NCBI GenBank assembly: GCA_016177405.1
Contig: JACOVG010000032.1
Location: forward strand, 1-58,626
DNA: 58,626 bases
Source: Candidatus Omnitrophota bacterium
Lineage (GTDB): Bacteria > Omnitrophota > Gorgyraeia > 1-14-0-20-64-10
Direction of reading: 5' to 3'
Shown: positions 1 to 58,626 of the stretch, piece after piece
How the letters are laid out: each line of letters starts with the position of its first letter
How positions within the stretch are numbered: the stretch's first letter is position 1
Translations under genes and position numbers: made by a program
Notes under the pieces: model-generated
Databases searched by the model: none
What the model saw: the letters and a program-made list of their open reading frames with translations, nothing else
What the model was told of the DNA's origin: nothing

Positions 1-93
1 CACCAGCCCTCCCGTTGGCAGCTTACGAGGAGACGGACCGGGATGTGGGGTAAGGGGGGACACGGGTGACGCCGGAGGGAGGACCCGCCGCCG

Positions 94-124
<31 letters not shown>

Positions 125-216
125 CGGGAGTACCCGCAGGCGGCAGGACCCGTGGCCAGCAAGCCCCCACACAGAGGGCGGGGGAGTCGGAGTTGGGACT
201 TTGAGGAGGTGACGGG

Positions 217-1149
217 GTGAAACCCAGGCATCTTATTTCCATTCAGGATTTGTCGGCTCAAGAGATCGAAGCCCTTTTTCGGGAGACCGCCGGCTTAAAG
301 AAGGCCAGGGGCTCCTCCACGGCGCTTGCAGGGAAGACGTGGGGGCTTCTCTTTGAAAAACCATCGGTCCGGACCCGGGTCTCCTTTGAGGTGGGAATCG
401 CCCAGCTGGGCGGCCGGTCTCTCTACATCGGGCCGGTGGAGCTCCAGAACGGCAAGCGGGAATCGGCCAAGGATGTGGCCTGCGTCCTTTCCAGGTACCT
501 TGATGGGATCATCGCCCGCACCTTCCGCCATGAGGACGTGGTGGAGATGGCCCGGTGGGCTGTTGTCCCGGTCGTGAACGGCCTCTCGGACGTGGAGCAT
601 CCCTGCCAGGCGCTGGCCGACGGCTTCACCCTTTGGGAGAAATTCGGCAAGGTCCGCGGCGTCCGGATCGCCTTCGTGGGAGACGGCAACAACGTCTGCC
701 ACTCCCTGATGCTCCTGGCGGCGCTCCTCGGGGCCCATCTGAAGCTGGCCTGCCCGGCCGGCTACGGCCCGCGAAAGGATCTCCTGCGCTGGGCGAAGGA
801 GCGCGCGGCCCGAAGCGGCGGCTCGATTCTGAGCACCGGCTCCGCCGGGGAGGCGGCCTCCGATGCCCAGGTCGTTTACACCGATGTCTGGGCCAGCATG
901 GGGCAGGAGAAGGAACGTTCGAAACGGGGCAAGATCTTTGCCGGTTATCAGGTGAACGCAAAGCTCATGAAGCGGGCCGCCCCCCAGGCCCTTTTCATGC
1001 ACTGCCTGCCGGCCCATCGGGGCGAGGAGGTCACCGACGAGGTGATGGACAGCCGGCATTCCATTGTCTATGATCAAGCGGAGAATCGGCTTCATGCGCA
1101 GAAGGCCGTCCTGTTAAGATGGACGGCGCGAGGAGGCGGGAAGCGATGA
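217..1149 (+). CDS. argF: ornithine carbamoyltransferase
   Basis: GTG start after GAGGAGGTG; protein has FEKPSVRTRVSFEVGIAQLGG, HPCQALADGFT and FMHCLPAHRGEEV motifs. Confidence 0.96.
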   Translation: MKPRHLISIQDLSAQEIEALFRETAGLKKARGSSTALAGKTWGLLFEKPSVRTRVSFEVGIAQLGGRSLYIGPVELQNGKRESAKDVACVLSRYLDGIIARTFRHEDVVEMARWAVVPVVNGLSDVEHPCQALADGFTLWEKFGKVRGVRIAFVGDGNNVCHSLMLLAALLGAHLKLACPAGYGPRKDLLRWAKERAARSGGSILSTGSAGEAASDAQVVYTDVWASMGQEKERSKRGKIFAGYQVNAKLMKRAAPQALFMHCLPAHRGEEVTDEVMDSRHSIVYDQAENRLHAQKAVLLRWTARGGGKR

Positions 1150-2318
1150 AAAAGATAGTCTTGGCTTATTCCGGCGGGCTGGACACATCGGTCGCGATCC
1201 GGTGGCTTAGCCAAAAGGGGTTTCAGGTGATCGCCTTCCTGGCCGATGTCGGCCAGGGCGAGGACTTTGGCCCCATTCGCCGGCGGGCCCTGGCCTGCGG
1301 GGCGAGCCAGGTGGTGATCAAAGACCTTCGGGAGTCTTTCGCGCGGGAGTACATTCTGCCGGCCCTGCGCGCCGGCGCCGTCTATGAAAGGAAGTACTTG
1401 CTCGCCACCGCCTTGAGCCGCCCCCTCATCGCCAAGGCCCTGGGGGAAGCGGCCGTGGCCCACGGCGCGCGAACCGTGGCCCACGGCTGCACCGGCAAGG
1501 GCAACGACCAGGTCCGCCTGGAGGTGACCCTGAAGATCCTCTTTCCGCGGCTGGCGGTTCTGGCCCCCCTGCGGGAATGGGAGCTCAAGTCCAGGGCCGA
1601 GGAGATCCGCTATGCCGCCCGGCACAAGCTGCCGATCGCGCCTCCTTCCCAATCGCGTTTCTCCATCGATCAGAATCTCTGGGGGGTTTCCATTGAAAGC
1701 GGCCCGCTGGAGGATCCTTGGGTTGAGCCGCCGCCGGAGGCCTATCAGTGGACGAAGGAGCCCTCGCGGGCTCCGGCCCGGCCTCTCTTGGTCACGGTGG
1801 ACTGGCTGCGGGGCGTCCCGGCAGGCATCAACGGCAAGCGCCTCTCCTTGACGCGCTTGATCGAGCGCCTCAACCACCTGGGTTCCGCCCACGGGATCGG
1901 ACGGAGCGACCTGATCGAGGACCGGCTGGTGGGAATCAAATCCCGGGAGGTCTACGAGGCGCCGGCGGCCCACATCCTTCATGCCGCCCACCAGGAGCTG
2001 GAACAGCTCACCCTGGACCGGGAAATGCTGATCTTCAAGGAGATTGTCGCCGGCCGCTATGCCCGGCTGGTGTACGACGGCTTGTGGTTCACGCCTCTCA
2101 AGGCCGCGCTGGACCGGTGGGTGGATGAGAGCCAGCGCCGGGTGAGCGGAAGGGTACGGCTCAAGCTGTACCGGGGGACCTTGGCGGCGGTGGGGCGCGG
2201 TTCGCCCAACGCCCTTTACCGGAAGGCCCTGGCGACGTATCAGGGGAAGGATGAGTTTGACCAGCGATGGGCCGGTGGCTTCATCGCGCTCTGGGGGCTT
2301 CCCTATGCCAAGCCCTAG
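1146..2318 (+). CDS. argG: argininosuccinate synthase
   Basis: MKKIVLAYSGGLDTSVAIRWL; HGCTGKGNDQVR; ATGA overlap with argF stop. Confidence 0.97.
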   Translation: MKKIVLAYSGGLDTSVAIRWLSQKGFQVIAFLADVGQGEDFGPIRRRALACGASQVVIKDLRESFAREYILPALRAGAVYERKYLLATALSRPLIAKALGEAAVAHGARTVAHGCTGKGNDQVRLEVTLKILFPRLAVLAPLREWELKSRAEEIRYAARHKLPIAPPSQSRFSIDQNLWGVSIESGPLEDPWVEPPPEAYQWTKEPSRAPARPLLVTVDWLRGVPAGINGKRLSLTRLIERLNHLGSAHGIGRSDLIEDRLVGIKSREVYEAPAAHILHAAHQELEQLTLDREMLIFKEIVAGRYARLVYDGLWFTPLKAALDRWVDESQRRVSGRVRLKLYRGTLAAVGRGSPNALYRKALATYQGKDEFDQRWAGGFIALWGLPYAKP

Positions 2319-3693
2319 CCGGAAATTGTGGGGAGGCAGGTTCAAGGGAAAGACCTCCGCCGCGGTGGAGCGGTTCACCCATTCTCTTTCCGTGGATCAG
2401 CGCCTGGCCCGGTGGGATCTGGCCGGATCCATCGCCCATGCCGAAATGCTGGGCAAGCAGGGGATCATCCCGCGGCAAGCCGGCCGCCGGATCGTGCGGG
2501 CCCTCAAGGAGATCTCGCGGGCGGTTGACCGTAAAACCGTGGTCTGGAGCGCCGGGGCGGAAGACATCCACACCGCCATTCAGGAGCTCCTGGCCAGGAA
2601 GATAGGGGCGGCCGCCGGCTACCTGCATGCCGGACGCTCCAGAAATGACCAGGTGGTGACCTCTTTCCGCCTCTGTTTGAAGGCCGAAACAACCGGTCTC
2701 ATCCAGAAAATCCACCGGCTTCAAAAGGCCGTCTTGAAGCAGGCCCGCAAGAAGCAGGGGACTCTTCTGCCTGGCATGACCCATCTGCGGCACGCCCAGC
2801 CGGTCCTTCTATCGCACCTTCTTTTGAGCTATCTCGCCCCTCTTCAAAGGGACCGGGGGCGCCTGGCCGACGCCCTCTCCCGGATGAACGAGTCCCCTCT
2901 GGGGTCGGCGGCCCTGGCGGGAACGGGTCTGGCCATCGACCGGGCCTTCACCGCCAAGCGCCTGGGCTTTTCCGGCCCCATGGCCAATTCCATCGACGGG
3001 GTCACCGACCGGGACTTCGTGGTGGAGCTCCTGTCGGCCTTGGCCCTGACCGGCCTGCATCTGGCCAGGATCGCGGAGGACCTGATTCTCTTCTCCACCG
3101 AGGCCTTCGGGTATCTCCGCTTCGACGAGAAGCTCCTGACCGGAAGTTCCATGATGCCCCAGAAACAAAATCCTGATTTTCTGGAGCTGATCCGCGCCGG
3201 TTCCGCCCGGATCAGCGGGCAGCTCGCCGCGGGGCTGGCTCTCTTCAAGGGATTGCCCTCCGGCTACCAGCGGGACCTCCAATGGGATAAGGCGATCGTC
3301 TTTGAGGCCCTGGACCAGGCCCAGGGGATGGTGGAGCTGTTGACCGACGGCTTTGGGGGCTTACGCTGGAACGAAGCCCGGACGCGCCGGGCGCTGGAGG
3401 ATCCCTCCCTTTACGCGACCGACCTCGCGGAGTACCTGGCGATGAAAAAGATCCCTTGGGCCTTGGCCCACCAGGCCGTGGGCCGGCTCTTGGCCCACGC
3501 AGAGGAACGGGGAATCCCGGCGGCCCGGATGCCCCTTCAGGAGATCCGAAGGTTCTCTCCGGCCTTTGGTCCGGATCTCTATCGCCTCTTTGACCCCCGG
3601 GTGTCGGTTGGGCGCAAACGTTCCTTTGGAAGCACCTCTCCCCAGGAGGTGGCCCGGGCGATTCGCCGGTGGCAGCGCCTGCTGGCGGTTTAG
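2305..3693 (+). CDS. argH: argininosuccinate lyase
   Basis: MPSPSRKLWGGRFKGKTSAAVERF start; GSSMMPQKQNPDFLELIR fumarase/ASL signature. Confidence 0.97.
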   Translation: MPSPSRKLWGGRFKGKTSAAVERFTHSLSVDQRLARWDLAGSIAHAEMLGKQGIIPRQAGRRIVRALKEISRAVDRKTVVWSAGAEDIHTAIQELLARKIGAAAGYLHAGRSRNDQVVTSFRLCLKAETTGLIQKIHRLQKAVLKQARKKQGTLLPGMTHLRHAQPVLLSHLLLSYLAPLQRDRGRLADALSRMNESPLGSAALAGTGLAIDRAFTAKRLGFSGPMANSIDGVTDRDFVVELLSALALTGLHLARIAEDLILFSTEAFGYLRFDEKLLTGSSMMPQKQNPDFLELIRAGSARISGQLAAGLALFKGLPSGYQRDLQWDKAIVFEALDQAQGMVELLTDGFGGLRWNEARTRRALEDPSLYATDLAEYLAMKKIPWALAHQAVGRLLAHAEERGIPAARMPLQEIRRFSPAFGPDLYRLFDPRVSVGRKRSFGSTSPQEVARAIRRWQRLLAV

Positions 3694-4953
3694 ATGCACC
3701 GCTTTGCTCTCAAAAAGGGACGCCTCTGGTGCGAGGGGGTGGCGGTTGATCGCGTGGCCGACGCGCTGGGAACGCCCCTTTATCTTTACAGCTTTCAAAC
3801 CCTCCTCGACCATTACCGGAAGCTTGAGAAGGCCTTCTCCTCCGCCGGCGCCCTGATCTGCTTCGCCGTCAAGGCCAATGGAAACCTCGCCATTCTCAAG
3901 GCGCTGGCCCAGGCCGGCTCCGGCTTTGATGTGGTTTCGGGCGGGGAGTTGAGGAAAGCGCTCTTGGCCGGAGCGGCGCCCCAGAAGATCGTCTACGCCT
4001 CGGTGGGCAAAACCGACCGGGAGATCGAGCTGGCCCTCCGGTCGCGCGTTCTGTTCTTCAACGTGGAGTCGGCCATGGAATTGGAGGTTCTTGAGGCGGC
4101 CTGCCGGCGGCTCAAGAGGCGCCAGAGGGTCTGTTTGAGGCTCAACCCGGGCGTCCAGGCCGACACCCACGCCTACATCAGCACGGGCCAGCCCGCGAGC
4201 AAATTCGGCATGGGGCTGTCCACCGTGGAATCCCTCTTCAAGCGCCACCGCGAATTCCCGCACCTGGACCTCGCGGGCATCCACCTGCACATCGGCTCGC
4301 AGATCCTGGAGGCGGCCCCCTTCGCCGCCGCCATTGCCAAAGCGATCGGGTTGGCGAAGAAGGCCAGGCGCTGGGGCGTGGCGATCCGATATCTGAACAT
4401 CGGAGGGGGACTGGGCATCGTTTACCACCGGGAAACGCCGCAGACCGCCCAGGCCTTTGCCTCCCGGATTCTGCCCCTCATAAAAAACAGCTCCCTCAAG
4501 CTCATCCTGGAGCCGGGCCGGTTCATCGCCGGAAACAGCGGCGTCCTGCTGACGCGCGTTGTCACCCTCAAGGAGAACGGAAGGAAGCGGTTCGCGGTGG
4601 TGGACGCGGGGATGAACGACCTGATCCGCCCCAGCCTCTATGGCGCTTACCACGAGATGGTCCTCTCCGGCGGCGCGGCACGCCGGCCAAGGCTTCGGTA
4701 CGACGTCGTGGGACCGGTCTGCGAAAGCGGAGACTTCTTCGCCAAGGACCGCCTCCTCCCGCGCCTCACGCGGGGCGATCTGCTGGCCATCCTGGGGGCG
4801 GGGGCCTACGGTTTCGCCATGTCCAGCAATTACAACGCCAGGCCCCGCGCGGCCGAGGTGATGGTCCGCGGCCGCCGGTGGTTTGTCATCCGCCGCCGCG
4901 AGACCTTCCAGGACTTGGTCCGCGGCGAGCGCCTGCCGCCCTTCCTCCAATGA
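3694..4953 (+). CDS. lysA: diaminopimelate decarboxylase
   Basis: PLP-binding FAVKANGNLAILK, GGGLGI, EPGRFIAGNSG, CESGDFFAKDR motifs. Confidence 0.96.
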   Translation: MHRFALKKGRLWCEGVAVDRVADALGTPLYLYSFQTLLDHYRKLEKAFSSAGALICFAVKANGNLAILKALAQAGSGFDVVSGGELRKALLAGAAPQKIVYASVGKTDREIELALRSRVLFFNVESAMELEVLEAACRRLKRRQRVCLRLNPGVQADTHAYISTGQPASKFGMGLSTVESLFKRHREFPHLDLAGIHLHIGSQILEAAPFAAAIAKAIGLAKKARRWGVAIRYLNIGGGLGIVYHRETPQTAQAFASRILPLIKNSSLKLILEPGRFIAGNSGVLLTRVVTLKENGRKRFAVVDAGMNDLIRPSLYGAYHEMVLSGGAARRPRLRYDVVGPVCESGDFFAKDRLLPRLTRGDLLAILGAGAYGFAMSSNYNARPRAAEVMVRGRRWFVIRRRETFQDLVRGERLPPFLQ

Positions 4954-5753
4954 CCCCCCTGCGTTTCACGAAGATGGCGGGGGCGGGCAACGACTTTGTC
5001 CTTGTGGAGGCCGAGCGTCTTCGCCCAGGGGAAAATCTACCGCGGCTGGCCCGCCGCTTGTGCGACCGCAAGCGGGGGATCGGGGCGGACGGCCTTTTGC
5101 TGGTGGGCTCCTCCCGAAACGGGTCGGCCCGGATGCGGATCTTCAATCCCGACGGCAGCGAGCCCGACATGTGCGGCAACGGCGCCCGGTGCGCCGCCTG
5201 GTACCTCCACCCGCGGGGAAAGAAAACCCTTTCCCTCGCGACCGGGGCCGGCCCCTTGACGGCTCACGTGACCGGCGGGGGGGTCCGCCTTTTCCTCTCC
5301 AGGCCCCGCTCGCTTAACCTCAACCTTTCTCTGGCGGTTGGCGGCCGCCGCTGGATTTTCCACTCGGTGAACACCGGGGTGCCCCATGCCGTGAGCGTGG
5401 TCAAAAGAATTCAAGACATCGACGTGGAGCGCGTCGGAAGATCGGTCCGCTTTCATTCTCATTTCAAGCCGCGGGGGACCAACGTTGATTTCATTCAGAT
5501 CGTCTCCCCCAGGCGCCTCATCATCCGGACCTACGAGCGGGGGGTGGAAGGGGAGACCCTGGCTTGCGGGACCGGCGCGGCGGCCTCGGTGGTCATCGGC
5601 GAACGGCTTGGACTTTTGAAGCCGCCGGTCAGCCTCACGACGGCGTCGGGAGAGCTCTTGAGGGTGGGTTACGTTGAATCGGGCACATCTGGGAAACAGT
5701 GGTACCTTGAAGGAACGGCACAGAAGATCTTCGAAGGAGAGATCAACCGGTGA
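4950..5753 (+). CDS. dapF: diaminopimelate epimerase
   Basis: MTPLRFTKMAGAGNDFVLV; DMCGNGARC; ETLACGTGAAAS; ATGA overlap with lysA. Confidence 0.97.
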   Translation: MTPLRFTKMAGAGNDFVLVEAERLRPGENLPRLARRLCDRKRGIGADGLLLVGSSRNGSARMRIFNPDGSEPDMCGNGARCAAWYLHPRGKKTLSLATGAGPLTAHVTGGGVRLFLSRPRSLNLNLSLAVGGRRWIFHSVNTGVPHAVSVVKRIQDIDVERVGRSVRFHSHFKPRGTNVDFIQIVSPRRLIIRTYERGVEGETLACGTGAAASVVIGERLGLLKPPVSLTTASGELLRVGYVESGTSGKQWYLEGTAQKIFEGEINR

Positions 5754-6649
5754 AGCATTCCAAGAAGCTTAAATTTTCTGGTTCCATGGTCGCGCTGGTG
5801 ACCCCCTTCAGGAAAGGGCGGGTGGACGGGGAAACCTTGAGATCGCTGGTCGCCTTTCACATCCGGGAGGGAACCTCCGCTTTGGTTCCCTGCGGCACGA
5901 CCGGCGAGTCGGCCACCCTTTCCCACGCGGAGCACGAGGAGGTGATCGAAACCACCCTCGAGGCCGCCCGGGGAAAGATCCCGGTGATCGCCGGCACCGG
6001 ATCCAACAACACCCAGGAGGCCCTGCGGCTGACCCGGCATGCCGAGCGCGCCGGAGCGGACGCGGCGCTCCTCATCTCGCCCTATTACAACCGGCCCACG
6101 CAGGAGGGGCTCTACCAGCATTTCCGGACGATCGCCGAGTCGGTTTCCATTCCGCTTATCCTCTACAACATCGCCTCCCGCACGGGGGTCAACATCGAGC
6201 CGGAAACCTTTGCCAGGCTCTCGAAGCTTCCCCACATTGCCGGGGTCAAGGAGGCGAGCGGCTCGCTGGAGCAGATGTCCAGGATCAAAGCCCTCTGCGG
6301 AAAGGACTTCGCCCTCATCTCCGGCGACGACGTCCTGACCCTTCCGGTCCTGGCGATCGGCGGGACAGGGGTGATCTCGGTGGTGGCCAACCTGGTTCCG
6401 GGGAAGGTGGCCGGCCTGGTGCGCTCTTTTGAGGAGGGCGAGGTCGATCGGGCCCGCGCGCTTCATTACGAGCTTCTGGCCCTCACCAAGGCCCTGTTCC
6501 TGGAAACCAACCCCATTCCGGTCAAGACCGCCATGGGATTGGCGGGGCTCTTGCCGGAGGCCTCCCTGCGGCTGCCGCTTTGCCCCATGAGCGACGGAAA
6601 TCTCGCCAAGCTCAAAGAGGCCTTGCGCCCCTTCCGGCTTACCCGATGA
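5750..6649 (+). CDS. dapA: 4-hydroxy-tetrahydrodipicolinate synthase
   Basis: GSMVALVTPF, CGTTGESATLSHAEH, YNIASRTGVNI, GVKEASG motifs; GTGA overlap with dapF. Confidence 0.97.
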   Translation: MKHSKKLKFSGSMVALVTPFRKGRVDGETLRSLVAFHIREGTSALVPCGTTGESATLSHAEHEEVIETTLEAARGKIPVIAGTGSNNTQEALRLTRHAERAGADAALLISPYYNRPTQEGLYQHFRTIAESVSIPLILYNIASRTGVNIEPETFARLSKLPHIAGVKEASGSLEQMSRIKALCGKDFALISGDDVLTLPVLAIGGTGVISVVANLVPGKVAGLVRSFEEGEVDRARALHYELLALTKALFLETNPIPVKTAMGLAGLLPEASLRLPLCPMSDGNLAKLKEALRPFRLTR

Positions 6650-7401
6650 TCCGCGCGGCGGTCAGCGGCTGCTGCGGGAGAATGGGTTCCCTCATCGTGG
6701 AGGAAATCCTGAAGGATCCCCTTCGCTTCCAGCTCGCCGGGGCCTTCGAGCAGGCGGGCCACGAAAAGCTCGGCGCTGGCATTCCAGGGGCGCCGGGGGT
6801 CCGCGTCCAGAGCGACTTGGCCTCTCACCTGGCAGGCGTACAGTCCCTGATTGAATTCACCACCGCCGGCGCCACCGTGGAGCACGCGAGGTACGCCTCG
6901 GCCGCCGGCGTGCCGATGGTGATCGGGACCACGGGGTTTGACCCCTCCCAGATGGAGGAGCTGCGCTCCCTGGCCGCGAGAATCCCCATCTTCTGGTCCG
7001 CCAACATGTCCCTGGGGGTGGTGATCCTGCGTCAGGCCCTCCGGTCGCTGGCCGACGGCTACCGGAAGTTCGGTCTGTTGGATAAAGCGGCCATCGCCCT
7101 TTCCGAAACCCACCACGTCAGGAAGAAGGACAAACCCAGCGGAACCGCCAAGCTCCTGGCCCAGGAAATCTTCCGGGCCGCCGGGCGAAAGATCCAGGAC
7201 CAGGAGATTGAGGCCCGAAGGATCGGGGAGGTCGTTGGCATTCACAGCGTCTCCTTCGTCACCCCCGCGGAGAAGATCTCCATTCAGCATGAAGCGTTGG
7301 ACCGCCGGCTTTTCGCCCAGGGGGCCCTCTGGGCCGCCCAGGCGTTTCAAGCCTTCTGGAAGAAACCGGGTTGGTACGAGATGGACGACCTCCTCCGGTG
7401 A
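6646..7401 (+). CDS. dapB: 4-hydroxy-tetrahydrodipicolinate reductase
   Basis: AVSGCCGRMGSLIVEEI; IGTTGFDP; ETHHVRKKDKPSGTA; ATGA overlap with dapA. Confidence 0.96.
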   Translation: MIRAAVSGCCGRMGSLIVEEILKDPLRFQLAGAFEQAGHEKLGAGIPGAPGVRVQSDLASHLAGVQSLIEFTTAGATVEHARYASAAGVPMVIGTTGFDPSQMEELRSLAARIPIFWSANMSLGVVILRQALRSLADGYRKFGLLDKAAIALSETHHVRKKDKPSGTAKLLAQEIFRAAGRKIQDQEIEARRIGEVVGIHSVSFVTPAEKISIQHEALDRRLFAQGALWAAQAFQAFWKKPGWYEMDDLLR

Positions 7402-8579
7402 TTCCCCCCGTCGCGCGGAGGCTGAAGCGCCTTCCGCCGTACCTGTTCGTCGCCATCGACGCCTTGAAAGAGGAGCTCCTGCGGCAGGGCAGGGACGTGA
7501 TTGACATGGGCGTGGGAGACCCGGACCTTCCCACCCCAGGCTTCATCCGGAGGGCCCTGGTCCAGGCGCTCCGGAATCCGGCCCACCACCGGTACCCCTC
7601 CAACCGCGGGCTGTTGAGTCTGCGTCAGGCGATCGCCCGGTGGTACCAAAAACGCTTCCAGGTTGCCCTGGACCCGGAAACCGAGATCCTCCCCTTGATC
7701 GGCTCCAAGGAGGGAATCGCCCATCTGCCCCTGGGCTTCGTCAACCCGGGCGACGCGGTGCTGGTTCCGGACCCCGGCTACCCCCCTTACCGGACCGGGA
7801 CCATCCTGGCCGGGGGCAGGCCCGTCGCCGTCCCTTTGCTCGCCCAGAACGACTTCCTTCCGGACCTTGAAGCGCTTCAAAAACGAGGGGTCCGGGCGAA
7901 GCTCTTCTTTCTGAACTACCCCAACAACCCCACGGCCGCCTGCGCCGATGGGTCCTTTTTCCGGCGGCTTACAACCTTCGCCCACAAAACCGGCATTCCC
8001 GTCTGCCACGACGCGGCCTATTCCGAGATCTCCTTTTCAGGGCCCCAGCCCAGTTTTCTGCAGTCGCCCGGAGCCAAGGAGGCGGGGATAGAGTTCCACT
8101 CCCTTTCCAAGACCTTCCAGATGACCGGATTCAGAATCGGCTGGGTTGCCGGAAACCGGCAGATGGTCTCGGCCCTGGCCCGGGTAAAATCCAACATCGA
8201 CTCCGGCATTTTCGAGGCCATCCAGGCCGCCGGCATCCGGGCCCTGCAAGGGTCAAGCTCCCAGCGCGGCCGAATGGCCGCGGTCTACCGCCGGCGCAGA
8301 GACCTTTGGGTGGGCGCCCTCCAATCGGCGGGATGGCCGGCGCGGCCTCCCGAGGCCACCTTCTACCTTTGGGTGAGAACCCCTCCGGGGAAGAAGTCCC
8401 AGGAGGTGTCCTCTCTCCTATTAAGGAAGGCCGGCATCGTGGCCACCCCCGGGGTGGGTTTCGGCCGGTACGGGGAAGGGTACATCCGCTTCTCGTTGAC
8501 TCTTCCCCTCACGCGCCTTCAAGAGGCGGCCCGGCGGATGGGCAGACTTTCTCTATGGCCCAAGCCCTCGTCGGGTTAG
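7398..8579 (+). CDS. dapL: LL-diaminopimelate aminotransferase (class I/II aminotransferase)
   Basis: PLP aminotransferase with GVGDPDLPTP, YPNNPTAA, SLSKTFQMTGFRIGW; position after dapFAB; GTGA overlap with dapB. Confidence 0.88.
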   Translation: MIPPVARRLKRLPPYLFVAIDALKEELLRQGRDVIDMGVGDPDLPTPGFIRRALVQALRNPAHHRYPSNRGLLSLRQAIARWYQKRFQVALDPETEILPLIGSKEGIAHLPLGFVNPGDAVLVPDPGYPPYRTGTILAGGRPVAVPLLAQNDFLPDLEALQKRGVRAKLFFLNYPNNPTAACADGSFFRRLTTFAHKTGIPVCHDAAYSEISFSGPQPSFLQSPGAKEAGIEFHSLSKTFQMTGFRIGWVAGNRQMVSALARVKSNIDSGIFEAIQAAGIRALQGSSSQRGRMAAVYRRRRDLWVGALQSAGWPARPPEATFYLWVRTPPGKKSQEVSSLLLRKAGIVATPGVGFGRYGEGYIRFSLTLPLTRLQEAARRMGRLSLWPKPSSG

Positions 8580-9025
8580 GCTCCAATCTGGGCGACCGGA
8601 TCGCCCATCTGACCCTGGCCGTGGAAGAGATGAAGAAGCTTCCGGACACCCGGGTGGCGGGCGTCTCCTCCTGGCACGAAACCGAGCCGCTGGGCGGCCC
8701 GGCCCAGGGGCCCTTCCTGAATGGAGCGGCCAGGCTCTTCACGTCGCTTGGCCCGTCGGAGCTCCTCAACCACCTGCAGGCCATCGAGGTGAAGCTCGGC
8801 CGCCCCAAGGATCATGCCCGATGGGCAGAGCGCACCATGGACCTGGACCTCCTGGCCTACGACGACCAGCTGCTGCGCGCCCCGGGGCTCACCCTTCCGC
8901 ACCCAGGGCTTCACGAACGGCCCTTTGTCCTGAGGCCCCTGGCGGAAATCGCGCCGGAGTGGATCCATCCGGTGCTTCACCGATCGGCCCGCGAACTGCT
9001 GGACGCCCTGTCGTGCCGATCGTAA
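8555..9025 (+). CDS. folK: 2-amino-4-hydroxy-6-hydroxymethyldihydropteridine diphosphokinase
   Basis: MAQALVGLGSNLGDRIAHL; ERTMDLDLLAYDD; HPGLHERPFVLRPLAEIAP. Confidence 0.96.
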   Translation: MAQALVGLGSNLGDRIAHLTLAVEEMKKLPDTRVAGVSSWHETEPLGGPAQGPFLNGAARLFTSLGPSELLNHLQAIEVKLGRPKDHARWAERTMDLDLLAYDDQLLRAPGLTLPHPGLHERPFVLRPLAEIAPEWIHPVLHRSARELLDALSCRS

Positions 9026-9867
9026 GGGGCCTGCCGAGACTCAAGGCCATCATCGGGGATCTCAAGAAAAAGGGTCGAACCATCGGTTTCGTTCCCACGA
9101 TGGGAGCCCTGCACGAGGGTCATCTCTCCCTCATCCGGCAAGCGGCCAAGGAAAACGATTTCGTGGTGGTCAGCGTCTTTGTCAATCCGATCCAGTTTGA
9201 CCGGGAGTCCGATTTCAGTTCGTACCCCCGCGGCCTCCGATCGGACGCCCGAAGGGCCGCCGAAGCCGGCTGCGACCTGATCTTCGCCCCCTCCGCCGGC
9301 GCCCTTTATCCGCCCGGATTTCAGACCTTCGTCGACGTCACGCGCTTGAGCCTCCCGTGGGAGGGGCGCGCGCGGCCCGGGCACTTCCGGGGGGTGGCCA
9401 CCGTGGTCGCCAAGCTCTTCAACCTTGTTTCGCCCACCCGGGCTTACTTCGGCCGGAAGGATGCCCAGCAGGCGCGCCTGGTTCAACAGCTCATCGAAGA
9501 CCTTCACTTCCCGGTGATCCTGCGCGTGAGGCCGACCGTCCGGGAGTCCGGGGGCCTGGCGATGAGCTCCCGCAACAGCCTCCTTTCTCCGTCGGAGCGG
9601 CGGCGCGCCAGCGGGATCTTCGACGCTTTACAGGAGGGCGGACGCCTGATAAAATGTGGCCAGCGTCGAGGAGAGGCGATTTCTCGACGGATGAGGGTGG
9701 TGCTTCGACGAATCCCGGACGTGAAGATCGATTACGTCGCCGTGGTGAATCCCAAGACCCTGGAGCCCCTGAAGACCGTCCGGCTGCCGGCGGCGATCTT
9801 GGCGGCGGTTTGGATGGGGGGAGTGCGGCTGATCGACGGCTGCGTGGTGTCGACCAAGAAAGGTTAG
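9013..9867 (+). CDS. panC: pantothenate synthetase
   Basis: [46 protein letters not shown]. Confidence 0.97.
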
Positions 9868-9869
9868 GC

Positions 9870-10253
9870 ATGCTGCGCAATGTGATGAAATCCAAGATCC
9901 ACCGGGTGACCGTGACCGAGGCGAACCTCCAGTACGAGGGGTCCATCACGGTGGATGAGGACCTGCTGAAGGCGGCGGACATCCTCCCCGGCGAGAAGCT
10001 TCAGGTGATCAATCTGGCCAACGGCAGCCGCATCGAAACTTACGGCTTGCCGGGTCCGGCCGGTTCAGGCACCATCTGCTTAAACGGCGGGGCGGCCCGC
10101 TGGGGCCTTCCCGGCGACACCCTGATCCTGATCGCCTACGCCTGGATCGACTCCAGGGAAGCCGCCTCCTTTCGGCCCAAGGTCGTTCTGGTCGACGCGC
10201 AAAACAGGATCCGGGAAACCATTCGGGAAACCGTCGGCACGCATGACGGTTAA
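9870..10253 (+). CDS. panD: aspartate 1-decarboxylase
   Basis: [55 protein letters not shown]. Confidence 0.97.
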
Positions 10254-11028
10254 GAAAATCGGCTTGGTGGGCTGCGGGGCCATCGGAACGTATCTGGCGA
10301 TTGAGATCGAGCGTCATCTTAAGAAGACGGCGCGTTTGTCCGGAATTCACGACCGGGACCCGGCGGCGGCCCAAAGGCTTCGCCGGCGCCTCAAGAAACC
10401 GGTTGCCATCCTTTCCCTTCCCAAGCTCGTCCGGGCCAGCGACCTGGTGGTCGAGGCCGCGTCGCCCCAAGCCGTTCGGGAACTCCTCCCCTGGGCCCTC
10501 CGCCTGCGCAAAGAGGTGATGGTCCTTTCCACCGGAGGCCTCCTGGGCTGTCCCGGGCTGTTGAGGAGCGCCCGCCGGCGGCGCCTGCCCATCCATTTGC
10601 CCAGCGGAGCGGTCTCCGGAATCGACGCCCTGAAGGCCCATGCCGTCGGTAAAATCCAAAGGGTGGTTCTCACCACCCGGAAGCCCCTGCGGGCCTTGCC
10701 CCCTTCGGCAGGCACCGGCCCCCGCGCCCGCCTGCTCTTCCAGGGCTCGGCCCAGGAAGCGGTCGCCCGCCTGCCTTACAATCTCAACGTGGCGGCCACC
10801 CTTTCCTTGGCCGGTTTGGGGGCCGCCCGGACCCGGGTCCGCGTCATCGCCGACCCCCAGGCCCGTTTCAATGTCCATGAGGTGGAGGTGATCGGGCAAG
10901 CAGGCCGGCTGGTCAGCCGGACCGAAAATCGCCCGATGAAGGGAAACCCTAAAACAAGTCTTCTGGCCGCTTTTTCAGCGGTGGCCACCCTGCGGGAGAT
11001 CTTGGAGCCCGGACGGGTGGGAACGTAG
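10243..11028 (+). CDS. nadX: aspartate dehydrogenase (NadX-like)
   Basis: [15 protein letters not shown] Rossmann motif; [36 protein letters not shown]. Confidence 0.85.
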
Positions 11029-11066
11029 AGCTTCAAAAATCGAAAAAGGAAAGGGGGTGAAAATCA

Positions 11067-11300
11067 ATGGCTCAAAAAATAGCGAAGGCAGGCATCAAGC
11101 GGGCCAAGGGTTATCTCTATTACCTCGACAAGCAGGGCGACGTCTCGAGGGCAAAGATGGCCCGCGGCGGCTCCAAGGGAGGCCGTCCGGAGAAGGTAGC
11201 TAAGCTGGGCGTCAAGAGGGAAGACGGCTACCTTTATTTCATCGACAAGCAGGGCGATGTTTCGCGCGCGAAGATGGTGCGGGGCGGCAGAAGGCGTTAA
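11067..11300 (+). CDS. small basic protein made of two ~30-aa repeats (KGYLYYLDKQGDVSRAKMARGG)
   Basis: 77-aa ORF with AAAGGGGGTG upstream of ATG; two near-identical units; hairpin follows downstream. Confidence 0.8.
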   Translation: MAQKIAKAGIKRAKGYLYYLDKQGDVSRAKMARGGSKGGRPEKVAKLGVKREDGYLYFIDKQGDVSRAKMVRGGRRR

Positions 11301-11337
11301 TTCGAAAGCCCCTTTCCTTTTAAGCGCTTGCACGACC

Positions 11338-11368
11338 AAGGGTGCCAGGTGAAAACCTGGCACCCTTT
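11338..11368 (+). terminator. perfect 12-bp stem hairpin AAGGGTGCCAGG-TGAAAA-CCTGGCACCCTT
   Basis: Inverted repeat between the small protein gene and uvrA; short T tail, so terminator or REP-type hairpin. Confidence 0.6.
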
Positions 11369-11423
11369 ATGTTAGAGCCGGCGTCCGCTTGATCGGAACG
11401 AAGTGATATACTGAAGGTTTGCT

Positions 11424-14216
11424 ATGGAAAGCATCATCATTCGGGGGGCCCGGGAGCACAACCTGAAGGGTATCAACCTCACCCTCCCGCGCAACAGCCT
11501 CATCGTGATCACCGGGCTTTCCGGCTCCGGAAAATCGTCCCTCGCCTTCGACACCCTGTACGCCGAGGGGCAGCGCCGGTACGTCGAGAGCCTCTCCGCC
11601 TACGCCCGGCAGTTTCTGGAACAGCTGGCCAAGCCGAACGTCGAGGAAATCCGGGGGCTTTCGCCGGCCATCGCCATCGAGCAGAGAACCGCCAGCGGCA
11701 ACCCCCGCTCCACCGTCGGCACCCAGACCGAAATTTACGACCATTTGAGGCTCCTCTTCGCGCGAATCGGCGCGCCCCACTGTCCCCGCTGCGCCCGACC
11801 CATCCGGCGCCAAACCCCCCAGGAGATGGTGGAGCAGATCCTTCGCCTGCCCAAGGACAAGACCCTCCTCATCCTGGCGCCCCTGGTCCGCGGCAGGAAG
11901 GGCGAGTACCGGGAGCTCTTCCGGCAGATTCAAAAGGAGGGATTTGTCCGGGCCCGGGTGGACGGCGTCCTGCGGGAGCTGGACCGCCCGGTCCCCCTGG
12001 ACAAGAAAAGGGCCCACACGATCGACGTGCTGGTGGACCGGATCAAGCCGGAGCCGGAGATCCGATCCAGGCTCACCGACTCCATCGAGACGGCCCTCAA
12101 GGCGGGGCGGGGGACCGTGGTCGTGGCGGCCTCCGGATCGGATCATTTCTTCAGCGAACGATACGCTTGCGTGGTCTGCGGGATGAGCCTCGAGGAGCTG
12201 GAGCCCCGCCTGTTTTCCTTCAACAGCCCTTATGGGGCCTGCCCGGCCTGCCACGGCCTGGGCACCCGGCTGGAGGTATCCAAGGAGCTGGTGATTCCGG
12301 ACCCTTCCAAATCCATCGAAGCGGGAGCCATCGCGCCCTGGCGTCGCGGCGGGCGCGGCTACATCCTCTACCACCGTTCCCTGGTCAGAGAGCTGGCCGA
12401 TCGGATGAAGATCGACCTGACGGTTCCTTTCCGAAGGCTTCCCCTTTGGGCCAGGAAGGCGATCCTCTACGGCCAGAAGAGCGTGGAGATCTGGGGACGC
12501 CCCTTTGAGGGAGTTCTGCCCAACCTGGAGCGCCTGTTTCTGGAAACCGACTCCGACTTTGTCAAGGAAGAGATCTCCAAATACATGTCCCGCGGCCGGT
12601 GTCCGGCGTGCCGAGGCAGCCGGCTCAAACCCGAAGCCGCGGCCGTCACCATCCAGCAGCGCTCCATCGTGGAGGTCTCCCAGATGACGGTCCAGGACGC
12701 GCTCGCCTTCTTCAGGGAGCTCAAGCCGAGCCCCAAGGAATCGGCCATTGCCCAGCCGATCCTCAAGGAGATCAACGCCCGCCTGACCTTTCTGATGGAC
12801 GTGGGGCTGAACTACTTGACCCTGGACCGGGCCAGCGTGACCTTGTCGGGCGGGGAGGCCCAGCGGATCCGGCTCGCCACCCAAATCGGGGCGGGGCTGG
12901 TGGGGGTTCTCTACGTCCTGGACGAACCTTCCATCGGTCTTCATCAGAGGGACAACCGCAAGCTCCTGGCCACCCTCCAGGCTTTAAAGAAGATGGGCAA
13001 CACCGTGGTCGTCGTGGAGCACGACGAGGCCACCATCCGAAGCGCCGATTACATCGTCGACTTGGGTCCCGGAGCCGGCAAGCATGGAGGCGAGGTGGTC
13101 GCCGAGGGCTCTCTGCAGGAGATCCTCGCCTCCGAGCGCTCCCTGACCGGAAAATACCTCCGGGGAGAGCTCGCCATTCCGGTCCCGGCCGCGCGGCGGC
13201 CTTGCCGGGGAAGGCCCCTTCTCAAGATCCTCGGGGCCAAAGAGCACAATTTGAAATCCATCGACGTCTCGATTCCCTTGGGAACCTTTGTCTGCGTCAC
13301 CGGGGTCTCGGGTTCCGGAAAATCAACCCTGGTGGACGAGATCCTCTACCGGAGCCTCGCCCAGCGGCTCTACCGGTCGAAGGAGAAGCCGGGCTCCCAC
13401 GAGGGCCTGGCGGGCGCCGAGGCGATCGACAAGGTGATCGTGATCGACTCTTCACCCATTGGGCGCACCCCCCGTTCCAATCCGGCGACGTACACCGGTG
13501 CCTTCAGCGACATCCGGAAGCTCTTCTCTAAAACCCCGGAGGCCCGCGCCCGGGGCTACGCGCCGGGACGTTTCAGCTTCAACGTCAAGGGGGGCCGCTG
13601 CGAGGCCTGCCAGGGGGATGGACTGATCAAGGTGGAGATGCACTTCCTTCCTCCCGTCTACGTGACCTGCGAGGTCTGCCAAGGAAAACGCTTCAACGCT
13701 CCCACCCTGGAGGTTCTCTACAAGGGCCATACGGTCAGCCACGTGCTGGGCATGACCGTGGAGGAAGCCCTGGAGCTTTTTGGGGCGATCCCCGGGATCC
13801 GAAAAAGGCTGGCCACCCTGGTGGAGGTGGGCTTGGGCTACCTGGAGATGGGCCAGCCGGCCACCACCCTTTCGGGGGGAGAGGCCCAAAGGGTGAAATT
13901 GGCCGCAGAGCTCTCTCACCGGGCAACCGGAAGAACCCTGTACCTGCTGGACGAACCCACCACAGGGCTCGCCCTGGCGGACATCGAAAAGCTCCTCGCG
14001 GTCCTGCAGGCCCTGGTGGAGCAGGGAAATACCGTCCTGGTGATCGAGCACCACCTGGATGTCATCAAAACCGCCGACCACCTGATCGATCTGGGTCCCG
14101 AGGGGGGAGAGGCAGGCGGCGAGGTGGTCGCGGAGGGCTCTCCGGAAGAGGTGGCCAAGGTCAAGCGCTCCCACACCGGGCAATTCCTTCAGACGGTATT
14201 GCCCGGTGTTCGCTGA
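11424..14216 (+). CDS. uvrA: excinuclease ABC subunit A
   Basis: Two ABC ATPase halves (GLSGSGKSSLAFDTLYAEGQRRY; GVSGSGKSTLVDEIL), LSGGEAQR x2, zinc-finger cysteines. Confidence 0.98.
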   Translation: MESIIIRGAREHNLKGINLTLPRNSLIVITGLSGSGKSSLAFDTLYAEGQRRYVESLSAYARQFLEQLAKPNVEEIRGLSPAIAIEQRTASGNPRSTVGTQTEIYDHLRLLFARIGAPHCPRCARPIRRQTPQEMVEQILRLPKDKTLLILAPLVRGRKGEYRELFRQIQKEGFVRARVDGVLRELDRPVPLDKKRAHTIDVLVDRIKPEPEIRSRLTDSIETALKAGRGTVVVAASGSDHFFSERYACVVCGMSLEELEPRLFSFNSPYGACPACHGLGTRLEVSKELVIPDPSKSIEAGAIAPWRRGGRGYILYHRSLVRELADRMKIDLTVPFRRLPLWARKAILYGQKSVEIWGRPFEGVLPNLERLFLETDSDFVKEEISKYMSRGRCPACRGSRLKPEAAAVTIQQRSIVEVSQMTVQDALAFFRELKPSPKESAIAQPILKEINARLTFLMDVGLNYLTLDRASVTLSGGEAQRIRLATQIGAGLVGVLYVLDEPSIGLHQRDNRKLLATLQALKKMGNTVVVVEHDEATIRSADYIVDLGPGAGKHGGEVVAEGSLQEILASERSLTGKYLRGELAIPVPAARRPCRGRPLLKILGAKEHNLKSIDVSIPLGTFVCVTGVSGSGKSTLVDEILYRSLAQRLYRSKEKPGSHEGLAGAEAIDKVIVIDSSPIGRTPRSNPATYTGAFSDIRKLFSKTPEARARGYAPGRFSFNVKGGRCEACQGDGLIKVEMHFLPPVYVTCEVCQGKRFNAPTLEVLYKGHTVSHVLGMTVEEALELFGAIPGIRKRLATLVEVGLGYLEMGQPATTLSGGEAQRVKLAAELSHRATGRTLYLLDEPTTGLALADIEKLLAVLQALVEQGNTVLVIEHHLDVIKTADHLIDLGPEGGEAGGEVVAEGSPEEVAKVKRSHTGQFLQTVLPGVR

Positions 14217-14227
14217 TCTGCTATAGT
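14194..14227 (+). promoter_or_regulatory. candidate sigma70 promoter TTGCCC-N17-TATAGT upstream of tolQ
   Basis: Hexamers and 17-bp spacing read directly in the uvrA 3' end. Confidence 0.4.
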
Positions 14228-14254
14228 GCCTGGTGAATCCCATTCGGATGACTC

Positions 14255-14905
14255 ATGTCGCTGTTTGAACTCTTCGAGCGGGGCGGCCCCGTCATGTGGC
14301 CGATCCTGGCCTGCTCCATCATCGCGGTGAGCATCGCGGTGGAGCGGTGGAGGGAGTTGACCCGCGTGGAGAGGGAGACCGACCGGACCTTCGAGGAGAT
14401 CCGGAAGGCCCTGGCGGGCCGGCAGGTGGCCCAGGCCAGGCGGCTGGCCCAGAACAGTCCCGGCCCCTTGGGCCGGATCGCGGAGGCGGGCCTGCGCTGG
14501 TACGGAAGGCCCCGCCAAGAAATCCGCGAGGTCCTGGAGGAGACCGGGTCCCAGCAATCCGCCGGGCTGGAACGTTACGTGCCCCTGCTGGGGACCATTG
14601 CCCACCTCGCCCCCTTGCTGGGACTTCTGGGAACCGTCACCGGGCTGATCCGCTGCTTCCAAGTGATCCAGGAGAACGCCACCCTGGCCCGGCCGGTGAA
14701 TCCCGGGGACCTGGCCGGAGGTATCTGGGAGGCGCTGATCACCACCGTGTTCGGCCTGTGCGTGGCCATTCCCTCCTATGCCCTGTACAATTACCTGGTT
14801 CACAAGATCCAGAACATCGTTCACAACCTGGAAGCCAAGGCCACCCGACTGACCGCTCTCTTGTCGGTGGAGGAATCGCCCGTCGAGGAAGTCGGTGCGC
14901 TTTAA
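14255..14905 (+). CDS. tolQ: MotA/TolQ/ExbB proton channel family protein
   Basis: LLGTIAHLAPLLGLLGTVTGLIRCFQ and ALITTVFGLCVAIPSYALYNYL. Confidence 0.88.
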   Translation: MSLFELFERGGPVMWPILACSIIAVSIAVERWRELTRVERETDRTFEEIRKALAGRQVAQARRLAQNSPGPLGRIAEAGLRWYGRPRQEIREVLEETGSQQSAGLERYVPLLGTIAHLAPLLGLLGTVTGLIRCFQVIQENATLARPVNPGDLAGGIWEALITTVFGLCVAIPSYALYNYLVHKIQNIVHNLEAKATRLTALLSVEESPVEEVGAL

Positions 14906-15311
14906 GCGATCCGCTCCCGCCCTGGCCGTGGGCATGGACATCGCCCCGCTGATTGATGTGGTCTTCTTGCTGCTGATCTTCTTTATGCTGACCTCCGCCT
15001 TCGTGGTTTCCTCCGGCGTCAAGGTCCATCTGCCCCAGGCGGCTTCCGCCGCGCGTCAGCCTTCGACGGGTATCACCCTTTCCATCACGCGCGACGGAAA
15101 ACTCTTCTGGAATCAAGCCCCGGTCACGCGGGGGGAGCTCCGGCAGCGGCTCGAGGCTTCCCGTCGGGCTTCTTCGGCCATCCTCCTGACGGCCGATACC
15201 CAAGCCCGTTTGGGAACGGTCGTCGAGATCTGGGACCTGTGCCGTTTGATGGGACTGGAGGAAGTCACCATCGCCACCTTAGAACCTAAAAAGGAGGGGA
15301 CCACGCCATGA
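14895..15311 (+). CDS. tolR: biopolymer transporter ExbD/TolR family protein
   Basis: MDIAPLIDVVFLLLIFFMLTSAFV signature. Confidence 0.9.
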   Translation: MRFKRSAPALAVGMDIAPLIDVVFLLLIFFMLTSAFVVSSGVKVHLPQAASAARQPSTGITLSITRDGKLFWNQAPVTRGELRQRLEASRRASSAILLTADTQARLGTVVEIWDLCRLMGLEEVTIATLEPKKEGTTP

Positions 15312-15511
15312 TCACGGAGATCGGGATCGTCGCGGGAGAAATCTGGCACCACCTGGACAAACACGGTGAAGTGCTCTTCTCCCAGTTGGTTTCGGGGATT
15401 CATCAACCCAAAGACCTGACCCTGATGAGTCTCGGGTGGCTGGCCAGAGAGGGGCACGTCGTCGTCAAAACGGAGGCAGGCGACTACCGGGTTTGGCTAA
15501 GAAAAGAATAG
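15308..15511 (+). CDS. winged helix domain protein (DUF2582-like)
   Basis: 67 aa: GEIWHHLDKHGEVLFSQL...LMSLGWLAREGHV, wHTH pattern. Confidence 0.7.
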   Translation: MITEIGIVAGEIWHHLDKHGEVLFSQLVSGIHQPKDLTLMSLGWLAREGHVVVKTEAGDYRVWLRKE

Positions 15512-15855
15512 CCCAACCGCTCGTCCTGCTGACCACCGCCGGCTCCCTCCGGGAGGCCCGGCGCCTGGGCCGGGCGTTCGTCAACCAGCGGGCGGCGGCC
15601 TGCGTCAACCTCATCCCCGGCATCGAGTCCTGGTACCGGTGGCAGGGAAAGATTCAACGGGGAAGGGAGGTGCTTCTTCTCATCAAGACCACCACCGCCT
15701 TCCGCCGCGACCTCCATCGCCTGATCGGCAAACTCCATTCCTACAGCTTACCCGAGATGATCGCCCTTCCGATCACCTGGGGAGAGCCCCGGTACCTTGC
15801 CTGGATGCGAAAAAATCTTGATGGTCCCGCCCCCAAGGTGAGAGTTGACAAATAG
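15493..15855 (+). CDS. cutA: divalent-cation tolerance protein CutA
   Basis: AACVNLIPGIESWYRWQGKIQRGREVLLLIKT; TTG start inferred at 15493. Confidence 0.9.
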   Translation: MAKKRIAQPLVLLTTAGSLREARRLGRAFVNQRAAACVNLIPGIESWYRWQGKIQRGREVLLLIKTTTAFRRDLHRLIGKLHSYSLPEMIALPITWGEPRYLAWMRKNLDGPAPKVRVDK

Positions 15856-15917
15856 TTCCGAAGGCCTCAAGATACCCGTAAGCTCCCCTGGGCCAAGGTT
15901 AAACCTTAAGGAGCCGG

Positions 15918-17558
15918 ATGCCGTCTGAATCGGTCGGTCTTTACATCGGATCCCAAAGCGCCGATGTCGTCTCCTTAAGCGGCTCCTTTCAGCGTCCCCA
16001 GTTGGTTCATTTCGGCAGGGTCCAGCTGCCCAAACAAGGCAGTTGGCGAAGCCAGACCCGCTTGGAGGAGGCCTCCGGGCAGGCGCCCGACGATCCCTCC
16101 GTAAACGCCTCCGCCGAAATTACCGCGTTGGCCGGCACCCTGAAAACCCTCCTGGGACATCTTAAGCTCTCCAGCAACGCGCGGCTCCACATCGCCATTG
16201 CTTCGGAGGCGGTCGTCATCCGGTACTTCCAGATGCCCTTCATTCCCTCCGCGGAGCGCAAGGTGGCGGTGGCCTTCGAGGCCAAGAAATATCTTCCGTT
16301 CAAGCTGGAGGAGCTGACTGCCGATTACCAGATCTTGACCCACAAAACCGAACCCAATCTCATGCGGGTGATGTTTTTCGGGATCAAGACAGAGACCCTC
16401 TCGGCCTTCGTCTCCGTGTTCAAGACCCTGGAGCTTGCCCCCGTCAGCCTGGAGCCGGCTTCGGTCTCGCTGATGCGCCTGACGCGGCAGACCGGGCAGA
16501 GCGGGCCTTCGCAGGCTCAAGCCATCCTCTCCATCGAGCGGGATACCGCCTCCATCAACATCGCCCGAGGTAATCTCCTGTATCTGTCGCGCAACGTCAC
16601 CATCCCACAGCCTGCCGCCGGGGAGGGGCTCTCCCAGGAGCTCATGGAAGCCCTCATTCAAGAGACCCGCGTCTCCATCGACTATTACCGCAGGCGATTC
16701 GCTTCAGAGGCAGAGGTTTCCAAGGTGCTCGTGTGCACCAAGGAGATGGAAGCCGAACAGCTCGCGGAGGTGACCTCGGCCCTGGGGGGCTTGCCGGTGG
16801 AGCTTGCCCTGCCTTTCAAGAAGATCTCGCAGGCGGAGGAAGCCCCGCCGGGGCTGGCGGTGGCCACGGGCTTGGCCCTTCGCGGATTTGAAAAAAGTCA
16901 AGGCCCGCCGGAGGTCAACCTCCTGCCGCCGTCCGCTCGCAGCAAGAGCTACGACCTCATAAAAATCTCCGTGGCCCAAGCCGCCGCGGCCGTGCTGCTT
17001 TTATTCTTCTGGCATCAGGCCACCCACTCGAACCTCGCCCAGCTCGAAGGCAAGCTTCAGGCGCTTCGCCTGCGTCAAGAACCCCTGGAGGGACTCAAGG
17101 CCTCTGCCAACATCAGCGAGTTGGAGATCGCCCGGGATGGAAAGAGTCTGGAGCTCGATTTTCTGAAAAAGGTCAATGGATTAAGGGGTGAATATGCCAA
17201 CCTCCTTTCCAGTGTCGAGAAGCTCCTCCCCCAGGAAGGCTGGCTGACACACCTGGCCATGGAAGACGAGTTCAAGGGACCCGCCAAGAAGGGCCGGATG
17301 TTCCAGGCGGACCGGTACAGGCTCCTCACCCTGTCGGGGGCTTTCTACGCCAACAATCAACGCCTGGAGATGGAGGCGGTGAACAACTTCCTGGCCTCCT
17401 TGAGAACGGAAAAACCGTTCGCCGCGGCCTACACCGAATTTTCCCTGGATTCGGTCCAGCGGGGGGAATTCCGCGGTGAGGAAGTGACGGAATTCCACCT
17501 GACCTGCTCCTCCGCCCAAGACTCCGCCGTCAAAAAACCGCCCGCGGGAGGTCCCTAG
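15918..17558 (+). CDS. pilM: type IV pilus assembly PilM-PilN fusion
   Basis: PilM-type actin-like N-terminal region followed by PilN-type VNLLPPSARSKSYDLI, one TM helix and coiled coil in the same ORF. Confidence 0.82.
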   Translation: MPSESVGLYIGSQSADVVSLSGSFQRPQLVHFGRVQLPKQGSWRSQTRLEEASGQAPDDPSVNASAEITALAGTLKTLLGHLKLSSNARLHIAIASEAVVIRYFQMPFIPSAERKVAVAFEAKKYLPFKLEELTADYQILTHKTEPNLMRVMFFGIKTETLSAFVSVFKTLELAPVSLEPASVSLMRLTRQTGQSGPSQAQAILSIERDTASINIARGNLLYLSRNVTIPQPAAGEGLSQELMEALIQETRVSIDYYRRRFASEAEVSKVLVCTKEMEAEQLAEVTSALGGLPVELALPFKKISQAEEAPPGLAVATGLALRGFEKSQGPPEVNLLPPSARSKSYDLIKISVAQAAAAVLLLFFWHQATHSNLAQLEGKLQALRLRQEPLEGLKASANISELEIARDGKSLELDFLKKVNGLRGEYANLLSSVEKLLPQEGWLTHLAMEDEFKGPAKKGRMFQADRYRLLTLSGAFYANNQRLEMEAVNNFLASLRTEKPFAAAYTEFSLDSVQRGEFRGEEVTEFHLTCSSAQDSAVKKPPAGGP

Positions 17559-17561
17559 GGC

Positions 17562-18200
17562 ATGGAGATTCCGAAGGAGTTGTCCGTTTCGCAACTGGGC
17601 TCTCTTTTTCTCAAGATCCCACCCCAAAAACAGGTGGCCTTGGTCTCAACGGGAATCGTTCTGTCAACGCTGGCCCTGGGGTGGTTCGCCATCCAGAAGC
17701 CCTACGAAAGCCAAAAGATCCAAGGGGAAGCCCAGATTCAACTTGAAAGCAAACGAACCGAGGTCATTTCCGGCTCGGCCTTGTTGAGCACCGAGCTGAA
17801 GAAAATCCGGTCCACCCTCGTCATGGAGGGCGGAACCCCGGCCCTGACGCGCCGAGTGACCGATCTCGCCTCACAGGCTGGGGTCGAAATCGATTCGGTC
17901 TCTCCGCTGGCGGAGGCGTCCTTCGGACCCTACACCCGGGTTCAGATTCGGGTCGTGGCCGCCTCCGGTTACGCGCAGATGATGGACTTCTTGAGGCTTT
18001 TGGAACGCCACGAGCCCCTCCTCAAGATTGACGAGCTCAAGGTGGGCGAGCCCAGCCTCGACCGCAAGGGCAAGAGCATTTCCGGCAAGCCGGCCGCCCT
18101 CACAACTCTTCAGGCTCCGAAAACCGAAGAAGCCTCCGCGGAGGGGCAACCGGTTCAGCTCGTCATCGGGGCCTTCTCCAAAAAAGGATCCTCACCGTGA
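17562..18200 (+). CDS. pilO: type IV pilus inner-membrane PilO-like protein
   Basis: Position after pilMN; single TM then coiled coil and ferredoxin-like region (MDFLRLLERHEPLLKIDEL). Confidence 0.75.
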   Translation: MEIPKELSVSQLGSLFLKIPPQKQVALVSTGIVLSTLALGWFAIQKPYESQKIQGEAQIQLESKRTEVISGSALLSTELKKIRSTLVMEGGTPALTRRVTDLASQAGVEIDSVSPLAEASFGPYTRVQIRVVAASGYAQMMDFLRLLERHEPLLKIDELKVGEPSLDRKGKSISGKPAALTTLQAPKTEEASAEGQPVQLVIGAFSKKGSSP

Positions 18201-18730
18201 GCAAGAGCCAAATCCAGCAAATCACCGTGGTCATCCTGCTGGTGGTTTTTGCCCTGGTATGGACCATGACCCGAAGATCCCCCGCCCCAACCCAGTTGCC
18301 AACGCCTCCCCCGCGCGAGGTCCAGGCGCCGTCCAAGCCCGCTTCGGGACCGGTGAGGAAAGACGAACCCCTTCCACCCGCGGTGGTCACGCGCGACCTG
18401 TTTTCGCCTCCCTCGGAGCTCCTTAAGACGATCCGCCGCAAAGAAGAGCTTGCCAGGGAAGAGGAGAGGCTCGCCGAGGAAAAAAATCGCAGGGAGCAGC
18501 CGGTCTCGGAGTCTGTCATCACCCCGCCGCCTCTTCAGCTTCAGGGCATCCTCTGGGGCGGCGCAACCGGGCCCCGGGCCATTGTGAATCGACACATCCT
18601 CCGGGTGGGACAATTTATTGAAGAGGCCAAGATCGTCGCCATCGAAAAAAACGGGATCCGGATTCTTTATCAGGAAAAGGAGTTTTTCATCCCCATGCCC
18701 GCCGCCGGTTCAACCAAGGAGGAATCATAA
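18197..18730 (+). CDS. pilP: PilP-like pilus lipoprotein/periplasmic protein
   Basis: N-terminal TM, proline-rich linker, LQGILWGGATGPRAIVNRHILRVGQFIEEAKIVAIEKNGIRI (PilP/GspC HR-like). Confidence 0.72.
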   Translation: MSKSQIQQITVVILLVVFALVWTMTRRSPAPTQLPTPPPREVQAPSKPASGPVRKDEPLPPAVVTRDLFSPPSELLKTIRRKEELAREEERLAEEKNRREQPVSESVITPPPLQLQGILWGGATGPRAIVNRHILRVGQFIEEAKIVAIEKNGIRILYQEKEFFIPMPAAGSTKEES

Positions 18731-20230
18731 ATGAAAAAAGTCCTCATGGCGTTTGTGGTTTGCCTGCTGGCGCATCCGGCCGTCGGTTTGGGCGCGGCCG
18801 GGGAATCGCCCCCCAAGATTTCCATGGATGTCACCGAGGCCAACCTTGAGGATGTCTTAAAGCTCCTCTCCCAGCAGGCCGGCCTCAACTTTGTCGCCTC
18901 GGAAGAGGTGAAGGAAAAGAAGGTGACCCTGTACCTCGACCAGGTCCCGGTTCAGACCGCCATCGAGAGCCTCCTGGAGGCCAACCGCTTGGTTTCCAGA
19001 ACGGCTTCCGACTCCAACCTCTACCTGATCCATGAATCGAATGCTCCCCGGGTGGAAACGATCACCCGGGTCTTCATCCTCAAGTACGCCCGGGTGGTTC
19101 CCTCGGCTGGGGAGGTCATGACCTCCTTCGGCCTAAGCGGCTCCCTCATCACCCAGACCTTCTCGAGCTCATCCGGGGGAAGCTCAACCGCGGGAGGCGG
19201 GGCCAGCCTGGCAGGGGGCGCCGGAGCCACCGGCGGGCTGGTGGCGATCATCCGGTCGCTCCTCACCGAGCACGGCTCGGTGGTCACCGACCCTCGGACC
19301 AACACCTTGATTGTCACCGAAATTCCGAATAGAATGCCCGTGATCGAAGATACCATCCGTCAATTGGACGTCAAGCCCATACAGCTCATGATTGAAGCCG
19401 AGGTGGTGGAAGTCACCCTGGACACCCTTAGAAGAATCGGCGTGGAGTTCGGCGACCCCACCGCGGGGACGGTGGCCTCGTACGACGGACCCAAAAGAAC
19501 CTCCTTCTTTCCGTACCACTTCGGCCTGCTGGAGAAGGGAACCATCACGCACACGCTGGGGACCATGTCGCTGGCTGAAATGGACGTCCTCTTCAAGATC
19601 CTCGCCACTGAAAAGGACGTCCGCTTCCTGGCGCGCCCAAGGCTCTTGACCCTCTCCAACGAGGTGGCCGAGGTCCGGATCGTGGCCGATGCCGTGACCG
19701 GAGTGACCTCCACCACCGTCTCCGAAACCGGCAACATCACGGAGACGCCCGAGCGCAACACGGTCGGGACCATCCTCCGGGTGACCCCCATGGTCAACGA
19801 CAACCGCTACGTCACCATGGTCATCGAGCCCGAAATCTCCAGGGTGATCCAATCCTCCTCCTTCAGCAAGTTTCTGGATCCCAACCGCCGGGCCGCCCGG
19901 ACCACCGTGATGGTGCCCGACGGCGGGACGGTGATGATCGCGGGGCTCATCTCCACGGAAGACTCCGAGAGCGCCCGCCGGATCCCGGGGCTCGGAGACA
20001 TCCCCATCTTGGGGCTGCCCTTCAAGCGGACCGATACCGAACGAAAGAACACGGAGATTCTGGTTTTCATCACCCCCCACATCGTCCGGGAGGAGCGCCC
20101 CATTCAAACCGTGGAGGCCCGGGAGCAAACGCCCGTGGCCGGCCGGGAGGAACGCAGGCTGACCTCGCACCACAAAAGGACCCTGAAGGCGCGGGCCGTG
20201 GAGGAAACTGTGGAAAACATCCTAAGGTAA
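18731..20230 (+). CDS. pilQ: type IV pilus secretin
   Basis: STN-like DVTEANLEDVLKLLSQQAGLNF; secretin VPDGGTVMIAGLISTEDSESARRIPGLGDIPILGLPFK. Confidence 0.92.
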   Translation: MKKVLMAFVVCLLAHPAVGLGAAGESPPKISMDVTEANLEDVLKLLSQQAGLNFVASEEVKEKKVTLYLDQVPVQTAIESLLEANRLVSRTASDSNLYLIHESNAPRVETITRVFILKYARVVPSAGEVMTSFGLSGSLITQTFSSSSGGSSTAGGGASLAGGAGATGGLVAIIRSLLTEHGSVVTDPRTNTLIVTEIPNRMPVIEDTIRQLDVKPIQLMIEAEVVEVTLDTLRRIGVEFGDPTAGTVASYDGPKRTSFFPYHFGLLEKGTITHTLGTMSLAEMDVLFKILATEKDVRFLARPRLLTLSNEVAEVRIVADAVTGVTSTTVSETGNITETPERNTVGTILRVTPMVNDNRYVTMVIEPEISRVIQSSSFSKFLDPNRRAARTTVMVPDGGTVMIAGLISTEDSESARRIPGLGDIPILGLPFKRTDTERKNTEILVFITPHIVREERPIQTVEAREQTPVAGREERRLTSHHKRTLKARAVEETVENILR

Positions 20231-20235
20231 TTCCC

Positions 20236-21966
20236 TTGACGATCAAAACCCACTTAAGACTCGGTGACCTCCTCGTGAGCGCGGGGCTCATCACCGAGAG
20301 CCAGCTCAAGGAGGCGATCAACCGGCAGAAGACCAGCCACGAGAGGCTCGGCGAGGCGCTGGTGTCTCTGCGTTACGTGACCGAGGTTCAACTGGCCGAG
20401 GTTTTGGGGAGGCAGCTCGGAATCCCTTTTAAGAACTTCGAGAAGGGAGATCTCCAATGGACCGACAGCGCCCTTAAGAAAATCCTTCCCGAGGAATTCA
20501 TTCGAAAGCAACTGGTTCTTCCCTTGGCCAAAGGCCGGGACGCCATCACGATCGCCCTGTTCGATCCGCTGGATCTGATCCTCCTGGACAACCTGAAGAA
20601 GATGACCGGCCAATCCATCGCGCCTGTCATCGCCACCAAAACGGATATGCTCAAAGCCATCGAGGCCGCCTTCGGCAAGCGGGATCTCTTGAAGGAAGCG
20701 GTCGCCGGAACGTACGGCCAGTCCGCGGTGGGAGCCGCCATGGAGACCGTCGAGGAGGTCCGACAGGAGGAGGGGCAAACCGTTGAAGACCTCACCGCCA
20801 AAGCGGGGGAAGCCCAGGTGGTCCGCTTGGTGGACCTCTTCCTGACCGAGGCGGTCAACTCACGGGCCAGCGACATCCACATAGAGCCCTATCCCAACCA
20901 AATCTCGATTCGCTTCCGGATCGACGGCATCCTGCAGCCTGTGGAGCCGCCGGCCGCCCACCTGATGCCGGCCATCATCTCCCGGATCAAGATCCTGTCA
21001 AGAATGGACATCGCTGAAAAACGCCTGCCGCAGGACGGCGGCTTCACCATCCGGCTGGGCGAAAAGGTGGTGGATCTGCGCGTTTCCACCATTCCGGTCG
21101 TCTACGGAGAGAAGGTGGTAATCCGCCTGCTCGATAAGAGTAACCTCGTTTTCGACTTCAAGCAGTTGGGGATGGGCGGTCAAGCCCTTCAGGATGTCGA
21201 ACAGGGAATCACCTCTCCCTACGGACTGATCTTCATCACCGGCCCCACCGGGAGCGGCAAGTCCACCACCCTGTACGCGGCCATCAACCGGATCAAGAGC
21301 CCGGCCCGCAACGTCGTCACCATCGAGGACCCGGTGGAATACAAGGTGGAGGGGATCAATCAGGTCCAGGCCAAGCCGGCCATTGGGCTCACCTTTGCCG
21401 CCGGCCTGCGGGCCTTCCTGCGGCAGGACCCCGACGTCATCATGGTCGGAGAGGTCCGGGACCTTGAAACCGCCGGGATCTGCGTCCAGGCCGCCCTGAC
21501 CGGCCACCTGGTTCTTTCCACCCTTCACACCAACGACGCCGCTTCCGCGGTGACCCGCTTGATTGACCTGGGGGTGGAGCCGTTCCTCCTGGCTCCCTCT
21601 CTGGTTCTGCTGGTCGCCCAAAGGCTCATCCGGAAGCTTTGCCCCAAGTGCAAACAACCCTACGATCCGCCGAGCGGCCTTAAAGAGAAAACCAAACTCC
21701 CGGCTGGCCAGTATTTCAAGGCCAACGGCTGCCCCGATTGCCGGAACACCGGCTACGCGGGACGCCTGGGGATTTACGAGGTCATGCGGGTCGAGGACAG
21801 GCTCCGGGATCTCATCTCCAAGGGGTCGCCGGCCGAGGAAATCAAGAAACTGGCTCAAGGCCAGGGGATGAAGAGCCTATTTGAAAGCGGCCTGGAAAAA
21901 GCCGCCCAGGGCTTGACCTCCCTGGAAGAGGCCTTCAGCGTCACCGTGGGAGCGCTGGCCCTGTAA
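20236..21966 (+). CDS. pilB: type IV pilus assembly ATPase
   Basis: MshEN-like N-terminus; GPTGSGKSTTLYAAI; CxxC zinc motifs LCPKCKQ...GCPDCRNTGY. Confidence 0.95.
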   Translation: MTIKTHLRLGDLLVSAGLITESQLKEAINRQKTSHERLGEALVSLRYVTEVQLAEVLGRQLGIPFKNFEKGDLQWTDSALKKILPEEFIRKQLVLPLAKGRDAITIALFDPLDLILLDNLKKMTGQSIAPVIATKTDMLKAIEAAFGKRDLLKEAVAGTYGQSAVGAAMETVEEVRQEEGQTVEDLTAKAGEAQVVRLVDLFLTEAVNSRASDIHIEPYPNQISIRFRIDGILQPVEPPAAHLMPAIISRIKILSRMDIAEKRLPQDGGFTIRLGEKVVDLRVSTIPVVYGEKVVIRLLDKSNLVFDFKQLGMGGQALQDVEQGITSPYGLIFITGPTGSGKSTTLYAAINRIKSPARNVVTIEDPVEYKVEGINQVQAKPAIGLTFAAGLRAFLRQDPDVIMVGEVRDLETAGICVQAALTGHLVLSTLHTNDAASAVTRLIDLGVEPFLLAPSLVLLVAQRLIRKLCPKCKQPYDPPSGLKEKTKLPAGQYFKANGCPDCRNTGYAGRLGIYEVMRVEDRLRDLISKGSPAEEIKKLAQGQGMKSLFESGLEKAAQGLTSLEEAFSVTVGALAL

Positions 21967-21969
21967 ACC

Positions 21970-23187
21970 ATGTCACAGTACAGCTACGTCGTCCGCACAA
22001 GGTTGGGTCGAACCGAGAAGGGGACCCTGGAGGCCAACAGCCCTGACGAGGCGGTTTCCATCCTTCAGGGCAGGGACCTGGTCGTTGTTTCCGTCGAAGA
22101 AACAAAGGCGCAGACGATCACCCTGGGCCGCCGGCGGGCTTACCACGCCGGCGTCAAAACTTCCGACCTCGTCATTTTCGCCCGCTCCCTCTCGGCCATG
22201 TCGGAAGCGGGTCTGCCTCTCCTTAAGGCCGTGGAAACGGTGGGCGACCAAATCCGTTCCCGGAAGTTGTACCTGGTGATTGGCGAAATTGCCCGGGATG
22301 TCCGAGGCGGCTCCACCTTCCGCGACGCCCTGGCCAAGCATCCCGCGGTCTTCTCTCCCTTCTGGCTCTCCCTCATCGAAATGGGTGAGGCCTCCGGCCA
22401 GCTCACCCGCTCACTCGAGCAGATCGCCCTGCATCTCGAGAAATCCGGCGCCATCCAGCGAAAGGTGGTCTCGGCCTTGATCTATCCGGCGATCCTTCTG
22501 GGTGTCGCGGTCGTGGCCATCCTGGTCTTCACCCTAAAGATCATCCCAACCTTCGGAACCCTCTTTTCCAGCTTTGGCACCCAGCTCCCCGCTCTTACCC
22601 AGGCGGTCATCTCTCTTTCCAACTTCATGCGCCGCGCCTTCGGCCTGATTCTCCTGGCGGCAGCCGGGGGCATCTTTCTCTTCACCCGCTATGCCAAAAC
22701 GCCGGCTGGCCGCTGGCAGACGGACCTGCTGATGCTCAAACTTCCCGTCTTTGGGCCTCTCTTTCAGGCGGTCGCCGCCGAGCAGTTCGCCTCCAATCTG
22801 GGCACCCTGCTGAAGGCCGGAGTTCCGATCCTTCACGCCATGGAGATCGTCATCGCCACCTGTCCCAACAAGGTGGTCGCCTCCCTCCTGGAACAGATGC
22901 GCACAGGCATCCGGGAAGGCCGGCCCCTGGCCGACCCCTTGTCCCAAACCGACATCTTCCCGGCCATGGTGGCCCAGATGATCACGGTGGGGGAGCAGAC
23001 CGGCAAGCTTTCTGGAATGCTGGAAGAGGTTTCCAAATATTACGAGGACCAGGTGGCCACCACCGTCGAGCGCATGACGGCCCTCCTGGAGCCTGTGATG
23101 CTGGTGGGGATGGCGGTGGTGATCGGGACCTTGGTGGTGGCCATGTACCTGCCCATCTTCCAGATCTCGCAGTCCTTCGGCAGGTAA
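21970..23187 (+). CDS. pilC: type II secretion/type IV pilus inner-membrane platform protein
   Basis: Two T2SSF domains; FARSLSAMSEAGLPLLKAVETV; MITVGEQTGKLSGMLEEVSKYYE. Confidence 0.95.
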   Translation: MSQYSYVVRTRLGRTEKGTLEANSPDEAVSILQGRDLVVVSVEETKAQTITLGRRRAYHAGVKTSDLVIFARSLSAMSEAGLPLLKAVETVGDQIRSRKLYLVIGEIARDVRGGSTFRDALAKHPAVFSPFWLSLIEMGEASGQLTRSLEQIALHLEKSGAIQRKVVSALIYPAILLGVAVVAILVFTLKIIPTFGTLFSSFGTQLPALTQAVISLSNFMRRAFGLILLAAAGGIFLFTRYAKTPAGRWQTDLLMLKLPVFGPLFQAVAAEQFASNLGTLLKAGVPILHAMEIVIATCPNKVVASLLEQMRTGIREGRPLADPLSQTDIFPAMVAQMITVGEQTGKLSGMLEEVSKYYEDQVATTVERMTALLEPVMLVGMAVVIGTLVVAMYLPIFQISQSFGR

Positions 23188-23202
23188 AGCACGCTTAAGG
23201 GA

Positions 23203-23231
23203 TTGATTTGACAGGGTTTACTTGGTATGCT
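23203..23231 (+). promoter_or_regulatory. candidate internal promoter TTGATT-N17-TATGCT for pilin genes
   Basis: Hexamers and spacing read directly; AAAAAGGAGGAACTCATATG follows. Confidence 0.5.
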
Positions 23232-23258
23232 TAAAAAATACAAAAAGGAGGAACTCAT

Positions 23259-23663
23259 ATGAGGCGCAACGCACACAAGGGTTTCACCCTGTTGGAACTG
23301 CTCGTGGTGGTGATCATCATTGGCGTCCTGGCAGCCGTCGCCCTGCCGCAGTTTGGCAAGGCCACCGAGAGAGCCAAACAGTCGGAGGCCCTGTCCATCC
23401 TAGGCGCCATGCGAACAGCCGAGTTCCTCTATTATCAGGAGCACGACTCCTTTACCACCGACAGCGCTAAATTGTCCGTTGACGTCCCGGGCGATGCTTC
23501 GACGGAACATTACTTCAAGTACGAGATCCCGACGGGTGGGGCGAACCTTACTGTTCGAGCCACCAGGAAGAAAACCGGCGGGAAGACTCCTGCTTACACC
23601 ACCGACTATACCATCGACCTCGACAAGAGCGGCAACATCACTAAGGGAGCGGGCGCGCCTTAA
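23259..23663 (+). CDS. type IV prepilin
   Basis: HKGFTLLELLVVVIIIGVLAAVALPQFGKATERAK. Confidence 0.93.
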   Translation: MRRNAHKGFTLLELLVVVIIIGVLAAVALPQFGKATERAKQSEALSILGAMRTAEFLYYQEHDSFTTDSAKLSVDVPGDASTEHYFKYEIPTGGANLTVRATRKKTGGKTPAYTTDYTIDLDKSGNITKGAGAP

Positions 23664-23684
23664 GGCGTCCTCCTGCAAGAAACC

Positions 23685-24125
23685 ATGAGAGAAAATAGGG
23701 GCGGCTTTACCCTTCTCGAACTCCTTGTGGTGGTTATCATAGTGGGGATTCTTGCTTCGGTCGCCATGCCGCAATTTGGCAAGGCCACCGATCGGGCCCG
23801 CGAGGCGGAGGCGAAGAATGTCCTTGCTTCCCTGCTGTCGGCGGAGTTGGCCTACCTGCAGGAGAAGAGCACCTTCACCCTCAACAAGGATGACCTGGTG
23901 GTCACCATCCCCCAGATGCATGACTGGGGGATCCCCGCCTTCACCGCCGGCACCGACGGGGCGACCGTGGATACCATCAGCAGCGGCGACCTGAAGGACG
24001 GAGTAACCATTAAGACGCTCGGAGACAACCTTAGCCCCGGAGGCCATAACCATACGGGCCACAGGGTCCGCGGTATTGTGGTAAAAACCGGTGCCCGGTT
24101 CATCGATTCTACCGGCGGCCTATAA
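23685..24125 (+). CDS. type IV prepilin (paralogue)
   Basis: RGGFTLLELLVVVIIVGILASVAMPQFGKATDRAR. Confidence 0.92.
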   Translation: MRENRGGFTLLELLVVVIIVGILASVAMPQFGKATDRAREAEAKNVLASLLSAELAYLQEKSTFTLNKDDLVVTIPQMHDWGIPAFTAGTDGATVDTISSGDLKDGVTIKTLGDNLSPGGHNHTGHRVRGIVVKTGARFIDSTGGL

Positions 24126-24147
24126 ACCCAACAGCCCCCTCCCTCCG

Positions 24148-24549
24148 GTGGGAAGGGAGGGGGTGACCCTCCTTGAGATTCTGATTGTGGTTATCATTGT
24201 GGCAATCCTGGCGGGGGTCGCTATGCCCAACTACGCCAGAACCGTGGAGAAGGCCAAGGTTCAGGAGGCCGAAGGGATTCTCACCACCATCTATCAGGCC
24301 CAGAGGATTTACCGCCTGGATTACGATACCTTCACCACCCTTGCCCTGTTGGATTCCAACCGCTATCTCACCAGCCCCACCAGCAGCAACTGGAGCTTTA
24401 CCGATTCCACCGCCCCCACAGCCGCCACCTTTCAGGTGAAGGCCTCCCGCACCGGGGGCGCCCAATATCTGCGGGTAGATCAGACCGGCCAGATTTGCAA
24501 ATCCGCCGGATACGATACCTCCGTCTCCAACCGGCCTGTCTGCCCGTAG
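24148..24549 (+). CDS. type IV prepilin (third paralogue, G|V cleavage site)
   Basis: VGREGVTLLEILIVVIIVAILAGVAMPNYARTVEKAK; start uncertain (GTG 24148 or 24091). Confidence 0.85.
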   Translation: MGREGVTLLEILIVVIIVAILAGVAMPNYARTVEKAKVQEAEGILTTIYQAQRIYRLDYDTFTTLALLDSNRYLTSPTSSNWSFTDSTAPTAATFQVKASRTGGAQYLRVDQTGQICKSAGYDTSVSNRPVCP

Positions 24550-24555
24550 GAACGC

Positions 24556-25632
24556 ATGACGTCTTCCATCGATGAGCTCCTGAAGCTCGCGGTCGCGCGA
24601 AGGGCTTCCGACCTCCACCTCACGGTGGGACTGCCCCCCCTTTTCCGGATCGACGGCCAGCTCACCCCCTTGGAGGATGCGCCGCTGACCGGTGAGTCCG
24701 CCCGGGCCCTGGCCTATGCCATGCTGGACGACCAACGGATCGTGCAGTTTGAGCAAAGCAGGGAACTGGACACCTCTTACAGCGTCAAGGGGCTCTCCCG
24801 CTTCAGGGTGAACCTCTACCGTCAGCGAGGTTCGGTGGCGGCCGTCATCCGGGTGATTCCCTTTCAGGTGCCGACCTTTGAAGAGCTCGGCCTGCCTTCC
24901 ATCCTGAAGGAATTCGCCGAACGATTAAGCGGCCTCTTCATCGTCAGCGGCCCCACGGGATGCGGCAAATCCACCACCCTGGCCGCCATGGTCCGGCACA
25001 TCAACGAGAGAAGGAACTGCCACATCCTCACGGTGGAGGACCCCATCGAATACCTTCACCAGCACAAGAAAGCCACCATCAACCAGAGGGAGCTGGGCAC
25101 CGACACCGATTCCTTCAAGGAGGCGCTCCGGCATGCCGTCCGCCAGGACCCCAACATCCTCTTGATCGGGGAGATGCGTGATCTGGAAACCATGTCGGCC
25201 GCCTTGACCCTGGCCGAAACCGGTCACCTGGTCCTGGCCACCCTCCACACCTCGGACACCATGCACGCCATCACCAGGATTGTGGACGTCTTCCCCCCCT
25301 TCCAACAGACCCAGATCCGCATCCAGCTTTCCCTGGTCCTAATCGGCATTGTGGTCCAACAGCTCATCCCGCGCGCCGCAGGGAAGGGCAGGGTCGCCGT
25401 CTGCGAGGTGATGAACGTGACCCCGGCCATTGGCAGCATGATCCGGGAAAACCAGCTTCACCAACTGCGCTCCAGTCTGCAGACGGGGCGCCAGCACGGC
25501 ATGTGCACCATGAACCAATCGCTGGCGGAGCTGCTTCTTGAAAAGTCGATCACCTGGGAGGAGGCCCTAAAGCGCTCCTTGGACCCGGAAGATCTGAGAA
25601 GGCTCCTCCCAAAAACTTCGGGGCTGCCCTAA
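24556..25632 (+). CDS. pilT: twitching motility ATPase PilT
   Basis: GPTGCGKSTTLAAMVRHINE; VEDPIEYLH; GEMRDLETMSAALTLAETGHLVLATLHT. Confidence 0.96.
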   Translation: MTSSIDELLKLAVARRASDLHLTVGLPPLFRIDGQLTPLEDAPLTGESARALAYAMLDDQRIVQFEQSRELDTSYSVKGLSRFRVNLYRQRGSVAAVIRVIPFQVPTFEELGLPSILKEFAERLSGLFIVSGPTGCGKSTTLAAMVRHINERRNCHILTVEDPIEYLHQHKKATINQRELGTDTDSFKEALRHAVRQDPNILLIGEMRDLETMSAALTLAETGHLVLATLHTSDTMHAITRIVDVFPPFQQTQIRIQLSLVLIGIVVQQLIPRAAGKGRVAVCEVMNVTPAIGSMIRENQLHQLRSSLQTGRQHGMCTMNQSLAELLLEKSITWEEALKRSLDPEDLRRLLPKTSGLP

Positions 25633-25651
25633 AAAAGGGCTCCAGTTAATT

Positions 25652-25669
25652 GGCCACCTATCGGTGGCC
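25652..25669. terminator. GGCCACC-TATC-GGTGGCC hairpin between pilT and tRNA-Ala
   Basis: Perfect 7-bp inverted repeat; no strong U tract. Confidence 0.4.
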
Positions 25670-25679
25670 TAGAAACTTC

Positions 25680-25752
25680 GGGGCTGTAGCTCAGCTGGGA
25701 GAGCGCCTGAATCGCACTCAGGAGGCCAGGGGTTCGAATCCCCTCAGCTCCA
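25680..25752 (+). tRNA. tRNA-Ala (anticodon CGC)
   Basis: GGGGCTGTAGCTCAGCTGGGAGAGCGCCTGAATCGCACTCAGGAGGCCAGGGGTTCGAATCCCCTCAGCTCCA folds as a cloverleaf; anticodon loop ATCGCAC; CCA not encoded. Confidence 0.93.
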
Positions 25753-27243
25753 CGTCCTGCACATGGCCGTTTCGGTCCAAACCATGCCGCAGGGCCGGTA
25801 AGAAATCTTGTTTTGGGCGAGATTCGGAAGGCCCGAATCGCCCATCGCGTTGACAAAACGGCAGTTCTCGAGGCCGCGGGAGAGCTCCCTGAAAAGGAAG
25901 GCGTTTAATCCCGGCAGGGAACGGTCGGCAATCTCCAAGAAGACCACGAAGGTCTCTTTCGACACCCACCCTCCCAGGGTGTAGGCAACCAAACCTCTGT
26001 CCGCCTCCGCCACCAAGCCGGTCAAGCCAAAGGACGCGGCGTCCATCAGCAGACGGCGGTGGAAGAAAAGCCCGTCCCGAAGCAGCGCTTTGGGATAAGG
26101 CCGATCCGCGGCCTGATGGCGCCCGATGGCCCAGTGGGTGTAGGCCGATAAACAGGCCTGCAGATCCTTCGCCTCGAAGGGGCGCACCCTCGGGGTAAGC
26201 TCCCTGGCGCACCGATTCGCGGCCCATCTTTGACGGCGATACCGGTCTCCCCTAAGCCCGGCAAGATCCTCTCTCCGGTAAAGGTATTCAAGCTCGGACC
26301 TTTCCGTTTTAAGGCCCAGAGTATCGAGGCCCTTCACCGAGGAGAATTCCAGCGCTTCAATTCGCGACACCGCCGAATCCTGGTTCAATGCCCTTAAGAT
26401 CTCCCAGGAGGCCTCCACAGCTTTCAAATTGGGATGGGCCGCAAGCGGTGGAAGGGGCATAAAGAAACCGCCCCCTTGTTCGGCGAAAAGACACAGCTCT
26501 CCCTCCAGCCTTGCCCACCACAACCGCATCAGGTCCATCCATCCGAGCAAACCTGCCAGGGTGTAGCGGGAATTCAGATGCGGCCGGAGGCGCAAAGCTT
26601 CTTGGACAAGCCCTGCCTCGGAAAGCGTAAGCGGCCGCAGAGCCGGATGGGGACGCGTCACGGAGGGTCGAACGGCTTCGTTGGCAATGGCCGCGACGCA
26701 AGCCACCGGCACATACTCTGGAAAGGCGGGGCCCACCAACTGGGGGTTGGCCTTCAAATACTCCGATCCCAGCGGGGAATCCAAATAGCGGGAAAGCCTT
26801 AGGGCGTAATCGGAAACCTCCCTGGAGTTCCCTTGCGCTTCCAGGTAAGGGCACTTGAGATCCATGGCCAAAAAGACCTTCTCCCCGGAAGCGTCCCGAG
26901 TCAAGACAAAGGGATACAACCGGCAATCCAAAGGTCTAACAGGGTAGATCGAACAGCGGTTTGCTTCCGCTTCAAAGGCCGGGCACTGGAAACCGTTCCC
27001 GCAGGACTTGAGCCTCGGTGTCAGGGAAGGAGAGCCTGAAGTTGATTGGAACCACCCCTGCCTTTCGGGACGCTCCTGAAGAGCCCACCCCACCTCCTGC
27101 CGGGACCACGCGGGGGTTTGGACCCCCTCCGTGTCCGGGAAACGGCAGCAGATCCTGCAGTTGAGGCACCAACTTTCCGGAACAATTTGGGGCGTCTTCT
27201 CGATGAAGGCGGTTATTTTCTCGCTGTCGGCGGCTGGATTCAC
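25744..27243 (-). CDS. YkgJ-type cysteine-cluster protein fused to a DUF2156/LPG-synthase-C-like domain
   Basis: CLNCRICCRF...CxxFEAEANRCSIYPVRPLDCRLYPF then ELSRGLENCRFVNAMGDSGLPNLAQNKISYRP. Confidence 0.75.
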   Translation of the reverse strand: MNPAADSEKITAFIEKTPQIVPESWCLNCRICCRFPDTEGVQTPAWSRQEVGWALQERPERQGWFQSTSGSPSLTPRLKSCGNGFQCPAFEAEANRCSIYPVRPLDCRLYPFVLTRDASGEKVFLAMDLKCPYLEAQGNSREVSDYALRLSRYLDSPLGSEYLKANPQLVGPAFPEYVPVACVAAIANEAVRPSVTRPHPALRPLTLSEAGLVQEALRLRPHLNSRYTLAGLLGWMDLMRLWWARLEGELCLFAEQGGGFFMPLPPLAAHPNLKAVEASWEILRALNQDSAVSRIEALEFSSVKGLDTLGLKTERSELEYLYRREDLAGLRGDRYRRQRWAANRCARELTPRVRPFEAKDLQACLSAYTHWAIGRHQAADRPYPKALLRDGLFFHRRLLMDAASFGLTGLVAEADRGLVAYTLGGWVSKETFVVFLEIADRSLPGLNAFLFRELSRGLENCRFVNAMGDSGLPNLAQNKISYRPCGMVWTETAMCRTWS

Positions 27244-27245
27244 AC

Positions 27246-27274
27246 TTTACATCCCTTGGGCTTCTTGTTATAGT
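27246..27274 (+). promoter_or_regulatory. candidate sigma70 promoter TTTACA-N17-TATAGT
   Basis: Hexamers and exact 17-bp spacing read directly. Confidence 0.55.
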
Positions 27275-27284
27275 GTAACACGTT

Positions 27285-27368
27285 ATGGCACTTCCTCGAA
27301 AGTTGAAGGCCCGTCGACGGAGAAAACGCTCTTCCGGGAAGGCCCACCGCGGGAAGAAAGGCCGCTGA
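27285..27368 (+). CDS. 27-aa highly basic microprotein MALPRKLKARRRRKRSSGKAHRGKKGR (candidate)
   Basis: ATG ~11 nt after a good -10; stop 6 nt before the PilZ ATG; below the ORF-track length cutoff. Confidence 0.45.
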   Translation: MALPRKLKARRRRKRSSGKAHRGKKGR

Positions 27369-27374
27369 AAAGCA

Positions 27375-27914
27375 ATGGCTTCTGGAAGGCCCGAGCGGCG
27401 TGGGAAAGCCCGTTTTAGGGTTCGACTGCCATTTCTTCTTAAGGCCAGCGGTCTGGAAGCTCCTGGAACCACCCGAAATTTATCCCTTCTGGGGATCGCC
27501 GGTTACACCAGCACGCCCTTAACGCTCGGACAGGTGGTGGACTGCCACCTTGAGATTCCTAAACCCGCGCTCTCCATCACCGCCCACGGAACCATCGTAC
27601 GCTGCGACGCGCTCACCGAACCTCATCCGGACGGCACCTGCGAGATGGGGGTTTTCTTTAGAACCTTTGAGCCCGGCAACGAATCGTTGCTCACCCGATT
27701 CCTGAACCACCTCTCCCGGGAGGAAGATTCGGCCGTCCAGGCGGGTTTGCGCGCCTTCAAAGAAAAGATCAAGGCCCGCAAGCGCCGCAAGCGCCTGGAG
27801 GAGCTCCAGAAGAAGCGCCGGGCCCTCTTGAGGAAAAAGAAGCGTTTGGCGAAAGCGCGCAAAGAAGCCCGCAAGCGTTCCCAGCGGGCCGCCCGTCGGC
27901 GCAAGAAGTCTTAA
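27375..27914 (+). CDS. PilZ domain protein with long Lys/Arg-rich C-terminal tail
   Basis: RRGKARFRVRLPF...ATRNLSLLGIAGYTS-type PilZ pattern; tail KARKRRKRLEELQKKRRALLRKKKRLAKARKEARKRSQRAARRRKKS. Confidence 0.7.
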   Translation: MASGRPERRGKARFRVRLPFLLKASGLEAPGTTRNLSLLGIAGYTSTPLTLGQVVDCHLEIPKPALSITAHGTIVRCDALTEPHPDGTCEMGVFFRTFEPGNESLLTRFLNHLSREEDSAVQAGLRAFKEKIKARKRRKRLEELQKKRRALLRKKKRLAKARKEARKRSQRAARRRKKS

Positions 27915-27927
27915 AACCCAAGCCATC

Positions 27928-29946
27928 ATGTCCCGGCGCTACACCCTTGAGCCTCCCTCCCTTGTCATACCCAAGGGGCTTCAAATCCCCTACGAAAAGG
28001 AGCTCAACCCGGACCAGCTGAAGGTGGTTCTGGAGGCCGAAGGTCCCTCGCTGGTCCTGGCAGGCCCCGGGAGCGGAAAAACCAGAACCTTGACCTACAG
28101 GGTTGCCCGCCTGATCGAGCAGGGAATCCCCCCGCCCCAGATTCTGCTCATGACCTTCACCGTCAAGGCCGCTCACGAGATGCTCCTGCGCGTGGAAAGG
28201 CTTCTCAAGACAAAACCGGAAGGGCTCTGGGGCGGGACCTTCCACCACATCGGCAACCTCATCCTCCGGCGCCACGCCGAGAAGCTGAAGCGGACCCCTG
28301 CCTTCGGAATCCTGGACGAAGAGGATGCCAAGGATCTGATCGCCGCCTGCCTCGAGGATCTGAAGACCTCCCCCACCCGCACCCGACTGCCTCAAGCGGG
28401 CGTCCTGGAGGCCGCTTTCAGTTTAAGCGCCAACACCGGAAAACCGCTGGATGAGATTGTCCTTCGCCAGTACCCCCAATTCGCCGAGCTCATCCCCTGG
28501 ATCGAAAAAGCCGCCCAGCGCTACCGCTCTCGGAAAGAGAAGGGTAACCTCATGGATTACGACGATCTCTTGACCGGCTGGCGCGCCCTTCTTCAAGACA
28601 ACCCCGCGCTGAAAGAGCGCTACGCCGAACAGTTCCGATACCTCCTGGTGGACGAATATCAGGACACCAACCACCTGCAGTTTGAGATCATTCAGCTGAT
28701 GGCGGGAACCCGCCAAAACCTCTGCGTGGTGGGAGACGACGCGCAATCGATCTACGGCTTCCGGGGGGCGGACCTGAACAACCTCCTCTCCTTTCCCAAG
28801 ATCTTCCCGAAAACGACCCTTTACCGCCTTCAGACCAACTACCGTTCAACGCCGGAGATCCTCCGGCTGGCCAACGCCACGATTGCCATGAACCAACGCC
28901 AGTTCCCCAAGGAGCTGACGGCCCTGAAGGCCTCCGGCCCCCTGCCGGCCGTTGTGCCCGCGACGGATGCCAGACAGCAAGCCGTCTTCGTGGCCCAAAG
29001 GATCCTGGAGTTGCGGGAAGAAGGGGTTGCCTTAAATGAAATGGCCGTCTTGTTCCGGGCCCGCTTCCAGTCGGCCGAGATGGAACTGGAGCTGGCCAAG
29101 AGAAATATCCCCTACGTGGTCCGGGGCGGGGTGCGCTTCTTCGAGCAGGCCCATCTCAAGGACGTGCTGGCCCATCTGAAGATCCTGGTCAACCCCAACG
29201 ACGAGATCTCCTGGGAGAGGCTCCTGAAGCTTCAGGAGGGGATCGGATCCGCCTACGCCCGGAGGATCTGGGAGAAGATTTCCCAAGGGGCCCAACCGCT
29301 CCAGGCGGCTCTTAAAAACGGGGCGGGGGAGGAGCTCCCGGTCCGGGCCCGAACCGGCTGGAAGAGATTCCAAGCCCTGCTGGCGGAATTGTCTTCGCGG
29401 TCCCGAAAGGGCCAGCCGCCGGCCGAGCTGATCCTCACCGTCCTGAAGGGAGGCTACGAGGAGCATTTGAAAACCCACTTTGAGAACTTCCGGGACCGGA
29501 AGGAGGATGTGGAACAGCTCATCAATCTGGCGGCCGGTTACCGCGAAAGCGACCGTCTGCTCTCGGACCTGACCTTGCGGGAGCCCTTCAGGGGGGAGAC
29601 AATCCGCGGCTGGGAGAAACCGGATGAGCTCCTGGCCCTTTCAACCATCCATCAAGCCAAGGGTCTGGAGTGGGCGGCCGTTTTCTTGATCGGCTTGGTG
29701 GAAGGCCAATTTCCCCACCCGAAATCGCTCAACGAACCGGAGGAATTGGAAGAGGAACGGCGGCTCTTCTACGTGGCGATTACCCGAACCAAGCGGGAAC
29801 TGTATCTGACCTATCCCTTGACCCGCTACACCTACCAACGCGGCGAGGTCCTGATGCGGCCTTCCACTTTCATTCAGGAACTGCCCGACGACCTCCTGGA
29901 GCTCTGGCGCCTTGGGGCCCAACAGCCGGCGGATGAGTTGGATTAG
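27928..29946 (+). CDS. UvrD/PcrA/Rep family superfamily-1 DNA helicase
   Basis: LNPDQLKVVLEAEGPSLVLAGPGSGKTRTL; LLVDEYQDTNHLQ; VVGDDAQSIYGFRGAD; STIHQAKGLEW. Confidence 0.95.
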   Translation: MSRRYTLEPPSLVIPKGLQIPYEKELNPDQLKVVLEAEGPSLVLAGPGSGKTRTLTYRVARLIEQGIPPPQILLMTFTVKAAHEMLLRVERLLKTKPEGLWGGTFHHIGNLILRRHAEKLKRTPAFGILDEEDAKDLIAACLEDLKTSPTRTRLPQAGVLEAAFSLSANTGKPLDEIVLRQYPQFAELIPWIEKAAQRYRSRKEKGNLMDYDDLLTGWRALLQDNPALKERYAEQFRYLLVDEYQDTNHLQFEIIQLMAGTRQNLCVVGDDAQSIYGFRGADLNNLLSFPKIFPKTTLYRLQTNYRSTPEILRLANATIAMNQRQFPKELTALKASGPLPAVVPATDARQQAVFVAQRILELREEGVALNEMAVLFRARFQSAEMELELAKRNIPYVVRGGVRFFEQAHLKDVLAHLKILVNPNDEISWERLLKLQEGIGSAYARRIWEKISQGAQPLQAALKNGAGEELPVRARTGWKRFQALLAELSSRSRKGQPPAELILTVLKGGYEEHLKTHFENFRDRKEDVEQLINLAAGYRESDRLLSDLTLREPFRGETIRGWEKPDELLALSTIHQAKGLEWAAVFLIGLVEGQFPHPKSLNEPEELEEERRLFYVAITRTKRELYLTYPLTRYTYQRGEVLMRPSTFIQELPDDLLELWRLGAQQPADELD

Positions 29947-31020
29947 TTACTGTTTCAGTTTCTCCTGAATCTGCCGGATCTTCGCTCTGATATCCTCCAT
30001 CTTGCTCCTTAAACGTTCGATCTCCCCGGGATCGGTGAGGTTGGGCAGGAGCTTTTCCAACTCCAAAAAGCGGGCTTCAGACATGGCGAGGGCTCGTGTC
30101 AATTTCTCGCGAGGCAGATTCTCCACGTCAAGCTCCTCAACATCAAGCTCCCCAACCTCCTCCTCGCTTTTAACACCCTCACCAGAACCTTCACCTTTCT
30201 CTTGGTCTTCCCCTTCACCAGAGGGCTCAACCGTTTCCCCTCCAGCAGTGGGTTCAGCCGTTTCTCCTCCCACAGAGGGCTCAACCGTTTCCCCTCCAGC
30301 AGTGGGTTCAGCCGTTCTCCCTTCACCAAAAGCGCTAATTCCCTGACCCACCTTGGGTAGAACGTTAACTCCCGTGGGCGGTGAAGGGTCCCCTTCGCCG
30401 CCCGGCTGCACCCAAACCCCGCTCTCCCCAGCCGGAGAGGTGACGACGGCCGCTGTCTCACTTTTGTGGCGAAACTCCGGGCCGCCGGCCTCGCTTGATT
30501 CCAAAACCAGTGTTTTATCCTTGTTGTTGGGGTCCAGGAGGTAGGAGAGGGGTTTGCCCTGAAATTCTCCGGCAATTTCATAAGACCTCCCGCCCACCGG
30601 TTGATCGCTGGCGTTAAATCCGGTCGGGAAAACCTTGTCGTTGGGACACCTCAAGACCTTCAAATCCCGGTTGTAGTAGCGTCCCGGCAGATGCTGCGCC
30701 TCCGCCGTGGGCAGCCCGAACGCTTGGCTAAAAAGATCTCCCGCGAAAACCAGCATCGTATAGGGCCGCTTGCCGTTGGTCACCAGGGCAAAGGCCCGGT
30801 CCATGTCCCTCGAGCGCAGGTCGCTCAAGGAACCCGGCAAGGCGCTGGTGTCATACGCGTAGATCTTGACGGCCGCCGCCAGAACCTTCTGGTTGGTGGC
30901 GTCCACCATCATCGCCACGCGATCCTGGTAACCCCGGTAGCTGACCAGGGCAACAGAAGTCAGGATTCCTAGGACAATGACCGCAATGAGGATTTCCAAC
31001 ATGGTAAAACCGCGTTTCAT
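29947..31020 (-). CDS. type II/IV pseudopilin-like protein with repeat-rich acidic C-terminal extension
   Basis: MKRGFTMLEILIAVIVLGILTSVALVSYRGYQDR; C-terminal EPTAGGETVEPSVGGET repeats and coiled coil. Confidence 0.8.
   Translation of the reverse strand: MKRGFTMLEILIAVIVLGILTSVALVSYRGYQDRVAMMVDATNQKVLAAAVKIYAYDTSALPGSLSDLRSRDMDRAFALVTNGKRPYTMLVFAGDLFSQAFGLPTAEAQHLPGRYYNRDLKVLRCPNDKVFPTGFNASDQPVGGRSYEIAGEFQGKPLSYLLDPNNKDKTLVLESSEAGGPEFRHKSETAAVVTSPAGESGVWVQPGGEGDPSPPTGVNVLPKVGQGISAFGEGRTAEPTAGGETVEPSVGGETAEPTAGGETVEPSGEGEDQEKGEGSGEGVKSEEEVGELDVEELDVENLPREKLTRALAMSEARFLELEKLLPNLTDPGEIERLRSKMEDIRAKIRQIQEKLKQ
30221..30328. repeat. minisatellite: 4 x 27 bp (two 54-bp higher-order units) inside the pseudopilin CDS
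   Basis: gagggctcaaccgtttcccctccagca / gtgggttcagccgtttctcctcccaca alternate twice. Confidence 0.9.
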
Positions 31021-31041
31021 GGCTTTTGACCCCCCTTTTTA

Positions 31042-31071
31042 TCAACCATACCCGCTTTTCATGTGGAATGT
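31042..31071 (-). promoter_or_regulatory. candidate promoter TTGACA-N18-TATGGT upstream of the pseudopilin gene
   Basis: Reverse complement reads cTTGACAttccacatgaaaagcggg-TATGGT; coordinates approximate. Confidence 0.45.
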
Positions 31072-31131
31072 CAAGCCTTTGACCCCCCCAAGCTTATGTG
31101 GTAAGCTTGGCCCTAGAACCCCAAACCGCAT

Positions 31132-33501
31132 ATGAAGTTACGAGATGAGCACCCGGTAAGGCTTCTTTTTCTGGCGCTTAGCCTGTCGATCATCTACGTC
31201 GGGATACTGATCCCCGCCGGTTTCCTGGAAAGCGCGCGGCTCAAATCGTACGACGCCTATTGCAAAGGGCGCAATGGGCTCCTCGCCCCTCCGGCCCAGA
31301 CGCAGCAGATCCTCCTCATCACCGTGGATGAGGAATCCCAGCGTAAGCTGGGAAAGAAATGGCCCTGGGACCGCGGCGTTTTCGCCGAATTCCTCACCCA
31401 GTTGTCTCCACACGAACCCCGGATGGTCATTTTCGACTTCGCCTTCTCCGGAACCAGCGCTCTCCTCCACGATCAAGCCCTCGCCAAGGCGATTCAAAAA
31501 GGCCCGCCCACCATTCTCGCGTCCTACCTGGACCGGCATGGCGACCCCGTCTTTCCGCTGCCCCTGCTGACCGAAGCCGGAGCCTTGACCGGCATGATCA
31601 ACAAGCCCCGGGACGCGGATCATACCGTCCGTCGGCTGTGGGCCGCCATGAGGACCCCGATGCGGCAGGAGCCCCTCTACGCGATAGAGATCAAGGCGGC
31701 GGCGTTGATCCAAGGAATTCCGGACGACCAGATTCAACTGAACCGCCAGCTTGCCCTGGGAACCCGCCAGGTTCCCCTGGAGCCGCCTGGAGCCCTTCGC
31801 ATCAACTACCTGACCAGCCCTTCACAGATTGCCACCTTTCCATTCTGGAAGGTGATTCAAAACAAGGTCCCCGCTGAAGCCATCCGGGGGAAGATCATCC
31901 TGGTGGGCTCGGCCAGCGAGATCACCCACGACATCTATCCCACGCCGCTGGGCCTCATGCCGGGGGTGGTCCTCTCCGCCAACGGGATCCTGACCCTCTT
32001 GACCGAGCGCTTCATCCATCCGCTTCCTCTTTGGTCCTCCTTGGCTGCCAGCTTTCTGGGCGTGGCGGTAATCCTCCTGTGGACCTACGGGAGCCGGTTC
32101 TGGCCGGGGCTCCTGGCATCCTTAGCGGGCATGGGGATCGCCTCCGGCCTGGGATTCCTTTTGTTTACCCTCGGCTTTCAGGCCGAGTCCATGAGCATCG
32201 TCTTCCTGGGCCTTGGGGCCTGGATGATCGGGGCGATGTACAAATATCTCCTGCTGGCCAAGGCGGCCTTGGCGCTCCACCGTCAGGCGATCACCGAACC
32301 GGTCAGCGGCGTCTTCACCGGAACCTTCTTTAAACTGCGCCTGGAGGCCTCCTGGACGCAGGCCCAGAAGGGCAGGGGCCATTCGCTTTCCCTCCTCTTG
32401 ATTCAGACAACGCCCTTGGCTTCCAGGGTTCAAGAAAAGTCCTGGGAAGAGGCCAAGGCGCAGACCCGGTCTTTCTCCTCCTGCCTGCAGAGGCTCCGGC
32501 CGCCCAATTCCCTGGTGGGAACTCTTTTGGATGGGACCTTCGGGATGCTGGCGCCTCATCTGTCCTTGCCGAAGGCCCAGGAGCTTGCCCAGCGGCTCAA
32601 GGAAGAACTCCAGGCTCAAGTCCCCGGGAAAGCGGCCATCGGCCTGGCCTGCACAGGGGCCGCCTCTTTCTCCGGCCCGGAGCAGCTGCTGCGAAGCGCC
32701 CAAGCCGCCTTGACCAGGGCCTGGGAGAACCTGGGGTTCAACATCGTCGTTTACGATCCGTCCGTCGACCAGGTCAGGGCCGTCGAGGAAAAAGCGGGTG
32801 CCCAAGCTCAAACCTCCGGCCTCTCCTATGTCGCCTCGGAGATGGAGGAGAGAAACCGGGCCCTGGAAAAGGCCCTCTCCGAGCTTAGGACGGCTCACCA
32901 GGAGCTCGAGTCCACTTTTCTGGATGTCACCAAAACCCTTGTCATGGCCATGGAAACCAAGGATGTTTATACCGCGGGCCACCTGGAGAGGGTCTCCCGC
33001 TACGCCACCCGGCTGGCCCAAGCCCTTCAATTACCCAAGGAGGAGGTGGAGGCGGTCCGGGAGGCGGCCCTGCTGCATGACATCGGCAAGATCGGCCTGC
33101 CCGATGAGGTCCTTCATAAGGTGGGCAAGCTCACCGAGGAGGAGATGGGGGTGATCAAACAGCACCTGGCCATCGGCGCCAAGATCCTGGAGCCGATGAA
33201 ATTCTTCAAATCGATCACCACCCTCATCTACCACCACCACGAATGGTACAACGGCCAGGGCTACCCCCACGGCCTGGCGGGCGACTTCATCCCGGCCGGC
33301 GCCCAGATCATCACCATCGCCGATTCCTTTGACGCCATGACCACCCACCGCGGCTACAACAAGCCCCTGTCCCCTCAAGAAGCCACCGCCGAACTGAAGA
33401 GAGGGGCCCACACCCAGTTCAATCCCGTTTACGTTGAGAAGTTCGCCGAATTGATCGCCCTGGAAGGCCCCCACTTGGCAGGTTACGCTCCTCCCTCCTG
33501 A
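31132..33501 (+). CDS. CHASE2 sensor protein with degenerate GGDEF-like region and C-terminal HD-GYP
   Basis: CHASE2-like N-terminus plus TM helices; EPVSGVFTGTFFKLRLE...LLDGTFGMLAP; LLHDIGKIGLPDEVL...HHHEWYNGQGYPHGL...ADSFDAMTTHRGY. Confidence 0.85.
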   Translation: MKLRDEHPVRLLFLALSLSIIYVGILIPAGFLESARLKSYDAYCKGRNGLLAPPAQTQQILLITVDEESQRKLGKKWPWDRGVFAEFLTQLSPHEPRMVIFDFAFSGTSALLHDQALAKAIQKGPPTILASYLDRHGDPVFPLPLLTEAGALTGMINKPRDADHTVRRLWAAMRTPMRQEPLYAIEIKAAALIQGIPDDQIQLNRQLALGTRQVPLEPPGALRINYLTSPSQIATFPFWKVIQNKVPAEAIRGKIILVGSASEITHDIYPTPLGLMPGVVLSANGILTLLTERFIHPLPLWSSLAASFLGVAVILLWTYGSRFWPGLLASLAGMGIASGLGFLLFTLGFQAESMSIVFLGLGAWMIGAMYKYLLLAKAALALHRQAITEPVSGVFTGTFFKLRLEASWTQAQKGRGHSLSLLLIQTTPLASRVQEKSWEEAKAQTRSFSSCLQRLRPPNSLVGTLLDGTFGMLAPHLSLPKAQELAQRLKEELQAQVPGKAAIGLACTGAASFSGPEQLLRSAQAALTRAWENLGFNIVVYDPSVDQVRAVEEKAGAQAQTSGLSYVASEMEERNRALEKALSELRTAHQELESTFLDVTKTLVMAMETKDVYTAGHLERVSRYATRLAQALQLPKEEVEAVREAALLHDIGKIGLPDEVLHKVGKLTEEEMGVIKQHLAIGAKILEPMKFFKSITTLIYHHHEWYNGQGYPHGLAGDFIPAGAQIITIADSFDAMTTHRGYNKPLSPQEATAELKRGAHTQFNPVYVEKFAELIALEGPHLAGYAPPS

Positions 33502-34649
33502 TGCCGTCAGGGCAGGGGCCGGCAGAACAGCTGACCCTGGAGGTGAAAAGGGAGGCGCTGCGCTTAGGGTTTGCTTCCGTTGGCATAGCCCCTCCCGCCG
33601 CCCTAACCCAAAGAAACGCCGAGCTTGCCCGCTGGATCGTCTCGGGCTTTTCTGGGCGGATGACCTACATGGAGAAGTTCCTGGAGCGCCAGGAGAAGCT
33701 TCTGGCCGGATTCCAGGATTTAAGAAGCCTTGTGGTCTTGGCCGTCTCGTACCAGCCTTCCAACCCCTCGAGGCGCGCGGCTGCCACTGACGAAAACTGC
33801 GCTACCAAACCCTCCGGGCGCGTGGCCCGCTACGCCTGGGGCCGGGATTATCATAAGGCAATCCGTAAACGGCTCAAGCACTTGGAGGCCTTTCTGAAAA
33901 TCCAGCGTCCGGGGGTCCGGACCCTGGCCAGTGTCGACACGGCGCCCCTTCCGGAAAGAGCCCTGGCCCAAGCGGCCGGTTTGGGGTTCTTCGGAAAGAA
34001 TACCTGCCTGATCCGCCCCAAGGGAGGCTCTTACTTCTTTCTATCGGCTCTGCTAACAAATCTGGAGCTTACCCCGGATAAGCCGATCTCCTGGGACTGT
34101 GGCGCCTGCACCCTGTGCCTTCAGGCCTGTCCAACCCAGGCCCTGGCCAAACCCTACGAGCTGGACGCCAGGCGCTGCATCGCTTACCTCACCATCGAGC
34201 TTCGGGGACCGATAGAACCTACCCTAAGGCCGCTGGTGGGCAGATGGCTCTTCGGATGCGACATATGCCAGGAGGTCTGCCCCTACAACGCCCCAAGCCC
34301 ATCCAGGGGCACGCAGAGCCCGGAAACCGGCCCCTGGAGCGAATTCAACCAGGAATCCGGGGCAGGGGCTGCCTTGCCCCTCAACAAGGTCCTGGGCCTA
34401 AGATCGGAAGAGGACTTCCTGAAGCAGTTTGCCGGTACTCCACTTACGAGGCCCAAGCGGGAGGGCCTCTTGCGAAACGCCTGCACCGTGGCAGGGAACC
34501 TTAAAGAGCCATCTTTGGTCAACCCTCTTAAGGCCTGCCTTGAGGAAGATCCTTCTGCCTTGGTGCGAGATCAAGCCGCCTGGGCGCTCAACCAGATTGC
34601 CTCTGCGGTGCACTCGGCTGCCCCACAGCCAGCAAGAATACCGCCCTAG
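33501..34649 (+). CDS. queG: epoxyqueuosine reductase
   Basis: WDCGACTLCLQACPTQA and CDICQEVCPYN 4Fe-4S motifs; HEAT-like C-terminus. Confidence 0.92.
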   Translation: MPSGQGPAEQLTLEVKREALRLGFASVGIAPPAALTQRNAELARWIVSGFSGRMTYMEKFLERQEKLLAGFQDLRSLVVLAVSYQPSNPSRRAAATDENCATKPSGRVARYAWGRDYHKAIRKRLKHLEAFLKIQRPGVRTLASVDTAPLPERALAQAAGLGFFGKNTCLIRPKGGSYFFLSALLTNLELTPDKPISWDCGACTLCLQACPTQALAKPYELDARRCIAYLTIELRGPIEPTLRPLVGRWLFGCDICQEVCPYNAPSPSRGTQSPETGPWSEFNQESGAGAALPLNKVLGLRSEEDFLKQFAGTPLTRPKREGLLRNACTVAGNLKEPSLVNPLKACLEEDPSALVRDQAAWALNQIASAVHSAAPQPARIPP

Positions 34650-34894
34650 CCCCTTCCTGCCAGTCGCCTAATCCGGGCCGTCGTCCCATACGGGTAATGT
34701 CCGATAATAGATCTTATGTTAATATTAACGTGCTCAAAAAAGGCTGTTTAACCTTTGGCTTCCCTTAGGGTTCCAAGCTCCTCACAAACCGGCTGTGGAT
34801 AAGACTAAGTTTACCAGCGAGGCTTCCAGACTGTACCAGGGTAAAAGCGGGCGGCGGCCCCACCCCTTAGGCTATCGACTAAGAAAGTGGGCAT

Positions 34895-34954
34895 AAAAAA
34901 TCCCCTCGTTCTTACGCGACAATCAACCCTGCAGAACGATCGCCCGAACGAGGG
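34895..34954 (-). terminator. intrinsic terminator overlapping the 3' end of the 35-aa ORF
   Basis: CCCTCGTTC ... GAACGAGGG stem then GATTTTTT on the minus strand. Confidence 0.6.
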
Positions 34955-35030
34955 CGCCCAGCACCAGGCCTATCAGGATCCCCCTGTAAAGAGCCTGGTT
35001 TGGGTTAAAGTCAAACCACGGAGCCATCAT
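34923..35030 (-). CDS. 35-aa small membrane protein MMAPWFDFNPNQALYRGILIGLVLGALVRAIVLQG (candidate)
   Basis: One TM helix; followed by hairpin plus T6; no strong SD; below ORF-track cutoff. Confidence 0.45.
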   Translation of the reverse strand: MMAPWFDFNPNQALYRGILIGLVLGALVRAIVLQG

Positions 35031-35090
35031 GGGCAGGATGCGTTAACTCACAGCCATTTTAGGGCAGATTCCCCAATCCCGTCAAGGAGA

Positions 35091-35137
35091 TAAAAAGCCC
35101 TCTTTGCGCCTTGGTCGTCCGGCGGCAAAGAGGGCTT
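35091..35137 (-). terminator. strong intrinsic terminator, 13-bp stem AAGCCCTCTTTGC/GCAAAGAGGGCTT + T tract
   Basis: Perfect inverted repeat followed by TTTTTA on the minus strand. Confidence 0.85.
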
Positions 35138-35168
35138 CTCTTGGGAAACCTGGTGAAGCGTCAGCTCG

Positions 35169-35318
35169 TTAGCGGAGGCCGAGGAACTTGAGCCCGAAAA
35201 CAACCGCTAGGATCACGAGCAGCAGCGGAACATACGTCGCAAGATGCGTCGCATAGATCCCGCCGATGACAGCTCCGATAAGGATCCCGGTCAGCAAATC
35301 CACGTGCTCACCTTTCAT
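35169..35318 (-). CDS. 49-aa small membrane protein MKGEHVDLLTGILIGAVIGGIYATHLATYVPLLLVILAVVFGLKFLGLR
   Basis: SD GAAAGGGGGTGAACGAGG-ATG; hydrophobic helices; terminator 32 nt after stop. Confidence 0.7.
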   Translation of the reverse strand: MKGEHVDLLTGILIGAVIGGIYATHLATYVPLLLVILAVVFGLKFLGLR

Positions 35319-35384
35319 CCTCGTTCACCCCCTTTCCGAGAAGGCGCGTAAGTGGCGACCAACCACAGCCTCCTCTAAACGCCC

Positions 35385-35422
35385 AAAAACCCTCACTCCC
35401 TGAAAATTCCAAGGAATGAGGG
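35385..35422 (-). terminator. hairpin CCCTCATTCC/GGAGTGAGGG + TTTTT (intrinsic terminator or attenuator)
   Basis: 10-bp stem with one G-U; U tract on the minus strand. Confidence 0.7.
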
Positions 35423-35442
35423 TCTCTCAACCTTCCATAGCA

Positions 35443-35471
35443 AGTATACCTGCCCTACCCAACCAAAACAA
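35443..35471 (-). promoter_or_regulatory. candidate promoter TTGTTT-N17-TATACT
   Basis: Minus-strand hexamers with 17-bp spacer, just upstream of the hairpin. Confidence 0.45.
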
Positions 35472-35626
35472 GGCCCCCTTCCCTAACCTTCAGCAAAACA
35501 AGGGGTTGCGCATATCATTATTCTTGCCTCCGACCAAGAAGAGACGAATTCAGCCAAATCAAAACTGTAACCTATTGAACTAAAATGAGTTAAGAATATA
35601 CTTGTAACCCTCTATGATAGAATATG

Positions 35627-36301
35627 TTACAGATTTGAAGCGGGCGAGGTTTCCAGGGAGAGCTTCCCAAGATTTTTCAAGGGACACCGGTGGCATTTGG
35701 GATGGGTTCGACAGAGGTTTTTTCCGAGGGCGACGATCAAGGCGTGATACTCGTTAAAGTAAGAGGCCTTGTGAGGAAGGTTCTCCATGAAGAGGGATTG
35801 GATCTCCTCGTACGAAGCCTTCCAGGATACCCAGCCATGCCGGGCCATAAAGCGCCTGGTGTAGGCATCCACCACGAAAATCGGTTTCTCCAAAGCGTAG
35901 AGGAGAATGCTGTCGGCCGTCTCGGGCCCCACCCCGTGGAGCGCCAAAAGCTCCACCCGCAGCCCATTCAGCGGGAGGCCCCGCATCCGACCAAGCGCCC
36001 CGCCATAATGCCGGTTTAGATATCGGATGAAACCCTTTAATTTCTTCGCCTTTTGGTTGAAGTAGCCGGAGGAGCGGATGAGCCCGGCCAGTTTTCTCCG
36101 AGGCAATCTCTCCAACTTGCGTGGGTCAAGAAGATGCCCCGCTTTCAACCGCTCCACAGCCTTGGAGGCATTGGCCCAGGCGGTGTTCTGCGTCAGGATC
36201 GCCCCCACCGCCACCTCAAAAGGGGTTTCTCCGGGCCACCAATGCTGCGCTCCAAAAACGGCGAAGAGCCTCCGGTAGATGGCCCGAAGCGTTCTCTTCA
36301 T
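35627..36301 (-). CDS. HhH-GPD DNA glycosylase (endonuclease III/MagIII-like)
   Basis: LALHGVGPETADSILLYALEKPIFVVDAYTRRF; partial Fe-S cysteine set CRTHPKCHRCPLKNLGK. Confidence 0.85.
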   Translation of the reverse strand: MKRTLRAIYRRLFAVFGAQHWWPGETPFEVAVGAILTQNTAWANASKAVERLKAGHLLDPRKLERLPRRKLAGLIRSSGYFNQKAKKLKGFIRYLNRHYGGALGRMRGLPLNGLRVELLALHGVGPETADSILLYALEKPIFVVDAYTRRFMARHGWVSWKASYEEIQSLFMENLPHKASYFNEYHALIVALGKNLCRTHPKCHRCPLKNLGKLSLETSPASNL

Positions 36302-38718
36302 GCCGGACGAAGGGTCATCCTGGTCCAGCTTTGGCCCACCGAGATCCGCACAGAAAGCGGCGGCGTCACAGAAACCGCTTTTTCCATCTCCTCCCGCGCC
36401 AGTCCAGACACCCTCTCCTCCTCCGGCTCTGGAAGTTCCAGGAGAAAGCCATCCGGCAGGAGAAAGATCACCTTCGCTTGAAACCCTTCATCCCTCAAGC
36501 GCCGGCTCACCCTTAAAAGCCCAAGCTTGATGACCTCCGCGCAGGAACCCTCCAGGGCCGTTTCCACCGCCTCCTCTTCAGCGGCCTGACGCAAGACGGG
36601 GTTGGCGCTGTTGATCTGCGGCAGGGCCCTTTCCCTTCCCAGGAAAAAGGTCCTCACCTTCCCTTCCCTCTTGGACTGGATCAGGAGGCTTCTGACAAAC
36701 TGGCCGGGATCCTTCCCGCTGGAAGCCAGCAGGCGGCCCTTCAGATCAAGATATTGGGCCTCCAGAAGAAGGCTCCCGGAGGGGGCCCGCGCCAGCCCCT
36801 TCAAGCCAAGATTCCATGAGCCGTTTTCCTCTTCAGAAAAGAACCGGCTCACCCGGATCCTCCCGGTCCCTGTGGCGGCCTGGTGGACCCCCAGGTAGAA
36901 GCGCCCTGTCTCGGGGTGGGTGTCCCTGGCCAGGACCGCGAGCCGTTCCTTGAGAAATCTTTTCCCCTCCTGGTAGTCCAGCAACTTCCCAACCGCCGGT
37001 TCACTAACGGCCGCCTTGGCCAGGGAGCTTCGGCTAAGGGAGGGCTGCTTGGCCCGGGTTTGATGGGGCAGCCGTATTCCTAAGCGCTGGGTCAAGACGC
37101 GCCGAATCTCTTTGGGAGAATCCAGGTCGAAGCGTTCGCCGACCGACTCAAAGATCTCCTGGGCAAGCCGCCCAAGCCGCTCCTGTGCCTCGCCCTTGAC
37201 CCTCTCGGCCTCCGCCAGGTCCACGGGCAGGCCTTCCGCTTCAACCCCGGAGAGAACCTCAACCAACGGCATCTCCACCTCATGAAAGATCCGCCCAGGC
37301 GCTCCGGCCGAGAGCTCGGGCAAGAAGCGCTCGTAAAGCTGAAAGGTGACATCGGCATCCTCGCAGGCATACTCGGCCACCCGGTCGATCTCGACGTAAG
37401 CCAGGCTTTCCTTATCGCCGGCCAGCTCCTTGAAAGGGATCATCTTGAACCCGAGGTAGGCCAAGGACAGGTCGTCCAGGGAGTGGCTGCGCCGGTCGGG
37501 ATGGATCAGATGGGAAGCCACCATCGTGTCAAACAGGGGCCCGGACACCGGAAGGCCCGCGTTTCCAAGGACCGCCAGGTCGAACTTGATGTTCTGCCCC
37601 GCCTTGACCCTGGAGGCATCGGCCAAAAGGGGCCCCAGCACCGGCCGGATCTCCTCCAGGGTTAGCTGCGCCGGAGCGCCGGCATAGACGTGCCCCACCG
37701 GAAGGTAAAAAGCCTTCCCCGGCCCGACCGCCAAGGAGATTCCCACCAGCCCCGCCCGCTTCACATCCAAACCGGTCGTCTCCGTGTCAATCCCGAAGGC
37801 GGCCGTTGACCTAAGAATTTCCGCGGTTTCTTTAAGATCCTCGGCCGTCAAAATCGTCCGGTAGGAAGTCTTATAAAGGTGGGCATGAACCAGGAGATCG
37901 GACAGGAGATCCGAGAACCCCGCCTCGGTGAACTGCCGGGTGACCTGTTCGGGCTCGGCCTCCGAGAGAACCAGCCGGTCCAGCAGATCCCGGCCGATAA
38001 GGGATGACTCGCAAACAATCGCCCGGCCCCTTCCCTGCCGGATCCGCTCTCTGGCTTCCCCCAACGCCTTTGCCAAGGCGGGGGGAAGCTCTTCCAGAGC
38101 CCCGAGGATTTTCTCGAGGCCCCCATATTGGGCCAAGAGCTTGGCGGCCCGCTTGGGACCGACTCCCTTGACGCCCGGAATCCCCTCCGCGTCATCCCCG
38201 ACCAAGGCAATCCTGTCGGGAATCTTTTCAGGCGGCACACCAAAGACCTTCAGGACCTGGTCCGGATCAAAACGGAGCTTTTCCCTGGCCGGATTAAGCA
38301 AGGTCACGTGAGGCCCGACCCATTGGAGGAAAACAGAGCGGGTGGTGACCAGCAAGGCGGGCATCCCCTTGCGCTTCGCCTGCTCCAGCAAGGGGAGGGC
38401 CAGGCCGGCCGCCGCGCAATCCCTGAACTCCAGGACTGGAATTCCCCCAACCGCAAGGAGCCTTCGGATCAGGGGAAGCTCTTTGGCAAGGTCGGCAGGC
38501 ATCTGGGTGGACCCCGCCTTGAGCTTGCCGTCGAAAAGAACGCCGACCCGCTCCGGCTTTTCCGTCTTGATCAGCTTTAGAACAAGGGCGATGAGGCGAT
38601 GGGCCGCCGACCGAAACCGTCCCTTCGCCCCCAACCGGGGCGAAACCGCGTAGTGGCACCAATTGGCGCAGGAAGGGGCGTCAACCAGGAGCAGCATTTC
38701 GCCTTCGCTTCCCGGCAA
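36298..38718 (-). CDS. DNA polymerase I-like protein: degenerate 5' nuclease, intact 3'-5' exonuclease, degenerate/truncated polymerase
   Basis: Exo motifs GIDTETTGLD, GQNIKFDLAVL, YACEDADVTF; polymerase-like LLLEAQYLDLKGRLLASSG and INSANPVLRQAAEEEAVETALEGSCAEVIKLGLLRV; ATGA overlap with the glycosylase gene. Confidence 0.85.
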   Translation of the reverse strand: MPGSEGEMLLLVDAPSCANWCHYAVSPRLGAKGRFRSAAHRLIALVLKLIKTEKPERVGVLFDGKLKAGSTQMPADLAKELPLIRRLLAVGGIPVLEFRDCAAAGLALPLLEQAKRKGMPALLVTTRSVFLQWVGPHVTLLNPAREKLRFDPDQVLKVFGVPPEKIPDRIALVGDDAEGIPGVKGVGPKRAAKLLAQYGGLEKILGALEELPPALAKALGEARERIRQGRGRAIVCESSLIGRDLLDRLVLSEAEPEQVTRQFTEAGFSDLLSDLLVHAHLYKTSYRTILTAEDLKETAEILRSTAAFGIDTETTGLDVKRAGLVGISLAVGPGKAFYLPVGHVYAGAPAQLTLEEIRPVLGPLLADASRVKAGQNIKFDLAVLGNAGLPVSGPLFDTMVASHLIHPDRRSHSLDDLSLAYLGFKMIPFKELAGDKESLAYVEIDRVAEYACEDADVTFQLYERFLPELSAGAPGRIFHEVEMPLVEVLSGVEAEGLPVDLAEAERVKGEAQERLGRLAQEIFESVGERFDLDSPKEIRRVLTQRLGIRLPHQTRAKQPSLSRSSLAKAAVSEPAVGKLLDYQEGKRFLKERLAVLARDTHPETGRFYLGVHQAATGTGRIRVSRFFSEEENGSWNLGLKGLARAPSGSLLLEAQYLDLKGRLLASSGKDPGQFVRSLLIQSKREGKVRTFFLGRERALPQINSANPVLRQAAEEEAVETALEGSCAEVIKLGLLRVSRRLRDEGFQAKVIFLLPDGFLLELPEPEEERVSGLAREEMEKAVSVTPPLSVRISVGQSWTRMTLRPA

Positions 38719-40447
38719 TCCAGGCCATGAGGGGGCCCGGCTCCAGGGTATTCAAGAGAACCCTCTTGGACACCCAGGCCCGGCGGGCGATCGAAAGACC
38801 GGTCTCGATCCCTTGAAGCTGATCCAGGGAATGGGTATCTGTGGACAAAACGAGCATCGCCCCGGCCTCCTGGGCTCTCCGGGCCTCCAGGTCGTTCAAG
38901 TCCATCCGCTGGCTCGCGCAATTGATCTCAAGCGCCGTGGGCCCCTGGCAGGCGGCGCGAATCACCTCCTCGAAATCCCACTCCACAGGATCCCGCACGC
39001 CGCGCAAGCGGGTGGTGGGATGCGCCAGGATGCTCACGTAGGGACTGCGCAGGGCCCGGATCACCCGCCGGGTCATCACCGCCTTGGACTGGCGGAAGGA
39101 CGAGTGGACCGCGGCAATCACGCAATCGAGCTTCTGGAGCACCTCATCCGGGTAGTCCAGACGGCCGTCCGGGAGGATATCCACCTCCGCCCCCATCAAG
39201 ATTCGGAAAGGGGCCAGGCGCTTGTTCAGCCTCCTGACCTCTTCCCGTTCCTTAAACAGCTCCGGCACCGACAACCCCCCGGCTATCCGGAGAGACCTCG
39301 AGTGATCCGAAAGGACCATGTATTGGTGGCCGCGGGCCCGGGCGGCCCGGGCGACCTCTTCGATCGGGTGGTGGCCGTCGGACCAATCGGAATGGATGTG
39401 GAAATCCCCTTTCAGATCCTTCCTCTCAACAAGTTTTGGCAGTTTGCCGTTTCTGGCGGCGTCCGTCTCGCCGGCGTCTTCCCGAAGCTCCGGCGGTATC
39501 CACGCCAGCCCCAGCGCCCGGTAAACATCCTCCTCCTCGCGGCCTGCGACCTTGCGCCCGCCCTTAATCTTGAAAACCCCATATTCGTTGACCGTCAGTC
39601 CCATCCGGTTGGCCAGGCCTCGGATGGCGATGTTGTGCTCCTTGGATCCGGTGAAGTAGACCAGGGCCGCCCCATAGGAATCCGGTTCCACCACCCGAAG
39701 GTCCACCTGAACCCCTTGGGCCGTCCGGATGCTCGATTTGGTCAGACCGCGGGCTTGGATTTGCGCGGCCAGGGGCAGCTTCACAAACCACTCCATCACC
39801 CGGGCCGGATGAGTGGAGGCGATCAGAAGGTCCAGATCGCGGATCGTCTCCTTTCGACGCCTCAGGGAACCGGCCACGCAGATCCGCTCGATCTCCCGGC
39901 AGCCCTTCAGGCGCTTAAGGACCTCCTCCGAGAGGGCCAGGGCCTCGGCCAGGGGCATTTGCCCCTGACCCGTTTTGAGCAGCCTGATCCCCCGAAGAAT
40001 GTTCTCCTCCTTCTTCTCCCGAAAGCCAGGCAGGGTGCGCAGCTTACCTGCCTTTACGAGGTTCGCGAGCTGCGCGACCGATTTCACCCTGAACCGGTCG
40101 TAGAGCAGTTTGGCCGTCTTGGGACCTACGCCGGCAATCGAGAGGAGATCCGCCAAGCCGGGAGGGATCTTCCGGGTGAGCTCATCGAGATACTGGAGGC
40201 GTCCGGTTTCTATGATTTCCTGGGCCTTGAGGGCCAGATCCTCGCCAATCCCCGGAATCTCGCGCAGGGCGCCCCGCTGGGCGACCGCCTCAATGGGCTC
40301 GGTGAGCGAGCGTAAGTTCAGGGCCGCCCGGCGGTAGGCCCGGATGCGGAAGGGATTTGCCCCTTTGAGCTCCAGCAGGTCGGCGATCCGCTCAAAGGTG
40401 TCGGCGATGGGCAGTTGCTTCAACCTTGTCTCCGACGCGAAGCCCAA
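38681..40447 (-). CDS. polX: DNA polymerase/3'-5' exonuclease PolX (Pol beta + PHP domains)
   Basis: CVAGSLRRRKETIRDLDLLIAS; GDFHIHSDWSDGHHPIEEV; ILAHPTTR; STDTHSLDQL. Confidence 0.95.
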   Translation of the reverse strand: MGFASETRLKQLPIADTFERIADLLELKGANPFRIRAYRRAALNLRSLTEPIEAVAQRGALREIPGIGEDLALKAQEIIETGRLQYLDELTRKIPPGLADLLSIAGVGPKTAKLLYDRFRVKSVAQLANLVKAGKLRTLPGFREKKEENILRGIRLLKTGQGQMPLAEALALSEEVLKRLKGCREIERICVAGSLRRRKETIRDLDLLIASTHPARVMEWFVKLPLAAQIQARGLTKSSIRTAQGVQVDLRVVEPDSYGAALVYFTGSKEHNIAIRGLANRMGLTVNEYGVFKIKGGRKVAGREEEDVYRALGLAWIPPELREDAGETDAARNGKLPKLVERKDLKGDFHIHSDWSDGHHPIEEVARAARARGHQYMVLSDHSRSLRIAGGLSVPELFKEREEVRRLNKRLAPFRILMGAEVDILPDGRLDYPDEVLQKLDCVIAAVHSSFRQSKAVMTRRVIRALRSPYVSILAHPTTRLRGVRDPVEWDFEEVIRAACQGPTALEINCASQRMDLNDLEARRAQEAGAMLVLSTDTHSLDQLQGIETGLSIARRAWVSKRVLLNTLEPGPLMAWIAGKRRRNAAPG

Positions 40448-41198
40448 ACCGTTTGGCCGCGGAGCCGCGGTTTATGGCAATCTCCAGAAATCCTCTGCTG
40501 CCGATCACTGCCAGGGCCGCGCCCCTGGGAACCGCGCCGTAAGAAGGCTGAAGGCCGTGCGCCCGCGCCCCCTTGGCCCGGATCTTGAGGCTCCCCTTCC
40601 CTTCCAGCCGCCGGATCAAAGAAACCGGAAGGTTGGTGACGGCGCTTCCAAAACGGTCCAGATAGATCACCTCACCCTTCAAGCGCCTTAAACCCTCCCA
40701 CCGGGGTTGGGGACTGTCCAGCCGGACAATGCGCCTCACGCGGGGCCCCAACCGGCTGGGGGCAAGCCCTTTGGAAAGGTGGGCCGCCGCCGGAGCGAAG
40801 ATGTCCCTCCCCTGAAAGGTTCGGCCGATCGGTTTTAAGGCGTAGCGGCGATTGGAGACCTCGAAGATCTTGGGGTCACGGACGTCCGACAAGATGCCGC
40901 TTAAAAGTCCGTTGTCCGGCGCCAGAAAAAGGTGGCCGCCGTGGGCCGCGCACAAGATCTTCCTTCGGGAACCCACCCCCGGATCCACTACCGCCGCATG
41001 AATGGTCCCCTTGGGAAAGTACCGCCAGCTCCACCGGAGGAGCCAGGCGGCCCGCCGCACATCACCGGGGGAAACCTCGTGGCTAAGATCAATCACCCGG
41101 GCCTTGGGATTCAAGCCGAGAATGACCCCCTTCATCACGCCCACATACTCATCCTTCAGCCCGAAATCGGTCAGCAGGGTGATCGGGCGGAATTTCAC
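40392..41198 (-). CDS. S-adenosyl-L-methionine hydroxide adenosyltransferase family protein (DUF62)
   Basis: ITLLTDFGLKDEYVGVMKGVI; VVDPGVGSRRKIL; APDNGLLSG. Confidence 0.9.
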   Translation of the reverse strand: MKFRPITLLTDFGLKDEYVGVMKGVILGLNPKARVIDLSHEVSPGDVRRAAWLLRWSWRYFPKGTIHAAVVDPGVGSRRKILCAAHGGHLFLAPDNGLLSGILSDVRDPKIFEVSNRRYALKPIGRTFQGRDIFAPAAAHLSKGLAPSRLGPRVRRIVRLDSPQPRWEGLRRLKGEVIYLDRFGSAVTNLPVSLIRRLEGKGSLKIRAKGARAHGLQPSYGAVPRGAALAVIGSRGFLEIAINRGSAAKRFGLRVGDKVEATAHRRHL

Positions 41199-41201
41199 AG
41201 C

Positions 41202-42314
41202 CTAGAGGGTTCGGCTTAGGGGGGTGTAGGTGAGATTCAGGGCCTGGGCCAGGGACCGGTAGGTGACCTTGCCGTGGATCACGTTGACCCCTCGCGCCAG
41301 CAAGGGATTCTCCTTCAGGGCGCGGGGGATCCCGTGGTTGGCCATCTCCAGGACAAAGGGCAGGGTGGCATTGGTCAAGCCGTAGGTGGAGGTGATTGGA
41401 ACCGCCCCGGGGATATTGGTCACGCAGTAATGAACGATGCCTTCCTCCACATAGACCGGCTTGGCGTGGGTGGTGGGCCGGGAGGTCTCGGCGCATCCGC
41501 CCTGGTCAATGGCCACGTCCACGATCACGGAGCCGGGCTTCATCTTCTTCAGCATCCAGCGGGGGATGAGGATGGGGGAACGCGCGCCGCGAATCAAGGC
41601 GCAGCAAAAAACCAGGTCCGCCTGGATGATCCTCTCGGCGATGTTGTGCTCGTGCGACATCAGAAACGACACGTTCTTGGGCATGATGTCTTCCAGGTAG
41701 CGCAGGCGGTCCAGATCAACGTCCATCACGGTCACCTCGCCGCCAAAACCGGCCGCCACCTTGGCCGCGTTGGCGCCGACCACCCCGCCGCCCAAGATCA
41801 GGATGTTGGCGGGCGCCACGCCGGGAATCCCGCCCAGCAGGATTCCCTTGCCCTTCGTGGGCTTTTCCAGGTACTTGGCTCCTTCCTGCACCGCCATCCT
41901 GCCGGCCACCTCGCTCATGGGAATCAGGATCGGAAGTCTCCCCTGGGCATCCTCGACCGTCTCATAGGCGACACAGGTCACCTTGCGCTTCATCATGGCC
42001 TGGGCAAGACCGGTGTTGGCCGCGAAATGAAAAAAGGTGAAGACGATCTGCCTGGACTTCAGCAGGGGATACTCCCGGGGCAACGGCTCCTTGACCTTGA
42101 GGACCAGGCGGGCTTCCTTAAAGACTTGCTGAGGCGAGCGGACGATCTTGGCGCCGGCTTGTGCGTAGGCCCGGTCTGAAATGTTGGATCCTTCCCCCGC
42201 TCCGCTTTCGACCAACACGGTGTGCCCCGCCCGGGTGAGGCTGGCCACCCCCGCCGGTACCGCCGCTACCCGGTACTCATCCTCCTTGATCTCCTTCGGA
42301 ACCCCGACAATCAC
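41202..42314 (-). CDS. ald: alanine dehydrogenase
   Basis: VIVGVPKEIKEDEYRVAAVPAGV; SDRAYAQAGAKIV; GGGVVGANAAKVAAGFG; GTG start overlapping the PilZ stop (GTGA). Confidence 0.94.
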   Translation of the reverse strand: MIVGVPKEIKEDEYRVAAVPAGVASLTRAGHTVLVESGAGEGSNISDRAYAQAGAKIVRSPQQVFKEARLVLKVKEPLPREYPLLKSRQIVFTFFHFAANTGLAQAMMKRKVTCVAYETVEDAQGRLPILIPMSEVAGRMAVQEGAKYLEKPTKGKGILLGGIPGVAPANILILGGGVVGANAAKVAAGFGGEVTVMDVDLDRLRYLEDIMPKNVSFLMSHEHNIAERIIQADLVFCCALIRGARSPILIPRWMLKKMKPGSVIVDVAIDQGGCAETSRPTTHAKPVYVEEGIVHYCVTNIPGAVPITSTYGLTNATLPFVLEMANHGIPRALKENPLLARGVNVIHGKVTYRSLAQALNLTYTPLSRTL

Positions 42315-42667
42315 GAGGAGAGCATCCTTTCCAGGACAAACTGGGCGATGCGGCGACGGTCGGTGGGCTTGATCCGGGAGAAAAAGACAGCCGTCAAATA
42401 AGAGCGGCAAGAGGCCGCCCGAGCAGAACGGTCTTTCCTCACGACGACCCCCGCGCACCGGATGGCCACGGGGGATCGGCCATTCCCAGCCCGCGGCAGG
42501 ACAAAGGAGACGTTGAGCCGGGTCAGCAAGGGCAGTGACTTGCTTATCCTGAACAGGGCTCCTCCACAGCTTAAGTTCCGGGTTTCCGCGGTGAGGACCC
42601 CTCTGCCTGCTTTGACCTGGCAGAGGAGAGCTTCGGCAACGCGGGGGTATTTACGCCGCTCCATCAT
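42311..42667 (-). CDS. PilZ domain protein
   Basis: MMERRKYPRVAEALLCQVKAG...ETRNLSCGGALFR; ATGA overlap with upstream hydrolase. Confidence 0.85.
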   Translation of the reverse strand: MMERRKYPRVAEALLCQVKAGRGVLTAETRNLSCGGALFRISKSLPLLTRLNVSFVLPRAGNGRSPVAIRCAGVVVRKDRSARAASCRSYLTAVFFSRIKPTDRRRIAQFVLERMLSS

Positions 42668-43464
42668 GAAAGGTGCCGGTCGAAGAAGCTTAACACGCGC
42701 TTCGCGTACCTCTCTCGCTCCAGGTAGAAAGCCCCAACATGCTCCGCTTCCGGGACCAACCAAAATTCCTTGGCCTGGCCGGCCAGCTTAAAAAGCTTGG
42801 CGGCCTGGCCAGGGGCTATGGAGATGTCGCGCCCCCCGTGAATGATGAGAATGGGCCTTGGGGCGATGGCGCCGATCGCGCCGGCGGGGCTCAACTCCTT
42901 GAGACGGCAACCCAGCCGCAGCTCGACCCCCCAGAGAACCATCTGCCCCAGAGGCCACCGAAGGATATGATACGTCAACCGCTGGGCCCTCGCAATGGCG
43001 TGGCTTAAGTCGGCGTAAGCCGAGTCGGTGACCACCGCCTTCACCTGGGGACAGCGGGCCGCCGCCAGGATGGCGATCGCCCCGCCCATGGAGATTCCGT
43101 AGAAACCCACCGGCAGATCCGCCAGGTCAGGTCTCCCGGCAAGGAAAACCAGCAGCGTTTTAAGATCGTCCACCTCCTTCTTTCCGAAGGAAATGGTTTC
43201 TCCCCCCGAGGCCCCGTGGGCCCTAAAATCCATCAGAACCAGATGATAAGACCCCCGGGCATGGAAAACGCAAGCGGTATCCAGCAAGTCCGCCTTGGAG
43301 GTGCCGAATCCGTGTAAAAGAATCAGGATCCCCTTGGGCGCCGGATGAGGAATAAGCCATCCCACCAGGGGAATACCATCCGGGGCGTTCACCTGAAGGG
43401 GTTGCCAGGACAGGCCTATCTCATCGGGGGTGGCGGGAGGATTAAAACGCTCCTGGTGAACCAC
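42664..43464 (-). CDS. alpha/beta hydrolase (serine aminopeptidase-like)
   Basis: ILLHGFGTSKADL; DFRAHGASGG; GFYGISMGGAIAI. Confidence 0.88.
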   Translation of the reverse strand: MVHQERFNPPATPDEIGLSWQPLQVNAPDGIPLVGWLIPHPAPKGILILLHGFGTSKADLLDTACVFHARGSYHLVLMDFRAHGASGGETISFGKKEVDDLKTLLVFLAGRPDLADLPVGFYGISMGGAIAILAAARCPQVKAVVTDSAYADLSHAIARAQRLTYHILRWPLGQMVLWGVELRLGCRLKELSPAGAIGAIAPRPILIIHGGRDISIAPGQAAKLFKLAGQAKEFWLVPEAEHVGAFYLERERYAKRVLSFFDRHLS

Positions 43465-43529
43465 CCGGGATGAGCCCAGAAGGCACCAGCCCGCCAGGAG
43501 AAGAAAAACAAAAAGAAGGATGGCTGCCC

Positions 43530-43892
43530 TTAGGCGCTCTTGGGCTTGCCCCCGAGCCAGTGCGCGTAGACGAAATCAAGAAGGCGCGCCAAATCGAGCG
43601 GCTTGATGGAAAGAAATTTGAGGCCGGCGCCGGTTTTTTCCCGCTGCGCGTCGGATTCAGACCAGGTCACCTCGGCCGTGGCGAAGATCGGGATGTTGTC
43701 CCCTGGCACCTTCATCGTCAGCTCCACATGCTCGCCCCGCCTCACCGGATGGACCAGCGACATTCCAACCCCCTGCCGGCAAAAATCCCTCACCTCACCC
43801 TGGCCCGCCGCCATGGAGGGACCCTTGGCCCAGTATTCCGCCATGAGCTCCGTGGCGAACCGCTTGAATTTACGCCTCTCCCTGATCGTCAT
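43530..43892 (-). CDS. PilZ domain protein
   Basis: MTIRERRKFKRFATELMAEYWAKG...VRDFCRQGVGMSLVHPVRRGEHVEL. Confidence 0.8.
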   Translation of the reverse strand: MTIRERRKFKRFATELMAEYWAKGPSMAAGQGEVRDFCRQGVGMSLVHPVRRGEHVELTMKVPGDNIPIFATAEVTWSESDAQREKTGAGLKFLSIKPLDLARLLDFVYAHWLGGKPKSA

Positions 43893-43910
43893 CTACGCGG
43901 TCCTCCTTCC

Positions 43911-46016
43911 CTAATGGCCCACCGCTTCGCGGCCCAGCAACTCGGAAACATCCACCGGGCGATTCGAGATTAACCCCTTCTGGTATGCCCTGAAGAAAGC
44001 CGCCACCACGGATGGGTCAAATTGGGTGCCGGAGCAGGCGGAGATCTCCCTAAGAGCCGCCTCATCGGACAGGCGTCTTCGGTAGGGGCGATCGGTGGTC
44101 ATGGCATCGAACGTGTCGGTCACGGCGATGATCCTGGCCATGACGGGAACCTCGCTTCCCCGCAAACGGTCGGGATAGCCCTTGCCGTCAAAACGCTCCT
44201 GGTGGGCCTTCACCGCCTTGGCCACCTCCTCCATCCCCTTGATGGGCTGCAGGATGATCGCCCCGATGATCGGGTGCTCCTGCATCTTGCGCGTTTCGGT
44301 GGGGGTAAGCTTCCCCTTCTTCCGGAGGATCTCATCCGAAACCCCGATCTTGCCGATGTCGTGTAGAAGCGCGGCGATATTGAGCATCTCCTTGAAGCGG
44401 GGGATGGCCGCGATTTCGGGATTCGGCCCCATCTCATCGGCCACCGCCATGGCATACGAGGTGCACCGCTCGGTGTGGCCATGGGTGTAAGGATCTCGGG
44501 CATCCACCGCGGCCGCCAGGGCGATGGCCGTGTGGATGAAGAGGCGGTGCTCCCTCTGGTAAAGATCCTCAATCTGGTGCATCCGGTGGAAGAGCTGCTC
44601 GTAGAGCTGGGCGTTCTCCAGGGCAATCGCCCCCTCGTTGGCCAGCGTGGAAAGGAGATCCACATCCTCCTGGGTGTAGACTTTCCCGGAAAGCTTCTCC
44701 CCCAGCACCAGGAACCCCATCATCCGATCCTTGCTGAAGGCCGGCACGCACAGCTCCGCCTTCAGCCGGACCATCTCGGCCTGAATCTGGGCCAGCGTCC
44801 GGCGCAGAACCAGCCGGTTGTCCGGGAAGAGGGTGTCGCTCTTCAGCCAGTGCTCCACCTCATCGGCCGACAGAGGCTCCTTCTTCTCCTCAAGCCAGGC
44901 CACCAGGGGATTGTCCCGGTCCATCTGAAGGGGGAAGGGAAGCTTGGCTCTTCCCCGCGTGACCTTGAGGGTGTAGTGGTCGCCGGCGCGGTGCAGGATC
45001 GCCACATGGGTCACCCGGACGCGCATCCCGATGAAGTGGGCCATCAACTGAAGGAGGCGCTCGACCGACGTCACCTTGCTCATCCCCTTGGAGGCCTCTT
45101 TGAGGGTCTTCTGCCACTCGTATTTCCTCTGGAAAAGGAGCCGGTCGGTCAGGCGGGTGAGCCACGTGTCCAGGGGCCTGACCAGCCCCGTCACAATGCT
45201 CAACGCCACGACGCACATCCAAAGGACCCGCTTGTCCAGCGACTGCGGCCCGTAAAAAAGGAGCTGGCCCAAGAAGACCACCACCACCACGAACAGCCCC
45301 ACCAGGATCGAGTAGAGACTGGTGTAGATCAGGGTGTTCTTCACCACAATCGAAACATCCATCAGCCGCCAGCGCACGATGGCGTAGCCGATCAAGGCGT
45401 AAAAAACCAGAAGCCCCTGCCCCACCGGCGCCATCGGAATGCCGACCGCCAGGGGCATCATGGACAGGAAGGAGGCCAGCCCGATGAGCGAAGCCAAAAC
45501 CACGTAGAGAAGCTGGTTGCGCTTGTACCCCACCTGCGTCCGGTACTCCTTCAACAGCAGACCGATCGCGTAGAGGAAAAGCCCGGCAAACCAGAGGGCG
45601 AAGAAGCCGTAGAAAGGCCCGGCCACCCCATAGAAGCGAAAGGGCGGCTCGGTTTGAAGATCCCGGATCATCAAGGGGGTCAGCGACAGCAAGACCATGA
45701 GGCCCGCCGCTCTCTCGTTCCAAGCCAAAACCCCAGGCCGCTTGCCGTGGCCGTTGAGCAAGGCCAGGGTGAACCGAAGGAAAAGAACAGGGATAAGCCC
45801 AAAGATCGCCTGGGCGGTCCTGGCCCACACAAACCCCCAGCCCATCGAGGGCGAAAGAATCATAAAGCCGGTGGCCAAGGCCCACAGGGAGGTCGCCAGC
45901 GACAGGTGCAGCCACGTCTGGTTCATCAGGCCGGCTCGGTTCTTCGCGTAGACGAAGAAACCGACCCCCAGGCTCGTCAGCGCCACCGCGAACAACCCCC
46001 AGTTGCCGAAGGTCAT
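43911..46016 (-). CDS. membrane sensor (7TM N-terminus) with GAF-like and HD-GYP domains
   Basis: Multiple TM helices; LLSTLANEGAIALENAQLYEQL; LLHDIGKIGVSDEIL...HQERFDGKGYPDRLRG...DTFDAMTTDRPYRR. Confidence 0.88.
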   Translation of the reverse strand: MTFGNWGLFAVALTSLGVGFFVYAKNRAGLMNQTWLHLSLATSLWALATGFMILSPSMGWGFVWARTAQAIFGLIPVLFLRFTLALLNGHGKRPGVLAWNERAAGLMVLLSLTPLMIRDLQTEPPFRFYGVAGPFYGFFALWFAGLFLYAIGLLLKEYRTQVGYKRNQLLYVVLASLIGLASFLSMMPLAVGIPMAPVGQGLLVFYALIGYAIVRWRLMDVSIVVKNTLIYTSLYSILVGLFVVVVVFLGQLLFYGPQSLDKRVLWMCVVALSIVTGLVRPLDTWLTRLTDRLLFQRKYEWQKTLKEASKGMSKVTSVERLLQLMAHFIGMRVRVTHVAILHRAGDHYTLKVTRGRAKLPFPLQMDRDNPLVAWLEEKKEPLSADEVEHWLKSDTLFPDNRLVLRRTLAQIQAEMVRLKAELCVPAFSKDRMMGFLVLGEKLSGKVYTQEDVDLLSTLANEGAIALENAQLYEQLFHRMHQIEDLYQREHRLFIHTAIALAAAVDARDPYTHGHTERCTSYAMAVADEMGPNPEIAAIPRFKEMLNIAALLHDIGKIGVSDEILRKKGKLTPTETRKMQEHPIIGAIILQPIKGMEEVAKAVKAHQERFDGKGYPDRLRGSEVPVMARIIAVTDTFDAMTTDRPYRRRLSDEAALREISACSGTQFDPSVVAAFFRAYQKGLISNRPVDVSELLGREAVGH

Positions 46017-46855
46017 GCCTTCCTGGCCTTCTCCTGGAGTTCCAGGGCCGCCTTGCGGATCACCTCACCCAGCCGGGCCAAACCCGCCTGGGTGAAGCTC
46101 TCATTGAAAACCATCTTCACCCCTCGCTCGCTCAAATCGTCCACCTCCACGCTCTGCTTGGCCGGCAGGCCGGGCTTCGAACCATGGATGATCAGCTCCT
46201 TGGGCCTCTCGGGCATCGCCATCGCCTTCAGCACCAGGTCCCCGGCCAACCCCAGCATGGCCAAATCCACCAGGAGGATGTCCGGCTTAAAACTCCTTAT
46301 CTTCTCCTGCGCCTCCTCGGTGGAGGTGGCGCAGGCCACCTCATACTCTCCCCCCGCCTTCTCCGGGCTGCCGAAGAAAACCTCCTTCAGCTGGTAGGTG
46401 TATTCCGAGGGCTCCACAAAGAGGAGCCGGGCCCTGGGTCTTGGCCCTTGATCAAGCCGCGGCACTTCGCGGATGGGCGGCTGGATCTTCGCCCTTCCCT
46501 CCAACGCCTCCTCCACCGTCCGGGTCAGCGCCTCAATCCCGAAGGGCTTGATCAGGAAGCCGTCCACCCCCAGCTTTTCCACGACCTCCCGGAATTGGTC
46601 GTCGTACGCGGTCACCACGATCACCTTGGTGCCGGGGCTCTGGGCATGGATGAATTTGAGGACCTCCACCCCGTTGACCCCCGGCATCTTGAGATCGAGC
46701 AGGACCAGGTCTATGGCATGCTGACGGAGGGCGCGCATCGCGGCCAGGCCATCCAGGGCCGTCAGCATCTCGTAGCCCTTGTTCAGGAAATAGGCGTTCA
46801 GGGCAAAGGCCACCTCCGGCTCATCGTCCACCACCAAAACCCGCTTAGTGGCCAT
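46013..46855 (-). CDS. response regulator with N-terminal REC and second REC-like region
   Basis: VLVVDDEPEVAFALNAYF...LVLLDLKMPGVNG; later ILLVDLAMLGLAG. Confidence 0.88.
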   Translation of the reverse strand: MATKRVLVVDDEPEVAFALNAYFLNKGYEMLTALDGLAAMRALRQHAIDLVLLDLKMPGVNGVEVLKFIHAQSPGTKVIVVTAYDDQFREVVEKLGVDGFLIKPFGIEALTRTVEEALEGRAKIQPPIREVPRLDQGPRPRARLLFVEPSEYTYQLKEVFFGSPEKAGGEYEVACATSTEEAQEKIRSFKPDILLVDLAMLGLAGDLVLKAMAMPERPKELIIHGSKPGLPAKQSVEVDDLSERGVKMVFNESFTQAGLARLGEVIRKAALELQEKARKA

Positions 46856-47201
46856 TGAGCGCCCTCACCACCTCATCCAGATCCTCCACCTTCACCGGCT
46901 TGTGCAGCACCTTCACCGCCCCCAGCCGCAGGCAGTCGGCCTCCAGGTTCTCCTGGCTGATGCCGGTCACCACCACCGTGGTCAGCCCCGGCATCATCTC
47001 CTTGGCCTTCTCCATGATCTCAAAACCGGAAAGCCCCTTCATCTTAAGGTCCAACAGCATCAGCTCAGGCTTGCAGGCCTTGATCAAGGCCAGCGCCTCG
47101 TGCCCGCCCTTGGCCGTCAGTACCTCGTGCCCCCGGGCCGAGAAATAAAACTCCATTCCCTCCAGGGCATCCGCCTCATCATCCACAATCAGGAGTTTCA
47201 T
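46845..47201 (-). CDS. stand-alone receiver (REC) protein
   Basis: LLIVDDEADALEG...LMLLDLKMKGLSGFEIM. Confidence 0.92.
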   Translation of the reverse strand: MKLLIVDDEADALEGMEFYFSARGHEVLTAKGGHEALALIKACKPELMLLDLKMKGLSGFEIMEKAKEMMPGLTTVVVTGISQENLEADCLRLGAVKVLHKPVKVEDLDEVVRALNGH

Positions 47202-47566
47202 CCCAGCACTTCCCGTATCGCCCCCTCCACCACCGATAGCGGCACCGGTTTGGCCAACAGCTTCGCCGCCCCATAACCCTCCACCGCCTGCTCCACCGTG
47301 TCGCCGGTCAGTCCGGTCACCACGATCACCTTGGGCGGCGCCTTCTCCTTCTTCAGCTCATGCAAGAAGGACAGCCCCCCCTGATTCGGCATCCGCAGGT
47401 CCAGCACCACCACCTGGGGCGGCTTGGGGCTCTCCCGAAATTCCTTCAGCCCCTGCTGGCCGTCCATGGCCACCACCACGTGGAATCCCCTGGCCTCCAG
47501 GTAGTAGCGCAGCCCCACCCGGATCTCGGTATCATCGTCCACAATCATCACAATGGGTTTGTTCAC
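47198..47566 (-). CDS. stand-alone receiver (REC) protein
   Basis: MIVDDDTEIRVGLRYYLEARG...VVVLDLRMPNQGG; GTG start. Confidence 0.92.
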   Translation of the reverse strand: MNKPIVMIVDDDTEIRVGLRYYLEARGFHVVVAMDGQQGLKEFRESPKPPQVVVLDLRMPNQGGLSFLHELKKEKAPPKVIVVTGLTGDTVEQAVEGYGAAKLLAKPVPLSVVEGAIREVLG

Positions 47567-47709
47567 GGCCGGGGGGCATCCAATAAAAAAACGTCTATGG
47601 AAAGCCCATAGACGTTAATCCCCTCGCTTGCTCGGGGAGTTACAAAACCAACGCGGCTTGCTCCGCTTTTTTCATCATACCTGCTTGAGCGATCCGACGA
47701 TCCCTCCAT
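47563..47709 (-). CDS. 48-aa leader ORF MEGSSDRSSRYDEKSGASRVGFVTPRASEGINVYGLSIDVFLLDAPRP (candidate)
   Basis: AAGGAGGTGGTCCG-ATG; stop overlaps REC GTG start (GTGA); contains an intrinsic terminator. Confidence 0.55.
   Translation of the reverse strand: MEGSSDRSSRYDEKSGASRVGFVTPRASEGINVYGLSIDVFLLDAPRP
47585..47613 (-). terminator. intrinsic terminator AACGTCTATGG-GCTTT-CCATAGACGTT-TTTTT
   Basis: Perfect 11-bp stem then T tract on the minus strand. Confidence 0.9.
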
Positions 47710-47721
47710 CGGACCACCTCC

Positions 47722-47740
47722 TTCCTCTAAAATAGAGGAA
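47722..47740 (-). promoter_or_regulatory. 5' UTR hairpin TTCCTCTA-TTT-TAGAGGAA abutting the SD
   Basis: Perfect 8-bp inverted repeat. Confidence 0.7.
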
Positions 47741-47753
47741 TGATGGCACGATC

Positions 47754-47782
47754 ACTATAGAATCCCCCGCCCCAAAAGTCAA
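47754..47782 (-). promoter_or_regulatory. sigma70-type promoter TTGACT-N17-TATAGT
   Basis: Near-consensus hexamers with 17-bp spacer on the minus strand. Confidence 0.75.
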
Positions 47783-47795
47783 ACGGATTGTGTTC

Positions 47796-48776
47796 CTATT
47801 TCTCCTCTTTTTGAAGAGCCTGCAAAAGGGTTGCCCGAGTCTTCTCTTGTTGACCCAGCATAACCCGGGAAAGCTCGGTTTCCTCCACCACGTAGTCCAG
47901 CACTTTCGCCTCATCAAGAGCTTGGTAGCCAAGCCGGCGTTCGCGCCTCTGCCAAAAACCGAGGATGTGGCCTGCTCCGGCACCGATGTAACTGCCATAG
48001 GGCAATCCCGCCTGCCCGCCTCCGTAGGTCCCAAAAGCCGGGTAGAGGGTCGAATAGGCGTGCAATTCGCCCTCCCGGTCCTTCTGCTCTTTCAGGTGTT
48101 GGATGGCAAGGTCAGAGGCGGTTTGCTCTTGGCTAAGCTCGATGGGAACCAAGACCCGCCCCACCGCGTAGAGCCCGGGAGACGGGTTCTGGGAAAAATC
48201 CACCGCATGGCCTGCTTCGTGAAGGGCAATGGCGGAGTCGTCGGAAAAGAGGTGGATCGTGTTGGTATAGGGGTTGTAGTGATCTCCCCCTAACACCCGG
48301 CCGGTGAGGGAAGACCACAGGGTGACTGGGATTCCGGGAAAGACCCGGAAATACCACTCCACCCGTTTGTTCTGAGTCAGCCGCTTAAGCTCTCCGAAGG
48401 GAGTCCATTGGTTGATTCTTACCTTTACGTCCTTCGCGGCTTCCGGGTGAGCGGCTAGGAATTTCTTGAGGGACGCCTCTGTCTTTTCCGAAACGCTGTG
48501 GCTGTCTACCTTGGAGTTAAGGAGAATTAACTTTTTGGGCAGGCTTAGCAAATTGCCGAGAGCGTCCAGAACCCACACGGGACGCCCCCGTTCAATCTGC
48601 GGAGAGACCGCTCGTTGATCAGCTTCCTCTGCCCAAAGGGACGAGCCGCAGATTACAAAAGACAGGCCCAGGCAGAGGAACAGGCCTAGGTTCTTCTGAG
48701 TTCTCCTATGCCGCCAGACCGTTTCGAGCGATCTTCTGCCTGGTTTTTTCTGGTAACCGTTCCAGGTCCACGACAA
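47796..48776 (-). CDS. secreted/periplasmic protein with HExxH motif
   Basis: Signal-like LGLFLCLGLSFVICGSSLWA; IALHEAGHAVDFSQNPSPGL; start uncertain (71-bp overlap with neighbour). Confidence 0.7.
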   Translation of the reverse strand: MSWTWNGYQKKPGRRSLETVWRHRRTQKNLGLFLCLGLSFVICGSSLWAEEADQRAVSPQIERGRPVWVLDALGNLLSLPKKLILLNSKVDSHSVSEKTEASLKKFLAAHPEAAKDVKVRINQWTPFGELKRLTQNKRVEWYFRVFPGIPVTLWSSLTGRVLGGDHYNPYTNTIHLFSDDSAIALHEAGHAVDFSQNPSPGLYAVGRVLVPIELSQEQTASDLAIQHLKEQKDREGELHAYSTLYPAFGTYGGGQAGLPYGSYIGAGAGHILGFWQRRERRLGYQALDEAKVLDYVVEETELSRVMLGQQEKTRATLLQALQKEEK

Positions 48777-49191
48777 AAAGAAGATCTCCTTTCGTGTCCT
48801 TCAGGGAGGCGCCCATTCGGTCCAGGGCCATGGTCACTTCGTCGGGAGTGAGTTTATAGGCCGAGCCACTGGCAAAATCAATGACAATCCCAACGATGCC
48901 TCCGAACAGGATGTTCCCGAACAGCCAGCCGTCTACCGTCCGCCGCAGGGAAACCTCCACCGGCTTGTAGCCTTGCTTCTCGAAGGTCAGCACGTAGCCA
49001 ACCTCTTTCCGGTTGAGGGACAGAACCCCTGGAGTTGTCGTTGCCATGCTGTTGAGGTTGACCCGAACCACCGCGCCCGAGGGACTGGACATCACCCGTA
49101 CACTCTGCTGGGAGCCGTGAATGATGCTGGCGCATCCCGCAAGCAGCGCAGCCACTAGAACGAGTGTCGTTGGACGAATGAAGCGCTTCAT
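48706..49191 (-). CDS. PEGA-like domain lipoprotein
   Basis: LVAALLAGCASIIHG lipobox; SSPSGAVVRVN...GVLSLNRKEVGYVLTFEKQGYKPVEVSL. Confidence 0.78.
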   Translation of the reverse strand: MKRFIRPTTLVLVAALLAGCASIIHGSQQSVRVMSSPSGAVVRVNLNSMATTTPGVLSLNRKEVGYVLTFEKQGYKPVEVSLRRTVDGWLFGNILFGGIVGIVIDFASGSAYKLTPDEVTMALDRMGASLKDTKGDLLFVVDLERLPEKTRQKIARNGLAA

Positions 49192-49868
49192 CTTACCTCC
49201 TCTTGATTTGTCACGGCGTTTGTCTGTCCGGAAGCCAGTTGCTGGAGCGCGCTGGAGATGGCCCCCCGGCTGGAAATGTGCTGGACCGCGTCGTGGATGG
49301 CCTCGCCTACCAGTTGCCCGGTTGCTGCCGGGGCCGCGAAGGTGTTAATCCGGCGCTGAACCTGCCCAGCCACAGAATCCCGCTCGAGGACCTTGCCCTG
49401 GCTGTCGTAGAGAGTCCCGCCCAGGACAACCTTTGCGGTGGGGGGGTCCATCAGGGCGTCGAAAGATTCCACCGAGATGGATTGAATCGAGACGGCAAGC
49501 ACCCCCCGCGCGCCGTACTCGGCCGCCGCCCGCGCGAATGATTCGGGCGAGTCACCTGCGGAAACGTTCCCCAAGACTCCATTCATCTCTTGGTCATACA
49601 GCGCCACCACAAGCTCTCTCCCAACAAGCTGGGAGGGATCTTCATCCATCTTCAACTGCAAAGCGGAGATGGAGCCCAGCCGTTTTTTGTCCGCCCGCTC
49701 ATCCGAAGGGCGGGCCACCACCACCGTGATCGCTTTGGAACTGGGGCTGAAGGAATAGACGTCCGGCCCCTGCGGCAGCGTTGCCACCGCCGTCGCGCAC
49801 CCGGAAAGCAGTGCTGCCGTCGTGAACACCGTCAGAACTCTTGGCACGCTCTTCATGGATTGCCTCAT
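49188..49868 (-). CDS. lipoprotein of unknown function
   Basis: AALLSGCATAVATLPQG lipobox. Confidence 0.75.
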   Translation of the reverse strand: MRQSMKSVPRVLTVFTTAALLSGCATAVATLPQGPDVYSFSPSSKAITVVVARPSDERADKKRLGSISALQLKMDEDPSQLVGRELVVALYDQEMNGVLGNVSAGDSPESFARAAAEYGARGVLAVSIQSISVESFDALMDPPTAKVVLGGTLYDSQGKVLERDSVAGQVQRRINTFAAPAATGQLVGEAIHDAVQHISSRGAISSALQQLASGQTNAVTNQEEVR

Positions 49869-50330
49869 CTACTCCTCTTGTTTTGAGAGATCGACGACAT
49901 CCACAACCCTGTCGTTTTCGTCATACGTGACCTCAAAGGACATCTTTGTTCCGTCAAAAACCATTTCAGTTGGAGTCCCTATAACCTCCCACAGACCCAG
50001 GGTGAAGATGTCCGCAGCTCCATGAAAAAGAGCTCGGCCCCCCTTTGCGACTTTACTATAACCTTGCCTGAAGGAGAAGACGTCCACTCTTTTTCCGTTC
50101 CTCATGTCGGTTAAAACCGGCGGACCCAGTTCCGCCGTAAGCAAGCTTCGGGGCTTCCCGTAGCTTAAAACGGACAGATCCTTTCTGGGCGGCTGTTTGG
50201 CAGCCATAAACACGGCGCAACCGGCGCTGGTGAGGACGAGGGCCAAGCAAGACGCGAAAGCCACAAACCGTTGAGGAAGCAGTTTAATCGAATTCCTCCC
50301 TGTTATATCAAGAACGCGCAAGGCGGACAA
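49869..50330 (-). CDS. lipoprotein of unknown function
   Basis: LVLTSAGCAVFMAAKQPPRKDLSVL lipobox. Confidence 0.72.
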   Translation of the reverse strand: MSALRVLDITGRNSIKLLPQRFVAFASCLALVLTSAGCAVFMAAKQPPRKDLSVLSYGKPRSLLTAELGPPVLTDMRNGKRVDVFSFRQGYSKVAKGGRALFHGAADIFTLGLWEVIGTPTEMVFDGTKMSFEVTYDENDRVVDVVDLSKQEE

Positions 50331-50344
50331 ACGGTTCCCCCCGC

Positions 50345-50776
50345 TTATTGATTAAGTAGAACCTCCAATGTATCCAGGAAGCGGGACTCCCAGTTCTCGG
50401 CAAAAATGTTGGTGGCCATCACTTTTCTCGATATGACCTCTACTCGGGTGGAGGAAGTGTCGATCCTCTCAACGAAGACTGCCACCCTCTCTCCCCAACT
50501 AAAAGCGCTGATTCCTGTCTCGGCAAGAAGATATCCCTGTTTCTGATTCGACTCGGCGATGCCCAGCTGGAGGAGCTTGAGCGTTTGGTTTGCTTTTTTC
50601 CACACCGTTTCAAAGGGTGCTTGATAAACGCGCGACGACCCCCTTCCCCTCTCTCCTCGAACGGAAGTGAGTGTCGCGCACCCGCAGAGCAAGAGCACCA
50701 TCGGCAAAAATATCCAAGCTACTCCGCCCCGCATTTTATGTTTCCTCACTTGAAAACTATCGGCGCATTTCATCAT
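50345..50776 (-). CDS. lipoprotein of unknown function
   Basis: PMVLLLCGCATLTSVRG lipobox. Confidence 0.72.
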   Translation of the reverse strand: MMKCADSFQVRKHKMRGGVAWIFLPMVLLLCGCATLTSVRGERGRGSSRVYQAPFETVWKKANQTLKLLQLGIAESNQKQGYLLAETGISAFSWGERVAVFVERIDTSSTRVEVISRKVMATNIFAENWESRFLDTLEVLLNQ

Positions 50777-50790
50777 TTTCTTTTTGGGGT

Positions 50791-51612
50791 CTAGAACCGG
50801 TAGCTCCCGACGGCGCTGACGGCCGTCTCGTCCACAAATCGGCCTTCCACGCCCAAGAGCCAGTCTTCCTTGAATTGGATGGAAAGACCCGCCACCACGC
50901 CGGCATGGTCGTCGGAGCGCCAGCCGGACTCCGAGAGATCGTCCGCCGCCGTGAGATTGATGTCCAGGTCATTCTCCTCGGCCGTCATCTGGGACCACCG
51001 GCCCCCCAGGTAAGGGGTGACCTGCCAATCCCCGTAACCGAATTCAAGCGTCCGGCCTATCGTGAAGGCGGCGTGGTAAGCCCTCGCTCGAACATTGCCC
51101 GTGGTGGTGGAAAAGGTCCCGTTGATGGAGCCGCTCCACTGGTTAAGGTCGCTCTCCCACTGAACGAATTGCGCGTCCATCTTGATCTTAAGGTCCCAAA
51201 ATTCTTCCAAGAAATCCTGCTGGGCGCTGATGCCTCCCCCGTACATGAAACCAAAATCGAAATCCTCCTTCACCAGCTCAAGGGTTCTGTTGTCGGTGCT
51301 CTCCAGCTCCAGATCGGCCACGCCCGCCAAGGCGTAAAGCTCCACGGGGGCCGCCGGGCTGTAGCTTATCCGGGCCGCGTGCGACTGCCCGGAATTCTCC
51401 TGGGAGCCGATGCCGCCGGGAACGGTCAAATCCCTGTCAAAAACAAAGTCGCTCTCCACCCCCACGCGAATCCTGTAGAAATCCTCCAGTTCCTCCTCAT
51501 CGCTTTGGGCCTTCACGATGGGTCCCCCCACCATCCCCGCGAAAGCCGCCTGCGCCATGAGCAGATTCAGCCCCGTGATAACCAAAAACAATGCCAGTAT
51601 TTTTCCACGCAT
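50791..51612 (-). CDS. outer-membrane beta-barrel protein
   Basis: Signal peptide MRGKILALFLVITGLNLLMAQAAFA; alternating aromatic strands; ends GSYRF. Confidence 0.72.
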   Translation of the reverse strand: MRGKILALFLVITGLNLLMAQAAFAGMVGGPIVKAQSDEEELEDFYRIRVGVESDFVFDRDLTVPGGIGSQENSGQSHAARISYSPAAPVELYALAGVADLELESTDNRTLELVKEDFDFGFMYGGGISAQQDFLEEFWDLKIKMDAQFVQWESDLNQWSGSINGTFSTTTGNVRARAYHAAFTIGRTLEFGYGDWQVTPYLGGRWSQMTAEENDLDINLTAADDLSESGWRSDDHAGVVAGLSIQFKEDWLLGVEGRFVDETAVSAVGSYRF

Positions 51613-51731
51613 CCCCGAATGCCCTCCCCTGGGTTCGCTATCCAAGGGATACCTTACCAAGTACCCCATACGCGATCAAGACAAACTCTTGCAGGAGAGA
51701 GAAACAGCGAGAAGAATCTAGATGGTACCGT

Positions 51732-51998
51732 TCACGTCCCCCTACTACTCTTGGCGCCTTGGCGATGGGAAAGGCGAACCACACCACGGCCTATTCCGTA
51801 AAGGATCAAGCCATAACCGATCAGGCCAATCAAGCGGATGAAGTCCACGAAGATCCAGCCGAAGCGCCAGAGGGAGCTACCGCGCTCAACAGTTCCAAGC
51901 CACGGTTGGAGGATTTTGACGGAGATGAAGCCGGTGGCGAAGGCGATGAAAATACCGAGCAGGACGGGAGACATGCGTCCGCGAGAGGGCGTTGTCAT
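51732..51998 (-). CDS. small two-TM membrane protein
   Basis: VLLGIFIAFATGFISVKIL and FIRLIGLIGYGLILYGIG; starts 3 nt after the Zn-ribbon stop. Confidence 0.6.
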   Translation of the reverse strand: MTTPSRGRMSPVLLGIFIAFATGFISVKILQPWLGTVERGSSLWRFGWIFVDFIRLIGLIGYGLILYGIGRGVVRLSHRQGAKSSRGT

Positions 51999-52001
51999 TG
52001 G

Positions 52002-52433
52002 TTAAGCCTTTACCTTGTACGTGATCCAGAAAATATCCTCTTTAACCTGCTTGACTGAAGGATCGCTTGCTTTAAGCTCTTTGCGGGTGTCCTTCTGTTC
52101 CTTCTTGCAAAAGGGACAGTGTTTTGGTGCGCCGCGTGTCAACCAGTCTTCAGTCCTTATCAGGTGGCCTCCACATGAACTGCATGGAGGCAAAGATTCC
52201 AAGATTAGTTTCCACCCTTCGCTGTTCTTCAGGCCCTCTTTCCTACGATCCCAGACGGGATCATTAAACGCGTTATACCAGAAGAGCGCCTGACACCTCT
52301 CACATTCAAGGCAGGCTACGTCCGTGTAAAGAATGGTCGAATCAAAAGTAACCTCATGGGATTTGTCGCAATCTTGACACTGCCGAACCGCCTTGTAAGC
52401 GGTCCATTCTCTGCGATCAACCTCATATCCCAT
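52002..52433 (-). CDS. zinc-ribbon protein with four CxxC motifs (candidate immunity protein)
   Basis: CQDC, CLECERC, CSSC, CPFC; TGATG overlap with the giant toxin-like gene. Confidence 0.7.
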   Translation of the reverse strand: MGYEVDRREWTAYKAVRQCQDCDKSHEVTFDSTILYTDVACLECERCQALFWYNAFNDPVWDRRKEGLKNSEGWKLILESLPPCSSCGGHLIRTEDWLTRGAPKHCPFCKKEQKDTRKELKASDPSVKQVKEDIFWITYKVKA

Positions 52434-55400
52434 CAGGGTGCCACCTTATTGAATTCCTTGATCAATTCCTCTCGGAGTACAACCACATTATTAACCGACC
52501 CATTTATGTCGGAAGGGGCTACAATCTTCCCCAGATCTGATGCTCGAGTTGCCGTGTCCCCCAAAGATCTAGAAACTTGCTCGGCTGGCAGGGTGTCGAG
52601 GGTAATTCGCCTGCTGTCCTTGAGCGCAATTTCATAAACGTCGTACTCAGCCCCAGGGTTGCGTCTAAGAAATTCTGAGACTGCCACGTTCTTGTCTTTT
52701 GAAGTGTACAAGACCTTGGTATCGAGCGAATTAAACCGGCCTTCAGCCGTGCTGAAACGCATCGGATTAGAAGTGCCTTTTGGAACTGCCCGGTAGACAA
52801 CCTCTGTTGCCTCGTCGGCACTATGGACGGCACCCTTGACGACAGAGTTGCCGGCTTTAAATTCCCAGGCGGTGCGGGTGAGCTTGAGCTCGCCCTGACC
52901 CACATCATATACCTTGCTGCCGATGCGGAAGAAGTTTTTGATGGAACCCCAGACGCGATCCAGACTACGGGCTGCGGTGGGGACATCGCCCACGATGCCG
53001 GTGGCTTTGCTGGCGACCTGCAAAGATTTCCCAAGGCCTTTGGTGGCGAGACCCACCGCAGGAAACAGACCAAAAGCCCTTAGGCCATCTTGAAGCAGGT
53101 ACATTGTGGCAGCACCGTAGTGGCCTTCTGCTGCAGCTTGTTTGGCCTGCTGGATGCCGACGCCGATCCTTAAGTCGTCCCCGAAGAGATCTACCGCGGC
53201 GGCGATGGTATGCAGCGTTCCTCCCGCCACCCAATTGCCATCGTCTGCGAAGGAATCGCCCTGGGTCTTCAGCCAGTTGATTCCCTTTTCCATGGCGCGG
53301 CTTAAAGCGGTAGATGCCTGCTCCTTGCTGACGGTGAGGGTCGCCTGTTCCTGCTGGAGGCGTGCTTGCTCGGCCGGCAGGGCATCCGGATTTTCAATCA
53401 AGGTCTGGAGTGTCGGCCCGAATGATTTGAGCATTGCCTCGGCGTTCTCAGCCCCCACCAATTTGGTCAGCTCCTCTTTCACCACAGCGAGAAATTGAGG
53501 CGCTGCTTGTTGAGCAGCTGTTCTTTGCTCTGGGGTCGGGTCATGCAGCGGCGGAACTGCCGCTTCCATAGCCTGAGCCAGGGCATGGAGCTTCTCAGGA
53601 GAAAGGTCGCTGAAGCCCTGTGCCTGGATCTTGGCATCCACGATCTGGCCGCTGGAATAGATGATGGTTGGCCGCAGTGCGATTTCGCGAGTGATGTCGC
53701 CGTCCAGGAGGCCGAACTTGTAGTCCTCGGAGAGGTCCACCACCTGGCCTTCGATGAACCGCCCATCGGGGCTAACGCGAACGGTGTCGCTGCCTTCTCT
53801 GGGGCTGACGAAGTAGCGGGTCTTGCCGGTGGCGGTATCTCGCCCCTCGATCAGGACGATATTGCCGCCGTAGACGGTGTATTCCTCGGTGATGCCACTG
53901 GGCGTATTGACCAGCACCTTGCCGTTGACGAGTCCAAAGCGGCCTTGCTCGTCTAGGCCAAAGCTTTTGTCGTTCGGGTTCGGCGATGAAATCTCCTTGA
54001 CCAGCCCGCGCGTGGGATCGAAGTAGGAACGAGCCAGGACAGCGTCGGTCGTCGCGTCGAGATACAGCTTGCTGTTCTCTTTGAAAGTGACCTCGGTGGT
54101 AAGTCGGCCGTCCTCCAGGGTGACCGCCTTGGCGTTGCCCAGCAGGAAGTCGGCGATGCCGCCCAGCTTCCAGATGGACTCGATGGCGTCCCGCTGGAAG
54201 ATGCTGCTGGCGTAGGTTTCAAGGGCGGTGGTGATGCCACGCTCCCGGATGATGTTGGAGAAGTCGTTGATCTTGGCAAGGTAGGTCGCCTGCTGGACGG
54301 GGTTGTAGGGTGCGTTGGGGTCGTAGCCGGTGCCCGGGGTGGAGAAATTCAGGACGGACTTCTTGAGGGATTCCGAGACCCCCTTGAAAACGTTGCCCTC
54401 ATACTTAAAGGCGCCGGAGATGGCCCCTGAAATGACGTTGGCCGAGAGGGCCTGGGTAAAGGGATCCAAGCCGATCTCATCGCCCAAGAGATCTATACCG
54501 AGGCTGGTGGCTCCATGGAGCAGGCCGTCACTGATGGACTTTGTGATGTCTGTGGCTTTCCCGCCTGCGGTGCCGACGGTGACCGCGGATTTAATCGGCA
54601 TACCGGCCAATTGGGAGATTCGCGGGTCGAGGCCGATGGATTCGCCGAGTTTCTGGATGCCATAGAAGGCGAGCTCGCCGGCGAGGGTGGGGGCAAGCTG
54701 GGTCTTGAGGGTGGTGCCGAGGGCATCGAGACCAGGGGGGATCGGCTTCATAACCACCTTCCCTGCTGAGTCGTAGACGACGTTGCCGGCATCGTCCAGC
54801 TTGGGGACTTGGGTGCCTACGGTTAGGGAGCCCACGATGGAGCCGACCCCGATGGAGGCGATCCCGGCCAGGGCGGGGTCGAGGCCGGCCTTGACAAGGC
54901 CCAGTTGGGTGCCGGCCACAGCGGTGGAGGTGAGGGCGCTGGAATAATCAAAGCCAAGGTGGAATGACCCTCCCGAGAAACTCTGGACGCCGCCGGAGGC
55001 GAAGGAACCGGCGATGCCGGCGATGCCAGGATCAACCCCCAGGGCCTGGAGGCCGGTGGAGACACCAAGGTTGACGGCAGTCTGCAGGGCGAATTGACCC
55101 AGGCCTTGGAGGGAGAGGCCTCCGGAAAGGCCGGCCATCATCCCAATACCTTGGAAGAGGGTCTCAAAACCAAGGGCGAATTGGCCGCCAAGGAGGTAGG
55201 TGAGGCCTCCGAGGGCATGGCCGAGGCCGCTGACCATTGTTCCCAGGCCGTTGAAGATGAAGCCCAAGGGGCCCATGGCGTTGCCCAGGGCGGTAAAGGC
55301 AGCTCCGATCGTGTTAACGAGAGTGGCCAGGGCCCCGGTGATGAAGGAGATGGCGGTGGAGATGGCGGAGACGACCCCAACGGCCAGCTTGGCGAGGAAG

Positions 55401-58400
55401 ATAAAGAACATGAAGAAGAAGCTTCCGGTGATGCGCTGGGCTTCTGGGTCGGTCAGAACCTGGTAGGCGTGGGGAGGAGCGCGGGAAGAGAGGATGGCTC
55501 CCTGCCAGACCTGGAGGAACTCCGCTTGGGTCATGGTGAGGGTTTGGCCGGTGGGGCCGGCGTTGGGCTCCCGGTAGGTGACGGTGCCGTCGGCGGCAAT
55601 CACGGTCACCAGGATGTAGTGATTGCCGTTGATGTGAGCGATGACGGGAGAAGCGATTCCCGCTTGCGCGGGAATGACAAGGGCGCGTAAGTCCTCAAAG
55701 GAGACGCGGGAGGGGGTGGCGGAGGCGCCATGAAGCTTGGCGACGCGCTGGAGGGCGAAGAGGGACAGTTCCATGTCCCCGGTGGTCTTCGGGTTGATGG
55801 TGCCGGTCAGGATGTCCACAAGGAGGGTTTGGACAGCGAGGGTGGTGAAATCTGGCGATTGCTTCGTCCCGCCTTCGGCGCTCCTCGCAATGACCGCCTC
55901 GATGTATTCCTTCAAGGGCAGGAAGGCGGAGTAGCCGAAGTGGAGGGAGTTGGAGTCAAGCCAGGCCAGGATGCGGTCAATATCTGAAGCGGAAAGGGGG
56001 ACGATTTCGGAGGGGGTGAGGCCGAGGGAAGAGATGAGATTTCTCGCTTCGCTCGAAATGACGGAAGTATCGCCGGTGGCAATGACGACGTAATCCTGCA
56101 ACCAGGAGGCGACGCGGCGCTTGATCTCGGAGACGTCGGAGGCGCGGGGGGCGTAATCTGGCAGGACGCGGATTCGCTGGGTGAGATCGGCAAGGTCCAC
56201 CTTGGCCGAGGGATCCGAGCCATAGCGGCTGTAGAGGCGCTCCACCTCCTGGGTGACTTCCTGCTCGGAGGGATCCCGGCCGATCGTGTCCCGGTAGGCG
56301 CGGATCAGGATGGTGGTGAGCTCCTGGCGGAGAATCGCTTTGGCGAGCTCGACCTGCTTGACATGGATCTCGGTGAAGGCCTGGATGGTCTGGGACTCCA
56401 CCTCCTGGCGGACCGATTCCACCTGGGCGTTGAGCTGTCCCAGGGCCTCGGCGTATTGGTTGTCCAAGTTGGACAAGGCGTCTCGGACTTGATTCATCCC
56501 GGCGCGAATCTGGTCCATCGCTTGGGATTTGGCACTCTTGCCCGCCTTGCCCTTGGCTTTCATGGCTTCGACATCGTTGAGCTTGTGCTGGAGAGAAGCC
56601 TGTTGATCGGTGAGCTGGGCGCGGGCGGCAGAAGCTCGGTTGGCCAGGTCCTGGTAGGCAACTCCCTTCTGGCGGGCCAGCTCCTCCAGGGCCTGGGTGC
56701 GGCGCTGGATCACCTCGGCCTCGGCATTGGTGATCTGGTCGAAGATCTCCTGGCGAGCGCCGATCAGGGTGGTCTTGGTGAGGCGGCCGGCGGCATCGTA
56801 GTCAAAGGTGGTGGTTATGCGGCCGGAGGAATCCAGGGTCAGGATGGGGCGGCTCTCCTCGTACAGGGTGACCATGCCACTGGCAAAGGTCTGGGTGAGA
56901 AGCTGGCCTTCGGCGCCAAACTCCCGCTCGATGACGGCGTCATCCGGGAAGCCCTCGGTGAGGAGCTGTCCCTCTGGAAGGGCCAGCCGGGCCAGACGGT
57001 GGATGGTGACCTGGGCGCCGCGCTGTTCGTTGAAGGCGGACAGATCAGGCACCTGGATCTGAAGACTCTGCTCCCTGCCCTGCAGGTCTGTGTAGTGGAT
57101 CGTCTCGGGCTTGAGACTACGGAGGGTCTCGAGCTGGTCCTGGGCAAGGTCTTTGGCGTAGGAGACCTCCCAGCGGGTGCCGGATGGTTCTTCGATGGCG
57201 ATGAGGTTGTTGTCTGAATAGGTGCGGATCGCGCCGGAGGAATCGGTGATGCGGGTGAGAGATTGCTTCGCCCCACCCTCGGTGGGGCTCGCAATGACGT
57301 CAGAGTAACTGTAGGTGAAGGTTTCGCGGGGTTTGCCCTGGTAGGTGACTACGGCGCGGGAGAGGACGGGGCTGTGGTCACTGTGAAGCGAAGCCAAAGC
57401 AATCTCGTCTTGAGATTGCTTCGCGCCTTCGGCGCTCGCAATGACGGACTCCACTTCGCCTCCTCGCAATGACAAGGTGCCCTGCTCCACCAGGCGGCGC
57501 AGGGAGGCACGGTCGGCGGGGAGCTCCAAGGAGCGCAGCTGGGCGGGGTCGCTTAAGAGGAGGAGCTCTGCCGGGCCTTCGATGAGCTGGGCGTTGTCAA
57601 AGTAGGCCGAGGCCTCGAAGCCGTTCACCTTGATCCAAGCGTTGAAGTTGATGCTTCCGGTGGTGATGGTGTGGGTGATGGTGAGGAGGTGCCACTCGTT
57701 GTCCCCGGGATGAAAGGCAGAGAAGTCGTACTCGTTGGAGGAAAGGCCGATACGGGCGGCGCCCGGACGGTCGGACTTGACCCAGACCTCCAGGGTGAAG
57801 GTTCTTCCGGCAAGGGCCCGGACCTCCGGGGAGTAGGGGGGAAGGATGTCCTGGTAGATGAAGGAGTAGTCGCTTCCGTCGGAGCCGTTGGCCAGCTTGA
57901 GAGGCGGGGTGCCCAATTGAACGGAGGAGGTTTCCTGGCGGACATGGGACGGATCGGTTTCCTGGGAGACGGAGTTGCCGGAGCCGCCGCTCCATCTCCA
58001 GCCATCGGGGGCCTGCTGGCCTCCCTGGGACCAGCTTTCGAAGGAGGGGTCAGCCAGGGGATAGGGCGAGAGGGAGTCCGGCTTGGTCAGGTAGCGGCCA
58101 TCCGGGGTGGTTAAGCCCACCACCTGCCAGGGCTGGACCGAGGAAGCCCGCGCATAGTGGATGACGGCGCCGCTCGCGAGGGTTTGGGCGGCCCCAGCGG
58201 CAGTGGCGAGCGCCTCATTTAAGGGATCGGAATAACCGGCGGGGTCGGTGGTGTACTCGTAGGCGGTGACGGCGCCGTCGGGGTCGGTCTGGGAGATAAG
58301 CAGGCCCTCGCGGTAGCGCTTGGTGAGGCCGGTGGCAAGTTCCTTGATAACGGTTATTTCGCTGCTGTCCGCGTCGAACTCGTAGGCGTAGTCGTAAAGG

Positions 58401-58626
58401 AGTTGGGGGGCGGTGGGGTCGGGGTCATCGCGAGGCGAAGCCGAAGCAATCTGACCTTGCGAGATTGCTTCGTCGCCCTCGCCAACGCTCGGGCTCCTCG
58501 CAATGACGAGAGTTCCCTCCGTGATCAGTTGTCGGATGGAGGGTTCGTCCGAGGGAAGAAGGAGATGGGCCAGGGCCGGATGCTCGGCCAGGGTGGCGTA
58601 GACGGGGCGAGGAGGGGGCGGAGGAA
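52433..58626 (-). CDS. giant YD/RHS-like protein with CBM-like, C39-like and C-terminal RES-like domains (5' end beyond window)
   Basis: YD motifs TFDYDAAGRLTKTTL; C-terminal VVYRAVPKG...EGRFNSLDTKVLYTSKDKNVAVSEF...IVAPSDINGSVNNVVVL; frame stays open from the called GTG at 58123 to the window edge. Confidence 0.85.
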   Translation of the reverse strand, partial: PPPPPRPVYATLAEHPALAHLLLPSDEPSIRQLITEGTLVIARSPSVGEGDEAISQGQIASASPRDDPDPTAPQLLYDYAYEFDADSSEITVIKELATGLTKRYREGLLISQTDPDGAVTAYEYTTDPAGYSDPLNEALATAAGAAQTLASGAVIHYARASSVQPWQVVGLTTPDGRYLTKPDSLSPYPLADPSFESWSQGGQQAPDGWRWSGGSGNSVSQETDPSHVRQETSSVQLGTPPLKLANGSDGSDYSFIYQDILPPYSPEVRALAGRTFTLEVWVKSDRPGAARIGLSSNEYDFSAFHPGDNEWHLLTITHTITTGSINFNAWIKVNGFEASAYFDNAQLIEGPAELLLLSDPAQLRSLELPADRASLRRLVEQGTLSLRGGEVESVIASAEGAKQSQDEIALASLHSDHSPVLSRAVVTYQGKPRETFTYSYSDVIASPTEGGAKQSLTRITDSSGAIRTYSDNNLIAIEEPSGTRWEVSYAKDLAQDQLETLRSLKPETIHYTDLQGREQSLQIQVPDLSAFNEQRGAQVTIHRLARLALPEGQLLTEGFPDDAVIEREFGAEGQLLTQTFASGMVTLYEESRPILTLDSSGRITTTFDYDAAGRLTKTTLIGARQEIFDQITNAEAEVIQRRTQALEELARQKGVAYQDLANRASAARAQLTDQQASLQHKLNDVEAMKAKGKAGKSAKSQAMDQIRAGMNQVRDALSNLDNQYAEALGQLNAQVESVRQEVESQTIQAFTEIHVKQVELAKAILRQELTTILIRAYRDTIGRDPSEQEVTQEVERLYSRYGSDPSAKVDLADLTQRIRVLPDYAPRASDVSEIKRRVASWLQDYVVIATGDTSVISSEARNLISSLGLTPSEIVPLSASDIDRILAWLDSNSLHFGYSAFLPLKEYIEAVIARSAEGGTKQSPDFTTLAVQTLLVDILTGTINPKTTGDMELSLFALQRVAKLHGASATPSRVSFEDLRALVIPAQAGIASPVIAHINGNHYILVTVIAADGTVTYREPNAGPTGQTLTMTQAEFLQVWQGAILSSRAPPHAYQVLTDPEAQRITGSFFFMFFIFLAKLAVGVVSAISTAISFITGALATLVNTIGAAFTALGNAMGPLGFIFNGLGTMVSGLGHALGGLTYLLGGQFALGFETLFQGIGMMAGLSGGLSLQGLGQFALQTAVNLGVSTGLQALGVDPGIAGIAGSFASGGVQSFSGGSFHLGFDYSSALTSTAVAGTQLGLVKAGLDPALAGIASIGVGSIVGSLTVGTQVPKLDDAGNVVYDSAGKVVMKPIPPGLDALGTTLKTQLAPTLAGELAFYGIQKLGESIGLDPRISQLAGMPIKSAVTVGTAGGKATDITKSISDGLLHGATSLGIDLLGDEIGLDPFTQALSANVISGAISGAFKYEGNVFKGVSESLKKSVLNFSTPGTGYDPNAPYNPVQQATYLAKINDFSNIIRERGITTALETYASSIFQRDAIESIWKLGGIADFLLGNAKAVTLEDGRLTTEVTFKENSKLYLDATTDAVLARSYFDPTRGLVKEISSPNPNDKSFGLDEQGRFGLVNGKVLVNTPSGITEEYTVYGGNIVLIEGRDTATGKTRYFVSPREGSDTVRVSPDGRFIEGQVVDLSEDYKFGLLDGDITREIALRPTIIYSSGQIVDAKIQAQGFSDLSPEKLHALAQAMEAAVPPLHDPTPEQRTAAQQAAPQFLAVVKEELTKLVGAENAEAMLKSFGPTLQTLIENPDALPAEQARLQQEQATLTVSKEQASTALSRAMEKGINWLKTQGDSFADDGNWVAGGTLHTIAAAVDLFGDDLRIGVGIQQAKQAAAEGHYGAATMYLLQDGLRAFGLFPAVGLATKGLGKSLQVASKATGIVGDVPTAARSLDRVWGSIKNFFRIGSKVYDVGQGELKLTRTAWEFKAGNSVVKGAVHSADEATEVVYRAVPKGTSNPMRFSTAEGRFNSLDTKVLYTSKDKNVAVSEFLRRNPGAEYDVYEIALKDSRRITLDTLPAEQVSRSLGDTATRASDLGKIVAPSDINGSVNNVVVLREELIKEFNKVAP
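55656..55678 (-). repeat. palindromic element ATTCCCGC-TTGC-GCGGGAAT-GAC inside the giant CDS (encodes VIPAQAGI)
   Basis: Perfect 8-bp inverted repeat; in-frame. Confidence 0.85.
55856..55894 (-). repeat. REP/MITE-like element (encodes VIARSAEGGTKQS)
   Basis: GTCATTGCGAGGAGCGCCGAAGGCGGGACGAAGCAATC on the coding strand. Confidence 0.8.
56033..56063 (-). repeat. palindromic element (encodes SVISSEARNLI)
   Basis: CGTCATTTCGAGCGAAGCGAGAAATCTC on the coding strand. Confidence 0.75.
57261..57298 (-). repeat. REP/MITE-like element (encodes VIASPTEGGAKQS)
   Basis: GTCATTGCGAGCCCCACCGAGGGTGGGGCGAAGCAATC on the coding strand. Confidence 0.8.
57377..57445 (-). repeat. dimeric REP/MITE-like element with AAGCAATCTC/GAGATTGCTT core
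   Basis: Two half-elements in inverted orientation; a truncated copy follows at 57455-57473. Confidence 0.8.
58424..58507 (-). repeat. 84-bp dimeric MITE-like element with 12-bp terminal inverted repeats
   Basis: GTCATCGCGAGG ... CCTCGCAATGAC ends (11/12 match); perfect inner GAAGCAATCT/AGATTGCTTC. Confidence 0.85.

What the first reader, a model, noticed from the sequence alone, without database searches (positions are those of the whole stretch)
36298..38718. PolA paralogue reduced to a 3'-5' exonuclease: 5'-nuclease and polymerase active sites destroyed but ORF intact and coupled to PolX and Nth
Seen in the translation: 5'-nuclease acidic motifs are replaced (EADD position CAAAG, TGDKD position TTRSV, GDSSDN position GDDAEG) and the helical arch is missing. 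Exo motifs I-III (DTE, NIKFD, YACED) are intact. Polymerase motif A DYSQIELR is QYLDLKGR, the fingers/O-helix (RRxAKxxNFGxxYG) are absent and motif C HDE is PDG, yet the ATGTGRI, LPxINSxNxxLRxxAExxAxxTxxxGSxAxxIKL scaffold remains. An 800-codon ORF without stops, with an ATGA overlap to a glycosylase gene and directly following polX, argues against a decaying pseudogene. Hypothesis: a dedicated exonuclease/scaffold that proofreads for PolX in base-excision repair.
Basis: partly seen in the sequence, partly recalled or inferred. Interest (0 to 1): 0.75.

Follow-up and report, generated by a model that had tools for sequence, protein, structure and literature searches.

The report
DNA polymerase I copy, exonuclease only
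One uncultured bacterium carries, inside a DNA-repair operon, a second copy of DNA polymerase I in which only the 3'-5' "eraser" domain is still conserved, while its normal DNA polymerase I has lost exactly that domain's active site.

Summary
The ORF at 36298-38718(-), probable ATG start at 38697 (799 aa), is a full-length Pol I homologue. Its 5'-nuclease and polymerase active sites are destroyed and its fingers are deleted, but all five DEDDy residues of the 3'-5' exonuclease remain. Leave-out counts show one-sided selection. The exonuclease domain keeps 26 of 30 comparable invariant positions, as E. coli does (26/31); the other domains keep 37-44%. Branch length in the exonuclease domain is ordinary (1.8), but 5.9-7.8 elsewhere. 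The genome has a canonical polA with the mirror-image defect: its DEDDy residues are all gone, as in all seven relatives of the family with a near-complete polA.

The proposed tie to PolX is weaker. In three relatives polX and the glycosylase gene are directly adjacent, so this gene most likely entered an existing operon in one lineage. PolX has its own intact PHP nuclease, and the "Nth" resembles a monofunctional MagIII-type glycosylase. No copy was found in 386 genomes of the phylum. The exonuclease domain groups with Pseudomonadota and Geobacter, hinting at horizontal transfer, but a host origin is not rejected.

Most likely this is a dedicated 3'-end-trimming exonuclease in repair, possibly replacing proofreading lost from Pol I. 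Activity and partner are unproven.

The parts
36298..38697 (-). PolA-derived exonuclease gene (799 aa from ATG 38697; ORF open from TTG 38718)
38038..38694 (-). 5'-nuclease domain remnant, acidic metal site lost, helical arch shortened
   Evidence: Pfam PF02739/PF01367; residues; 24 of 54 invariants kept
37312..37863 (-). 3'-5' exonuclease domain, DEDDy complete (D304, E306, D373, Y443, D447 of the 799-aa protein)
   Evidence: PF01612; 26 of 30 invariants kept
36850..37209 (-). thumb and proximal palm remnant (first piece of DNA_pol_A)
36322..36702 (-). distal palm remnant (second piece of DNA_pol_A); fingers deleted between the pieces, motif C PDG
38681..40447 (-). polX upstream in the operon: canonical polymerase and PHP active sites intact; its end overlaps the exonuclease gene by 17 nt
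35627..36301 (-). HhH-GPD glycosylase downstream, ATGA overlap; MagIII-like, monofunctional by its missing lysine
40392..41198 (-). SAM hydroxide adenosyltransferase, conserved upstream neighbour in relatives
41202..42338 (-). alanine dehydrogenase, conserved upstream neighbour in relatives

Best explanation
The gene encodes a dedicated 3'-5' DNA exonuclease derived from a whole Pol I. Shown: the DEDDy active site and the exonuclease domain's invariant positions are kept; the 5'-nuclease and polymerase sites are gone; the genome's own Pol I has lost the same exonuclease site. Inferred: the protein removes mismatched, damaged or displaced nucleotides from 3' ends by two-metal hydrolysis. Without fingers and the O helix it cannot hold a dNTP or the primer in a polymerising position, so a bound 3' end would go only to the exonuclease site, and the thumb/palm remnant at most helps bind DNA. 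Its operon with polX and a MagIII-like glycosylase points to base-excision or gap repair, where it would trim ends before or after synthesis by the exonuclease-deficient Pol I and by PolX. It probably entered the polX-glycosylase operon in this lineage, perhaps by horizontal transfer.
For: DEDDy intact in this protein, absent in own Pol I and the seven family Pol Is compared. Invariants kept: exonuclease 26/30 against E. coli 26/31 and own Pol I 9/28; 5'-nuclease 24/54, thumb 14/37, palm and fingers 20/52 with 22 more deleted; Fisher p 1.9e-6 (using the counts). Branch lengths: exonuclease 1.79 (E. coli 1.93); 5'-nuclease 6.5, thumb 7.8, palm 5.9 (E. coli 1.85, 1.73, 1.09). Klenow match E 1.4e-73, exonuclease aligned throughout. 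Stop-free 799 codons (chance about 5e-11 in random sequence of this composition), coding-type base composition close to its neighbours, overlaps on both sides. polX-glycosylase adjacency in G002, G004, G007.
Against: Single genome, no orthologue, so no dN/dS and no independent confirmation. No activity data. The structural model is poor (mean pLDDT 57, four sequences). About 40% of the invariants in the dead domains remain, so those may simply be slower-decaying baggage. Origin by transfer is unproved: p-AU for a host-phylum clade 0.079 and 0.254 with more taxa.
Confidence: 0.6

Rival explanations
1. Trans-proofreader for the genome's exonuclease-deficient Pol I: the two PolA copies have split the work, one polymerising and cutting flaps, the other editing.
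For: Mirror-image domain conservation of the two copies. No DnaQ-type RNase_T domain found in this genome.
Against: The whole family has lost Pol I proofreading residues, and no other family genome has this gene, so the function is dispensable there. About half of bacterial Pol Is lack proofreading (PMC12926913). If the gene was transferred in, it is not a duplicate that split.
Confidence: 0.2
2. Proofreader or scaffold for PolX in base-excision repair.
For: Operon position with overlap to polX and a glycosylase.
Against: PolX has an intact PHP nuclease site; PHP gives 3'-5' exonuclease and AP-endonuclease (PMC6616362, PMC9226535). The polX-glycosylase pair lives without the gene in relatives.
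Confidence: 0.12
3. Decaying, non-functional pseudogene of a transferred or duplicated polA.
For: Two active sites lost, a deletion of the fingers, very long branches outside the exonuclease domain.
Against: Decay would not spare one domain: 26/30 invariants and a normal rate in the exonuclease domain; no stop or frameshift; operon overlaps.
Confidence: 0.08

Closest known systems
DNA polymerase I, PolA1 group (E. coli Pol I / Klenow fragment)
   Same: Same three-domain order, DEDDy exonuclease, alignable from end to end
   Different: 5'-nuclease and polymerase active sites lost, fingers deleted; scores below the NCBIfam PolA cut-offs (436 of 720, 315 of 600)
Noncanonical prokaryotic PolX (PMC9226535)
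   Same: Polymerase homologue with degraded palm and fingers and a conserved 3'-5' exonuclease
   Different: X family with a PHP nuclease; here A family with a DEDDy nuclease
PolA2 / APEX of Actinobacteria (PMC12926913)
   Same: Second A-family copy with one enzymatic function lost
   Different: Opposite loss: APEX keeps the polymerase and loses the exonuclease, and has no 5'-nuclease domain
Inactivated B-family polymerases of archaea and the Pol epsilon inactivated polymerase-exonuclease module (PMC2669801)
   Same: Inactivated polymerase homologue kept in evolution
   Different: B family; in the Pol epsilon module the exonuclease is inactivated as well
RNase D and RNase T type DEDD exonucleases
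   Same: Same nuclease superfamily; RNase T trims 3' ends in DNA repair (PMC3942315)
   Different: Not derived from a Pol I; this genome has a separate RNase D-like gene at C2

Membership tests
DNA polymerase I (PolA1) | Polymerase catalytic aspartates D705 and D882 and the O-helix RRxxKxxNFGxxYG | tested here: not met
   D705 is Q, the O helix is deleted, E883 is G; D882 remains
DNA polymerase I (PolA1) | 5'-nuclease acidic metal-binding cluster | tested here: not met
   E113, D115, D116, D138, D140 lost and D188 is E; D13, D63, D185 kept
DNA polymerase I (PolA1) | DEDDy 3'-5' exonuclease residues | tested here: met
   All five present
DNA polymerase I (PolA1) | Common descent and domain order | tested here: met
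   PF02739, PF01367, PF01612, PF00476 in order
Active 3'-5' DNA exonuclease | Measured metal-dependent 3'-5' degradation | not testable with these tools
   Needs purified protein
Endonuclease III (downstream gene) | Catalytic lysine of the bifunctional glycosylase/lyase | tested here: not met
   E at the lysine position (GVGPETA), aligned with MagIII 1pu6; nth model 69 of 211.7 bits
MagIII 3-methyladenine glycosylase (downstream gene) | Score over the NCBIfam equivalog cut-off | tested here: not met
   Best family, 98 bits against a cut-off of 192; so MagIII-like only
Noncanonical PolX (upstream gene) | Degraded polymerase site | tested here: not met
   DLDLLI and VDLRV aspartates present; PHP ligands present; full-length match to T. 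thermophilus PolX

The most novel reading that the evidence does not exclude
A bacterial lineage whose Pol I functions are divided between two proteins: an exonuclease-dead Pol I and a polymerase-dead, flap-nuclease-dead Pol I that proofreads in trans from within a base-excision-repair operon, an A-family counterpart of exonuclease-only PolX.
Probability: 0.2. Interest if true: 0.7.

Novelty: new variant of a known kind. Interest (0 to 1): 0.5.

Why it matters
Catalytically dead homologues kept by selection are known in the X, Y and B polymerase families. A survey of bacterial polymerases (3,070 complete genomes, PMC12926913) lists A-family groups that lose the exonuclease or the 5'-nuclease; the sections read here describe none that loses the polymerase. 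An A-family case that keeps only the exonuclease, beside a Pol I that lost it, is a natural test of whether proofreading can be supplied in trans in repair synthesis.

Tried and rejected
Searched for orthologues in all 9 family genomes, 11 of the order, 386 of the phylum, genome contigs (only canonical-looking PolAs) and, for related PolAs, phages and plasmids: none with this form was recognised. Viral-contig scans failed because the search machine gave no answer. AlphaFold with four sequences gave a poor model, so no fold search was run on it. The whole-length tree was uninformative because of the 5.83 branch; the exonuclease-only trees suggest but do not prove transfer. Looked for clamp-binding motifs with a simple pattern: none. 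Rejected 'replicative proofreader': DnaE carries what reads as a full PHP ligand set. Rejected misread coding: the frame is open and conserved in the standard code.

Full report
What is there. The window is contig C28 of a 1.70-Mb draft genome, 93% complete. The minus-strand ORF 36298-38718 is a full-length relative of DNA polymerase I: Pfam finds the two 5'-nuclease domains, the 3'-5' exonuclease domain and the polymerase domain in order. The polymerase match comes in two pieces because the fingers are missing. Against E. coli Klenow the exonuclease and thumb align without a break (E 1.4e-73), and the alignment resumes past the fingers.

Active sites. In an alignment with E. coli Pol I and 39 other PolAs, the five DEDDy exonuclease residues (E. 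coli D355, E357, D424, Y497, D501) are all kept. In the 5'-nuclease the acidic cluster and the arch arginines are lost, with three aspartates left. In the polymerase, motif A D705 is Q, the O helix is deleted, R841, N845 and Q849 have become E, and motif C HDE is PDG.

Is it selected? A fair count uses positions invariant in 28 exonuclease-proficient PolAs of the host phylum and tests sequences left out of that set. Exonuclease domain: this protein 26/30, E. coli 26/31, Geobacter 29/31, the genome's own Pol I 9/28. 5'-nuclease: 24/54 against 52/57 for E. coli. Thumb: 14/37 against 31/37. Palm and fingers: 20/52, plus 22 deleted, against 69/74. Branch lengths tell the same story: 1.79 in the exonuclease domain (E. 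coli 1.93) but 6.5, 7.8 and 5.9 in 5'-nuclease, thumb and palm (E. coli 1.85, 1.73, 1.09). A decaying gene would not spare one domain. Inference: purifying selection acts mainly on the exonuclease domain. dN/dS could not be computed because no orthologue was found.

The mirror image. The genome has a second, canonical polA at C3:2926-5577(-), 883 aa, with intact 5'-nuclease and polymerase residues, but with all five exonuclease residues replaced. The seven other family Pol Is compared have lost the set too. Loss of Pol I proofreading residues is common: about half of bacterial Pol Is (PMC12926913). So this genome holds one PolA that apparently can no longer edit and one that apparently can only edit.

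Where it sits. The order alanine dehydrogenase, SAM hydroxide adenosyltransferase, polX, HhH-GPD glycosylase is shared with relatives. In G004, G002 and G007 polX and the glycosylase are directly adjacent; in G006 a contig ends there, so it cannot be judged. The gene is therefore most simply an insertion in this lineage, though parallel losses are not excluded. It fits tightly: its ATG lies inside the end of polX (17-nt overlap) and its stop overlaps the glycosylase start as ATGA. Its third-position G+C is 0.76, near polX (0.79) and the glycosylase (0.72).

Neighbours. The PolX is canonical, matching T. thermophilus PolX end to end, with polymerase aspartates and PHP ligands present. PHP domains of bacterial PolX have 3'-5' exonuclease and AP-endonuclease activity (PMC6616362), so PolX has less need of an outside proofreader. 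The glycosylase's best family is 3-methyladenine glycosylase (98 bits, below the cut-off of 192) and its best solved structure MagIII 1pu6; the lysine of Nth is E.

Other nucleases. No RNase_T/DnaQ domain was found in this genome, whereas five of the nine family genomes searched (this one included in the nine) have one; the draft is incomplete. DnaE shows what reads as a complete set of PHP ligands, so replicative proofreading is probably covered. An RNase D-like gene is present at C2.

Origin. No such form turned up in 386 genomes of the phylum. In the exonuclease-domain tree the protein groups with Geobacter and Pseudomonadota (99/97), outside the host phylum, with Geobacter the nearest at 45% identity. 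Forcing it into the host phylum is not rejected (p-AU 0.079; 0.254). Horizontal transfer is the better reading but is not shown.

How it probably works. Shown: one intact active site, two destroyed. Inferred: the protein takes frayed or mismatched 3' ends and hydrolyses them by the two-metal DEDDy mechanism (established for Klenow, from general knowledge); with no O helix it cannot hold the end for synthesis. In this operon it would trim 3' ends in base-excision or gap repair, most usefully for the exonuclease-dead Pol I. The closest parallel is the noncanonical PolX group, which lacks polymerase activity and acts as exonuclease (PMC9226535).

Verdict. Observation confirmed; interpretation partly supported; a new variant of a known kind. 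It remains a single genome with no activity data.

Noticed in passing
G000:C3:2926-5577(-) (L004) and the PolAs of G001, G003-G008: The Pol Is of this family compared here all lack the complete set of 3'-5' exonuclease residues, while many other families of the phylum keep them.
   Followed up: yes
whole genome G000: No RNase_T/DnaQ-type domain detected, although five of the nine family genomes searched (this one included in the nine) have one; DnaE's PHP ligands look complete.
   Followed up: partly
window 35627-36301(-): HhH-GPD glycosylase called Nth is MagIII-like, lacks the Nth lysine, and its C-terminal cysteine cluster shows only three cysteines.
   Followed up: partly
window 52433-58123(-): 1896-aa protein with weak RHS-repeat, C39-peptidase and RES-domain matches, possibly a polymorphic secreted or RHS-type protein.
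   Followed up: no
window 31132-33501(+): CHASE2 domain with an HD-GYP-type HD domain: an apparent sensor protein.
   Followed up: no
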